DNA from: an uncultured Pelagibacteraceae bacterium
GTDB lineage: Bacteria > Pseudomonadota > Alphaproteobacteria > Pelagibacterales > Pelagibacteraceae
Direction: 5' to 3'
Assembly: GCA_902567685.1 (NCBI GenBank)
Contig: CACFNH010000006.1
Location: forward strand, 1 to 46,082
DNA length: 46,082 nucleotides
The notes beneath the pieces were generated by a model, which saw only the letters and a program-made list of their open reading frames with translations, was not told the origin of the DNA and ran no database searches. Positions 1-46,082 of the stretch are shown piece by piece. Both the position numbers and the translations under genes were made by a program. Position 1 is the stretch's first letter. Each line of letters opens with the position of its first letter.

Positions 1-712
1 TAGAATATTCTTTTTGTCCTGTTAATCTTTCGGGGTCAAGCTCTATAAAACTTATAGATTTATATTTTTCTTCAAACAAGTTTTTATTTTCATTGTAAGT
101 TTTATTTATTTCTTTTTCGTCAATTTTTTTTGACTCATAGTAGTCTTTAAGATCTACATATTTTATATCTTTGATTTGATTTTCTTTATTAAAAGCATTT
201 TGTATTAAAAAATCAGGAACATAAACTCCTTCAGACAAAAAAGATAACAATTGCCTTTTCTTTTCTTGCTCAGCTAAATTGTTTTCAAATTGTGGTGCAT
301 TTAAACCACTTTCTAGTAAAAACTTTTCGTATTCTGTTCTAGAAAAATTTTCATCCTTAAAAAAAGTTTTATCATTAATTATAATATCTTTAAGGGAAGT
401 ATCGCTAAGGGTAATCCCCAGGTCTTGTATCTCAAGGTTAACAATTTTTTTTCCTATATATTCAGATAAAATTCTTTCTAACAGATCTGTTTTGTTTAAC
501 TCTTTTCTTTCTTTTTCATTAAGATTTAATCTATTTAGATAGTTAAAAAACTCTTGTGTGCTTATTTTTTCAGAGTCTATTGTAGCTATAATATTCTGAT
601 TGCCTCCTCTGAAAATATCTCCCATGCCCCAAAAAATAAATGGTAATATTATTATACCCACTAGTATCTTGACTGATAAAGATTTAGAAAATTTTCCTAT
701 TGATGAAAGCAT
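1..712 (-). CDS. ppiD: PpiD-like peptidyl-prolyl isomerase / periplasmic chaperone, N-terminal part (partial)
   Basis: The reading frame begins at the ATG complementary to 710-712 and stays open to the window edge, so about 237 N-terminal residues are visible and the C-terminus is missing. The start (MLSSIGKFSKSLSVKIL) leads into one membrane segment at about residues 14-34, which contains PFIFWGMGD. A SurA-N/PpiD-type chaperone domain follows (IATIDSEKISTQEFFNYL and the ERILSEYIGKKIV region). PpiD proteins are inner-membrane-anchored periplasmic folding factors; the parvulin domain expected further on lies outside the window. It is divergent from tpiA across 61 bp. A ppiD-like gene beside tpiA-secG-pyrG is a common alphaproteobacterial order. 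The family call is good; isomerase activity cannot be judged from this part. Confidence 0.82.
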   Translation of the reverse strand, partial: MLSSIGKFSKSLSVKILVGIIILPFIFWGMGDIFRGGNQNIIATIDSEKISTQEFFNYLNRLNLNEKERKELNKTDLLERILSEYIGKKIVNLEIQDLGITLSDTSLKDIIINDKTFFKDENFSRTEYEKFLLESGLNAPQFENNLAEQEKKRQLLSFLSEGVYVPDFLIQNAFNKENQIKDIKYVDLKDYYESKKIDEKEINKTYNENKNLFEEKYKSISFIELDPERLTGQKEYS

Positions 713-773
713 TTTTATATTCTATTAAAGTCTTTTGTAATAATTAATACACCTATAGATCAAATTCATTATT

Positions 774-1535
774 ATGGCAAATAACATGAGATATTTTATT
801 GGAAACTGGAAAATGTTTGGAGTTCCTAAATCAATAAATATAGTGAATAAAATTAATACTTTTATAAAGTCCGATAAAAAATATAACAGAAAATATAGGG
901 TTATAATAACCCCTCCATATACACTACTAGAATCTTTCTCTAAGATTTTTAAAAAAAAGTTAATTAGTATTGGGAGTCAAAACTGTTATCATAAAGACAA
1001 TTTTAGCTCAAACACCGGAGCAGTAAGTCCCTACATGATCAAAAAAATTAAAGCAAAATATGTTATTGTAGGTCATTCAGACAACAGAGCTGAAGGTGAC
1101 ACTGAGGATATGCTTAAGAAAAAAGTTACATTTGCTCTGAAAAATAAATTAAAAGTGATTTTTTGTATTGGTGAGAACAAAAAAGAGAGATCAAACAAAT
1201 TAACTTTTAAAACTTTAAAAAAGCAACTTTCAAAAGTTTTAGAAAAAAAACTAAATAAAGATAATATTATAGTAGCTTACGAACCTATTTGGTCTATCGG
1301 TACTGGAAAAATTCCTAAATCTTCAGATTTATCAAAAACAATAAAATTTATTAAAAAAGTTTTAAGCAATATTTTTAAGACAAAAAAATCTATAAAAGTT
1401 CTTTATGGCGGTTCAGTGGACAGTTCTAATATAGGTCAATTTAGATCATTACAGGAAATTGATGGTTTTTTAATTGGGGGAGCCTCAAAATCATCTAAAA
1501 ATTTTATTGATATAATAAAGAATTACTATAGATAG
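774..1535 (+). CDS. tpiA: Triosephosphate isomerase
   Basis: TpiA interconverts dihydroxyacetone phosphate and glyceraldehyde 3-phosphate in the cytoplasm. The 253 residues cover a complete TIM barrel. Visible active-site parts are Lys13 in GNWKMFG, His101 in VGHSDNRAEGD and Glu170 in VAYEPIWSIGTGK, plus the phosphate-binding YGGSV and IGGAS loops near the C-terminus. The His loop reads GHSDNRA instead of the usual GHSERR, a mild divergence. A second in-frame ATG at 786 (MRYFIGNWKMFG) is an equally good start, since neither has a clear Shine-Dalgarno sequence. secG follows after 5 bases, so they are probably cotranscribed. With glpK, gpsA and the GAPDH gene in this window it could complete a route from glycerol into glycolysis. 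Confidence 0.96.
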   Translation: MANNMRYFIGNWKMFGVPKSINIVNKINTFIKSDKKYNRKYRVIITPPYTLLESFSKIFKKKLISIGSQNCYHKDNFSSNTGAVSPYMIKKIKAKYVIVGHSDNRAEGDTEDMLKKKVTFALKNKLKVIFCIGENKKERSNKLTFKTLKKQLSKVLEKKLNKDNIIVAYEPIWSIGTGKIPKSSDLSKTIKFIKKVLSNIFKTKKSIKVLYGGSVDSSNIGQFRSLQEIDGFLIGGASKSSKNFIDIIKNYYR

Positions 1536-1540
1536 AAGCT

Positions 1541-1843
1541 ATGGAAAATTTTTTAATAGCCTTCAATGTCATTTTAGCAGTTTTACTAGTTATTGTGATT
1601 CTTTTACAAAGATCAGAAGGTGGGGCTCTCGGCCTTGGTGTTTCACAGGATAGTTTCACATCTACGCGTTCAGTAGGTACTTTTTTAACCAAATTTACAG
1701 CTATTGTTGCAACTTTTTTTATAGCAACAAGCATTGCACTAGTTGTAATTTCTAGAGATGAAATTCGTGAAGTCCAATCTGTTCTCGAAAAAGAAGAAAA
1801 AAAAGATTCCAACGTTCCACAAATACCAGAATCCTCTAAATAA
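1541..1843 (+). CDS. secG: Protein translocase subunit SecG
   Basis: SecG is a small accessory subunit of the SecYEG channel in the inner membrane. The 100 residues show the family pattern: a membrane segment at about 3-22 (MENFLIAFNVILAVLLVIVI), the cytoplasmic loop LLQRSEGGALGLG, and a second membrane segment at about 50-70 (FTAIVATFFIATSIALVVI). A short charged tail follows, rich in E and K. The gene sits 5 bases after tpiA and 40 bases before pyrG, in the conserved tpiA-secG-pyrG order of alphaproteobacteria. A large minus-strand frame overlaps it but has no recognisable protein features. Confidence 0.93.
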   Translation: MENFLIAFNVILAVLLVIVILLQRSEGGALGLGVSQDSFTSTRSVGTFLTKFTAIVATFFIATSIALVVISRDEIREVQSVLEKEEKKDSNVPQIPESSK

Positions 1844-1866
1844 GCTTTGTTTTTTTTTAAATAATC

Positions 1867-1881
1867 AAGTATAAGATACTT
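1867..1881 (+). repeat. Short inverted repeat just before the pyrG start codon
   Basis: AAGTAT-AAG-ATACTT forms a perfect 6-bp inverted repeat with a 3-base loop, ending 2 bases before the pyrG ATG at 1884. It occupies the place where a ribosome binding site would lie, and no Shine-Dalgarno sequence is visible. It could affect translation of pyrG or be chance in AT-rich DNA. Confidence 0.3.
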
Positions 1882-1883
1882 CC

Positions 1884-3509
1884 ATGGCGCGATATATATT
1901 CGTAACTGGCGGCGTGGTTTCATCACTAGGCAAAGGACTTTCTTCCGCATCTTTAGCATCGTTACTTCAGTTAAGAGGTTTTAAAGTAAGAGTTAGGAAA
2001 TTAGATCCTTATTTAAATGTTGATCCCGGAACAATGAATCCTTTTCAACATGGAGAAGTTTTTGTTACAGACGATGGAGCCGAAACAGATTTGGATATAG
2101 GCCACTACGAAAGATTTACTGGAATTTCAGCTACTCAATCTGATAATATTACTACCGGGGGAATTTACAGCGATATAATTAAAAAAGAAAGAAAAGGAGA
2201 CTACCTTGGAGGAACAGTTCAAGTTGTTCCACATGTTACTGATCGTATAAAAAAATTTATATCTCACAATGTAAAGAATGAAGATTTTATAATTTGTGAA
2301 ATTGGAGGAACAGTTGGGGATATAGAGAGTTTGCCTTTTTTAGAAGCAATAAGACAATTTTCTAATGATAAAGGTAAAAAGAATAGTCTTTTCATTCATT
2401 TAACACTAGTTCCTTACCTAAAAGCATCTGGAGAATTAAAGACTAAACCTACACAGCATTCTGTAAAAGAACTTAGAAGCCTAGGTATCCAACCAGATAT
2501 AATTATTTGTAGATCAGAAAAAAAAATTCCAATAGGTGAAAGAAAAAAAATATCTTTATTTTGCAATGTTCCTATAGACAATGTTATCGAAACAGTTGAT
2601 GTAAGAACAATATATGAAGCTCCTATTAGCTTTCATAAAGAAAAACTTGATGAAAGAGTACTATCTTATTTTGGTTTTAAAAATAAAAAATTGCCTAATC
2701 TTACAAAATGGAAAAATATAACTTCAAAAGTTTTAAGCTCAAGAAAAGATGTCAATATAGGAATTATAGGAAAATACGTTAATCTTAAAGATGCTTATAA
2801 GTCGTTAGATGAGGCATTAACTCATGGAGGTATATCCAATAATCTCAAGGTCAATCTTAAAAGGGTAGACTCAGAGAACCTAAGAGTTGATGATGTGAAA
2901 TCTTTGCTGAAAAATGTTTCAGGGGTTCTTATTCCTGGAGGTTTTGGGAAAAGAGGCAGCGAAGGTAAAATTGCTGCCATAAAATATGCTAGATTGAACA
3001 ATATACCTTTTTTTGGAATTTGTTTTGGTATGCAAATGGCAGTTATTGAGGCAGCTAGGAATCTACTAAATATTAAGGATGCTTCAACCAGTGAATTTGG
3101 AAACAATTGTACCCCTGTTGTTGGTCTATTAGAAGAGTGGCAGAAGGGAAAGAAAACAATTAAGGGAACAAATAAAGATTTAGGAGGAACCATGAGATTA
3201 GGCTTATATGATGCTATATTAAGAAATAACTCTTTAATATCTAAAATATATTCAGCAAAAAAAATTAAGGAAAGGCATAGACATAGATACGAAGTAAACG
3301 TGAAATATAAAAATGAATTTGAGAAAAAAGGATTGATTTTTTCTGCCATGTCCCCAGACGGGACACTGCCTGAAATAATAGAATTAAAAAATCATCCTTG
3401 GTTTATTGGTGTTCAGTTTCATCCAGAATTTAAATCAAGGCCTTTTACGCCCCATCCTTTATTTTCATCTTTTATTAAAGCAGCTGGAAAAAGAAAGGGA
3501 ATGAATTAA
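1884..3509 (+). CDS. pyrG: CTP synthase
   Basis: PyrG aminates UTP to CTP using glutamine and ATP, the last step of de novo pyrimidine synthesis. The 541 residues match the usual length of about 540. The N-terminal synthetase domain begins [18 protein letters not shown], with a P-loop-like [10 protein letters not shown], and includes [21 protein letters not shown]. The C-terminal class I glutamine amidotransferase domain carries the nucleophile Cys380 in FGICFGMQ and the His/Glu pair in [11 protein letters not shown]. Its stop overlaps the kdsA start by one base (TAATG), which indicates translational coupling. No obvious CTP-responsive leader is seen apart from the small inverted repeat directly upstream. 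Confidence 0.97.
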
Positions 3510-4342
3510 TGGAAAGCAAAATTGTAAAGTGCGGAAAATTAAATATTTCTAATACAAGCGTTTTCACTTTAATAGCTGGGCCTTGTCAATTAGAAAATGA
3601 AAAACACGCCATTGAAATGGCGACAAAACTAAAGCAAATAACTCAAAAACTTAATTTAGGTTTGATTTATAAAACCTCTTATGACAAAGCCAATAGGACT
3701 AGCTTACAAGGAAAAAGAGGAGCTGGTCTTGAAAAATCTCTTCCTGTTTTTGACAAGATTAGAAAAGAATTAGAAATACCTGTTTTAACTGACGTTCATA
3801 CAGCTGAACAATGTGAAATTGTATCTAAACATGTTGATGTTTTACAAATACCAGCTTTTTTGTGCAGACAAACTGATTTGTTGGTTGCTGCAGCTAAAAC
3901 TGGAAAAGTTGTTAATGTTAAGAAAGGTCAATTTTTGGCACCATGGGATATGAAGAATGTTATAAAAAAAATTGAAGATTCTGGAAATAAAAATATTTTA
4001 GTTACAGAAAGAGGAGCAAGCTTTGGTTATAACACTCTTGTTTCAGATATGAGGTCATTACCTATAATGGCAAAAATTGGTTATCCTGTTGTTTTTGATG
4101 CAACTCATTCTGTTCAACAACCAGGTGGAATGGGAGACAAAAGTGGAGGTCAAAGAGAATTTGTAGAATATCTTGCACGTGCAGCTATTGCTGTTGGTGT
4201 AGGTGCTATTTTTATGGAAACGCATCAAGATCCAGATAATGCTCCTTCTGATGGACCAAATATGGTTCCATTATCTAAAATGGAAAGTTTATTAAAACAG
4301 TTAGTCGAAATAGACAAATTAATCAAGAATGGCAAAAATTAA
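3509..4342 (+). CDS. kdsA: 3-deoxy-8-phosphooctulonate synthase (KDO-8-P synthase)
   Basis: KdsA condenses phosphoenolpyruvate and arabinose 5-phosphate to KDO-8-phosphate, a precursor of the lipopolysaccharide inner core, so the host is a Gram-negative cell with LPS. The 277 residues include family landmarks: IAGPCQLE near the N-terminus, [18 protein letters not shown], the [14 protein letters not shown] segment, and [11 protein letters not shown] near the C-terminus. The gene starts within the pyrG stop (TAATG) and its 3' end overlaps eno by 14 bases, so the pyrG-kdsA-eno stretch is probably one transcript. eno downstream is functionally linked because enolase makes the phosphoenolpyruvate used here. 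Confidence 0.96.
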
Positions 4343-5534
4343 GAATATCAAAGGTCGACAGGTTTTTGATAGCAGAGGAAATCCAACTGTAGAAGCAGAA
4401 GTTTTTACAGAAGGGGAGCATAGTGTTTCAGCAATAGTTCCTTCAGGAGCATCTACAGGAACCCATGAAGCGTTTGAATTGAGAGATATAGATAATAAAA
4501 AATATTTAGGGAAGAGCGTTTTTAAAGCTGTTGAAAATATAAATGGTCCAATCTCAAAAGCTTTAAAAAATATTGATATCAACAATCAAAAAGAAATAGA
4601 CAAAACTTTAATAGACTTAGACGGAACTGAACAAAAGAAAAAACTTGGCGCTAATGCAATTCTAGCTGTATCCATAGCCTCTTGCAAACTAGCAGCAATT
4701 AAAAAAAACATATCTTTATTCAGACATTTAGGAAATCCTAAAAATTTTCAATTACCAATTCCACTTTTAAATATTATAAACGGTGGTGTTCACGCCAATA
4801 ACAATTTAGATATCCAAGAATTTATGATTCGTCCTGAAAAAACAGGTTCATTTTCTGAAGCGATGAGAAGAAGTTTTTTAGTAATTCAAAATTTGAAAAA
4901 AATAATTGGCAATACTAATGTTGGCGATGAAGGTGGATTTGCACCTAATTTGGAAAGTGATGAAGAAGCTATTCAATTAATAATAAATTCTATTGAGAAA
5001 TCTGGATTTAAACCTGGTGAAGACGTTTCAATCTGCTTAGATGTGGCGGCCAACGAGTTGGATAAAGAAAAAACAATAGATTATTATTCAGAACTAATAA
5101 AAAAACATCCAATTAAATCTATCGAAGATCCTTTTGGGGAAGATAATTGGGAAAGTTGGAAAAAACTTACAAATAATACCAATGTTCAAATTGTAGGGGA
5201 TGATTTATTTGCCACCAATATAAATAGACTAAAAAAAGGTATAAAAGAAAAATCTGCTAACGCAATATTAGTTAAATTAAATCAAATTGGTACAGTGAGC
5301 GAAACTCTAGATGTTATTAATTTAGCGCACTCCAATGGTTTTGAAACAGTGATTTCACACAGATCTGGTGACTCAGAGGACACCTTTATAGCTGATTTGG
5401 CTGTTGGAACTGGTTCATCACAGATAAAAACTGGATCTTTAACTAGATCTGAAAGAGTAGCAAAATATAATAGATTACTTCGAATAGAAGAAGAGCTTGG
5501 AAGTTCTGCTAAAATGGCTAAAATCCGTATATGA
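4329..5534 (+). CDS. eno: Enolase (phosphopyruvate hydratase)
   Basis: Enolase interconverts 2-phosphoglycerate and phosphoenolpyruvate. Family motifs are the N-terminal [17 protein letters not shown], the SGASTG loop, [12 protein letters not shown], the metal ligands around SIEDPF and VGDDLF, the catalytic lysine in [10 protein letters not shown], and [18 protein letters not shown] near the end. At 401 residues it is about 20-30 shorter than typical bacterial enolases. The length loss appears spread over loops and the C-terminus (ending SAKMAKIRI), consistent with streamlining. It overlaps kdsA by 14 bases and ftsB by 4 (ATGA). Confidence 0.97.
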
Positions 5535-5827
5535 GCCTTATTCAAATTTTTAAAAATAAAAAGATATTTTTATTAAATATTTTTTTAACTCTTTATGTCA
5601 GCATAAATTTAATTGGTGGCGAAAGAGGTTTGATTTCTTTTTTTGAGAAAAAAAATATAGAAGAGTCTTTAATTCAAAAAGAAATAGAGCTGGCGCATAA
5701 ATTAAACGAGATAGAAAAAAAAAACAGATTGCTTTCAGAAAATATTAATCTTGATTATTTAGATACTTTATATAGAGAAAAACTAAGATTTGGAAAAAAG
5801 GATGAAATTTTGATAAGACTAAAATAA
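5531..5827 (+). CDS. ftsB: FtsB/DivIC-like septum formation protein
   Basis: This 98-residue protein has a short cytoplasmic N-terminus and one membrane segment at about residues 11-29 ([19 protein letters not shown]). The [12 protein letters not shown] turn and a charged coiled coil at about 38-72 ([19 protein letters not shown]) follow. The tail [24 protein letters not shown] is the typical FtsB/DivIC ending, where LDY...A/E-R-E-x-L...GEI is conserved. FtsB with FtsL and FtsQ forms a divisome subcomplex that links the Z-ring to septal peptidoglycan synthesis. The position right after eno (4-base overlap) is the usual one in proteobacteria. Confidence 0.85.
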
Positions 5828-5829
5828 TC

Positions 5830-6768
5830 ATGAAACCTAGACATCCAGAAAAAATAAAAAATATTCCAAGTCCAATTAAAAAAAAACCTTATTGGATAAG
5901 ATCAAAGATTGTTAACTCACAAATATTTTTTCAAACTAAGCAAATAGTAAACAAAAATAATCTTGTTACGGTTTGCCAAGAAGCAAATTGCCCAAATATT
6001 ACAGAATGTTGGAGTAAAAAACATGCAACTTTTATGATCATGGGAGACACATGTACAAGAGCATGTGCTTTTTGTGATGTTAAAACTGGAAAGCCAGGAG
6101 CTTTAGACCCTCTTGAACCTTTTAAGGTTTCCAAAGCTGTAAATGAACTAAATTTAAACCATGTTGTTATTACATCGGTTGATCGAGATGATCTTGATGA
6201 TGGTGGAGCAAGTCATTTTAAGGAAGTTGTATCCGAAGTTAAAAAAAATAATCCTAAAACTACAGTTGAAGTTTTAACTCCAGATTTTTTGAGAAAAGGC
6301 AAATCTTATGAAAAAGTTTTAGAAGCTGATCTTGATGTTTTTAACCATAATATTGAAACAGTGCCAAGTCTTTATTTAAAAGTAAGACCCGGCTCCAGGT
6401 ATTTTGCTTCAGTAGATCTTTTAAGGTCAGTTAAAGAAAAAAAGCCTAATTTATTTACCAAATCTGGAATTATGGTTGGCTTAGGAGAAAAAAAGGATGA
6501 AATAGTTCAAGTGATGGATGATTTAAGAAGTGCTAATGTAGATTTTTTAACAATTGGTCAATATTTACAACCTTCACCAAAACATTTTCCACTAGATAGA
6601 TATGTTCATCCTGATGAATTTAACGAGCTAAAAGATATAGCTGTTACCAAAGGATTTTTATTAGTTTCTTCTTCTCCTTTAACAAGATCATCTTACCATG
6701 CTGACGAAGATTTTAAAAAGTTAAAAGAAGCAAGAAGCAATGAACTTGAATGTCTTCTGCCTCAATAA
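5830..6768 (+). CDS. lipA: Lipoyl synthase
   Basis: LipA is a radical SAM enzyme that inserts two sulfurs into protein-bound octanoyl groups to make lipoyl cofactors for 2-oxoacid dehydrogenases and the glycine cleavage system. The 312 residues carry both iron-sulfur cluster motifs: the auxiliary cluster [12 protein letters not shown] (CX4CX5C) and the radical SAM cluster CTRACAFC (CX3CX2C). Others are [19 protein letters not shown], the NHNIETVP segment, [10 protein letters not shown] and the C-terminal [10 protein letters not shown], whose serine ligates the auxiliary cluster in studied LipA proteins. It starts 2 bases after ftsB. The pyruvate dehydrogenase genes often found between ftsB and lipA in alphaproteobacteria are not here. 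Confidence 0.97.
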
Positions 6769-7199
6769 AAAAGATTATTCCCTGTAAGAAAAAAGACTTA
6801 ATAAATATGGTTTTGGATATAGAAAAATATCCAGAATTTGTTCCTTGGTGTATCGCAGGAAAAATTCATGAAAAAAATGAAAGTGAAGACTTAATTGAAA
6901 TCAAGGGTGATCTTAAAGTAGGAAAAAAATTTTTAAATGCGACCTACACTAGCTTAGTTTTATATTACAAAGAGAAAGATAAAATACTCGTTACTAATAT
7001 TGATGGACCTTTAAAGCATCTTCAAAATGAGTGGAGATTCAAAGAAATAAATGATCAGACACAATTAGAGTTTGATATTGATTTTGAGTTAAAAAATAAT
7101 CTTCTTAATTCTATAATGAAAAAATCTTTTAATTTGGGTTTGAACAAAATAGCTGATGCTTTTGAAAAAAGAGCAATTAAGCTATTTAAGAACGTTTAG
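6750..7199 (+). CDS. Coq10/RatA-type START-domain protein
   Basis: The 149-residue protein belongs to the polyketide cyclase/Coq10-like START group. It opens with [29 protein letters not shown], where the YPEFVPWC segment is diagnostic, and ends with an amphipathic helix ([17 protein letters not shown]). Eukaryotic Coq10 binds ubiquinone and aids respiration. E. coli RatA is called a ribosome-association toxin, but in alphaproteobacteria the gene next to lipA is usually taken as a Coq10-like protein. It overlaps lipA by 19 bases, implying cotranscription, and its 3' end overlaps the convergent pncC by 18 bases. The family is clear; the precise role is inferred. Confidence 0.85.
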
Positions 7200-7655
7200 A
7201 ATTAATTCTAAAGATTTTTTAACCGTTGCTCTTTGAATGTAAGAACGACCTTTATTTTTAAACAAATACCTATTAACCTTAACATTATTGGCTTTTTTTA
7301 AACCTATATAAACTAATCCAACCGGCTTTTGCTTAGTGCCACCACTGGGCCCAGCAATTCCAGTAATTGAAACAGCAATATTACTTTTACTAATTTTTTT
7401 TAAATTATTAACCATGGATAAACAACACTGAATACTTACGGCACCATGTTTTTTGATAATTTGTTTAGGCACTTTCAAATTACTGTGTTTTGATTGATTA
7501 GAGTAGGTAACTAATCCAAAGGTAAATACTTTAGATGAACCACTTACAGAAGTAATAGAACTTGAAAGTAAGCCACCAGTGCAAGATTCAGCTAAAGAAA
7601 TTTTAAGTCTTTTTTTTCTTAATAATCTGACAATTTTTTGAGAAAGTTTTTTCAC
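7182..7655 (-). CDS. pncC: CinA C-terminal domain protein, nicotinamide-nucleotide amidohydrolase (PncC)
   Basis: The 157 residues match the stand-alone CinA C-terminal domain: SLAESCTGGLLSSSITSVSG near the N-terminus, FGLVTYSNQSKHSNLKV, the GAVS turn, and SITGIAGPSGGTKQKPVGLVYIG. PncC hydrolyses nicotinamide mononucleotide to nicotinate mononucleotide in the NAD salvage cycle. The N-terminal MoaB-like domain of full CinA is absent, which is normal for this family in alphaproteobacteria. It lies 18 bases after pgpA on the minus strand, in the order ispDF-pgpA-pncC, and converges with the Coq10-like gene with an 18-base overlap. Confidence 0.9.
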   Translation of the reverse strand: MKKLSQKIVRLLRKKRLKISLAESCTGGLLSSSITSVSGSSKVFTFGLVTYSNQSKHSNLKVPKQIIKKHGAVSIQCCLSMVNNLKKISKSNIAVSITGIAGPSGGTKQKPVGLVYIGLKKANNVKVNRYLFKNKGRSYIQRATVKKSLELILNVLK

Positions 7656-7673
7656 TTTAAAATAAACATTTTT

Positions 7674-8168
7674 TTATGTACTTATAACCATATATAGAAC
7701 AAGCACTGCAACCACATATAAACCAGCACAGACATCATCCATAATAACACCAAAGCTGTTTTTAAAATTTTTTTCATAATAACTTACAGGATAAGGCTTA
7801 ACGATATCAAAAATTCTAAATAATATGAACATTATAAAATAAAATTTAAATATTTGATCAGACTCTTTTGGTGCATTGTGTGCAATTTCATAAAGACTTA
7901 TAGGAATTGATTGACCAATAAATTCATCAATGACTATTTCTTTAGGATCTTTGTTAGTTGAGTCTTTTATATAAATATTTATCGCATAAAGTGAAATAAA
8001 AAAAACTAGAATTAAAAAAAATAAATAAAGATTTGGTGAAATTTTTAAAAAATGAAATAAAAAAAATAAGAAAAATAATGTAACTAAAGACGCAATACTT
8101 CCAGGTATTTTTTTAATTTTTCCAATTCCAAATAAAGTAACAAATAAAAAATTTATTTTATTAATCAT
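7674..8168 (-). CDS. pgpA: Phosphatidylglycerophosphatase A
   Basis: PgpA removes the phosphate of phosphatidylglycerophosphate to give phosphatidylglycerol at the inner membrane. The 164 residues have the family N-terminus FGIGKIKKIPGSIASL (normally G-G-P-GT-GSL), membrane segments at about 28-44 and 50-68, the acidic motif VIDEFIGQSIPI, and FRIFDIVKPYP followed by GVIMDDVCAGLY. The DE and DD acidic residues are expected metal ligands. The start overlaps the end of ispDF by 8 bases and pncC follows 18 bases downstream, so the three minus-strand genes probably form one operon. Confidence 0.93.
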   Translation of the reverse strand: MINKINFLFVTLFGIGKIKKIPGSIASLVTLFFLFFLFHFLKISPNLYLFFLILVFFISLYAINIYIKDSTNKDPKEIVIDEFIGQSIPISLYEIAHNAPKESDQIFKFYFIMFILFRIFDIVKPYPVSYYEKNFKNSFGVIMDDVCAGLYVVAVLVLYMVIST

Positions 8169-9294
8169 ATTTAATTATTGATGTTATTACTTCACAAGCT
8201 ATGGCTTTTTCATTTCCAATTACACCTAACTTCTCAGTCGTCTTTCCTTTTATGTTTATTTGATCTTTTGAAATTTCACACAATTTTGAAATATTTTCTA
8301 TCATTTTATTTTTATATTTTTGAATCTTGGGTGTTTGAGCAATAATGTTTATATCAATATTATTAACAAAATAACCTTTTAATTTTATCTCTTCTATAAT
8401 TTCTTTTAACAAAATAGTTGATCTAATATTTTTAAACTTTTTACTTTTATCTGAAAATTTTTTTCCTATATCTCCCATTTGACAAGCACCTAAAATTGCG
8501 TCTGTTATTGAATGTAGAACAGGATCTCCATCGGAGTGACCTAAAGTTCCAAGTTTAGACTTTATTCTTAAACCTCCTAAATAAAGTTTTCTTTTTGGAA
8601 CAATCCGATGAACATCGAAACCTATACCAACTTTCATTTTAGATTTATAAATATTTTTTAGATTATCAAAATCAGATTTATCAGTAATTTTAAAATTATT
8701 TTTTTCTCCTTCTAAAAGCTTAACTCTATTTAAATTTTTAAGTAATGAAAAATCATCATCTAGGTATCTATGTTTATAAAATTTATGAAGATTATAGATT
8801 TCTTTCAAATTAAAACATTGAGGAGTTTGAGTTATAAATAAATTATTACGATTTTTGCCTATTATATATTTTTTTTGTTTTTGTTTGACAGCATCGTTTA
8901 TTTTTAGTGTTGGTATCACACTTTTATAATTTTTCATATTTTTGATAATAGATTTTAGAAGTTTCGAGGAAAAATTTGGTCTAGCTGAATCGTGTATTAA
9001 AACTTTAGAAATTCCTTTTTGTTTAATTAAATATTTCAAGGCATTAAAAGTTGATTCTTGTCTTGTTTTTCCACCTTTAATAAATTTCACATTTTTTAGA
9101 TTAATTTTCGATAAAGTCTTTTGATGCTTTCCGTTATAGACAATAACAGTTTTTTTTATTTCATTAAAAAGTGAGCTTTTGTTCAATGAAATTTCTAGCA
9201 AAGTTTTTCCTCCTATTTTGTGGTAAGGTTTAGCAAGATTCGAGTTAAATCTGTTGCTATTTCCTCCTGCTAATAAAATCAAACAAAAACTCAT
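8161..9294 (-). CDS. ispDF: Bifunctional IspD/IspF, MEP isoprenoid pathway
   Basis: This 377-residue fusion carries two non-consecutive enzymes of the methylerythritol phosphate pathway. Residues 1 to about 215 are the IspD cytidylyltransferase (LLAGGNSNRF, LAKPYHKIGG, IHDSARP, TQTPQCFNL). Residues about 217-377 are the IspF cyclodiphosphate synthase (VGIGFDVHR with metal ligands Asp and His, LGHSDGDPVLHSITDAILGA, GKTTEKLGVIG). The IspD nucleotide loop lacks the common AAGxGxRM spacing but keeps LAGG...RF. Fused ispDF is typical of alphaproteobacteria. The start is 48 bases from the divergent ntrY start; in many relatives dusB and ntrBC lie between these genes. Confidence 0.95.
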   Translation of the reverse strand: MSFCLILLAGGNSNRFNSNLAKPYHKIGGKTLLEISLNKSSLFNEIKKTVIVYNGKHQKTLSKINLKNVKFIKGGKTRQESTFNALKYLIKQKGISKVLIHDSARPNFSSKLLKSIIKNMKNYKSVIPTLKINDAVKQKQKKYIIGKNRNNLFITQTPQCFNLKEIYNLHKFYKHRYLDDDFSLLKNLNRVKLLEGEKNNFKITDKSDFDNLKNIYKSKMKVGIGFDVHRIVPKRKLYLGGLRIKSKLGTLGHSDGDPVLHSITDAILGACQMGDIGKKFSDKSKKFKNIRSTILLKEIIEEIKLKGYFVNNIDINIIAQTPKIQKYKNKMIENISKLCEISKDQINIKGKTTEKLGVIGNEKAIACEVITSIIKYD

Positions 9295-9342
9295 TGTATT
9301 AAGTTATATTATATTTATATAAATTATTAATGATTATTTAAG

Positions 9343-11118
9343 ATGTTTAAAATTATAAAAGACTTACACTGGATCATCGCATCCTCATTTCTCTGCATTT
9401 TTCTTGGGATTTTAACTTTTCTTACTTTTATTAATGAAGGTTTTATTCCTTTAACAGATAAAAATTTACAATTTCTTCTTATAATAGACATTATACTGCT
9501 AATAGTTTTCTTTTCTTTAATTTTTAAAAATGTAATTAGACTTTACTCTGCTGGCAAGAGAAACAAGACTGGATCACAAACTAATTTAAAATATATATCT
9601 CTTTTTTCTTTATTCACCTTTTTACCATCTTTACTAATTGCAATTTTTTCTCTTTTTTTATTTAACTTTGGGGTTCAGAAATTTTTTGATGATCAAATTA
9701 CAAAAGCTGTAAATAATTCATATGATGTTGCAAAAAATTATTTAGAAGAAAGTAAAAAAACTGTTGAGTCAGACATTCTCTTAATGAGCGTAGGAATTAA
9801 TAGAGCTTCCAATCTTTTTTATTCTAACAAAAATAGATTTAGAAACATAATTAGATCAGAAAGACTTTTGAGAAGAATAGACGATGTTTATTTAATTGAT
9901 AGCTCTGGAAACATAATGTTTTCTGAAACAAAAGAGATTGACGCAGTATTTGCCCCACCAACAGAAGAAGAATTTGATAAAGCTTTAGAAGGTTTGCCTG
10001 TAATAATGTCAAATATTGTTGACAAAAAAACATCAGTAATGATTAAGCTGAGTAGTTTAATTGACACTTACCTTTATATTTCAAGAGATATTGAACCAGA
10101 AATTTTAAATTATTTAGATGAAACTGAAGAAGCGGTAACTTTTTATTACTCAGTTGAAAATAGCCAAACAGGAATAAAAGTAACTTTTGCGATAATTTAT
10201 ATAATTTTAGTAACATTGTTATTATTTCTTTCAACAGTAATAGCAATCTCTTTTGCTACTAGATTAACCAAACCAATAATAAATTTAATAGGTGCTTCAG
10301 AAAATATAAGCAAAGGTATTTTAGATGCCAAGGTACCAGATATAGAGTCAGATGAAGAATTTAAGATGTTGAATAAAAATTTTAACAATATGATTGAAAG
10401 ATTAAAAAAACAACAAGAAAAGCTATTAACAGCAGAAAGATATTCTGCTTGGGAAAGTGTTGCTAGAAAGCTTGCTCATGAAATTAAAAATCCACTAACA
10501 CCTATACAATTATCTTTAGATAGACTTCGAGAAAAATATTCTCGTAAAATTTTAGAAGGTGAAAAAGATTTTAATAATTATTTAGAAACTATAAATAGAC
10601 AAATTAAAGATATAGAAAAACTTGCTAATGAATTTTCTAATTTTGCTAGAATGCCAAGACCAATAATGAAAGAAGTTAATATATACTCCGTTACCAAAAG
10701 AGCTGTTGATTTTATAAAAATGTCTACCAATAATGTTATTGAATTAATTTCTGAAAAAGAAAAACTTTTAATTTTTGGAGATGAAGATCAGTTGTATAGG
10801 GTTTTTATTAATTTAATAAAGAACTCAGAGGAATCTTTTTTAGAAAAAAGACAAAAAAAACACGATTTTAAAGGAAAAATTCATATAGAAATTAGAAAGA
10901 ATAATGACTATATAGATATCAAATTGACCGATAATGGCACTGGTATTTCAGATACAAAAAAGGTGATGACACCATACTTTACAACCAAAAAAAAAGGTAC
11001 TGGTCTCGGATTACCTATAGTTAGTAAAATAATTAATGAACATTCAGGAGAACTTGTTATTTCTAATAATCAAAATGAGGGTGTCACTATTTTGATCTCT
11101 CTACCTATGAAAATATGA
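9343..11118 (+). CDS. ntrY: NtrY-type membrane sensor histidine kinase (no PAS domain)
   Basis: NtrY is the membrane sensor of the NtrY-NtrX two-component system, linked in other alphaproteobacteria to nitrogen, redox and envelope control. Membrane segments are at about 10-32, 44-62 and 82-106, then an extracytoplasmic region of about 170 residues, and a fourth at about 280-305. A HAMP region (about 306-360) leads directly into the HisKA motif with phosphorylated His379 in LAHEIKNPLTPIQLS. The ATPase domain shows NLIKNSEES, DNGTGI and KKKGTGLGLPIV. At 591 residues it is clearly shorter than typical NtrY (over 700), because the PAS domain between HAMP and HisKA has no room here. It overlaps ntrX by 4 bases. 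Confidence 0.92.
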   Translation: MFKIIKDLHWIIASSFLCIFLGILTFLTFINEGFIPLTDKNLQFLLIIDIILLIVFFSLIFKNVIRLYSAGKRNKTGSQTNLKYISLFSLFTFLPSLLIAIFSLFLFNFGVQKFFDDQITKAVNNSYDVAKNYLEESKKTVESDILLMSVGINRASNLFYSNKNRFRNIIRSERLLRRIDDVYLIDSSGNIMFSETKEIDAVFAPPTEEEFDKALEGLPVIMSNIVDKKTSVMIKLSSLIDTYLYISRDIEPEILNYLDETEEAVTFYYSVENSQTGIKVTFAIIYIILVTLLLFLSTVIAISFATRLTKPIINLIGASENISKGILDAKVPDIESDEEFKMLNKNFNNMIERLKKQQEKLLTAERYSAWESVARKLAHEIKNPLTPIQLSLDRLREKYSRKILEGEKDFNNYLETINRQIKDIEKLANEFSNFARMPRPIMKEVNIYSVTKRAVDFIKMSTNNVIELISEKEKLLIFGDEDQLYRVFINLIKNSEESFLEKRQKKHDFKGKIHIEIRKNNDYIDIKLTDNGTGISDTKKVMTPYFTTKKKGTGLGLPIVSKIINEHSGELVISNNQNEGVTILISLPMKI

Positions 11119-12482
11119 AAAGTGAAATTTTAGTAATAGATGATAATGCAGATATACGTTTTTTGATTTGCAACATTTTAAAAGAAAAAGATTATGTTGT
11201 AAGATCTGCAGCAAATTACGACCAAGCCCTTTTTGAAATTAATAAAAAAATTCCAGATTTAGCTGTAATAGACATTAAACTCGACAAAGGCGATAGAGAT
11301 GGAATTGATCTTTTAAAACATATTATGAAAATTAATAAAACTGTACCTGTTATTATGATTTCAGGACATGCAAATGTACAGCTTGCAGTTGAAGCTATTA
11401 GAATTGGCGCTTATGAGTTTGTAGAAAAGCCGTTTTCTACAGAAAAAATATTAAATTATGTGACCAGAGCTCTTGAAATTTTTGATCTTAAAAAGCAAAA
11501 AGAAAGTTTAGAAAAAAAACTTTTTCACTCTTTTGATCTGGTGGGCAAAGGGCCAGAAATAACAAAAGTCAAAAAAACTATAGAAAAACTTTCTTCGGTA
11601 GAGAGTAGGGTTTTAATCACTGGCCAAACTGGTACCGGAAAAGAATTGGTAGCCAGAAAAATTCATAAAAACTCACTCAGATCTAAAAATCCTTTTATTG
11701 TTTTAAATGCTGCTTTACTTCAGGAAAAGAAGTATGAGAAAGAATTATTTGGAGAGGAGTACGAAGACGGAAATATTTCTTATGGTGTTCTTGAAAGAGC
11801 AAATAAAGGAACTTTATTGATTGATGAAGTTTCAGAAATACCATTAGAAATACAAGCAAATATTTTACGTGTTCTTATAGATCAAAAATTTAAAAGGATT
11901 AATGGAACTAAATATATTAATACAAATATAAGAATTATTTCATCTTCATCAAAAAATTTAAAAGATTTAATAAGTAAAGGAAACTTTAGGGAAGATTTAT
12001 ATCATAGGCTAAATGTTGTTCCGATAGAACTCCCTCCTTTAACTTCAAGAACAGAAGATATTCCTTTATTAATTAATTATTTCAAAGAAAAATTAGCAGA
12101 TTTAAATGGTGTTCCTGAAGCCTTGATAGATACCAGTAATGACAATTTATACACTTATGATTGGCCTGGAAATATTAGAGAACTTCGAAATTTAGTCGAG
12201 AGAGTTACTATTCTTTCAGTGAATGAGAATAAAGAAAATATTAATAAAATTTTAAATGATATTTTAAGCAAAAGTTCTTTAAATAAAAACAATACAGATT
12301 TAATTAATGATACGATGTCCTATCCTTTAAAAGAAGCTAGAGAGGAGTTCGAAAAAAGATATTTAGTAAATCAATTAAAAAAAAATCAGGGAAATATTTC
12401 AAAAACGGCAGACCACATAGGCATGGAGAGATCTGCTCTACATAGAAAACTTAAATCTTTAGGTATAAAAGGTATAAATTAA
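11115..12482 (+). CDS. ntrX: NtrX-type response regulator lacking the GAFTGA loop
   Basis: NtrX is the partner of NtrY. The receiver domain (1 to about 120) has the acidic pocket IDDNAD and phospho-acceptor Asp53 in AVIDIKLD. The AAA+ domain shows Walker A GQTGTGKE, Walker B GTLLIDEVSEIP, and NIRIISSSSKNL. The segment after ELFG (from residue 210) reads EEYEDGNISYG, so the GAFTGA loop that contacts sigma-54 is absent. The Fis-type helix-turn-helix is at the end (NQGNISKTADHIGMERSALHRKL). Length is 455 residues, usual for NtrX. The missing loop fits a regulator that works without sigma-54. trkA follows after 2 bases. Confidence 0.93.
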   Translation: MKSEILVIDDNADIRFLICNILKEKDYVVRSAANYDQALFEINKKIPDLAVIDIKLDKGDRDGIDLLKHIMKINKTVPVIMISGHANVQLAVEAIRIGAYEFVEKPFSTEKILNYVTRALEIFDLKKQKESLEKKLFHSFDLVGKGPEITKVKKTIEKLSSVESRVLITGQTGTGKELVARKIHKNSLRSKNPFIVLNAALLQEKKYEKELFGEEYEDGNISYGVLERANKGTLLIDEVSEIPLEIQANILRVLIDQKFKRINGTKYINTNIRIISSSSKNLKDLISKGNFREDLYHRLNVVPIELPPLTSRTEDIPLLINYFKEKLADLNGVPEALIDTSNDNLYTYDWPGNIRELRNLVERVTILSVNENKENINKILNDILSKSSLNKNNTDLINDTMSYPLKEAREEFEKRYLVNQLKKNQGNISKTADHIGMERSALHRKLKSLGIKGIN

Positions 12483-12484
12483 TC

Positions 12485-13858
12485 ATGAATATAATCATAT
12501 GTGGAGCTGGTAAAGTAGGCTTCTCAATAAGCAAACAACTTTCAGCTCAAGGACATGCAGTTACAGTTATAGATCAATCCAAAGATGATATAAAAAAAAT
12601 AAACGAAACTCAGGATGTTAAAGGCATTGTAGGCAGAGCTACTTTGCCATCGGTACTTGAGAACGCTGGTGCAGAAAAAACTGACATGATTATTGCTGTA
12701 ACTAGAAATGATGAAACAAACATGATTATTTGCCAATTGGCAAGTTCACTTTTCAACATATCAAAAAAAATTGCCAGAATAAGATCGAAAGAATTTTTAG
12801 AGGGAAAATGGAGCAAATTATATAATAAATCTAATATTCCAATTGATGTAATTATTTCTCCTGAGATTGAAGTTGCTAAATCTCTTTTTAGAAGGTTAGA
12901 AGCACCTGGAGCTTTAGACAGTGTACCGTTTGCTAATGGAAAAGTTAAAATGCTTGAGATCTCAGTTGAAAAAAACTGCCCTGTCATTAATACTGCTTTA
13001 AAAAATTTAACTGAAAAATTTCCAAATTTTAAAGCTAAAATACTTGGAGCAGTAAGAAAAGAAAAATTCATCTTTTTAAAGAAAAATGACAAAATGACAG
13101 AAGGAGACAAAGTTTACCTAGTTGTTAGCAGTGATCAATTGAATGAAATTTTAAAAGCATTTGGTCATGATGAAAAAACTGCAGAAAAAATTCTTATTAT
13201 TGGTGGTGGAAATATTGGATTAAATTTGGCCAAATTAGTAGAAAGTAATTTTAAAGGAGCAAGAGTTAAAATAATTGAAAAAAATAAATCACGAGCAGAA
13301 GAGATTGCAAATGAATTAGAGTCCTCAATTGTTATTAATGGAGACGGTTTAGACGAAGAAATATTAAAAGAGGCTAAAATTGAGGAATCCGAAACTGTAT
13401 TAGCTTTAACAAACGATGACGAAAATAACATTATGGCTTGCGTACTTGCAGAAAAAACTGCTCCTAATAAAAGAACAATAGCTATAGTTAACAAGTCTAA
13501 TTACAGTTTGTTGCAAAGTTCCTTGAACATTGATGATCTAGTAGATCCAAGAATGACAACTGTATCTAGAATTATGGAACATGTTCACAAAGGAACGATA
13601 GGAACCGTCTATTCTTTGCTTGATGGAGAATATGAATTTATTGAAGCAGAGATACAAGAGAAGTCAGAGTTATTAAACAAAAAAATAAAAGATTCTGATT
13701 TACCTGAACATATTAGAATTGGAGCCATAGTTAGAAAAAAGGAAGTTATCATCCCTAGATCAAGCTCTGTTTTTGAAAAAGGGGATCTTGTAGTTTTTTT
13801 AGCAAAAAGAGAAAATTTAAAAGAAGTCGAAAGTATTTTTGCAGTTAGTTCTATATAA
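12485..13858 (+). CDS. trkA: Trk potassium uptake regulatory subunit TrkA
   Basis: TrkA is the cytoplasmic NAD-binding ring that gates the TrkH potassium channel. The 457 residues contain two tandem RCK units. The first Rossmann fold starts CGAGKVGFSISKQL with the acidic VIDQSKDD, and the second starts at about residue 233 with IGGGNIGLNLAKLVE and IIEKNKSRAEEIA. Each is followed by a TrkA-C domain, the second ending IIPRSSSVFEKGDLVVFLA. The gene follows ntrX by 2 bases and precedes trkH by 7. The ntrYX-trkA order is conserved in alphaproteobacteria; hfq, often next, is replaced here by trkH. Confidence 0.96.
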   Translation: MNIIICGAGKVGFSISKQLSAQGHAVTVIDQSKDDIKKINETQDVKGIVGRATLPSVLENAGAEKTDMIIAVTRNDETNMIICQLASSLFNISKKIARIRSKEFLEGKWSKLYNKSNIPIDVIISPEIEVAKSLFRRLEAPGALDSVPFANGKVKMLEISVEKNCPVINTALKNLTEKFPNFKAKILGAVRKEKFIFLKKNDKMTEGDKVYLVVSSDQLNEILKAFGHDEKTAEKILIIGGGNIGLNLAKLVESNFKGARVKIIEKNKSRAEEIANELESSIVINGDGLDEEILKEAKIEESETVLALTNDDENNIMACVLAEKTAPNKRTIAIVNKSNYSLLQSSLNIDDLVDPRMTTVSRIMEHVHKGTIGTVYSLLDGEYEFIEAEIQEKSELLNKKIKDSDLPEHIRIGAIVRKKEVIIPRSSSVFEKGDLVVFLAKRENLKEVESIFAVSSI

Positions 13859-13865
13859 TTAAAAA

Positions 13866-15284
13866 ATGAATTTTAGAGGTATTTCATACTATCTTGGACT
13901 CTTTTGCTTTCCTATAACTTTTTTATCTTTTTTAAATATTTTATACTCTTCATACTTTGATTATTTTTTAAACTTTAATTCTTATGTAATTACGCTCATA
14001 GTATCATTTTTGCTTGGTTTATCTTTTTACTTTATTGGAAAAAAAATAGATAAAAAAATAAATTTTTATGAACAAATTTTTTTAGTAATATTAATCTACG
14101 TTGTTGTATCTATACTAATCTCAATTCCCTATTACTTAAGCAATTATCAAATTACTTTTATAAATTCTATTTTTGAGTCATTTTCTGGAATTACAGGCAC
14201 TGGATTTTCAATATTTGATAATGTCAAATATTTAGATCCTACATTATTACTTTGGAGATCATCCTCTCAATGGATTGGTGGACTTTACTTTCTAATATTT
14301 TTATTTTTATTTTTTTCCAACAATCAATTTAATTATAAATTAACAAAATTAGTTTATAGCGATGAGAAAAATTTAAATATAGAAGCAAGTCTTAAAAAAA
14401 TCTCATTAAAGATATTTTTTTTATACTCATTATTAACTTTCTTTGTTTTTGTATTATTTTCAATTTCAGGGGTGAGACTTTTCAATGGTCTTAATCTTAC
14501 AATGACCTTGATTTCATCAGGAGGTTTTTTGCCTACAAATTCTTTGGATCATATTATAAAAAATAACACACAGGAAATAATTCTAATTCTATCTTTTTTG
14601 CTTTCAATGCTTAATATATTTTTTATTTATAATCTTTTTATAATAAAAAATGTTTTGAAAGAGCATTATGAAGATTTTTTTATAATCTTATTAGCTGTTT
14701 TCTTTTCTATTCTGCTTTTATTATCAGTTGATACACTTGATATTTTTCAATCATTTGCAAATACTTTAAGCAGTATTTCAAATTCTGGAATAAGCATTGG
14801 TGAAATTGGTAATAATTTTTCTTTATATCTTTTATTTCTTACAATAATAGGAGGATCTATAATATCTACTACTTCAGGCATTAAACCTTTGAGAATATTT
14901 ATTCTTCTTAAATCTTCCTTTACAGAGATAATTAAGCTTGTAAGACCAAACAATGTTTTTAATCAATACATATTGTATTCAGATAAAAAGATGGATAATG
15001 AAAATATAAAATTATCTTTTTTAATTTTTATATCTTTTTTTATAAGCTTATTTATTTTATCTGGCATTTTGCTTTTTGATAATGTGAGCTTTGAAAGTTC
15101 ATTTAAACTATCTCTTCTTACCTTAACAAACACATCAACATCTGATCTTTATGGTTTGGATGAATTTAAATTTTCTAATTTGCTAACAAGTTCTAAAATT
15201 TTTCTCATTATATTTATGACAATTGCAAAAATTGAGCTAATATCACTATTTTTAATAATTAAACAAATGTTTTTTAAAAATTAA
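13866..15284 (+). CDS. trkH: TrkH-family potassium transporter subunit
   Basis: TrkH is the membrane channel partner of TrkA for potassium uptake. The 472-residue protein is very hydrophobic. Four pore-loop segments can be seen: ESFSGITGTGFSIFD (about 97-111), followed by LLLWRSSSQWIGGLYFLIF; LISSGGFLPTNS; SSISNSGISIGEIG with TSGIKPLRIFILLK after it; and LTNTSTSDLYGLDEF near the C-terminus. This fourfold M1-P-M2 repeat is the hallmark of the Trk/Ktr/HKT superfamily. The protein is slightly shorter than E. coli TrkH and the loops vary from consensus, so selectivity is assumed from the family. The start is 7 bases after trkA. Confidence 0.9.
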   Translation: MNFRGISYYLGLFCFPITFLSFLNILYSSYFDYFLNFNSYVITLIVSFLLGLSFYFIGKKIDKKINFYEQIFLVILIYVVVSILISIPYYLSNYQITFINSIFESFSGITGTGFSIFDNVKYLDPTLLLWRSSSQWIGGLYFLIFLFLFFSNNQFNYKLTKLVYSDEKNLNIEASLKKISLKIFFLYSLLTFFVFVLFSISGVRLFNGLNLTMTLISSGGFLPTNSLDHIIKNNTQEIILILSFLLSMLNIFFIYNLFIIKNVLKEHYEDFFIILLAVFFSILLLLSVDTLDIFQSFANTLSSISNSGISIGEIGNNFSLYLLFLTIIGGSIISTTSGIKPLRIFILLKSSFTEIIKLVRPNNVFNQYILYSDKKMDNENIKLSFLIFISFFISLFILSGILLFDNVSFESSFKLSLLTLTNTSTSDLYGLDEFKFSNLLTSSKIFLIIFMTIAKIELISLFLIIKQMFFKN

Positions 15285-15287
15285 ATT

Positions 15288-16334
15288 ATGTCGAAGATAG
15301 TTATAATTGGTGCTGGTGCAATGGGTTCTGCTTTTTCTTTCCCTTGTTTAGATAATAATCATGACACAAGTATCATAGGAACGCATTTAGAAGATAAATT
15401 TATTGATGAACTTAAAAAAAATAATAACTTACATCCCGCTATAAAAATAAATATTCCTCAAGGTATAAATATTTTAAAATTTGAAAAATTTGAATCTATT
15501 TTTAAATCAAAAGTTGATCTTATTATCCTTGCTATTAGTTCCAAGGGTATAGAATGGGTAGCTGAACAAATTTATAAAATTTACAAAAACACAGACATGC
15601 CATATTTGTTGATGCTTACTAAGGGATTAAGTATTCATAAAAATAATTATGAGCTTCTAGTAGATAAGTTAGAACGCTTACTTCACTCAAAAGGAATTAG
15701 GAAAACAAATATATCTGCATTAGGAGGACCTTGTTTAGCTTCTGGACTGGCCAACAAAATTCATAGCAGCGTTGTAATAGCTAACAAAGATATAAAAACT
15801 GCTAAAAAAATTTCTAATTTATTAAAAACTAATTATTATCATACGTCTCATAGCGATGATCTAATAGGAGTTGAAGTTTGCGCTGCAATTAAGAATATAT
15901 TTTCGATGGCAGTTGGGGCATCGAAAGGACTTTGTAGTGATAACGCTACAAACGAAATTAAGGAGAAAAACTATTTAAACACAGCCTCGGCGTTAATTAA
16001 ACAATCTATTTATGAAATGGAAATTTTTACTGAACATTTAAAAGGAAAAAAAGAAACTGTATCTGGATTAGCTGGACTAGGAGATCTTTATGTTAGTTCT
16101 GGTGGAGGCAGAAATAGTAAAATGGGATCTTACCTTGGAGAGGGAATGACTTTTTCTCAGGCTAAAAAAACAAAGATGGAAAAGATTACCGTGGAAGGTG
16201 CAGACCTAATTTTTGAAATAGGCAAGCAAGTTAAGCAGGATTTTAATGAAAAAAAACTCCCTTTAATGATAGCTATGATTGATGCTATTCTAGAGGATAA
16301 AAAACTAGAAATTAAATGGGAGAATTTTAGTTAA
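15288..16334 (+). CDS. gpsA: NAD(P)H-dependent glycerol-3-phosphate dehydrogenase
   Basis: GpsA interconverts dihydroxyacetone phosphate and sn-glycerol 3-phosphate, usually supplying phospholipid backbones. The 348 residues begin with the dinucleotide-binding IIGAGAMGSAFSFPCLDNN. The catalytic region has GVEVCAAIKNIFSMAVGASKG, whose lysine is the catalytic one, and SGLAGLGDLYVSSGGGRNSK. The usual SGPSFAxE segment is changed to GGPCLASGLA, an unusual variant. It follows trkH by 3 bases and shares a TAATG junction with the protease gene, which in turn runs into glpK. The position next to glycerol kinase suggests a link to glycerol use as well as lipid synthesis. Confidence 0.9.
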   Translation: MSKIVIIGAGAMGSAFSFPCLDNNHDTSIIGTHLEDKFIDELKKNNNLHPAIKINIPQGINILKFEKFESIFKSKVDLIILAISSKGIEWVAEQIYKIYKNTDMPYLLMLTKGLSIHKNNYELLVDKLERLLHSKGIRKTNISALGGPCLASGLANKIHSSVVIANKDIKTAKKISNLLKTNYYHTSHSDDLIGVEVCAAIKNIFSMAVGASKGLCSDNATNEIKEKNYLNTASALIKQSIYEMEIFTEHLKGKKETVSGLAGLGDLYVSSGGGRNSKMGSYLGEGMTFSQAKKTKMEKITVEGADLIFEIGKQVKQDFNEKKLPLMIAMIDAILEDKKLEIKWENFS

Positions 16335-17452
16335 TGAAAAAAATTTTAGGAGTCATATTTTTTTCATTTTTTCTTTACGGATGTCCTTCGACAGAAGTAT
16401 TAAATACCACTGGAGTTTGGAATTACCCTTGGCCTCAAGGATTAACAAAAAATCAATTTATTGAAAAATATTTTGCTGGAAAATCCCTTGACTCTGTTGA
16501 GGGGGTTTATATTGGATCAAACAATAAATATGAGATTGCTGTAATAAAAAATACTTTCAACATACTTTCAGCTTATAATTATCTTGGAATTCTTACTGAT
16601 GAGAATGCAAGTTTTTGGAGAGTTGGAGAAGTAAAAATTAGACTTAAAAAGACCGCAACACCAACTTTGTTGACTGGCGATTTTTTTATGGGTGATAAAC
16701 GAAGACTTGGAAGAACTTTTATATTCAAAGATGGTTATTTTGAAGTTAGTTTACCTACAGGATATTATGGAGCATCTCAAAAATGGATGTTCATAAAAAC
16801 TTATCCCGAATATTCACAAAAAACTTCTAAGAAAAAATCGACAAAGAAAAAAAACAAACCATCATCAGGATCTGCTTTTTTTGTTGATAATAGAGGACAC
16901 ATAATTACCAACCATCATGTTGTAAAAGGATGTAACAACAAATCAAAAATTATGTACAAAAATAAAGAAGTTGAAGCAAAACTGATTGCAAAAGATGACT
17001 ATCTTGATTTGGCATTATTAAAGGCAGATATCAATAATGATGATTATATCTTACTCTCAAACAAATCTCCAAAAAAATTAGAGAGAGTTATAGCTGCAGG
17101 ATATCAGTTTGGAAAGTTTTTAAGTGATGATATCAAATTTACATCAGGTATTATTAGTTCTCTTAAAGGTGTTAAAGACGATAGCACAAGAATACAGATT
17201 GATGCTGCTCTTAATCCTGGAAGTAGCGGAGGCCCAATAGTTTATGAAGACACAGGAAAGTTAGCAGGTGTTTCCGTTTCAGGTTTAAGAAAAGATTTAT
17301 CTGAAGGTATTAATTTTGGAATAAAAGCATCTTCAGTTAAAGGTTTCTTAGAATCAAATCAAATTGATATTTCAACTCTTCCAGAAAGATATTCCAAAAA
17401 AGATCTATCCAATTTATTAGAGAAAACAGTTTTATATACTTTTTGTAAATAA
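16334..17452 (+). CDS. Trypsin-like serine protease lipoprotein
   Basis: The protein begins with a lipoprotein signal (MKKILGVIFFSFFLYGC, lipobox LYGC, Cys17), so it is probably membrane-anchored facing the periplasm. An N-terminal region of about 150 residues (VWNYPWPQGLTKNQFIEKYF, VEGVYIGSNNKYEIAVIK) is not recognised. A lysine-rich linker (KKKSTKKKNKPSSG) leads to a chymotrypsin-fold protease domain. The triad is His195 in ITNHHVV, Asp225 in YLDLALL and Ser298 in NPGSSGGP. No PDZ domain follows, unlike DegP/HtrA. It sits between gpsA and glpK with one-base overlaps on both sides. The fold and triad are clear; the substrate is unknown. Confidence 0.85.
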   Translation: MKKILGVIFFSFFLYGCPSTEVLNTTGVWNYPWPQGLTKNQFIEKYFAGKSLDSVEGVYIGSNNKYEIAVIKNTFNILSAYNYLGILTDENASFWRVGEVKIRLKKTATPTLLTGDFFMGDKRRLGRTFIFKDGYFEVSLPTGYYGASQKWMFIKTYPEYSQKTSKKKSTKKKNKPSSGSAFFVDNRGHIITNHHVVKGCNNKSKIMYKNKEVEAKLIAKDDYLDLALLKADINNDDYILLSNKSPKKLERVIAAGYQFGKFLSDDIKFTSGIISSLKGVKDDSTRIQIDAALNPGSSGGPIVYEDTGKLAGVSVSGLRKDLSEGINFGIKASSVKGFLESNQIDISTLPERYSKKDLSNLLEKTVLYTFCK

Positions 17453-18936
17453 TGAAAAAAGATTTTATTATTGCAATTGATCAAGGGACAACTTCAAGCA
17501 GAGCAATTTTATTTAATTTAAAAGGTAAGCCCGTTTACTCATCTCAAAAAGAATTTACTCAATATTTTCCTAAGAGTGGTTGGGTTGAACATAATCCTGA
17601 GGAAATATGGAACACTACAAAAAAAACTTTAAAGGACGTCATTAATAAAGCTAAAAGACTTAGAGGAAATGTTTTAACTATAGGAATTACCAACCAAAGA
17701 GAAACTACCGTTTTGTGGGATAAAAAAACTGGCAAAGCAGTTCACAAGGCTATTGTTTGGCAAGACAGGAGAACTGAAGATTTTTGTAAGAAATTAAGAA
17801 AACAAAATAAAGAAACGATGATTTTCAATAGAACAGGGCTTTTAATTGATCCATATTTTTCAGGGACAAAAATTAAATGGATATTAGATAATATAGCTCA
17901 AGCAAGAAGTCTAATGTCTAAACAAAGACTTCTTTTCGGAACTATTGATAGCTTTTTAATTTGGAGACTTACAAAAGGACAAGTTCATGCAACTGATGCT
18001 ACAAATGCGAGTAGAACTATGATTTATAATATCTCTACAAACAAATGGGATGATACAATTTTAAAACTTTTTAAGATAAAAAAACACATACTTCCCGAAG
18101 TTAAAGATTGTTCAGATGATTACGGCTATACGCATCCCTCAGTAACAGGAAAATCTATACCTATAACTGGTGTTATTGGAGACCAACAAGCAGCTACTGT
18201 CGGACAATGTTGTTTTGAACCTGGATCTTTGAAGAGCACATATGGAACAGGAGCTTTTGTTTTATTAAATACTGGATCGAGAAAAATATATTCTAAAAAT
18301 AGACTTCTAACGACAATTTGTTATCGATTAAATGGAAAGACTACTTATGCTCTCGAAGGATCAATTTTCATTGCTGGAGCAGGCGTTCAATGGTTAAGAG
18401 ATCGAATGAAATTTATTAAGAAAGCGCCTGAAACTGAAAAGATAGTTAAATCATTGAAAGATAATAGAGGTGTTTATTTAGTTCCTGCATTTACTGGATT
18501 AGGTGCTCCGTATTGGAATGCAAACGCAAGAGGTGTCCTAAGTGGTTTGACTAGAGATACGGGACCAAAGGAAATAGTAAGAGCAATTATAGAGTCGGTT
18601 GCATATCAAACTTATGATCTATTTGAAGCTATGAAGAACGATGGTCTAAGACCCAAAATAGTTAAAGTAGATGGAGGAATGGTTATGAATAATTGGTTTT
18701 CTCAATTTCTTTCGGATGTTGTAAATGTAAAAGTTTTGAGACCCAAGGTTCAAGAAACAACAGCTTTAGGAGCAGCTTTCATGGCAGGGCTTCAGATTGG
18801 TGTTTATAAATCTTTAAAAAATATTTCTAAAAATTGGCGTCTAGATAATAAATTTAATCCAAAAATAAAAGAAAAAGTGAGAAAAAAATTAATCAAAGGC
18901 TGGTCTACTTCAATTAAAAGGACTTTAATTAACTGA
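17452..18936 (+). CDS. glpK: Glycerol kinase
   Basis: GlpK phosphorylates glycerol to sn-glycerol 3-phosphate with ATP in the cytoplasm. The 494 residues match the family length. Motifs are IAIDQGTTSSRAILF at the N-terminus, GITNQRETTVLWDKKTG with the substrate-contacting arginine and glutamate, WQDRRTEDFC, SFLIWRLTKG, GVIGDQQAATVGQ, STYGTGAFVLLNTG, and the C-terminal KVDGGMVMNNW and TTALGAAFMAG. The start overlaps the protease stop by one base. The glycerol importer operon begins about 100 bases downstream, which fits import coupled to phosphorylation. No glpD is present in the window. Confidence 0.97.
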   Translation: MKKDFIIAIDQGTTSSRAILFNLKGKPVYSSQKEFTQYFPKSGWVEHNPEEIWNTTKKTLKDVINKAKRLRGNVLTIGITNQRETTVLWDKKTGKAVHKAIVWQDRRTEDFCKKLRKQNKETMIFNRTGLLIDPYFSGTKIKWILDNIAQARSLMSKQRLLFGTIDSFLIWRLTKGQVHATDATNASRTMIYNISTNKWDDTILKLFKIKKHILPEVKDCSDDYGYTHPSVTGKSIPITGVIGDQQAATVGQCCFEPGSLKSTYGTGAFVLLNTGSRKIYSKNRLLTTICYRLNGKTTYALEGSIFIAGAGVQWLRDRMKFIKKAPETEKIVKSLKDNRGVYLVPAFTGLGAPYWNANARGVLSGLTRDTGPKEIVRAIIESVAYQTYDLFEAMKNDGLRPKIVKVDGGMVMNNWFSQFLSDVVNVKVLRPKVQETTALGAAFMAGLQIGVYKSLKNISKNWRLDNKFNPKIKEKVRKKLIKGWSTSIKRTLIN

Positions 18937-18960
18937 TACAATTCTAGATTGTATATTTTT
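18936..18960 (+). terminator. Possible weak terminator after glpK
   Basis: A perfect 7-bp inverted repeat ATACAAT...ATTGTAT with a 5-base TCTAG centre begins at the last base of the glpK stop codon. It is followed by a T-rich run (ATTTTTCTTT). The stem is AT-rich and weak, so it may end or reduce transcription before the importer operon, or be an operator. Confidence 0.4.
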
Positions 18961-19034
18961 CTTTGATTTTGACTTTACAACAATATTCAGAACAGCTTTA
19001 ATTACTCCATCAAAAAACAACAATGGGGGAAAAT

Positions 19035-20750
19035 ATGTTTAAGATCTTAAGAAATATATTAGCTATTGCTGTTACTTTCACTTTAGTTTCGACATCTGCT
19101 TATTCAGACGCAATAAGCAAATGGGCGAAAGGGGAATTTAGTCTTTCTACGCTTTCTGAAAAAGAGAGAATTAAAGAACTAAAATGGTTCCAGAAAGCTG
19201 CGAAGCCATTCAAAGGAATGTCTATCAAAGTATTATCTGAAACTATTCCTACTCACGAGTATGAATCTAAAGTTTTAACCAAAGCTTTCGAAGAAATTAC
19301 TGGAATTAAAGTAAATCATCAATTGCTTGGTGAAGGTGATGTAGTAATGGCTGTACAAACTCAAATGCAGACTAACGTTAGTATTTACGATGCTTATATC
19401 AATGACTCAGATTTGATTGGTACTCATGCTAGAATGCAACAAGCTGTTAACTTAACGAAATGGATGGCTGGAGAAGGTAAAGATGTAACTTTACCAACTT
19501 TAGACCTAAATGATTTCATTGGTAAACAGTTTACTACAGGTCCAGATGGCGACTTATATCAAATGCCTGACCAACAATTTGCTAACCTATATTGGTTTAG
19601 AAAAGATTGGTTTGACAGACCTGAAATTAAAAAAGGGTTTAAAGCCAAATACGGATACGATTTAGGTGTTCCGTTAAACTGGTCTGCTTATGAAGACATC
19701 GCTAAATACTTCTCAGAAGATGTGAAGAAAATTGACGGTGTTCAAATTTACGGTCACATGGACTACGGTAAAAGAGCTCCTGACTTAGGTTGGAGAATGA
19801 CTGACGCGTGGTTATCAATGGCTGGAGCAGGTGATGTTGGAAAACCTAATGGAATACCAGTGGACGAATGGGGAATAAGAATGGAAAAAGGTTCTTGTAA
19901 CCCAGTTGGAGCTTCTGTATCAAGAGGTGGAGCTGCTAATGGTCCTGCTGCTGTATACGCAATCAGAAAATGGGATGAATGGTTAAGAAACTACGCACCT
20001 CCTGGTGCTGCCGCTATGGACTTTTATCAGTCTTTACCGTCTCTATCTTCTGGAAACGTTGCTCAGCAAATTTTCTGGTACACAGCGTTCACAGCTTCTT
20101 TAGTAGGAAAAAATCCTAACAATAAAGTTGTTGATGCTAACGGAATGCCTTTATGGAGAATGGGTCCATCACCAAAAGGACCTTATTGGGAAGAAGGCAT
20201 GAAGCTTGGATATCAAGATGCTGGATCATGGACTTTATTTAAGTCTACGCCAGTTAAAAATAGAAAAGCTGCATGGTTATACGCTCAATTCGTTGTATCA
20301 AAAACTGTAGACCTTAAGAAAAGTCACGTTGGTTTAACTATCATTAGAGATAGTTCAATAGATCACAAATCTTTCACAGAAAGAGCACCAGCACTTGGTG
20401 GACTTGTTGAGTTCTATAGATCTAACAACAGAAATATTTGGTCACCAACAGGTATCAATGTTCCGGACTATCCGAAACTTGCTCAAATCTGGTGGCAACA
20501 AATTGGAGATGTAAACTCAGGTGCGTTTACTCCACAACAAGCTATGGATCGTCTTGCAGAAGAGATGGACTTAGTTATGTCTCGTATGGAAGCTGCTGAT
20601 AAAGCTAGCAAAGCATACGGTGGATGTGGACCGAGACTTAATAAACCAAGAGAAGCTTCTTATTGGTTAAATAAAAAAGGTTCACCAAAAGCAAAACGTG
20701 ATGAGAAACCTCAAGGAAAAACTATTCCATACGCGAGAGCTTGGAAGTAG
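19035..20750 (+). CDS. glpV: Glycerol ABC transporter substrate-binding protein (GlpV-like)
   Basis: This is a periplasmic binding protein of the carbohydrate/glycerol family. I start it at 19035 (MFKILRNILAIAVTFTLV), because GGGGGA at 19025-19030 is a good Shine-Dalgarno sequence for that ATG. The earlier ATG at 19023 runs into that site. The signal peptide probably ends near STSAYSDA. The mature protein begins ISKWAKGEFSLSTLS and has EYESKVLTKAFEEITGIKVN, LYQMPDQQFANLYWFRKDWF and many Trp and Gly residues; the length is 575 from the first ATG, 571 from 19035. It resembles the rhizobial glycerol importer component GlpV, and the neighbours (two ATPases, two permeases, DUF2160, glpK) support glycerol. 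A hairpin follows the stop. Confidence 0.85.
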   Translation: MFKILRNILAIAVTFTLVSTSAYSDAISKWAKGEFSLSTLSEKERIKELKWFQKAAKPFKGMSIKVLSETIPTHEYESKVLTKAFEEITGIKVNHQLLGEGDVVMAVQTQMQTNVSIYDAYINDSDLIGTHARMQQAVNLTKWMAGEGKDVTLPTLDLNDFIGKQFTTGPDGDLYQMPDQQFANLYWFRKDWFDRPEIKKGFKAKYGYDLGVPLNWSAYEDIAKYFSEDVKKIDGVQIYGHMDYGKRAPDLGWRMTDAWLSMAGAGDVGKPNGIPVDEWGIRMEKGSCNPVGASVSRGGAANGPAAVYAIRKWDEWLRNYAPPGAAAMDFYQSLPSLSSGNVAQQIFWYTAFTASLVGKNPNNKVVDANGMPLWRMGPSPKGPYWEEGMKLGYQDAGSWTLFKSTPVKNRKAAWLYAQFVVSKTVDLKKSHVGLTIIRDSSIDHKSFTERAPALGGLVEFYRSNNRNIWSPTGINVPDYPKLAQIWWQQIGDVNSGAFTPQQAMDRLAEEMDLVMSRMEAADKASKAYGGCGPRLNKPREASYWLNKKGSPKAKRDEKPQGKTIPYARAWK

Positions 20751-20770
20751 TTATAGGTTAATCTAAATTA

Positions 20771-20800
20771 AAAAGGGGGCACTCGATGCCCCCTTTTTTT
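20771..20800 (+). terminator. Hairpin with T-run between glpV and the glycerol transporter ATPase gene
   Basis: GGGGGCA-CTCGA-TGCCCCC forms a perfect 7-bp GC stem (20775-20793), extended by AAAA/TTTT and followed by seven T residues. It has the form of an intrinsic terminator but lies inside the operon, 18 bases before the ATPase start. It is probably a partial terminator or mRNA 3' end that favours binding-protein mRNA. Confidence 0.88.
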
Positions 20801-20818
20801 AAAATTAAATTTTGAATT

Positions 20819-21883
20819 ATGAGTCTAGAATTAAAAAATGTAGAAAAAAAAGTTGGAATAGACACTCATATTTATCCTACAAGTATTAAATTAGAGAAAA
20901 ATACTATCAATGTTCTATTAGGTTCTACATTAGCTGGTAAAACAACATTAATGCAAATAATGGCCGGTTTAGACAAACCAACCTCAGGCGAGATTTGGTT
21001 TAATGAAAAAAATGTAACTGGAATGAAAGTTCAAAAGAGAAACTGTTCGATGGTTTATCAGCAGTTTATTAATTATCCAAATTACACAGTGTATGAAAAT
21101 ATTGCTTCACCATTAGAGATTACGGGTGTCAACTCCAATGAAATTAAAAAAAGAGTGGGAAAAGTTGCTGAACTCTTAAAATTGTCAGCAATGTTAAACA
21201 AAAAACCAGACGAGCTATCTGGTGGCCAACAACAAAGAACTGCTTTAGCAAGAGCTTTAGTAAAAGATTCTGATTTAATTCTTTTAGATGAACCTTTAGC
21301 TAATTTAGATTTTAAATTAAGAGAAGAATTAAGAGAGGAATTACCGAAATTATTTGAAGATAGAGATTGTATAGTTGTTTATGCAACAACAGAACCATCA
21401 GATGCATTAATGATAGGAGGAAATACGGCAACATTATTAGAAGGAAAAGTTATTCAATATGGAAAAACTTTAGAGGTATATAACAAACCAGAAAACTTAA
21501 TATCTGCTAAGGTTTTTAGCGATCCACCAATGAATATAGCTGAAATTAAAAAAAATGGAGACATTTGTAGATTAACTGATAACAGCGTTCAGTGGAAATC
21601 ATCAACTAAAATTAAGGATGGAACTTATAAGATTGGTATAAGACCGCATAATATTACTACTTACAAAGAAGGAAATAATTCTGTCGAAATAAATGGGAAA
21701 GTACAGATTTCTGAATTAAGCGGATCTGAAAGTTTAATTCATTTCACAAACGGTAATTTAAATTGGGTTTCTTTGTCTAACGGTATTCAACAAAAAAATG
21801 TTGGCGATAATACAAAACTATATATGAACACAGATGAGTTTTTATATTTTGATCAAAATAATAGGCTGGTAAACAATGGCTAA
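20819..21883 (+). CDS. glpS: Glycerol ABC transporter ATPase, GlpS-like, with altered H-loop
   Basis: This is a MalK/UgpC-type ABC ATPase of 354 residues that would energise the glycerol importer. Walker A is GSTLAGKTT, the Q-loop is MVYQQF, the signature is the canonical LSGGQ at residues 133-137 and Walker B is LILLDEP with its catalytic glutamate. The H-loop, normally VTHD, reads ATTEPSDAL, with Thr191 in place of the switch histidine. A TOBE-like domain follows from about residue 235 (KIGIRPHNITTY). The rhizobial GlpS also has this type of H-loop. The gene begins 18 bases after the hairpin and overlaps the next ATPase by 8 bases. Confidence 0.85.
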   Translation: MSLELKNVEKKVGIDTHIYPTSIKLEKNTINVLLGSTLAGKTTLMQIMAGLDKPTSGEIWFNEKNVTGMKVQKRNCSMVYQQFINYPNYTVYENIASPLEITGVNSNEIKKRVGKVAELLKLSAMLNKKPDELSGGQQQRTALARALVKDSDLILLDEPLANLDFKLREELREELPKLFEDRDCIVVYATTEPSDALMIGGNTATLLEGKVIQYGKTLEVYNKPENLISAKVFSDPPMNIAEIKKNGDICRLTDNSVQWKSSTKIKDGTYKIGIRPHNITTYKEGNNSVEINGKVQISELSGSESLIHFTNGNLNWVSLSNGIQQKNVGDNTKLYMNTDEFLYFDQNNRLVNNG

Positions 21884-22943
21884 AATTACTTTAAAAGATT
21901 TAAGTCACAGCTATTTAGAAAAACAAAATAATAATGCTGACTGGGCTCTTAGAGAAGTCAACATTGATTGGAAAGATGGAGGAGCTTATGCACTTTTAGG
22001 TCCCTCAGGATGTGGAAAGACAACTTTACTAAATATAGTTTCTGGCTTGCTAAAACCCACAAAAGGAAAAGTATTGTTTGATGATAAAGATATAACAACA
22101 CTTAATCCTGTTGAAAGAGATATTGCTCAAATATTTCAGTTTCCAGTTATTTATGACACCATGACTGTTTATGATAACTTAGCGTTTCCATTAAAAAACA
22201 GAGGACTTTCAGACTCAGAAATAGCTTCCAAGGTTAAAGAAATAGCAGAGATGCTAGAGCTAACATCAACTTTAAATAATAGAGCCTCTGGTTTAACAGC
22301 TGATGGTAAACAAAAAATTTCATTAGGTAGAGGACTTGTTAGATCAGATGTAAATGTAATTATGTTTGATGAACCATTAACTGTTATAGACCCACATTTA
22401 AAATGGATTTTAAGATCTAAACTAAAAGAATTACATCAAAAAATTAATCGAACAATGATTTATGTAACTCATGATCAAACAGAGGCTTTAACTTTTGCAG
22501 ATCAAGTCGTGGTAATGCACGAAGGACAAATTGTTCAAACCGGAACACCTGTTGAACTTTTTGAAAAACCTAAGCACACATTTGTTGGACATTTTATCGG
22601 TTCGCCCGGAATGAATATTCTTCCATGTGAAATAAAAAATGGTGAAGTTATTTTTAGTGGTCAAAAAATTTCTAGCCATAACACTGCAAATAAATCAAAC
22701 TTTAATAAAACTCAATTAGGTATAAGACCAGAATTTATTAATTTTTCCAACAATGGAATCCCAGTTAAAATAAAAAGAGTGAGTAATACTGGAAGACATA
22801 AAATTATTGATACTGAAAGCAGCGGTGGAAATATAAAAATTTTATCTAATTCATCTACTGAAATTCCAAGCGGAAGTGCTCATATAACTTTCAATCAAAA
22901 ATATACTTATGTTTATGGAGATAACTGGATCATAGAACAATGA
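21876..22943 (+). CDS. glpT: Glycerol ABC transporter ATPase, GlpT-like, with degenerate signature motif
   Basis: This is the second ATPase of the importer, 355 residues, here called GlpT after the rhizobial glycerol transporter and not the E. coli glycerol-3-phosphate antiporter of the same name. Walker A is canonical (GPSGCGKTT), Walker B is VIMFDEP with its glutamate, and the H-loop is canonical (YVTHDQTEAL, His199). The signature LSGGQ is replaced by LTADG at residues 140-144. Paired with its neighbour it would form a heterodimer with one consensus and one degenerate ATP site. A C-terminal TOBE-like region carries LGIRPEFINF. It overlaps both neighbours, by 8 and 4 bases. Confidence 0.85.
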   Translation: MAKITLKDLSHSYLEKQNNNADWALREVNIDWKDGGAYALLGPSGCGKTTLLNIVSGLLKPTKGKVLFDDKDITTLNPVERDIAQIFQFPVIYDTMTVYDNLAFPLKNRGLSDSEIASKVKEIAEMLELTSTLNNRASGLTADGKQKISLGRGLVRSDVNVIMFDEPLTVIDPHLKWILRSKLKELHQKINRTMIYVTHDQTEALTFADQVVVMHEGQIVQTGTPVELFEKPKHTFVGHFIGSPGMNILPCEIKNGEVIFSGQKISSHNTANKSNFNKTQLGIRPEFINFSNNGIPVKIKRVSNTGRHKIIDTESSGGNIKILSNSSTEIPSGSAHITFNQKYTYVYGDNWIIEQ

Positions 22944-23806
22944 ATAAAACTATTAATCAAAAAGCTTGGTTTTTTGTAATTCCTGTATTCATCCTTGTTG
23001 CATTTAATGCAGCCATTCCTTTAATGACTGTAGTTAATTACTCATTTCAAGAAACTTTTGGGAACAATGTATTTGCGTGGGAGGGAACTAGATGGTTTAA
23101 ACAAATTTTACTATCAGAAAGATTTCACGCAGCATTAGCAAGACAAATTGCATTTACTTTTATTATTCTTTTAATTCAGATTCCTTTAGGTATTGGTATA
23201 GCTTTAACAATGCCAAAAAAGGGTTGGGGTGTTCCAGTTTGTTTAATTTTAATGTCTATGCCACTTTTAATTCCATGGAATGTTGTAGGCGCAATGTGGA
23301 ATATTTTTGCTTTGCCAGATATTGGTTTTCTTGGTCATTCATTAAATGGATTAGGGTTTGATTATAATTTTACTCAGCAACCCGGGGATGCTTGGTTTAC
23401 AACAATATTAATGGATGTTTGGCACTGGACTTCTTTAGTAGTGCTTCTATCTTATGCTGGGCTTAATTCAATTCAGCCCGCATACTATCAAGCTGCAGAA
23501 ATTGATGGCGCAAGTAGATGGGCTATCTTTAGATACATAGAACTACCAAAAATGAAAAAAGTTTTAACGTTAGCTATTTTATTAAGGTTTATGGATAGTT
23601 TTATGATTTATACAGAGCCCTTTGTTTTAACTGGAGGAGGACCGGGAAATACTACTGCATTCTTATCAATAGATTTAGTAAAAATGGCCTTAGGTCAATT
23701 TGATCTAGGCCCAGCTGCCGCAATGTCTTTAATTTATTTCTTTATTGTTCTTTTGGTTTGTTGGGTATTTTATAATTTAATGATGAAAAATGAGGCGCAG
23801 TCATGA
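22940..23806 (+). CDS. glpP: Glycerol ABC transporter permease, GlpP-like
   Basis: This is a 288-residue inner-membrane permease of the MalF/UgpA type. Six membrane segments are likely, starting with AWFFVIPVFILVAFNAAIPLM at about 9-29. The cytoplasmic EAA loop that docks on the ATPases reads YYQAAEIDGASRWAIFRYIELPKM (about 182-205), followed by FVLTGGGPGNTTAFLSIDL, typical of sugar and glycerol permeases. It overlaps the upstream ATPase and the downstream permease by 4 bases each (ATGA), showing tight translational coupling. Confidence 0.9.
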   Translation: MNKTINQKAWFFVIPVFILVAFNAAIPLMTVVNYSFQETFGNNVFAWEGTRWFKQILLSERFHAALARQIAFTFIILLIQIPLGIGIALTMPKKGWGVPVCLILMSMPLLIPWNVVGAMWNIFALPDIGFLGHSLNGLGFDYNFTQQPGDAWFTTILMDVWHWTSLVVLLSYAGLNSIQPAYYQAAEIDGASRWAIFRYIELPKMKKVLTLAILLRFMDSFMIYTEPFVLTGGGPGNTTAFLSIDLVKMALGQFDLGPAAAMSLIYFFIVLLVCWVFYNLMMKNEAQS

Positions 23807-24603
23807 AGAAATATAAGTGGTTAGTACCAACATTATATATAATTTTTTTAATGCTGCCGATTTATTGGTTAATTAATATGTCTTTTAAGACGACCACAGA
23901 AATTATAAATACATACTCTTTGTGGCCTCAGAAATTTACCACTGAAAACTATGTTAAAATTTTCACTGATAGCACATGGTACATGGGTTATGTAAACTCA
24001 ATTACTTATACAGTATTTAATACTATTATTTCAGTTGCTGCAGCTTTACCTGCGGCTTACGCCTTTTCCAGATATAAATTTTTGGGAGATAAACATTTAT
24101 TCTTTTGGTTATTAACGAATAGAATGGCTCCACCAGCAGTTTTTGCGTTACCATTTTTTCAGTTTTATTCCTCTGTAAATTTATTTGATACTCATATTGC
24201 CGTAGCCTTATCGCACTGTCTATTTAATATCCCATTAGCTGTTTGGATCTTAGAAGGTTTTATGTCGGCAGTTCCAAAGGAATTAGATGAAACAGCTTAT
24301 GTTGATGGATATTCATTTGGAAGATTCTTTTTCAAAATATTTGTTCCAACAATTGCTGCAGGAATAGGAATAACAATGTTTTTCTGTTTTATGTTTTCTT
24401 GGGTTGAATTATTGTTAGCAAAAACATTAACAGCTACAGAAGCAAAACCAATAGCGGCTACTATGACAAGAACTGCTAGCACCTCAGGTTATGAATTAGG
24501 TTTATTAGCTGCTGCAGGAACTTTAACAATTATACCAGGGGCAATTGTAATTTACTTTGTTAAAGATTATATTGCTAAAGGATTTGCAATGGGGAGAGTA
24601 TGA
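23803..24603 (+). CDS. glpQ: Glycerol ABC transporter permease, GlpQ-like
   Basis: This is a 266-residue permease of the MalG/UgpE type, partner of the preceding gene. It begins KYKWLVPTLYIIFLMLPIYWLINMSFKT, the usual first membrane helix and following loop. The EAA loop is ELDETAYVDGYSFGRFFFKIFVPTIAAGI, and the protein ends AKGFAMGRV, typical of this permease class. The name follows the rhizobial glycerol system; it is unrelated to the GlpQ phosphodiesterase of E. coli. It overlaps both neighbours by 4 bases. Confidence 0.88.
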   Translation: MKKYKWLVPTLYIIFLMLPIYWLINMSFKTTTEIINTYSLWPQKFTTENYVKIFTDSTWYMGYVNSITYTVFNTIISVAAALPAAYAFSRYKFLGDKHLFFWLLTNRMAPPAVFALPFFQFYSSVNLFDTHIAVALSHCLFNIPLAVWILEGFMSAVPKELDETAYVDGYSFGRFFFKIFVPTIAAGIGITMFFCFMFSWVELLLAKTLTATEAKPIAATMTRTASTSGYELGLLAAAGTLTIIPGAIVIYFVKDYIAKGFAMGRV

Positions 24604-24965
24604 TTTTTAAAAAATTACAAGCATCAACAACGTCGGGTTGGGAACAAGTTGGAAAAACTAAAGAGAAAGGATTTTTTGACTTTGATTTATTTTCATGGAT
24701 GGCCTGGACTTGGCAAACTGCTGCTTTTTTTATTTTTATAGCCTTATGTATAACTGTGATGTTAATTTGGGAAAAAAAGGTTCCGGGAGGATCTCCAAGA
24801 AAAGGAATCTTAGGTTTAGACACTACTAGAGGTGACAGATTGTTTGTATCATTGCTTGGGAGTGCATTTATACATTTAGCATGGCTAGGATTAGTTGGTA
24901 GCCTCTTGTGGATAGCATCAATAATTTGTGTTGCTTATTTTGTTGTTGTATTTAAATACGTATAA
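24600..24965 (+). CDS. DUF2160 small membrane protein of the glycerol importer operon
   Basis: This 121-residue protein matches the DUF2160 family. It has a membrane segment at about 37-58 (TAAFFIFIALCITVMLIWEKK), the conserved turn PGGSPRKGILGLDTTRGDRL (about 62-81) and a membrane hairpin to the end (SLLGSAFIHLAWLGLVGSL). In rhizobial glycerol ABC operons a gene of this family lies at the same place. Its role is not known; it may be an extra membrane subunit. The conserved soluble turn between helices could contact the ATPases or the binding protein. It overlaps the preceding permease by 4 bases, and the GAPDH gene starts 5 bases later. Confidence 0.82.
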   Translation: MIFKKLQASTTSGWEQVGKTKEKGFFDFDLFSWMAWTWQTAAFFIFIALCITVMLIWEKKVPGGSPRKGILGLDTTRGDRLFVSLLGSAFIHLAWLGLVGSLLWIASIICVAYFVVVFKYV

Positions 24966-24970
24966 ATCTT

Positions 24971-25975
24971 ATGGTTAAAATTGGAATTAATGGTTTTGGA
25001 AGAATAGGAAGGTTAATTCTTAGAGCTTTGCTTGAAAATTATAAAGACAAAATTCAAGTAGTAGGAATCAATGATTTAGGATCTATTGATACTAATGCTC
25101 ATCTGATCAAGTACGATAGTACACATGGAACACTTAATTACGATGTTCAAACTTCAAAAGACGGTTTTAAGATTTTAAATCAAAATATAAAAGTTTTTGC
25201 TGAAAGAGACCCTTCTAATTTACCTTGGGGAAAAATTGGTGCAGATGTTGTTTTGGAGTGTACAGGTTTATTCCTTAACAAAGAAACCGCAGGGAAACAT
25301 CTTAAAGCAGGAGCTAAAAAAGTAATTATTTCTGCACCCGCAAAAGATGCAGATTTTACTATTGTTCAAGGAGTTAATAGCAAAGAACTAAAAAAAGAAC
25401 ATAACATTATTTCAAACGGTTCGTGTACAACAAATTGTTTAGCCCCTGTTGCCATGGTATTAGAAAATACTTTCGGTATTGAATATGGATACATGACAAC
25501 TATTCATAGCTATACTGGTGACCAAAAACTTTTAGATACACTTCACAAAGATTTAAGAAGAGCAAGATCAACAGAAGGGTCAATGATACCAACTTCAACA
25601 GGTGCAGCAAAAGCGATGAGTTTAGTTTTACCAAGTTTAAAAGGAAAACTTGATGGAACAGCTATAAGAGTTCCAACACCAAATGTTTCTTTGATTGATT
25701 TTACTTTGGTTACAAAACAAGCTGTAACAGCAGAAAAAATTAATGAAGCAATGAGCAAAGCTTCCCAAGGTGATTTAAAAGGAATTCTTGGTATAAACAA
25801 ACAGCCCTTAGTATCAAAAGATTTCAATCACGACTCACATAGTTCAGTTTTTGATGCAACACAGACACAGGTTATAAAAGAAAAATTTAGCAGGGTGCTA
25901 TCTTGGTACGATAATGAATGGGGTTTTTCAAATCGTATGTGTGATACAGCAATTCAGATTTCAAAACTCATCTAA
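24971..25975 (+). CDS. gap: Glyceraldehyde-3-phosphate dehydrogenase
   Basis: This enzyme oxidises glyceraldehyde 3-phosphate to 1,3-bisphosphoglycerate with NAD(P), or the reverse in gluconeogenesis. The 334 residues begin VKIGINGFGRIGRLILRAL (nucleotide fold). They carry the catalytic cysteine in SNGSCTTNCLAPVA, the helper histidine in TTIHSYTGDQ, and the C-terminal SWYDNEWGFSNRM. The catalytic segment usually reads SNASCTTNC. The gene begins 5 bases after the DUF2160 gene, so it appears to be the last gene of the glycerol importer operon. That placement ties glycerol uptake to the triose phosphate step. Confidence 0.96.
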   Translation: MVKIGINGFGRIGRLILRALLENYKDKIQVVGINDLGSIDTNAHLIKYDSTHGTLNYDVQTSKDGFKILNQNIKVFAERDPSNLPWGKIGADVVLECTGLFLNKETAGKHLKAGAKKVIISAPAKDADFTIVQGVNSKELKKEHNIISNGSCTTNCLAPVAMVLENTFGIEYGYMTTIHSYTGDQKLLDTLHKDLRRARSTEGSMIPTSTGAAKAMSLVLPSLKGKLDGTAIRVPTPNVSLIDFTLVTKQAVTAEKINEAMSKASQGDLKGILGINKQPLVSKDFNHDSHSSVFDATQTQVIKEKFSRVLSWYDNEWGFSNRMCDTAIQISKLI

Positions 25976-26051
25976 AATCTATTACTTCTATATAGCTATA
26001 GAGATTCACTATTTACATTTTCATCATAACACAACATAATTAATAAAAGAC

Positions 26052-26801
26052 ATGTCTATAAACTTTAAACATATTGAATCAAAATTTAAAAAAGATTTTA
26101 ATCCAAAAGTTGGTTTAATTGTTTTGTCCACTGATTACACAATAGAGAGAGATTTTAACACTGTGTGTAGAGATTTACCCTTAGATGTTTTTATTAATCG
26201 TATTCACAACCAGAATCCTTTAACAAAAGAAAATCTTTCAAAAATGCAAAATGAACTTGAGTCAGTAGCTAAGAAAATATTGCCTGACGAAAAAATAAAT
26301 ACGATCGCTTACGGATGTACATCTGGAACAATAGCCATTGGCGAAGACAATGTTAAAAAAAAAATTTTGTTAGCAAAACCAGATTGTTATGTAACTACCC
26401 CAGTAACTTCTGCGATTAAAGCTTTCAAAGAAATGAATATTAAAAAAATTGCTTTATTTACCCCTTATCCAGATTCAGTTAATAGAACAATCTTCGAATA
26501 TTTTACCAAAAAAAATATCGAAGTCTTGTCATTTGCTAGTTTGAATTTAAATTTAGACTCCGATATAGCCAAAGTAGACCCAAAATATCTATTAGAGATA
26601 TTGGCAAAGCTAGATACTAGTAATGCTGATGCATTATTTATATCTTGCACAGCACTTCCAGTTTTAAAAATTATTGATCAGCTGGAAAAAAAAACAAAAA
26701 AACCTGTTTTATCTAGCAATCAGACTTTAATTTGGGACACCTTAAGATCAGTTGGATACAAATCTTCAGTAAAAGGTTACGGAAAACTTTTAAGAGATTA
26801 A
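26052..26801 (+). CDS. eutA: EutA-like protein of the Asp/Glu racemase-maleate isomerase superfamily
   Basis: The 249 residues resemble EutA of ectoine utilisation clusters, a member of the arylmalonate decarboxylase/maleate isomerase group. Visible landmarks are PKVGLIVLSTDYTIERDF at the start, ENLSKMQNELES, the first cysteine motif YGCTSGTIAIG, VTTPVTSAIKAFKE, IALFTPYPDSVN and the second cysteine motif FISCTALPVL. The two cysteines are the expected catalytic pair. The exact reaction of EutA is unsettled. The stop lies one base before the ectoine-hydrolase-like gene, which strongly supports the ectoine context. The alternative is a maleate isomerase or related racemase acting on another solute. 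Confidence 0.78.
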   Translation: MSINFKHIESKFKKDFNPKVGLIVLSTDYTIERDFNTVCRDLPLDVFINRIHNQNPLTKENLSKMQNELESVAKKILPDEKINTIAYGCTSGTIAIGEDNVKKKILLAKPDCYVTTPVTSAIKAFKEMNIKKIALFTPYPDSVNRTIFEYFTKKNIEVLSFASLNLNLDSDIAKVDPKYLLEILAKLDTSNADALFISCTALPVLKIIDQLEKKTKKPVLSSNQTLIWDTLRSVGYKSSVKGYGKLLRD

Positions 26802-26802
26802 A

Positions 26803-27972
26803 ATGCTTTTTGAAAAACAAGAATATTATGATCGTTTAAAGAAAGTTAAAATTAAAATGCAAAAAAAGGGCATTGATTTATTAATCTCTCATGATCCATC
26901 CAACATGAACTACTTAACAGGTTATGATGCCTGGTCTTTTTATTATGCTCAATGTGTTTTAGTTCATATTAATGAAGACGAACCAATTTGTTTTGTAAGG
27001 TCACAAGATGGAGGAGGCGCTTATATAAAAACATACTTACAAGATAAAAATATAATCCAATATGATGAAAAATATATTCATACTTGGCCATTACACCCTT
27101 ATCAATATTTGGCTGAAATAATAAAAAAAAGAAAATGGGATAAATCCAGTATTGGTTTAGAAATGGACAGTCATTATTTTACAGCCTTTTGTTATGAGAC
27201 TATTAAAAAAGGTTTACCGAATGCAAAATTTAAAGATGCTGAACGTTTAGTAAATTGGGTGAGGGTTGTTAAATCAAATGCAGAAATTAAATTAATGCAA
27301 TCTGCAGCACGTATAGTTGAAAGTGGAATGCAAACTGCATTTAAAAGTATTAATCCAGGTGTAAGACAATGTGATGCTGTTGCAGATATTCAAAAAGCTT
27401 TATTTAATGGAACAAAAGAATTCGGAGGAGACTATCCAAGTATAGCTACTCTGCTACCTACAGGTAAAGGAACTTCAGCAAGTCATTTAACAGCAACAGA
27501 AGATAAATTTGTTTCAGGGGAAGCAACTATTATTGAGATAGCAGGCGCTTATAAAAGATATCATTGTCCTATGGCGCGTACAGTTTTATTAGGAAAAAAA
27601 GATCAAAAAAAAATTGACACAATGAAAGCTACCAACGAAGCATTAGATGCTGGTATTGCAGCAACTAAACCTGGTAACACTGCTGACGATGTAGCTCAAA
27701 AATTTTGGGGAGTTTTAGATAAATACGGAATTAAAAAAGACTCAAGAACGGGATATTCAATTGGTATCGGATACCCTCCTGACTGGGGAGAGCAGACTCT
27801 TAATATATCAAAAGGAGACAAAACTGTTTTACAACCTAACGTTACTTTTCATATGATCGCTGTGATGCAATTTGGTGACTGGGGAGTAGAAGCTAGTGAA
27901 GCAATAAGAGTAACAGAAAATGGTGCTGAATTATTCTGTAATTTGTCTAGAGAAATACATATTAAAGAATAA
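26803..27972 (+). CDS. doeA: Ectoine hydrolase-like M24-family protein (DoeA/EutD)
   Basis: The 389 residues have the creatinase/prolidase (M24, pita-bread) fold. The N-terminal domain contains LLISHDPSNMNYLTGYDAWSFY, and the catalytic domain contains VVKSNAEIKLMQSAARIVE, TIIEIAGAYKRYHCPMARTV and IGIGYPPDWGEQ. The usual M24 metal-binding aspartates are replaced (EIAG...RYHCPMA), as in DoeA/EutD, which opens the ectoine ring to N-acetyl-2,4-diaminobutyrate without metals. It is coupled to the eutA-like gene (1 base apart), and a Pot-type importer follows after 44 bases. No doeB, doeC or doeD gene is in the window. Creatinase or another amidohydrolase of this fold is the main alternative. Confidence 0.8.
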   Translation: MLFEKQEYYDRLKKVKIKMQKKGIDLLISHDPSNMNYLTGYDAWSFYYAQCVLVHINEDEPICFVRSQDGGGAYIKTYLQDKNIIQYDEKYIHTWPLHPYQYLAEIIKKRKWDKSSIGLEMDSHYFTAFCYETIKKGLPNAKFKDAERLVNWVRVVKSNAEIKLMQSAARIVESGMQTAFKSINPGVRQCDAVADIQKALFNGTKEFGGDYPSIATLLPTGKGTSASHLTATEDKFVSGEATIIEIAGAYKRYHCPMARTVLLGKKDQKKIDTMKATNEALDAGIAATKPGNTADDVAQKFWGVLDKYGIKKDSRTGYSIGIGYPPDWGEQTLNISKGDKTVLQPNVTFHMIAVMQFGDWGVEASEAIRVTENGAELFCNLSREIHIKE

Positions 27973-28016
27973 ATACCTTGAAATAAATTTTAACAAATGC
28001 TTAATATTCATATCAT

Positions 28017-29111
28017 ATGACATCTTCAAAAAGCTTTGTAAAATTTGACAAAGTTGACAAAAGTTATGACGGCAAGGTTTTAGTTGTCAAAGATTTAAAC
28101 CTGGACATTGATGAAGGTGAATTCATAACAATGTTAGGCCCTTCAGGGTCAGGAAAAACAACTTGCTTGATGATGTTAGCAGGTTTTGAAACACCAACTA
28201 ACGGAGAAATTTATTTAGACTCAAAACCTATTTCAAGAATTCCACCTCACAAAAGAGGTATTGGAATGGTTTTTCAAAATTATGCTTTATTTCCACATTT
28301 AACAGTTTACGAAAATTTAGCTTTTCCTTTAAAAGTTAGAAAACTTTCAAAAGGCGATATTGATAAAAAAGTTGATAAAGCATTATCTATGGTTTCTTTA
28401 ACTGGATTTGAAAAAAGAATGCCTAATCAATTATCAGGCGGTCAACAACAAAGAGTTGCTGTTGCAAGATCTCTAGTATTCGATCCTCAATTAGTTCTAA
28501 TGGATGAACCTTTAGGAGCTTTAGATAAAAACTTAAGAGAAAGTATGCAATATGAAATCAAACATATTCATGAAAATATTGGTGTAACTGTAGTTTATGT
28601 TACTCATGATCAAAGTGAAGCTCTTACTATGTCTAGTAGAATTGCAGTTTTTAATGATGGGAAAGTGCAACAGTTATCTAGCCCAGATAAATTATACGAA
28701 GAGCCGGTAAATTCATTTGTTGCAGAATTTATAGGTGAAAACAACACGTTTACTGGACAAGTGATAGATATCTCTGGCGGCAAATGTAAAGTGAAACTAG
28801 ATACCGGTGCTGAAATACTTTCTAATCCGATAAGAGTAAAAACAAAAGGAGAAAAAACTAAAGTTTCTTTAAGACCTGAAAGAGCAATTATAGATCCAGA
28901 AGAAAAAATGGACAATAAACACAAAGGAAAAATAGAAGAAGTCATTTACCACGGGGATCATGCAAGAGTAAGATTAAATTTATTGGGTAATAAAGAATTC
29001 ATTTTAAAAGTTCCAAACAGCTCAGCAAGAATGGATATAAAACCTGGTAATGAAATAAATGTTGGCTGGAACAGTCATGATGCTAGAGCACTAGACCCTA
29101 AATCAATCTGA
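28017..29111 (+). CDS. potA: PotA-type ABC transporter ATPase (polyamine/ectoine-like solute)
   Basis: This is a 364-residue ATPase of the spermidine/putrescine transporter group. Walker A is GPSGSGKTT, the Q-loop MVFQNYALFPHLTV, the signature LSGGQ in [17 protein letters not shown], Walker B LVLMDEPLGALD, and the H-loop VTHDQSEAL. A C-terminal TOBE-type domain follows (LRPERAIIDPE). It comes 44 bases after doeA and is separated from its binding-protein gene by 117 bases holding a 9-1-9 inverted repeat and a probable promoter. The substrate is not fixed by sequence, since this subfamily includes polyamine and other cation importers. Confidence 0.88.
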   Translation: MTSSKSFVKFDKVDKSYDGKVLVVKDLNLDIDEGEFITMLGPSGSGKTTCLMMLAGFETPTNGEIYLDSKPISRIPPHKRGIGMVFQNYALFPHLTVYENLAFPLKVRKLSKGDIDKKVDKALSMVSLTGFEKRMPNQLSGGQQQRVAVARSLVFDPQLVLMDEPLGALDKNLRESMQYEIKHIHENIGVTVVYVTHDQSEALTMSSRIAVFNDGKVQQLSSPDKLYEEPVNSFVAEFIGENNTFTGQVIDISGGKCKVKLDTGAEILSNPIRVKTKGEKTKVSLRPERAIIDPEEKMDNKHKGKIEEVIYHGDHARVRLNLLGNKEFILKVPNSSARMDIKPGNEINVGWNSHDARALDPKSI

Positions 29112-29119
29112 GATTGATT
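29101..29119 (+). repeat. Perfect 9-1-9 inverted repeat spanning the potA stop codon
   Basis: AATCAATCT-G-AGATTGATT is fully symmetric and overlaps the TGA stop at 29109-29111. As RNA it can form an 8-bp stem with a 3-base loop. No T-run follows on either strand, so it is more likely an mRNA-stabilising hairpin or a protein site than an intrinsic terminator. Confidence 0.6.
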
Positions 29120-29167
29120 CACTCAAAAAACACTTACTTTTAAACAATAATTAATTAAAATCAGAGG

Positions 29168-29224
29168 TTGACTTAAATTTTGTTAATTGTTGTAATAAAC
29201 CATAAATAAACGTTTAAACGGAGG
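29168..29224 (+). promoter_or_regulatory. Candidate promoter and strong ribosome binding site for the PotD-like gene
   Basis: TTGACT at 29168-29173 and TGTAAT at 29191-29196, spaced by 17 bases, resemble a sigma-70 promoter. GGAGG at 29220-29224 lies 4 bases before the ATG at 29229, one of the best Shine-Dalgarno sites in the window. A separate strong start for the binding protein fits its expected abundance. The promoter is read by eye only. Confidence 0.5.
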
Positions 29225-29228
29225 AAAA

Positions 29229-30347
29229 ATGAGAAAATTAAGCAAACTATTACTTACTTTAGTTTTTGCACTTTCAGTTTCTTCAACTTCATATGCAGTA
29301 GTTGTTGCATCTTGGGGTGGAGCTTACACAGAAAGTCAAAAATTAGGGTACGGTGATCCAGCTGCAAAAAAATTAGGAATACCTATTGATTGGGTAGACT
29401 ATTCAGGTGGATTATCTGAAGTTAAAGCTCAAAAAGCAGCAGGAAAAATTACTTGGGACATAATGGACGTTTTCGCTATGGACACTATCAATGGCTGTGA
29501 TGAAGGTTTATTTGTTAAATTTGATTTTGACAAAGACTTTCCGCCAGCTCCAGATGGAACTAAAGCGAGTAAAGACTTCTTTACGTCAATGCCAAGTAAA
29601 TGTGCTGTAGGAAACATTTTATATTCTTGGACATATGCTTACCATGATGGAAAAATTGGTAGCAAAAAACCAAAAACTATAAAAGATTTCTTTGACACTA
29701 AAACATGGCCAGGAAAAAGAGGTGTTTACAAAAGTGCAATGCACAATCTAGAGATGGCATTAGCAGCTTCTGGAACTAAGCCAGGTAAAGGTGGAAAGAA
29801 AATTTACAAACAACTTTCAAAGGAAAAAGGTCTTAAAAAAGCAATGGCTAAAATGGAAGCTCTTTGCAAAGACCCTAACGGTGGATGCGTATTTTGGTCA
29901 GCTGGTGCTAAACCACCTGAACTACTTATGCAGGGTGAAGTTGTAATGGCAACAGGTTGGAATGGTAGATTCTTTAACGCAGAAGTTGGAGAAGGCGCAC
30001 CATTAAAACAAGTTTGGGATGCTCAAGGTTTAGATTACCAATACATGGTAGTTGTAAAAGGCGGACCGAACGAAGCTGATGCAATGAAAGCAATTGCAGA
30101 AATGACTAGCACTGAAGGTTTAGCTGGTTCTGCGAAGTACATTGCTTACGCACCTTGGAGAAAATCTTCTCTTAAAGTTATTGAAGCGGGTGAACCATGG
30201 TACAAAGATGGTAAAACAGCCATGATGGGGCAAATGCCAACTCATCCAAACAATACAAAAAGCTATATCCTAATTGATGCAGTATTCTGGGCTGACAACG
30301 GTACAGAAATCGGCGAAAAATGGGAAGCTATGAAATCTGGTCTTTAA
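29229..30347 (+). CDS. potD: PotD-type ABC transporter substrate-binding protein
   Basis: This is a 372-residue periplasmic binding protein. The signal peptide (MRKLSKLLLTLVFALSVSS) probably ends at SYA, near residue 23. The mature protein begins VVVASWGGAYTESQ, typical of the polyamine-binding group, with KAAGKITWDIMDVFAMDT, ILYSWTYAYHDGKIG and WPGKRGVYKSAM further on. It is followed by a hairpin with T-run and then the permease genes. Its closest relatives are usually annotated as spermidine/putrescine-binding, but this subfamily is broad. The adjacent eutA/doeA genes make an ectoine-type or diamine ligand an alternative. Confidence 0.87.
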   Translation: MRKLSKLLLTLVFALSVSSTSYAVVVASWGGAYTESQKLGYGDPAAKKLGIPIDWVDYSGGLSEVKAQKAAGKITWDIMDVFAMDTINGCDEGLFVKFDFDKDFPPAPDGTKASKDFFTSMPSKCAVGNILYSWTYAYHDGKIGSKKPKTIKDFFDTKTWPGKRGVYKSAMHNLEMALAASGTKPGKGGKKIYKQLSKEKGLKKAMAKMEALCKDPNGGCVFWSAGAKPPELLMQGEVVMATGWNGRFFNAEVGEGAPLKQVWDAQGLDYQYMVVVKGGPNEADAMKAIAEMTSTEGLAGSAKYIAYAPWRKSSLKVIEAGEPWYKDGKTAMMGQMPTHPNNTKSYILIDAVFWADNGTEIGEKWEAMKSGL

Positions 30348-30381
30348 TTAAGTTTTAAAGACATAGATGATATATTATATT

Positions 30382-30411
30382 AAGGGCGGTTATTAACTAA
30401 CCGCCCTTTTT
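30382..30411 (+). terminator. Hairpin with T-run between the PotD-like and PotB-like genes
   Basis: AAGGGCGGTTA-TTAAC-TAACCGCCCTT gives a perfect 11-bp stem (30382-30408) with a 5-base loop and a run of five T residues (30407-30411). It lies 5 bases before the permease ATG at 30416, so it probably ends most transcripts after the binding-protein gene and lets some through. Confidence 0.88.
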
Positions 30412-30415
30412 ATTT

Positions 30416-31669
30416 ATGAGCAGTGAAACACAAAAAATTTTAACAACTGACGGAATACCTTTAGAGGTAAGTCTTAAGAAAGTTGAGAGAAGAAATAAAT
30501 TTAAAGCTTTTTTACTAGTCTCTCCTTTATTATTTTTTTTATTAATCGTTTATATTTCTCCAATCGTAGGAATGCTTTTTAATAGTGTTGATGATCGTAT
30601 GGTTACCAATATGCTTCCTAAAACTTTTTCTTCGATGGAAACATGGGATGGAAAAGAACTTCCTTCTGAAGAAGTATTTAAGTCTTTTTATCAAGATTTT
30701 AAAATTTTAGTTGATAAAGATGAACATGGAAAATTAGCAACACAATTAAATTATGAAAAAAATGGATTCAAAAGTATTTTAAAAAAATACGGAAGAAAAC
30801 TGAACAATTTTGAAGAAGGAAATTACAAAGAACAAACTGTGGATATACATGAACGATGGGGTAATGTTGATTATTGGAGAGCTATACAAAGGCGTGCCCC
30901 AGCATATTCTTATTCTAAATATTTAAAAGGTGTAGATATGTATCAAAATGAAGATGGGAAGATTGTTCAAGTAGAAGAAGACCGAAGAATTTATAAAAAA
31001 TTATGGGTGAGAACTTTGAAAATAGCTTTTTATGTAACTCTATTGTGTTTTTTAATGGCCTATCCCATTGCACATTTGCTCGCAACACTTCCAATGAAAT
31101 ACAGTAACTTATTGATGATTTGTGTTCTTTTACCTTTTTGGACTTCACTACTTGTTAGGACTGCTAGTTGGATGATTTTATTGCAACAACAAGGTGTCGT
31201 AAATGATTTTTTGGTTTGGATAGGTTTTGTTGCTGACGATAATAGACTTGTTATGATGTATAATGCAACTGGCACATATATAGCCATGACTCAAATCCTC
31301 TTACCTTTTATGGTCTTACCGCTTTATAGTGTGATGAAAACAATATCTCCAAGCTTAGTACGAGCTGGAAAATCTTTAGGAGGAACGCCGTTTATAACGT
31401 TTTGGAAAGTATATTTTCCTCTAACAATACCAGGAATTGGAGCTGGTTCTTTATTAGTCTTTATACTTGCGATTGGTTACTACATTACTCCAGAACTTGT
31501 AGGCGGAGCTTCAGGAACGTTGATTAGTAATCAGATTGCATATCACATGAAATATACTTTAGATTGGAGTTTTGCTTCAGCCATGGGATTAATGTTGTTA
31601 TCTGGAGTTCTGGCTGTTTACTGGATTTATAACAAATTAGTAGGGATAGATAATATTAAATTAGGATAA
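30416..31669 (+). CDS. potB: PotB-type ABC transporter permease with long periplasmic insertion
   Basis: This 417-residue permease starts 5 bases after the hairpin. Its first membrane helix is at about 31-54 (FLLVSPLLFFLLIVYISPIVGM). A hydrophilic insertion of about 140 residues follows (about 58-198, rich in charged residues, with DIHERWGNVDYWRAIQRR). Five more helices begin at about 200, with the EAA-type loop LVRAGKSLGGTPFITFWKVYFPLTIPG (about 314-340). The insertion is absent from E. coli PotB. I recall similar long versions in other alphaproteobacteria, so it is a subfamily trait more than an accident. potC follows after 2 bases. Confidence 0.87.
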   Translation: MSSETQKILTTDGIPLEVSLKKVERRNKFKAFLLVSPLLFFLLIVYISPIVGMLFNSVDDRMVTNMLPKTFSSMETWDGKELPSEEVFKSFYQDFKILVDKDEHGKLATQLNYEKNGFKSILKKYGRKLNNFEEGNYKEQTVDIHERWGNVDYWRAIQRRAPAYSYSKYLKGVDMYQNEDGKIVQVEEDRRIYKKLWVRTLKIAFYVTLLCFLMAYPIAHLLATLPMKYSNLLMICVLLPFWTSLLVRTASWMILLQQQGVVNDFLVWIGFVADDNRLVMMYNATGTYIAMTQILLPFMVLPLYSVMKTISPSLVRAGKSLGGTPFITFWKVYFPLTIPGIGAGSLLVFILAIGYYITPELVGGASGTLISNQIAYHMKYTLDWSFASAMGLMLLSGVLAVYWIYNKLVGIDNIKLG

Positions 31670-31671
31670 TT

Positions 31672-32526
31672 ATGGCTTTACCAAAATATACAGAACCACA
31701 CTATAGAATATGGCATTACGTTTACCTTTTTATCTGTGGATGTGTTTTTTTCTTTTTAATTGCACCTTTATTTGTAATTTTTCCTTTATCCTTTAATGCT
31801 GAAGAATTTTTAGTAATAACAGACGGAATGAAAAGATTAGATCCTGATGCTTTTTCTTTAAGGTGGTATAAAGATATGGTTTATGGAACAAAAAATCCAT
31901 GGGGACTAGCTGCAAAAAATAGTTTTTTCATAGCAATATTTGCAACAATAGGAGCTGTTATTCTAGGAACAGTTGCTGCTTTAGGACTAAGTAGCAGATA
32001 TATGCCTTACAAAGGAATAATAATGGCAACTTTAATTTCTCCGATGATTGTTCCTTTAATTATTTCAGGAGTAGCAATCTTCTTTTTTATGGCGAAAGCA
32101 GGTTTAGCAGCAACACACACAGGTATAGTTTTAGCACATATAATTTTAGGCACACCGTTTGTTGTTATCACAGTAACAGCTACTCTTTCAGGTTTTGATC
32201 ATAGTGTTACAAGAGCAGCAGCCAGTCTTGGAAGTAATCCTGTAAATACTTTTATGAAAATAACATTACCGTTAATTTTACCAGGTGTAATATCAGGTGC
32301 TTTATTTGCTTTTGTAACTTCTTTTGATGAAGTAGTTATCGTATTATTTTTAGCTGGTTTAGATAATACAACAATTCCAATACAAATGTGGACTGGATTA
32401 AGAGAACAATTAAGTCCAACAATATTATCCGTTGCAACTTGTCTGATTCTTCTTTCCACACTAGTTTTAGTTGCAGCAGAGCTTTTAAGAAGAAGATCTG
32501 AAAGGATAAGAGGAATTAATAGATAA
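31672..32526 (+). CDS. potC: PotC-type ABC transporter permease
   Basis: This is a 284-residue permease, partner of PotB. The first helix is at about 16-38 (YVYLFICGCVFFFLIAPLFVIF). Others include NSFFIAIFATIGAVILGTVAALGL and LISPMIVPLIISGVAIFFFM. The EAA loop is SVTRAAASLGSNPVNTFMKITLPLILPG, and SFDEVVIVLFLAG follows. The protein ends with a basic tail (LRRRSERIRGINR). It is the last gene of this importer unit and ends only 2 bases from the stop of the convergent cyclophilin gene; I see no terminator between them. Confidence 0.92.
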   Translation: MALPKYTEPHYRIWHYVYLFICGCVFFFLIAPLFVIFPLSFNAEEFLVITDGMKRLDPDAFSLRWYKDMVYGTKNPWGLAAKNSFFIAIFATIGAVILGTVAALGLSSRYMPYKGIIMATLISPMIVPLIISGVAIFFFMAKAGLAATHTGIVLAHIILGTPFVVITVTATLSGFDHSVTRAAASLGSNPVNTFMKITLPLILPGVISGALFAFVTSFDEVVIVLFLAGLDNTTIPIQMWTGLREQLSPTILSVATCLILLSTLVLVAAELLRRRSERIRGINR

Positions 32527-32528
32527 AT

Positions 32529-33176
32529 TTAATTTTCAAGCAATTTAAATGAATTTATAAAATCAGGTCTTAGAACATATTCTCGTCTATGATCATCACT
32601 TATTGTATTCAAGATTTCCAAACCATAAAGAACTTTTCCAATAGGAGTATATTCGCCTTGGAACAAAGGCGCATCTTCAAGTAAAATAAAAAACTGACTA
32701 TCCTCAGTATTTAATTTGTTTTTTCTAGCCATACCGACAGTGCCCAATTTAAATTCAACTTTTTCATTTAATTCTGAATTTATTGTTCCAAAACCAGATT
32801 TTCCAGTTCCAATATAAAGATAGTTAAAACTATCTTTTCTTCCAAATTCAAGATCACCAGATTGAACTAAAACATTTTTTATAACCCTATGAAAAGCAAT
32901 ATTATCATAACTTCTGGACTCTAAAAGCATCTTGAATCTTTTTACTGAATTAGGTGAAATTTCTGGATTAAGTTCTATAATTACATTTCCACAATTTATA
33001 TTTAAAATTGCAATGTTTTCTGGGTTTTTAAAAGATAGTTTTTTTGGATCATAGTCTTTTATAAATAAACATTTTTGAGGCAAAATAAAAAAAATATAAA
33101 TAGCTATCACTCCTAATATTATGAAAAGAATTAATAATAATTTTTCCGAAGTTGATTGTTTTACTTTTTCGATCAT
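32529..33176 (-). CDS. Membrane-anchored cyclophilin-type peptidyl-prolyl isomerase
   Basis: The 215 residues have an N-terminal membrane anchor at about 12-33 (KLLLILFIILGVIAIYIFF), so the catalytic domain is probably periplasmic. The cyclophilin domain shows AILNINCGNVIIELNPEISPNSVKRF, Arg97 in NIAFHRVIKNVLVQSGD, the EDSQFFILLEDAPLF core and YTPIGKVLYGLEILNTI. It catalyses cis-trans isomerisation of prolyl bonds and may assist folding of exported proteins. Its start overlaps the stop of the upstream metallopeptidase gene (ATGA), so the two are coupled. It is convergent with potC, 2 bases apart. Confidence 0.88.
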   Translation of the reverse strand: MIEKVKQSTSEKLLLILFIILGVIAIYIFFILPQKCLFIKDYDPKKLSFKNPENIAILNINCGNVIIELNPEISPNSVKRFKMLLESRSYDNIAFHRVIKNVLVQSGDLEFGRKDSFNYLYIGTGKSGFGTINSELNEKVEFKLGTVGMARKNKLNTEDSQFFILLEDAPLFQGEYTPIGKVLYGLEILNTISDDHRREYVLRPDFINSFKLLEN

Positions 33177-33916
33177 TCGTTAAATTTAAAGTTATTATCT
33201 ATCTTTTTAGTTTCAGTCACAATAAAGTTAACCTTATTATTTAATACTGAGTCTTTAAGAATAATTTTTGATAAATTTGCTTTATCTGTCATTAAAAATG
33301 AGAATACCTCAGCCATATCCTCAGAGGCTGTAGACATTGAGTATTCAGTAAGAAATCCATTAGATTTTTTAACTAATGATAAATTAGATCTATTTGAACA
33401 GGTTGAGCATTCAGCATATTGAAAATTTGAATTATTAAACTCATTCCATTTATTTTGTGGAAATAAAGTTTCATAACTGTCTTCAACCATATGAAACAGT
33501 TCATGATGAATAGACCTCTCAAAAAATTTTGGGTCTGATTTGATATCAATAATAAGAGTTTTAACAGCTATATTTGGGACTCCCGCAGTTTTTATGTCAG
33601 CTACTTTAAGATTTTCGCAAAGAACAACATATCTTAGATTAATTTTATTCAAAAAATTTTTTTCATATATATCTAAATTTTTTTTAATTATTTTAAACTT
33701 TTTTTCAATATCATTTATATTAGGTCTGTCACACTGGACATTATTTTTAACTATTCCAACCTTAAAAGGTTTTTCAGCTTTAAGGTATTTAATGCCATTT
33801 ATAGCCGCCAAGTTATAAATCTGTAAATTTGGTATTTTTGTTAAATAGTAGATTGAATTGGCATTAGCTGTAGAAAAAAATTTAAAAAAGATAAGTGTAA
33901 AAATAAACAGTCTCAT
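33173..33916 (-). CDS. Putative secreted zinc metallopeptidase (HExxH)
   Basis: The 247-residue protein begins with a signal peptide (MRLFIFTLIFFKFFSTANA), so it is exported. It holds a zinc-peptidase motif, His138-Glu-Leu-Phe-His142 in SIHHELFHMVED. About 60 residues later comes TASEDMAEVFSFLM, where Glu199 or Glu203 is the likely third ligand, as in gluzincin-type putative zinc-binding metallopeptidases. A CxxC pair (Cys170 and Cys173, in YAECSTCSN) and two further cysteines at 62 and 100 could form disulfides or bind metal. I do not recognise a characterised homolog. It lies between an M20 deacylase gene (24 bases upstream) and the coupled cyclophilin gene. Confidence 0.72.
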   Translation of the reverse strand: MRLFIFTLIFFKFFSTANANSIYYLTKIPNLQIYNLAAINGIKYLKAEKPFKVGIVKNNVQCDRPNINDIEKKFKIIKKNLDIYEKNFLNKINLRYVVLCENLKVADIKTAGVPNIAVKTLIIDIKSDPKFFERSIHHELFHMVEDSYETLFPQNKWNEFNNSNFQYAECSTCSNRSNLSLVKKSNGFLTEYSMSTASEDMAEVFSFLMTDKANLSKIILKDSVLNNKVNFIVTETKKIDNNFKFNE

Positions 33917-33940
33917 ATCAATACTTTAAAAATGTTAAAT

Positions 33941-35134
33941 TTAATTAACCATTTTTTCTTGTAAAGAAATAAGCATTTTAAGACACTTTTTTAGCTGATC
34001 ATATGTGATATATTCATCAACTGTATGTGCTTGTTCGATAGATCCAGGCCCACAAATTACAGTGCTTATACCAGAATTTTGAAACAATCCCGCTTCAGTA
34101 CCAAATGACATTGTATCTTTTGAATTATCGCCAGTTAGATTACAAACAAGATTCACAGCATCTGACGATTCTTCTTTGTCAAAGCCTACAACCTCACCAA
34201 TTATTTCTTTCTTAATATTTCCTTTAGGATTATTTTTTTTCATTTCGGGCAACAAAATATTTTTAGCAAAAGTGTCGATATTATTACTAATGAAATCTCC
34301 ATCATTCTTATTAATAGGTCTTACCTCCCATTCAAGAGAACAGTGATCTGCAATTACATTTGCACCTATACCTCCAGAAATTTTTCCTATTTGGAGAGTT
34401 GAATAAGATGGGGAAAAAGATGTTTTAGATGATATTCTTTTTTTAAGTTCATCTCTTAATTCCATAAGTTTATTACTGTATCGAATGGCATATTCAATAG
34501 CGCTAACACCGCCTTCTGGATTTGAGGCATGTCCTGACAACCCGGTAAAGTGAGTTATGTATTCATTATATCCTTTGTGAGCAGTTATAGCTTTCATATT
34601 TGTTGGCTCACCAATTATACAAGCTGAAAAATTAATATTTCTTTTTTTTAAGTCTGCTAAAACTAAAGGAGCGCCTAAACAACCAGTTTCTTCATCAAAT
34701 GTATAAGAAAAATGTATTGGTGATTTTAATTTATTAGAACTAAATAAAGGTGCGACAGCTAAAGTACAAGCAATAAATCCTTTCATATCACATGTTCCAC
34801 GACCATAAACTTTATTATCTTTTTCTCTTGTCTTGTATGGATCTGAAGTCCATTCGTTGGGTATAGCGGGAACCACATCAGTATGACCAGATAAGATAAT
34901 CCCACTATTGTTTGAATTTCCTTTTCCATTAATTGTTGAAAATAAATTAGCCTGAGAACCAGACTTGTTATAAGTTTTGAAAGAGGTGGCACCAGCTTTA
35001 TCTAATTGTTTTTCACAATAATCAATCAAATCTAGATTTGAAGTACCCGAGACTGTTTGAAATTTTATTAGATTGCTTAAAATCTTTAAAGTTTCTGGAA
35101 ACACTTGATCGATTATATTTTTTTGTATAGGCAT
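33941..35134 (-). CDS. M20-family deacylase, acetylornithine deacetylase (ArgE)-like
   Basis: The 397 residues match ArgE-type M20 metallopeptidases. Metal-site motifs are SGHTDVVPA, YGRGTCDMKGFIA (Asp ligand), FDEETGCLGA (catalytic and ligand glutamates), IGEPTNMKAITAHKG, and near the end FGTEAGLFQNSGISTVICGPGSIEQAHTVDEY with the last His ligand. The dimerisation domain holds LSGHASNPEGG. ArgE deacetylates N-acetylornithine. N-acetyl-2,4-diaminobutyrate, the product of the DoeA reaction, is a shorter homolog, so a role in ectoine breakdown is possible. It heads a minus-strand unit with the metallopeptidase and cyclophilin and is only 13 bases from a divergent gene. Confidence 0.85.
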   Translation of the reverse strand: MPIQKNIIDQVFPETLKILSNLIKFQTVSGTSNLDLIDYCEKQLDKAGATSFKTYNKSGSQANLFSTINGKGNSNNSGIILSGHTDVVPAIPNEWTSDPYKTREKDNKVYGRGTCDMKGFIACTLAVAPLFSSNKLKSPIHFSYTFDEETGCLGAPLVLADLKKRNINFSACIIGEPTNMKAITAHKGYNEYITHFTGLSGHASNPEGGVSAIEYAIRYSNKLMELRDELKKRISSKTSFSPSYSTLQIGKISGGIGANVIADHCSLEWEVRPINKNDGDFISNNIDTFAKNILLPEMKKNNPKGNIKKEIIGEVVGFDKEESSDAVNLVCNLTGDNSKDTMSFGTEAGLFQNSGISTVICGPGSIEQAHTVDEYITYDQLKKCLKMLISLQEKMVN

Positions 35135-35147
35135 TCAAAATAAATAT

Positions 35148-36005
35148 ATGTCATATAGCAATCAAAAAAAAGGAATGTTTCTTGCCTTTATAGGAGTCAT
35201 GTTTATCACACCAGATTCTCTTTTAATTAGATTAGCAAATCTTTCGTCTTGGGATTTAATTTTTTATAGAGGAATTATACCTTTTTTTATTGTTTTTTTT
35301 GCTTTGTTGATTATTTATAGGAGTAAATTTATTTCACAATTAATAGAAAATTCATGGCACGGCGTAGCCTACGCAGTCATTTTTGCAATAACAAATGTTT
35401 TTTTTGTAATATCTATAAACAATACAAATGTAGCAAATACGTTAATTATGATTGCTTTAGCGCCTATGCTTTCATCAGTAATTAGTTTTATTTTTTTAAA
35501 AGAAAATACAGATAAAAAAACATTGGTAGCTATTGGCATTACTACTTTAGCAGTAATTTATATTTTTAAAGATTCTTTTGAAAGAGGAGATGTTTTAGGC
35601 AACTTTTTAGGATTAATTTGTGCGACAGGTTTAGCTGGTGGAGCTGTAATAATAAGATCTGCAAAAAAAATTAATTTAGTTCCTTCTGCTATGATGGGTA
35701 AATTATTAGTAGCTTTAATAGCTTTCTTTTTTACAGAAAATCTCATTTTGAGAGGGAACGACATAGCAATTGTGCCAATCATGTGTATAGCATGTGTAAC
35801 AATACCTTTTGTATTGATAACTTTAGCCCCCAGATATATCACTGCACCTGAGGTTAATCTTTTCTTTCTACTAGAGACCATTTTGGGACCTCTTTGGGTT
35901 TGGTTGGTTATAACAGAGCAACCTAGTACAGAAACAATTATTGGAGGATTTGTAATCATAAGTACGATCGCTTTTCATTCCATTTTAAGCTTAAAAAAGA
36001 CATAA
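35148..36005 (+). CDS. EamA/DMT-family transporter
   Basis: This 285-residue membrane protein has about ten helices in two EamA repeats. The first runs from KGMFLAFIGVMFITPDSLLIR through NTNVANTLIMIALAPMLSSVISFIFLKE. The second runs from GNFLGLICATGLAGGAVIIRSA through APEVNLFFLLETILGPLWVWLVI. The LAPMLSS...LKE and ETILGP...E segments are typical. Such proteins export or import metabolites; no substrate can be read. An in-frame ATG at 35175, preceded by AAAGGA, is an alternative start. The start is 13 bases from the divergent M20 gene. Confidence 0.87.
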   Translation: MSYSNQKKGMFLAFIGVMFITPDSLLIRLANLSSWDLIFYRGIIPFFIVFFALLIIYRSKFISQLIENSWHGVAYAVIFAITNVFFVISINNTNVANTLIMIALAPMLSSVISFIFLKENTDKKTLVAIGITTLAVIYIFKDSFERGDVLGNFLGLICATGLAGGAVIIRSAKKINLVPSAMMGKLLVALIAFFFTENLILRGNDIAIVPIMCIACVTIPFVLITLAPRYITAPEVNLFFLLETILGPLWVWLVITEQPSTETIIGGFVIISTIAFHSILSLKKT

Positions 36006-36061
36006 TTTAATAAAATAATCCATTGCAATTATTATTATGAAGGAATAACTAATCCTCATTT

Positions 36062-37387
36062 ATGGGAAAACTATTAAGAAACTCTTGGGCTCTATTTACC
36101 GGTTTTAGTGTCATTATGATTTCTCATGGGTTTCAGGGAAATCTATTAGGAGTTAGAGCTGTATTAGAAAATTTTAATTTTATTGCTACAGGCACAATGA
36201 TGTCTGGGTACTTTATTGGATATTTTGTAGGTGCCAATATGATTCCGAATCTTGTTGGTAAAGTAGGTCACATAAGAGTATTTGCAGCTTTTGCTTCAAT
36301 GGCTTCCCTAAGTTCATTGGTTCATGCTGTCTTTGTAGATCCATTTATTTGGACTTTAGCAAGATTTTTAACTGGTTTTAGCATGATAGGCATACTTATA
36401 ATTGTTGAAAGTTGGCTAAATGATAGAGCTACAAATAAAACAAGAGGAAAAGTATTGTCTCTTTATATGTTTATTACTTTTTTTGCATTTGCTTTAGGAA
36501 ATCTTCTATTAAACGTAAGTAGTCCTAAAAACTATGAACCATTTATATTAATTTCTTTGTTATTTTCTATATCTTTAATTCCAATACTTCTTACAAAACG
36601 TAAGCCTCCAACATTTAAAAAAATAAGCTCTATTAAAATTAAAGAACTTTTTAAAATTTCACCTTTTGGAAGTTTTTCTACTTTTTGTTCAGGTTTTATT
36701 TTTTCAGCTGTATTTACAATGCTATCTGTTTATGCAGTTACAATGAATTTGTCAGTCTTTGAGATTTCTATATTATTATTTTCTGTAACTCTTACAGGTG
36801 CACTCTTTCAGTGGCCAATTGGTTCATTATCTGACAACTATGATAGAAGAATAGTTATTATTGGATGTTGTATAGTTTCATCCATATTTGCTTTTCTTTC
36901 AATTGGAGCCTCAGGCCTGTCTTTTGACAATCTCTTTATAGAAGAGATGTTTAGATTTAACTATTTTTCTTCAGAAACTACTATGGATAAAACTAAATTA
37001 TTTATATTCATAATTCTTTTAGCTGGAATGACACTTCCATTATTTGCTTTAAATCTTGCACTTGTTAACGATTATATACCAAAAGAAAAGTTTGTTGCAG
37101 CAGGAGCTGGTTTAAATATAGTATTTGGCTTGGGCGCAATTGCAGGACCAATAATTTGCTCAGTGTTAATGAATTTTTTAGGACCAAATGGTTTTTTTAT
37201 TCATTTAATTATCTTTTTATTAATTATAGCTTTTTTTGGAATTTTTAGATTGACCAGAAGAAAATACGAGGACAATCCTGATTCAACTTTTACTCCTTTA
37301 CCAAAAGACATTACTCCTTTAGGTATTGAACTTGACCCTGATACAGGTGTTGACTTATCTAATACCAATAAAAATCAGCTCAAATAG
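36062..37387 (+). CDS. MFS transporter (YcaD-like)
   Basis: The 441-residue protein has twelve probable membrane helices, beginning FSVIMISHGFQGNLLGVRAV, with motif-like WTLARFLTGFSMIGILIIVESWLND in helices 4-5. The loop after helix 8 reads WPIGSLSDNYDRRIVII, matching MFS motif A (G-x-L-S-D-x-x-x-R-R). A hydrophilic tail of about 40 residues (TRRKYEDNPDSTFTPLPKDIT) ends the protein. YcaD-type MFS proteins have no settled substrate. A 56-base spacer separates it from the EamA gene, and a Fur box lies 27 bases after its stop, belonging to the next operon. Confidence 0.87.
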   Translation: MGKLLRNSWALFTGFSVIMISHGFQGNLLGVRAVLENFNFIATGTMMSGYFIGYFVGANMIPNLVGKVGHIRVFAAFASMASLSSLVHAVFVDPFIWTLARFLTGFSMIGILIIVESWLNDRATNKTRGKVLSLYMFITFFAFALGNLLLNVSSPKNYEPFILISLLFSISLIPILLTKRKPPTFKKISSIKIKELFKISPFGSFSTFCSGFIFSAVFTMLSVYAVTMNLSVFEISILLFSVTLTGALFQWPIGSLSDNYDRRIVIIGCCIVSSIFAFLSIGASGLSFDNLFIEEMFRFNYFSSETTMDKTKLFIFIILLAGMTLPLFALNLALVNDYIPKEKFVAAGAGLNIVFGLGAIAGPIICSVLMNFLGPNGFFIHLIIFLLIIAFFGIFRLTRRKYEDNPDSTFTPLPKDITPLGIELDPDTGVDLSNTNKNQLK

Positions 37388-37406
37388 GCGTATATCTGCG
37401 ACATTA

Positions 37407-37435
37407 TTGCAACTGATAATCATTATCATTATCAA
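37407..37435 (+). promoter_or_regulatory. Fur box with overlapping candidate promoter, iron transport operon
   Basis: TGATAAT-C-ATTATCA at 37414-37428 is a perfect 7-1-7 palindrome identical to the classical Fur operator core, and ATTATC repeats once more up to 37433. TTGCAA (37407-37412) and TATCAA (37430-37435), 17 bases apart, could be the -35 and -10 elements, putting the operator in the spacer. It is 46 bases upstream of the iron-binding protein start, so iron-dependent repression is very likely. Confidence 0.88.
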
Positions 37436-37474
37436 CTAGAGATACCTTTCAAAATAAAAAGAAGGAAAATAAAA

Positions 37475-38491
37475 ATGAAAAAAATAATAATGATACTAGC
37501 GTATTTGGGTCTAATATTTGGGACGGCAAACGCGAATGAAGTAAATATTTTTAGTGCTCGGCATTATGACTCTGATGTCCAGCTATATGAAAAATTTACT
37601 GCAAAGACTGGAATTAAAGTAAATGTAGTTTTAGGAAAAGACAAAGCTTTACAGAAAAGAATAAAGGCAGAAGGTAAGGATTGTATAGGAGATCTTTACA
37701 TAACAGCTGATGCTGGAAGACTAGGAGCTTTCCAATCTGAAGGCATGTTTCAAAGAGGCGCAAGTTCTTCGGGAATTAAAAAAGCAGTTTCTTCTAATTT
37801 TAGGACAGCATATTGGACGGGAATAGCTAAAAGGGCACGTGTAATTTATTACAATCCCTCTAAGACCACGCCAAGATCAGATATGAGATATGAAGATTTA
37901 GCAAATCCTTTATATAAAGGAAAGGTTGTCATTAGAAAATCTAATAACGTTTATAATCAATCTTTAGTTGCTTCATTAATTCAAAATAATGGTTCTAAGA
38001 AAACTTCTGAATGGGCTAAAGGAATCGTTTCTAACTTTGCTAGAACACCAAAAGGTAATGACAGAGCTCAAATATTAGCTGTAGCAGCTGGAGAAGCAGA
38101 TTATGCTGTTGCTAATACTTATTATGTTGCATTGATGTTATCTGGAAAAAAAGGTCCAGAGCAACAAGCTGCTGCAAAAAAGGTAACACCTTTCTTTCCT
38201 AATCAAGAAGGAAGAGGAACTCATATGAATATTAGTGGTGGCGGTATATTAAAATATGCACCTAATAAAAAAAATGCAATTAAACTTTTAGAGTTTCTAG
38301 TAACACCTGAAGCTCAAAAGCATATTGTTAATAATACATTTGAGTACCCAATAATTAGTGGTGTTGAACCAAGCCCATTAATTGCTCAATTTGGTCTAGG
38401 ATTTAAACAAGATCTAAAAACTAAAGTTTCTTCTTATGGAAAAAGACAAGCAGAAGCTTTGAAGATCATGACAGAGGCGGGCTGGAAATAG
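37475..38491 (+). CDS. Ferric iron ABC transporter substrate-binding protein (FutA/FbpA type)
   Basis: This is a 338-residue periplasmic iron-binding protein. The signal peptide (MKKIIMILAYLGLIFG) ends at TANA, near residue 20. The mature protein starts NEVNIFSARHYDSDVQLYEKF, the normal FutA/AfuA/FbpA opening with a conserved tyrosine. The iron-binding tyrosine pair is Tyr216-Tyr217 in VANTYYVALM. Other landmarks are YYNPSKTTPRSDMRYEDL and FEYPIISGVEPSPLIAQFG. AAGGA lies about 8 bases before the start. The gene stands behind a perfect Fur box, and a hairpin overlaps its stop codon. Permease and ATPase genes follow after a small gene. Confidence 0.93.
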   Translation: MKKIIMILAYLGLIFGTANANEVNIFSARHYDSDVQLYEKFTAKTGIKVNVVLGKDKALQKRIKAEGKDCIGDLYITADAGRLGAFQSEGMFQRGASSSGIKKAVSSNFRTAYWTGIAKRARVIYYNPSKTTPRSDMRYEDLANPLYKGKVVIRKSNNVYNQSLVASLIQNNGSKKTSEWAKGIVSNFARTPKGNDRAQILAVAAGEADYAVANTYYVALMLSGKKGPEQQAAAKKVTPFFPNQEGRGTHMNISGGGILKYAPNKKNAIKLLEFLVTPEAQKHIVNNTFEYPIISGVEPSPLIAQFGLGFKQDLKTKVSSYGKRQAEALKIMTEAGWK

Positions 38492-38508
38492 AGATTTAGA
38501 ATTTCTAT
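38488..38508 (+). repeat. Hairpin at the end of the iron-binding protein gene
   Basis: ATAGAGATT-TAG-AATTTCTAT can form a 9-bp stem with one G-T pair, beginning at the TAG stop codon. It has no following T-run, so it may protect the mRNA end more than terminate. It stands where the other three binding-protein genes carry GC-richer hairpins. Confidence 0.5.
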
Positions 38509-38526
38509 ATATCTCACTTGTTAAGT

Positions 38527-38709
38527 ATGGAAAAAACATCCGGTAAAAAATATAATTTAAACACTCTTTCTACCGGATGTGATCCTTGTTTGAAATCTAC
38601 CAAAACAATAAAAAGGAGAATTGGAGATAGAAAAGTTTCTGAACTCAAATTTAAAGAAATTAAAAGAATAGTGTCTTCATTTTTTGATGATAAAAACTCA
38701 AAAATTTAA
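38527..38709 (+). CDS. Small Cys-containing protein of the iron transport operon, unknown function
   Basis: An open frame of 60 codons runs from ATG at 38527 (MEKTSGKKYNLNTLSTG) and overlaps the permease start by 23 bases. A TTG three codons earlier is a weaker start. The product is basic, without membrane segment or signal peptide. It has one CxxC (GCDPCLK) and a charged, probably helical C-terminal half (IGDRKVSELKFKEIKRIVSS). I do not recognise a family. Placement between binding protein and permease in a Fur-controlled operon, and the overlap, favour a real gene with an iron-related role. The arms of a perfect 10-bp inverted repeat lie inside it, so the coding sequence may also double as an RNA structure. 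Confidence 0.55.
   Translation: MEKTSGKKYNLNTLSTGCDPCLKSTKTIKRRIGDRKVSELKFKEIKRIVSSFFDDKNSKI
38536..38580 (+). repeat. Perfect 10-bp inverted repeat inside the small iron-operon gene
   Basis: ACATCCGGTA (38536-38545) and TACCGGATGT (38571-38580) are exact reverse complements separated by 25 AT-rich bases. The arms are much richer in G+C than their surroundings. RNA could form a 10-bp stem with a large loop about 45 bases after the binding-protein stop codon. Confidence 0.75.
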
Positions 38710-40309
38710 TATTTGGTATTTAAGCTCCCTACTAATAACATTAATAGTTGCAATACCTATAATTACAGTGTTCAGCAGTTTTTTTGAAACCACGAGTGAT
38801 TATTATTTGCTTTTAAAAAAAACTTTTCTCTTAGATTACATTACTAATTCATTTTTAATTCTCATAGGAGTTTTAACATTAACATTTATTTTTGGAGTTT
38901 CAGCTGCATACTTTGTATCATTTTATAAATTTACAGGGGTAAACTTTTTTAAATGGGCATTAATTTTGTCATTTGCTGTTCCTGCTTATATATACGGTTA
39001 CTCCCTTACAGCCTTTTTTGAAAATTACGGAACTGCTTTTTCAATTTTAACTTTCTTTTTTGGAGATGGTGAGTTCAATAAATACATACCCAAATTTGAT
39101 GGGTTAACAGGATCAATTTTTTCTATCTCTTTTTCCCTTTTTGGGTATGTTTATGTATTAACTAGAGCTTCTTTTATATATCAATCCCAAAATTTAATTG
39201 AAGTAGGAAAAAATTTAGGACTTTCTTCTAAAGAAAGTTTTTTTAAAATTATTTTACCTTCTGCTAGACCAGCTGTTGTTGCAGGTCTTTCTTTGGTTGC
39301 TATGGAAACTCTATCAGATTTTGGAACTGTATCTTTTTTTAGTGTCTCAACATTAACAACTGGTATTTATAATGCTTGGATTTCTTTTGATGATCTTTCA
39401 ACTGCAAATCAATTATCTTTTTTATTATTATTTTTTATTTTATTTTTGTTTATCATTGAAACTTATTCAAGAAAAAAAGCCAAATATCATCAACCAACTA
39501 GAGGCTTTAAAAATATTCCCAAAATTGAACTAAAAGGGAAAAAATCTATTCTACCTTTTACTTTTTGTTCTTTATTATTTTTCTTTAGTTTTTTATTTCC
39601 TGTAGCTCAAATGAGTTATTGGACCATCAAATTTCCAAAATATTTTCAAGATATCGATCTATGGTCACTTAACTTAAATACACTTTTATTAGTTTTTGTA
39701 TCAAGCATGTGTTTAATAGTGTTTTCTTTTGTAGCCAATTATGGAAATAGAATATCAAAAAGTAAGTTTTTAAATTATTTGTCAGCTTTTTCTATTTCTG
39801 GATATGCAATACCTGGCGTAATATTAGCAGTAGCTTTCATTACTTTTATTTCTTGGCTAAGTGATACTTTTACTTCAATGTTTGGCTTTGGTAGTTTTAA
39901 AAATTTATTTATTGGATCTATTTTTGGTTTGATTATAGCGTATTTTGTTAGATTCTTTTCTTTATCTTTTAATGGAATTAAGTCAGGTTATTTGAAAATT
40001 AATCAATCAATTGATGATAGCGCATATCTACTTGGTTATTCAAAATTTAAAACTTTTATAAGTATACACATGCCTTATTTAAAAAATAGCATTTTTCTTA
40101 TCGGTGTTTTAGTTGCTATTGAAATCATAAAAGAACTTCCAATCACATTGATACTTCGTCCTTTTAATTTTGAAACGTTTGCTACAAAGGCATATTCATA
40201 TGCTGCACAAGATTTATTAGAGGCTGCTGCATTTCCTTCATTATGTTTAGTTATGTGGGCGAGTATATTCATAATATTCGTTTCTAGATATATACTTTCA
40301 GAGAAATAG
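38687..40309 (+). CDS. Ferric iron ABC transporter permease (FbpB/SfuB type)
   Basis: This is a 540-residue double permease with two fused sets of about six helices, normal for iron transporters of the FbpB/SfuB group. I use the ATG at 38687 (MIKTQKFNIWYLSSLLITL); a TTG just before is less likely. The first half has the EAA-type loop LIEVGKNLGLSSKESFFKIILPSARPA, followed by METLSDFGTVSFFSVSTLTTGIY. The second half has SIDDSAYLLGYSKFKTFISIHMPYLK and IEIIKELPITLILRPFNFET. The start is inside the small upstream gene, which suggests translational coupling. The ATPase gene follows after 21 bases. Confidence 0.92.
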   Translation: MIKTQKFNIWYLSSLLITLIVAIPIITVFSSFFETTSDYYLLLKKTFLLDYITNSFLILIGVLTLTFIFGVSAAYFVSFYKFTGVNFFKWALILSFAVPAYIYGYSLTAFFENYGTAFSILTFFFGDGEFNKYIPKFDGLTGSIFSISFSLFGYVYVLTRASFIYQSQNLIEVGKNLGLSSKESFFKIILPSARPAVVAGLSLVAMETLSDFGTVSFFSVSTLTTGIYNAWISFDDLSTANQLSFLLLFFILFLFIIETYSRKKAKYHQPTRGFKNIPKIELKGKKSILPFTFCSLLFFFSFLFPVAQMSYWTIKFPKYFQDIDLWSLNLNTLLLVFVSSMCLIVFSFVANYGNRISKSKFLNYLSAFSISGYAIPGVILAVAFITFISWLSDTFTSMFGFGSFKNLFIGSIFGLIIAYFVRFFSLSFNGIKSGYLKINQSIDDSAYLLGYSKFKTFISIHMPYLKNSIFLIGVLVAIEIIKELPITLILRPFNFETFATKAYSYAAQDLLEAAAFPSLCLVMWASIFIIFVSRYILSEK

Positions 40310-40330
40310 AGCTATATTATAATAAAGGTT

Positions 40331-41389
40331 ATGAATTCAAACTTTCTTGAAATAGAAAACGCAACTTTTTCAGCTAGTAAAAAGAATAAAGTTAATAATG
40401 TTTCAATTACAATAAAAAAAGAAGGCGATATTGTTTGTCTATTAGGACCTTCAGGAATTGGTAAAACCACAATTCTTAGAACTATAGCTGGTCTGCAAAA
40501 TTTACAATCTGGAAAAATTAAATTAAAAGGAAAAATTATTTCTTCAGAGGACTATAATCTTGAACCTGAAAAAAGAAATATAGCTTTGTGTTTTCAAGAT
40601 AATTCATTGTTTCCACACTACAATGTGCTAGACAATATTAATATTGGTTCTAAAAGAAATAAAAATACAAAATTTCGTTATTCAGATAAAGATTTAATTA
40701 ACCTTCTACATTTGGAAGATTTGAAGGAAAAATATCCTCATGAGATAAGTGCGGGAGAAGCGCAAAGAGTTTCTTTGGCTAGATCTTTAATGTCAAAACC
40801 TGATCTTCTTTTATTAGACGAACCTTTTTCCAATATAGACCAGAGTTTAAAAGATGAGTTACAAAAAAGAATAAAAGATCTTTTAAAGGAATTAAATATA
40901 ACAACAATTGTGGTTACCCATGATTCCTATGAAGCTTTTTATTTGGCTGACAAGTGTGGTATTTTATTAAACCAATCTTTAAAACAGTTCGATATTCCTT
41001 ATAATATATATCACTATCCTAATTCTATTGATGTTGTTAAGTTTTTGAATAGAGGAATTTTAATAGATGCTGAAGTGATAGGAGAAGATGCTCTTAAAAA
41101 TAATGAGCTGGGGACAATAAAAGGTAAGTTTGTCAAAAAACAAAAAATAGGATCTTCTGTTAAACTCTTAATACAACCTGAAGATTTAGATCATGATGAT
41201 AAAAGTAAACTGATATTAGAGGTTATAGATAGAAAATTTAGAGGCACAAACTTTATCTACACTCTTAAAACAAAAGGAAACCAAGTTATCCCAGTCTTTG
41301 TACACTCTCATCATGAACATCAACATAAGATTAAGGACAAGTTTGGAATAAAGACCCCAATTTATATTGACCATTTAGTTTGCTTTTAG
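40331..41389 (+). CDS. Ferric iron ABC transporter ATPase (FbpC/SfuC type)
   Basis: This is a 352-residue ATPase that completes the iron importer. Walker A is GPSGIGKTT, the Q-loop CFQDNSLFPHYNV, the signature ISAGE in HEISAGEAQRVSLARSL (variant of LSGGQ), Walker B LLLLDEPFSNID, and the H-loop VVTHDSYEAF. The C-terminal region (about 240-352, LLIQPEDLDHDDKS and DRKFRGTNFIYTLK) is a TOBE-like regulatory domain, as in FbpC. The C-terminal segment HSHHEHQHK is histidine-rich and could bind metal. The stop codon lies in an 11-bp tandem repeat (41377-41398), and tRNA-Arg follows 45 bases later. Confidence 0.92.
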   Translation: MNSNFLEIENATFSASKKNKVNNVSITIKKEGDIVCLLGPSGIGKTTILRTIAGLQNLQSGKIKLKGKIISSEDYNLEPEKRNIALCFQDNSLFPHYNVLDNINIGSKRNKNTKFRYSDKDLINLLHLEDLKEKYPHEISAGEAQRVSLARSLMSKPDLLLLDEPFSNIDQSLKDELQKRIKDLLKELNITTIVVTHDSYEAFYLADKCGILLNQSLKQFDIPYNIYHYPNSIDVVKFLNRGILIDAEVIGEDALKNNELGTIKGKFVKKQKIGSSVKLLIQPEDLDHDDKSKLILEVIDRKFRGTNFIYTLKTKGNQVIPVFVHSHHEHQHKIKDKFGIKTPIYIDHLVCF

Positions 41390-41398
41390 TTTGCTTTT
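41377..41398 (+). repeat. 11-bp tandem direct repeat over the iron ATPase stop codon
   Basis: AGTTTGCTTTT occurs twice head to tail. The first copy contains the last codons and overlaps the TAG stop at 41387-41389; the second is in the spacer before tRNA-Arg. It looks like a small slippage or duplication product. Confidence 0.8.
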
Positions 41399-41434
41399 AA
41401 TTTTATTAAAAAGATGTTAGATAATATTTCATTT

Positions 41435-41511
41435 GCGCCCTTAGCTCAGCTGGATAGAGCATCGGTTTTCTAAACCGAGGGTCGGAGGTTCGAATCCTCC
41501 AGGGCGCGCCA
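41435..41511 (+). tRNA. tRNA-Arg (anticodon TCT)
   Basis: A complete 77-base cloverleaf can be folded. The acceptor stem GCGCCCT pairs with AGGGCGC, the D-arm is GCTC/GAGC, and the anticodon stem TCGGT/ACCGA has loop TTTCTAA, giving anticodon TCT, which reads AGA. The variable loop is GGGTC and the T-arm is GGAGG-TTCGAAT-CCTCC. The CCA end is encoded. AGA is the common arginine codon in this AT-rich genome, so this is a major tRNA. GATAAT at 41420 could be its -10 box. No integrated element abuts it. Confidence 0.97.
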
Positions 41512-41628
41512 CTAAAGGTTGCAAAAAGTCCTATATTGATAAGAATTATTATTTTTACCATATGTAGTATGAAAAAATAATATGTCCCCTTGATCTGCTT
41601 TCTTAAATATTAAATACTAAGTTATATT

Positions 41629-41663
41629 CTTTGAAAGTTACTTTCAAAGTATTGTTAACAATA
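41629..41663. promoter_or_regulatory. Two abutting perfect palindromes before the amino-acid binding protein gene
   Basis: CTTTGAAAGT-T-ACTTTCAAAG (41629-41649) is a perfect 21-bp inverted repeat, and TATTGTTAACAATA (41650-41663) is a perfect 14-bp palindrome starting at the very next base. They end 21 bases before the ATG at 41685, just upstream of the ribosome binding site (AGGGA). They may be operator sites or consecutive 5'-leader hairpins; no T-run follows the first. Confidence 0.65.
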
Positions 41664-41684
41664 AAAAATGAGGGAATCATTATT

Positions 41685-42731
41685 ATGATTAAATCTTTAA
41701 AAAGTTTGATTTTGGTGATTGGTGCTTCTTTGCTTTTGGTTGCTTGCGGCCAACAAGGTGGTGGTGCTGGTTCTAAAAAATCTAAAACTTTACAAAACAC
41801 GAAAAAAGCTGGTTTCGTAAAATGTGGAGTCTCGCAAGGACTTCCAGGATTTTCTAATGCTGACGCATCAGGAAATTGGACTGGCGTAGACGTAGATGTA
41901 TGTAGAGCAGTAGCTGCTGCAACATTAGGTGATGCTAATAAAGTTAAATACTTTCCATTAAGTGCTAAAGAAAGATTTACTGCATTAACTTCAGGTGAAA
42001 TTGATGTACTTTCTAGAAACACTACTTGGACTTTATCAAGAGATGCTGACATTGGTTTAACATTTGTTGGTGTAAATTTCTATGATGGACAAGGTTTTAT
42101 GGTAAGAAAAGACTCTGGCATTACTTCTACAAGTCAATTTAAAAGTGGTATGTCTGCTTGCGTAAACATTGGTACTACTACAGAGCTAAACATGAGAGAC
42201 TTTTTTAATTCTAAAGGAATTAAATATGAACCTGTTGTGTTTGAAAAAGCTGACGAAGTAGTAGCAGCATATGATTCTGGTAGATGTGATACTTACACTA
42301 CAGATAAATCAGGCTTAGCTGCACAAAGAACTAAAATGAAAGACCCAGATGCTCATATAGTTTTACCTGAAACGATTTCAAAAGAGCCTTTAGGCCCTGT
42401 TGTTCGTCAAGGTGATTCAGTTTGGGAAGATATAGTTCGTTGGTCGCTAAACGTTATGATTGAAGCAGAAGAATATGGAGTTAACTCTGGAAACGCAGAT
42501 TCAATGAAAGACTCAGAAAACCCAGCAATTAAAAGACTTGTTGGAGCTGAAGGAGAACTTGGAGCTGCTTTTGGTTTAGATAATGAATGGAGTTTAAGAA
42601 TTATCAAACAAGTAGGAAACTACGGTGAAAGCTATAAACGTAACATTGCTGACACAGGTATTCTACCTAGCAGAGGTCCAAATGAACTGTGGACTAAAGG
42701 AGGAATTCTTTACGTTCCGCCAGCAAGGTAA
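41685..42731 (+). CDS. aapJ: General L-amino-acid ABC transporter substrate-binding protein (AapJ/YhdW type), predicted lipoprotein
   Basis: I start at ATG 41685 because AGGGA at 41671-41675 is a suitable ribosome binding site and the frame then opens with a signal (MIKSLKSLILVIGASLLLVAC). The longer frame from 41631 would put 18 extra residues before the signal. The protein has 348 residues. LVAC at 18-21 is a lipobox, so Cys21 would be lipidated, which is uncommon for AapJ. The mature part has GFVKCGVSQGLPGFSNADAS, WTGVDVDVCRAVAAATLGD, DVLSRNTTWTLSRD and YTTDKSGLAAQR, all diagnostic of AapJ/YhdW. It binds a broad range of L-amino acids in studied relatives. A hairpin follows. Confidence 0.92.
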   Translation: MIKSLKSLILVIGASLLLVACGQQGGGAGSKKSKTLQNTKKAGFVKCGVSQGLPGFSNADASGNWTGVDVDVCRAVAAATLGDANKVKYFPLSAKERFTALTSGEIDVLSRNTTWTLSRDADIGLTFVGVNFYDGQGFMVRKDSGITSTSQFKSGMSACVNIGTTTELNMRDFFNSKGIKYEPVVFEKADEVVAAYDSGRCDTYTTDKSGLAAQRTKMKDPDAHIVLPETISKEPLGPVVRQGDSVWEDIVRWSLNVMIEAEEYGVNSGNADSMKDSENPAIKRLVGAEGELGAAFGLDNEWSLRIIKQVGNYGESYKRNIADTGILPSRGPNELWTKGGILYVPPAR

Positions 42732-42750
42732 TTATATTTAAAAATACATT

Positions 42751-42783
42751 AAAAAGGGCTAGATTTATCTAGCCCTTTTTTTT
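42751..42783 (+). terminator. Hairpin with T-run between the amino-acid binding protein and permease genes
   Basis: AAAAAGGGCTAGAT-TT-ATCTAGCCCTTTTT is a perfect 14-bp inverted repeat with a 2-base centre, followed by a T-run to 42783. It has the form of an intrinsic terminator and ends 15 bases before the permease ATG at 42799. It probably limits transcription of the permease genes relative to the binding protein. Confidence 0.9.
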
Positions 42784-42798
42784 ATTTTAGTAATAAAG

Positions 42799-43995
42799 AT
42801 GAAAATTAAAAATTTAGCTTCTGGAATAGGGGATTTTCTTGATGATAGGCCTAGATTAAAAAGGTACTTACCTCAAGCTTTAACTCTTTTTTTTATAGTT
42901 TTTGTTCTTGGATATTTTACTTTTAATGCCCAAGTTAATATGGGAAACAGAGGAATTGTTTTTGGTTTTGGTTTTTTACAACAAGAAGCATCCTTTGATA
43001 TTCAGTTTTCCTTAATAGATTATGACGGTTCCTACTCTTATGGTAGAGCTTATTTAGTAGGTCTTTTAAATACAATTTTAGTTTCTGTTGTAGGAATATT
43101 TTTTGCAACTATCTTAGGTGTCATCATTGGTATATCAAGACTATCACCTAACTACTTAATATCAAAATTTGCAGAAATCTATGTAGAAATTTTTAGAAAT
43201 ATACCATTGCTTCTTCAAATATTTTTTTGGTACTTTGCAGCACTTAGGGCTTTGCCACTACCAAAAGAAGCAATAAATTTTTTTGATATTTCTTATTTAA
43301 CAGTTAAAGGCTGGTTTATTCCAAAATTTATTTGGACAAATTTTTCATTTTTACTTTCTTCGATATTATTAGCTATTGTTGGAATATTTTTGACCTACAA
43401 TTATGCAAAAAGAAAACAGGAAGCAACAGGTCAAAGAATACCTGCTTTTTTTATATCTTTAGGATTACTAATAGCCCTTCCTTTTCTTGGAGTTTTTTTA
43501 GGAAATGTTGGTTTAAGTTTTGAATATCCTACTTTGATACAACAAACTACTACAATTTATAATTTTAAAGGTGGTGTAGGAATTATTCCTGAACTTATAG
43601 CTTTAGCTCTAGCTCTTTCTTTGTACACAGCAACATTTATAGCCGAATGTGTTAGAGCTGGAATTATGGGTGTGGGAAAAGGACAAAAAGAGGCTGCAGC
43701 CTCTATAGGTTTAACTCCGGGTCAAACTTTAAGATTAGTTGTTATGCCTCAAGCATTAAGAATAATAATACCACCAACTACTAACCAGTATTTAAATTTA
43801 ACAAAAAACTCATCTCTTGCAGCTGCAATTGCTTACCCTGATTTAGTTTTAGTCTTTGCTGGAACTGCAATGATGCAAACGGGTAGAGCCATTGAGATAG
43901 TTTCTATAACAATGTTAACATACTTAACTCTAAGTATTTTAATCTCAATGTTTATGAATTGGTATAATAAGAAAATAGCTATAAAGGAAAAATGA
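42799..43995 (+). CDS. aapQ: General L-amino-acid ABC transporter permease AapQ/YhdX type
   Basis: This is a 398-residue permease of the HisM family, of usual AapQ length. The N-terminal part has a membrane helix at about 25-45 (YLPQALTLFFIVFVLGYFTF). FGFGFLQQEASFDIQFSLIDY is the conserved AapQ segment. YGRAYLVGLLNTILVSVVGI and FVEIFRNIPLLLQIFFWYF-like text (IYVEIFRNIPLL) follow. The EAA loop is GKGQKEAAASIGLTPGQTLRLVVMPQALRIIIPP. The protein works with AapM as a heterodimer for amino-acid uptake. It overlaps aapM by 4 bases. Confidence 0.93.
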   Translation: MKIKNLASGIGDFLDDRPRLKRYLPQALTLFFIVFVLGYFTFNAQVNMGNRGIVFGFGFLQQEASFDIQFSLIDYDGSYSYGRAYLVGLLNTILVSVVGIFFATILGVIIGISRLSPNYLISKFAEIYVEIFRNIPLLLQIFFWYFAALRALPLPKEAINFFDISYLTVKGWFIPKFIWTNFSFLLSSILLAIVGIFLTYNYAKRKQEATGQRIPAFFISLGLLIALPFLGVFLGNVGLSFEYPTLIQQTTTIYNFKGGVGIIPELIALALALSLYTATFIAECVRAGIMGVGKGQKEAAASIGLTPGQTLRLVVMPQALRIIIPPTTNQYLNLTKNSSLAAAIAYPDLVLVFAGTAMMQTGRAIEIVSITMLTYLTLSILISMFMNWYNKKIAIKEK

Positions 43996-45254
43996 TAGGA
44001 AACTTAACATTTTTAAAACCAAGAAGGGATAAATTGAACACCTATATATTTTTAGGTGCTACTTTTTTTACTTTAGGTATTTTTGATCTAATCTCTAACT
44101 CATTTTTTGATAAAAATATTACTTTCTTTTTACCTGAAATTTTAAGTTTTTTTACTCCATTACTATTTGGTTTTATTGGTCTCCATTTAATTCGAATTGA
44201 ATATAGTGGGAATAAGAACTTAGACATAATTAACAAAAATATAAATATAAATTGGTTTAACGGAATATTAACATTGTTGGTTATATTTGTATTAATCAAA
44301 GGAATGCCGACACTTTTAAATTGGGCTTTTTTTGATGCAAATTTTTCAGGTACTAGTAAAGAGGAATGTACTGGCAGTGGAGCTTGCTGGGTGTTTATTA
44401 ATGTTTGGTTTGAAAGATTAATGTATGGTTTATATCCAAATGATGAAATTTGGAGAATAAATGTAGCTTTTATTTCTTTATTTTTGATAGTCGGTGCAGC
44501 ATTTTTTGTTTCTCCAAAAAATAAAAAATATGTAATCATTTTCTTATTATTTATTTTTCCATTTATTTTAATCTCTTTGCTTTCTGGAGGTAATTTTGGC
44601 TTGAACAAAGTACCAACTAACGAATGGGGAGGTTTAGCATTAACTTTTATCATTTCTATATTTGCAATACTTTTTTGTTTTCCTGTAGGAATGCTCTTGG
44701 CTTTGGGTAGAAGATCTTCTGCTCCAGTAATTAGATACTCATCTATCGGTTTTATAGAATTTTGGAGAGGGGTTCCTTTAATAACAGTTTTATTTATGGC
44801 ATCAGTAATGTTTCCAATGTTTTTACCAGATGGTACTTTTTTGGATAAATTAATTAGAGTTATAATAGCTATAACACTTTTTGAAGCTGCTTATATGGCA
44901 GAAGTTATAAGAGGAGGTCTTCAGGCACTACCCAGAGGGCAATATGATGCGGGCAAATCTTTAGGAATGAATTATTGGAAACTTCATCTTTTAGTAATAT
45001 TGCCACAAGCATTAAAACTAATAATACCTGGAATTGCTAATACCTTTCTAGCTTTAGTTAAAGACACCCCATTAATTTTAGTTGTTGGACTACTTGAATT
45101 AGTAGGTATGATAGATATGGCTAAAACAAATCCTAAATGGTTAGGTTTTGCTGCAGAAGGTTACGTTTTTGCGGGTTTAGTTTTTTGGATTATCTGTTAT
45201 GCTATGAGCAGATATAGCCAAAATTTAGAACAAAAGTACAAAACAGACAGATAA
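43992..45254 (+). CDS. aapM: General L-amino-acid ABC transporter permease AapM/YhdY type
   Basis: This 420-residue permease is longer than typical AapM/YhdY (about 365-385), with extra hydrophobic N-terminal sequence: helices at about 18-35 (YIFLGATFFTLGIFDLIS) and 46-66 (LPEILSFFTPLLFGFIGLHLI). The conserved part has GSGACWVFINVWFERLMYGLYPNDEIWRINVAF, FIEFWRGVPLITVLFMASVMFPMFLP, and the EAA loop RGQYDAGKSLGMNYWKLHLLVILPQALKLIIPG. It pairs with AapQ. The upstream overlap is 4 bases and the ATPase gene begins 9 bases downstream. Confidence 0.92.
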   Translation: MIGNLTFLKPRRDKLNTYIFLGATFFTLGIFDLISNSFFDKNITFFLPEILSFFTPLLFGFIGLHLIRIEYSGNKNLDIINKNININWFNGILTLLVIFVLIKGMPTLLNWAFFDANFSGTSKEECTGSGACWVFINVWFERLMYGLYPNDEIWRINVAFISLFLIVGAAFFVSPKNKKYVIIFLLFIFPFILISLLSGGNFGLNKVPTNEWGGLALTFIISIFAILFCFPVGMLLALGRRSSAPVIRYSSIGFIEFWRGVPLITVLFMASVMFPMFLPDGTFLDKLIRVIIAITLFEAAYMAEVIRGGLQALPRGQYDAGKSLGMNYWKLHLLVILPQALKLIIPGIANTFLALVKDTPLILVVGLLELVGMIDMAKTNPKWLGFAAEGYVFAGLVFWIICYAMSRYSQNLEQKYKTDR

Positions 45255-45263
45255 GAATATTTT

Positions 45264-45998
45264 ATGGCAGGACCAATTATACAAATGAAAGAAGTAAACA
45301 AGTGGTTTGGCGACTTTCAAGTTTTAAAAGATATTAATCTGGACGTAGCTGAGAAACAAAAAATTGTAGTATGCGGTCCTTCTGGATCAGGTAAATCTAC
45401 TTTGATCAGATGCATTAACAGGCTTGAAGAACATCAAAAAGGAACAATCATAGTAGATGGCTTTGAGTTGTCTGAAAAAACTAAAGACATTGAAAAAATT
45501 AGAGCTGAAGTTGGGATGGTTTTTCAACAATTTAATTTGTTTCCACATTTATCTATATTGGACAACTGTACCCTGGCGCCTATTTGGGTAAAAAAAACTC
45601 CAAAAAAAATAGCAGAAGAACAAGCAATGAGACAGTTAGAAAAAGTTCAAATTTCAGACCAAGCAATGAAATTTCCTGGACAATTATCAGGTGGACAACA
45701 ACAGAGAGCTGCACTTGCTAGAGCCTTATGCATGGAACCAAAAATAATGTTGTTTGATGAGCCTACTTCTGCTTTAGATCCCGAAATGATAAAAGAAGTT
45801 TTGGACGCTATGGTAAATCTAGCAAAAGCAGGAATGACCATGATAGTGGTTACTCATGAAATGGGTTTTGCAAAAGAAGTTGCAGATGAGGTAGTTTTTA
45901 TGGACGAAGGGATGATTGTTGAACGAGCTAAAACTAAAGATTTTTTTGCAAATCCTAAATCAGACAGAACAAAGCTTTTCTTAAGTCAAATACTATAG
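45264..45998 (+). CDS. aapP: General L-amino-acid ABC transporter ATPase AapP/YhdZ type
   Basis: This is a 244-residue ATPase of the polar amino-acid uptake (HisP/GlnQ) class. Walker A is GPSGSGKST, the Q-loop [14 protein letters not shown], the signature LSGGQ in [17 protein letters not shown], Walker [16 protein letters not shown], and the H-loop [14 protein letters not shown]. It ends shortly after [11 protein letters not shown], the usual end of the family, with no extra regulatory domain. It completes the aapJQMP operon; a further gene for an exported protein begins 13 bases later. Confidence 0.95.
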
Positions 45999-46011
45999 AT
46001 CTTTTAATAAT

Positions 46012-46082
46012 ATGAAAAGACTTAGTATATTAATCATACTTTTTTCAATTTTCAGCACCAAAACTTTTACTCATGTTGAACA
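46012..46082 (+). CDS. Start of an exported protein of unknown family (partial)
   Basis: An ATG at 46012 opens a frame that reaches the window edge, giving 23 residues (MKRLSILIILFSIFSTKTFT, then HVE). This is a signal peptide with a basic N-terminus and hydrophobic core, followed by a histidine-containing start of the mature part. Its short 13-base distance from the amino-acid ATPase gene suggests cotranscription. Nothing more can be said from this fragment. Confidence 0.6.
   Translation, partial: MKRLSILIILFSIFSTKTFTHVE

Follow-up and report, generated by a model that had tools for sequence, protein, structure and literature searches.

An RNA stem conserved within a CxxC microgene between the binding-protein and permease genes of a SAR11 iron operon

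Introduction

Between the binding-protein (SBP) gene and the permease gene of an iron operon from an uncultured Pelagibacteraceae bacterium lies a 60-codon frame with a CxxC motif, and inside this frame lies a perfect inverted repeat. Is it the peptide, the RNA, or both, that selection maintains here? A preliminary description, which did not recognise the element, had proposed a leader peptide whose translation controls folding and permease expression, a small iron- or cluster-binding protein, or a structured RNA. We address the question by comparison among SAR11 relatives. The window, that is, the whole 46,082-nucleotide stretch analysed (contig CACFNH010000006.1), holds the operon in the order Fur-like operator, SBP gene, CxxC microgene (named SML here), permease and ATPase.

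Results

Layout of the iron operon

The features of the operon are as follows.

37415..37433, strand (-): Fur-box-like operator upstream of the iron operon, 1 mismatch to the 19-mer consensus (0.02 matches expected)
37475..38491, strand +: iron-type SBP gene, FbpA/SfuC-like (SBP_bac_6, 5e-16)
38527..38709, strand +: CxxC microgene SML, 60 codons (profile matches, purifying selection)
38536..38545, strand +: 5' arm of the stem, codons 4-7 (ACA TCC GGT A)
38546..38570, strand +: AT-rich loop, 25 nt
38571..38580, strand +: 3' arm of the stem; its last codon is the first Cys codon (TGT, 38578-38580)
38578..38589, strand +: CDPC codons (CxxC motif)
38687..40309, strand +: ABC permease gene (BPD_transp_1), its first 23 bases (38687-38709) shared with the end of the microgene
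40331..41389, strand +: ABC ATPase gene (ABC_tran, 3e-31)

The frame runs from ATG 38527 through 60 sense codons, GCDPCLK among them, to a stop codon at 38707-38709, as first described; the span originally given for it began at 38488, which is the end of the binding-protein gene, and only from 38527 does the frame proper begin. The arms, ACATCCGGTA (38536-38545) and TACCGGATGT (38571-38580), are exact, with a spacing of 25 bases, and the G+C excess attributed to them is borne out by their 12-nt codon stretches (42% and 50%, versus 24% in the remaining frame). Arm 1 begins 44 nt after the SBP stop codon, with the permease and ATPase genes downstream. The reported 23-base overlap with the permease holds if the latter starts at ATG 38687; the list of open reading frames starts it at TTG 38684. 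No Shine-Dalgarno-like stretch was seen by eye just 5' of ATG 38687. The assignment to a Fur-type iron operon agrees with the upstream site at 37415-37433, which is called Fur-box-like by comparison with the 19-mer Fur consensus; the iron specificity of the SBP itself we infer from operator and operon.

SML is a SAR11 gene under purifying selection

Distribution and pattern of substitution show the 60-codon CxxC frame to be a genuine SAR11 gene. A search with an SML profile gave matches in 97/169 genomes of the genus (E<=0.01; a few, e.g. G005 and G009, by weak matches alone), in 223/397 genomes of the family and in 144/247 of the order. In the class there were matches in 3/385 genomes, two of which are SAR11 and one of which is weak (E 7.6e-4), and hence no wider family was found. 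Weak profile matches to ORFs of ~188 aa (E 1e-3 to 5e-3) were judged to be chance. An SBP match was present at 231/231 loci of the locus set, which had been picked through SML or SBP matches; for those picked by SML, this means that the neighbourhood is constant.

In the C-terminal part of SML, beyond the stem, pN/pS is 0.27 (76 unique frames of 53 codons), versus 1.5-2.4 in the other two reading frames of the region for the same 76 frames. The proteins are about 55-70 residues long among SAR11 and fall into the types g1 (MRRT...GCSPC), g6 (MKRT...GCAPC), g7 (GCSPCxxEC, with a third Cys) and MKNK (GCKTC). CxPC is near-invariant; typed g1 copies have two Cys, and many g7 copies a third one (CxPCxxEC). 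The suggestion of a small protein is thus upheld: the frame is conserved and under purifying selection, and it coexists with the RNA on the same letters. In L104 and L106 the start codon of the microgene is ACG, a new ATG occupies the fourth codon, and the stem is retained.

For the protein, comparison with Pfam, NCBIfam and PDB sequences gave no fitting family, and a PDB profile search gave 0 matches. AlphaFold2 predicts, with low confidence (pLDDT 66-68, pTM 0.36-0.39), two helices and no strands, with CxPC opening the first helix. Two candidate families were rejected as weak and local: HydF_tetramer, matched weakly by 11/30 members (best 5e-4), and TIGR00412, matched by 18/30 (best E 8.6e-4). 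The latter, the MTH895/ArsE thioredoxin-like family, resembles SML weakly and locally around the CxxC and its helix, but the window SML reaches only 12.7 bits where the cut-off is 62, and its model of two helices only is not a thioredoxin fold.

The stem in the window copy

We searched the 46-kb window for perfect 10-bp inverted repeats with a loop of 4-60 and at least 5 G+C per arm. There were 8 overlapping matches at four sites, against 0.12 matches per window expected under a first-order Markov null, in which 6/60 simulated windows had any match. At the SML site the arms extend to 14 nt at 93%. The RNA fold of 38527-38604 has -16.9 kcal/mol (z -3.6), and 0/200 dinucleotide shuffles were equally stable. 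In the test by synonymous recoding, the energy of the window copy gives a marginal result (z -1.8, p 0.04-0.05), 108/2000 recodings being at least equally stable, and the case for the stem therefore depends on the relatives; 0/2000 recodings retain any 10-bp perfect repeat. Only 10 bp are paired in the window copy, whose start codon lies outside the stem.

There is no T-run 3' of the 3' arm on the + strand of the window, where GATCCTTGTTTG comes next. On the - strand a T6 follows a stem arm, but every neighbouring gene lies on the + strand. Rfam gathering-score matches in the window and 20 related loci comprised only tRNA, and no conserved unpaired ligand-like core was noticed in the stem. The asymmetry of G-U versus A-C in the arms, read by eye from the table for strand assignment, was not decisive.

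The stem is maintained by pairing among relatives

Relatives pair the same codon stretches in a fixed register, with the fourth codon (mostly ACA) facing the first Cys codon (TGT) in mid-stem. From this core the stem extends outward over the start codon in most relatives (ATATGAGGCGAACAA with TTGTTCGCCTTGTAT), both ways in L037 (GATCACACAAGT with ACTTGTGTGATC) and inward in the window (ACATCCGGTA with TACCGGATGT). Standard pairs occupy 74% of positions in 83 unique arm pairs from 107 loci, versus 32-45% when the arms are slid by 1-3; this count left out the 52 loci L180-L231, 11 MKNK-like loci, L042, L052, and L029, in which no CxxC was recognised. When arm partners were shuffled the mean was 70.5%, and 0/1000 shuffles reached the observed 74%. 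The high shuffled mean arises because most arms are nearly alike, and slides and tree are therefore the stronger controls.

We then counted compensatory double changes on the same branch at positions 4-13, using a tree built from flanking coding sequence for 77/81 arm pairs (L112 and L127 were left out for a frame offset, and L003, L104, L131 and L168 for missing or too short flanks). There were 13 such events in register, versus 0, 1, 0, 0, 0 and 1 for slides of -3, -2, -1, +1, +2 and +3 respectively; among the 13, one, at position 7 in the window lineage L002, falls where there is no longer an outer stem and may be chance; three are at position 13, the inner edge of the stem. On the same tree 35 single changes break a pair and 12 restore one, from which it follows that the stem tolerates mismatches.

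Silent sites give a similar picture. Synonymous recoding, performed on the 148 unique segments only, placed 83/90 canonical segments at z<=-2 (median z -4.8; 7/90 not), compared with 9/47 g7 segments (38/47 not) and 0/8 MKNK-like segments. Silent variation is 0.245 in the 5'-arm codons versus 0.63 in the C-terminal part, and pN/pS in the 5'-arm codons is 1.16, a relaxation of amino-acid change, versus 0.27 in the C-terminal part. A TTTT in the 10 nt behind the stem was found in 0/83 unique relatives. We conclude that the inverted repeat forms a genuine RNA stem inside the microgene, kept by pairing and not by sequence. A comparison of codon conservation with compensatory arm changes among SAR11 genomes had been recommended at the outset, and both were found; the structured-RNA option is now backed by covariation and by silent-site constraint. 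In the g7-like loci L180, L190, L202 and L225 another local hairpin forms from codons flanking CxPC, e.g. TTCCAAAGCGTGCGATCCGTGCGCTTTGGAG in L225.

Pairing is kept where the protein is altered or lost

In L165, R2->S is accompanied by P20->T, at the near-invariant proline of CSPC, and the bases are paired again. In L129, whose frame ends after 30 codons, C18->F replaces the first Cys, and the facing base is altered to match. At some near-invariant residues, to judge from L165 and L129, RNA pairing is overriding the protein constraint.

Frames broken without paired changes in the stem had been expected to tell against a functional element. Frames of <50 codons occur in 6/92 distinct loci: L112, broken after 10 codons, and L129 keep the full stem, L129 through its paired change at the first Cys codon, and L029, L031, L039 and L127 have a shorter or interrupted one. 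Since the frame breaks come partly from single-cell or metagenome assemblies, an assembly error could lie behind the single-base shifts of L029, L031, L112 and L127; among the breaks, such an origin is least likely for the truncation in L129 with its paired change.

The SBP-permease gap in other SAR11 lineages

By permease, the loci nearest to the window in the locus comparison are L032 (87%) and L041 (85%), and both have a hairpin in place of SML. The hairpin loop, CCTCCTCC in L032 and CCTCCTCT in L041, complements the ribosome site of the permease (GGAGGAGG and AGAGGAGG respectively), loop and site having changed in step. Across 55 unique gaps of other types the longest loop-site complement had a mean of 4.69 versus 4.05 when swapped (0/500), and the signal came from nine gaps with 7-8 nt (L032, L038, L040, L041, L043, L180, L183, L202 and L212), most g7 loops being without a match. 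These nine resemble Shine-Dalgarno-sequestering hairpins or pseudoknots in that the loop can pair with the bases that precede the permease start. In the window stem no such complement was seen by eye; the scripted test covered the other lineages only.

At three MKNK-type loci (L030, L135 and L139) a hairpin precedes the frame, downstream of the SBP stop; L122 showed none. Among 53 loci that have a permease and lack SML, the gap is <=35 nt in 30/53, and most of the short gaps examined were without a hairpin. Neither microgene nor hairpin is therefore indispensable, and the place of the hairpin shifts. In the 120 SML loci outside L180-L231 with a permease match, the aligned permease start is at least 45 nt beyond the SML stop in 67, and the two genes overlap in 19.

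Several further observations concern this gap. Between the SML stop and the permease start, 62 SML loci (e.g. L008, L013 and L158) have, by pattern, a conserved RNA-like element some 65-82 nt long. It consists of TTTGACGTCAA followed by a covarying stem, CTCTGGCT/AGCCAGAG, which encloses a conserved TAAATGC and AAGCCGCTTTA. Under strict filters a model of the element matched 18/101 genomes, with one copy each and at this locus only, and did not match the genome of the window. It is riboswitch-like in look; L007, L008, L013 and L024 gave no Rfam match for it. The gap carries a larger insertion with a peroxiredoxin-like frame in L052 and one with a flavodoxin-like frame in L124, both named by reading the sequence.

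Hairpins behind the other SBP genes of the window

A Pfam scan of all 33 window ORFs of at least 250 codons identified four SBP genes. Each precedes one GC-rich inverted-repeat site, and there is no further such site in the window. The three sites outside the iron operon are as follows.

20770..20798, strand +: GC-rich hairpin with T-run, after SBP gene 19023-20750 and before the ABC ATPase gene at 20819
30382..30408, strand +: GC-rich hairpin with T-run, after SBP gene 29229-30347 and before the permease gene at 30416
42751..42780, strand +: GC-rich hairpin with T-run, after SBP gene 41631-42731 and before the permease gene at 42799

These three look like leaky internal terminators. A terminator scan, from 28000 on, lists two of them, the third being outside the scanned range; the stem of the iron operon is not in the list, and its loop would be excluded by the loop limit of 8 in any case.

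Stem-loops behind 5' SBP genes are known from other systems, the REP of malE-malF being one case. In Ruminiclostridium, such stem-loops cut translocator transcripts by partial termination and set the ratio of SBP to translocator transcripts, partly through the stability of the SBP transcript, and at least 15 are predicted in E. coli (Wu et al., 2022; PMC9045158). The iron stem shares with them its position directly behind an SBP gene that opens an ABC importer cluster, a fold below -10 kcal/mol (-16.9) and, by analogy, the effect that would be expected, namely more SBP than translocator. It differs in two respects. The stem-loops of Wu et al. have a U-rich tail, as leaky intrinsic terminators, and the iron stem has no U-tail; theirs are intergenic, whereas the iron stem lies inside a microgene under purifying selection and, in most relatives, across its start codon. 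A stem without the tail gave only the read-through transcript, without termination, in their work (PMC9045158).

Discussion

With slightly more confidence than doubt, we propose that the stem holds binding-protein expression above that of the permease, by shielding the SBP mRNA and by slowing the start at SML and permease. One stretch of DNA has two conserved roles, as a SAR11-specific CxPC microprotein and as an mRNA stem that pairs start-region codons with CxxC codons. From its place a few tens of nucleotides past the SBP stop and before the permease, the stem would set the ratio of binding protein to permease; it would shield the 3' end of a processed SBP mRNA and would slow the start or re-initiation at the microgene and, via the overlap, at the permease. 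Position and precedent suggest this ratio function. It would be in keeping with it that all four SBP genes have a hairpin and that all four such repeat sites lie behind SBP genes. Against it count the window copy, with its 10 bp, uncovered start codon and marginal recoding result, and the 53 permease loci that lack SML. Against it counts also that the stem is not universal, 38/47 g7, 8/8 MKNK-like and 7/90 canonical segments not being at z<=-2, and if the microgene were translated frequently, ribosomes would melt the stem, which would also count against it.

Could the stem simply terminate transcription weakly, as the hairpins behind the window's three other SBP genes seem to do? It does sit behind an SBP gene as they do, but the missing T-run in the window, the 0/83 unique relatives with TTTT within 10 nt and the read-through behind the tail-less stem of Wu et al. 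(PMC9045158) make this very unlikely. Since no T-run follows it, the stem would act via mRNA shielding or translation, not termination; and a ratio element that has moved into a conserved microgene would, for that reason, probably work through mRNA decay or translation. It is more doubtful still that the arms have no RNA function, as a by-product of the protein constraint (CxPC and a basic start) or as a chance repeat. Taken alone, the window copy, equalled in stability by 108/2000 recodings, would allow this; the recoding of relatives (83/90 at z<=-2), the covariation on the tree and the stem in two copies with a broken frame argue strongly the other way. Attenuation by a leader peptide, in which ribosome progress over the microgene picks the RNA fold and so controls the permease, the peptide having no other role, is suggested by the 23-base overlap in the window and by the position of the stem at the beginning of the frame. 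We consider it improbable: the C-terminal part, far from the stem, has pN/pS 0.27, CxPC is near-invariant, the stem outlives the frame in two relatives, neither a single-codon run nor a terminator was noticed by eye at the locus, and the permease starts at least 45 nt past the SML stop in 67/120 loci, overlapping it in only 19.

A regulated switch, in which iron state acts via an RNA-binding protein (e.g. a cold-shock protein) or a metabolite to open or close the stem and tune permease translation, is the alternative that we take most seriously, although we think it unlikely. It would be in line with the Fur-like operator at the operon, with the second conserved RNA-like element, of 74 nt, between SML and permease (18/101 genomes), and with the rise of SfuC and sfuC in Ca. 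P. ubique under iron limitation, where CspE and CspL are proposed to act on sfuC mRNA (PMC2864753). The arms, however, are conserved as pairing and not as sequence, no conserved unpaired ligand-like core was noticed, and Rfam gives only tRNA in the window and 20 related loci. One may also imagine, as a long shot, that the microprotein is an iron or redox sensor that binds the stem of its own start region, its loaded CxPC clamping the stem and shutting translation of SML and permease. If this were true, the most abundant marine bacteria would have a self-controlled mRNA iron switch in which RNA pairing dictates the amino acids at the protein's own cysteine motif.

The preferred reading, in which the stem keeps binding protein above permease, can be set beside expression data. 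Under iron limitation, SfuC protein of Ca. P. ubique rises 27-fold and sfuC mRNA 16-fold, with sfuB mRNA 10-fold and sfuA 5-fold up; the authors propose an action of CspE/CspL on sfuC mRNA (PMC2864753). The differences would fit differential control along the operon, without identifying its cause. In the available text of Meyer et al. (2009; PMC2704228), the sfu locus tags appear only for the gap that precedes sfuC. A literature search, conducted mainly outside subscription papers, did not find the microgene or the stem named. Hairpins behind SBP genes have precedents; what this search did not find was one without a U-tail, inside a conserved CxxC microgene and with start-region codons paired to Cys codons.

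The locus shows cleanly how selection for an RNA stem and for a protein motif can act on one set of letters, near-invariant residues having changed so that pairing is kept. It also illustrates how a conserved small gene in such a gap may easily be overlooked by annotation, the sfuB and sfuC locus tags being consecutive in Ca. P. ubique (PMC2864753). SAR11 dominates the surface ocean, over large parts of which iron limits growth. Since SfuC is a proposed marker of iron stress for work in the field (PMC2864753), the control of binding protein versus permease bears on how field data are read.
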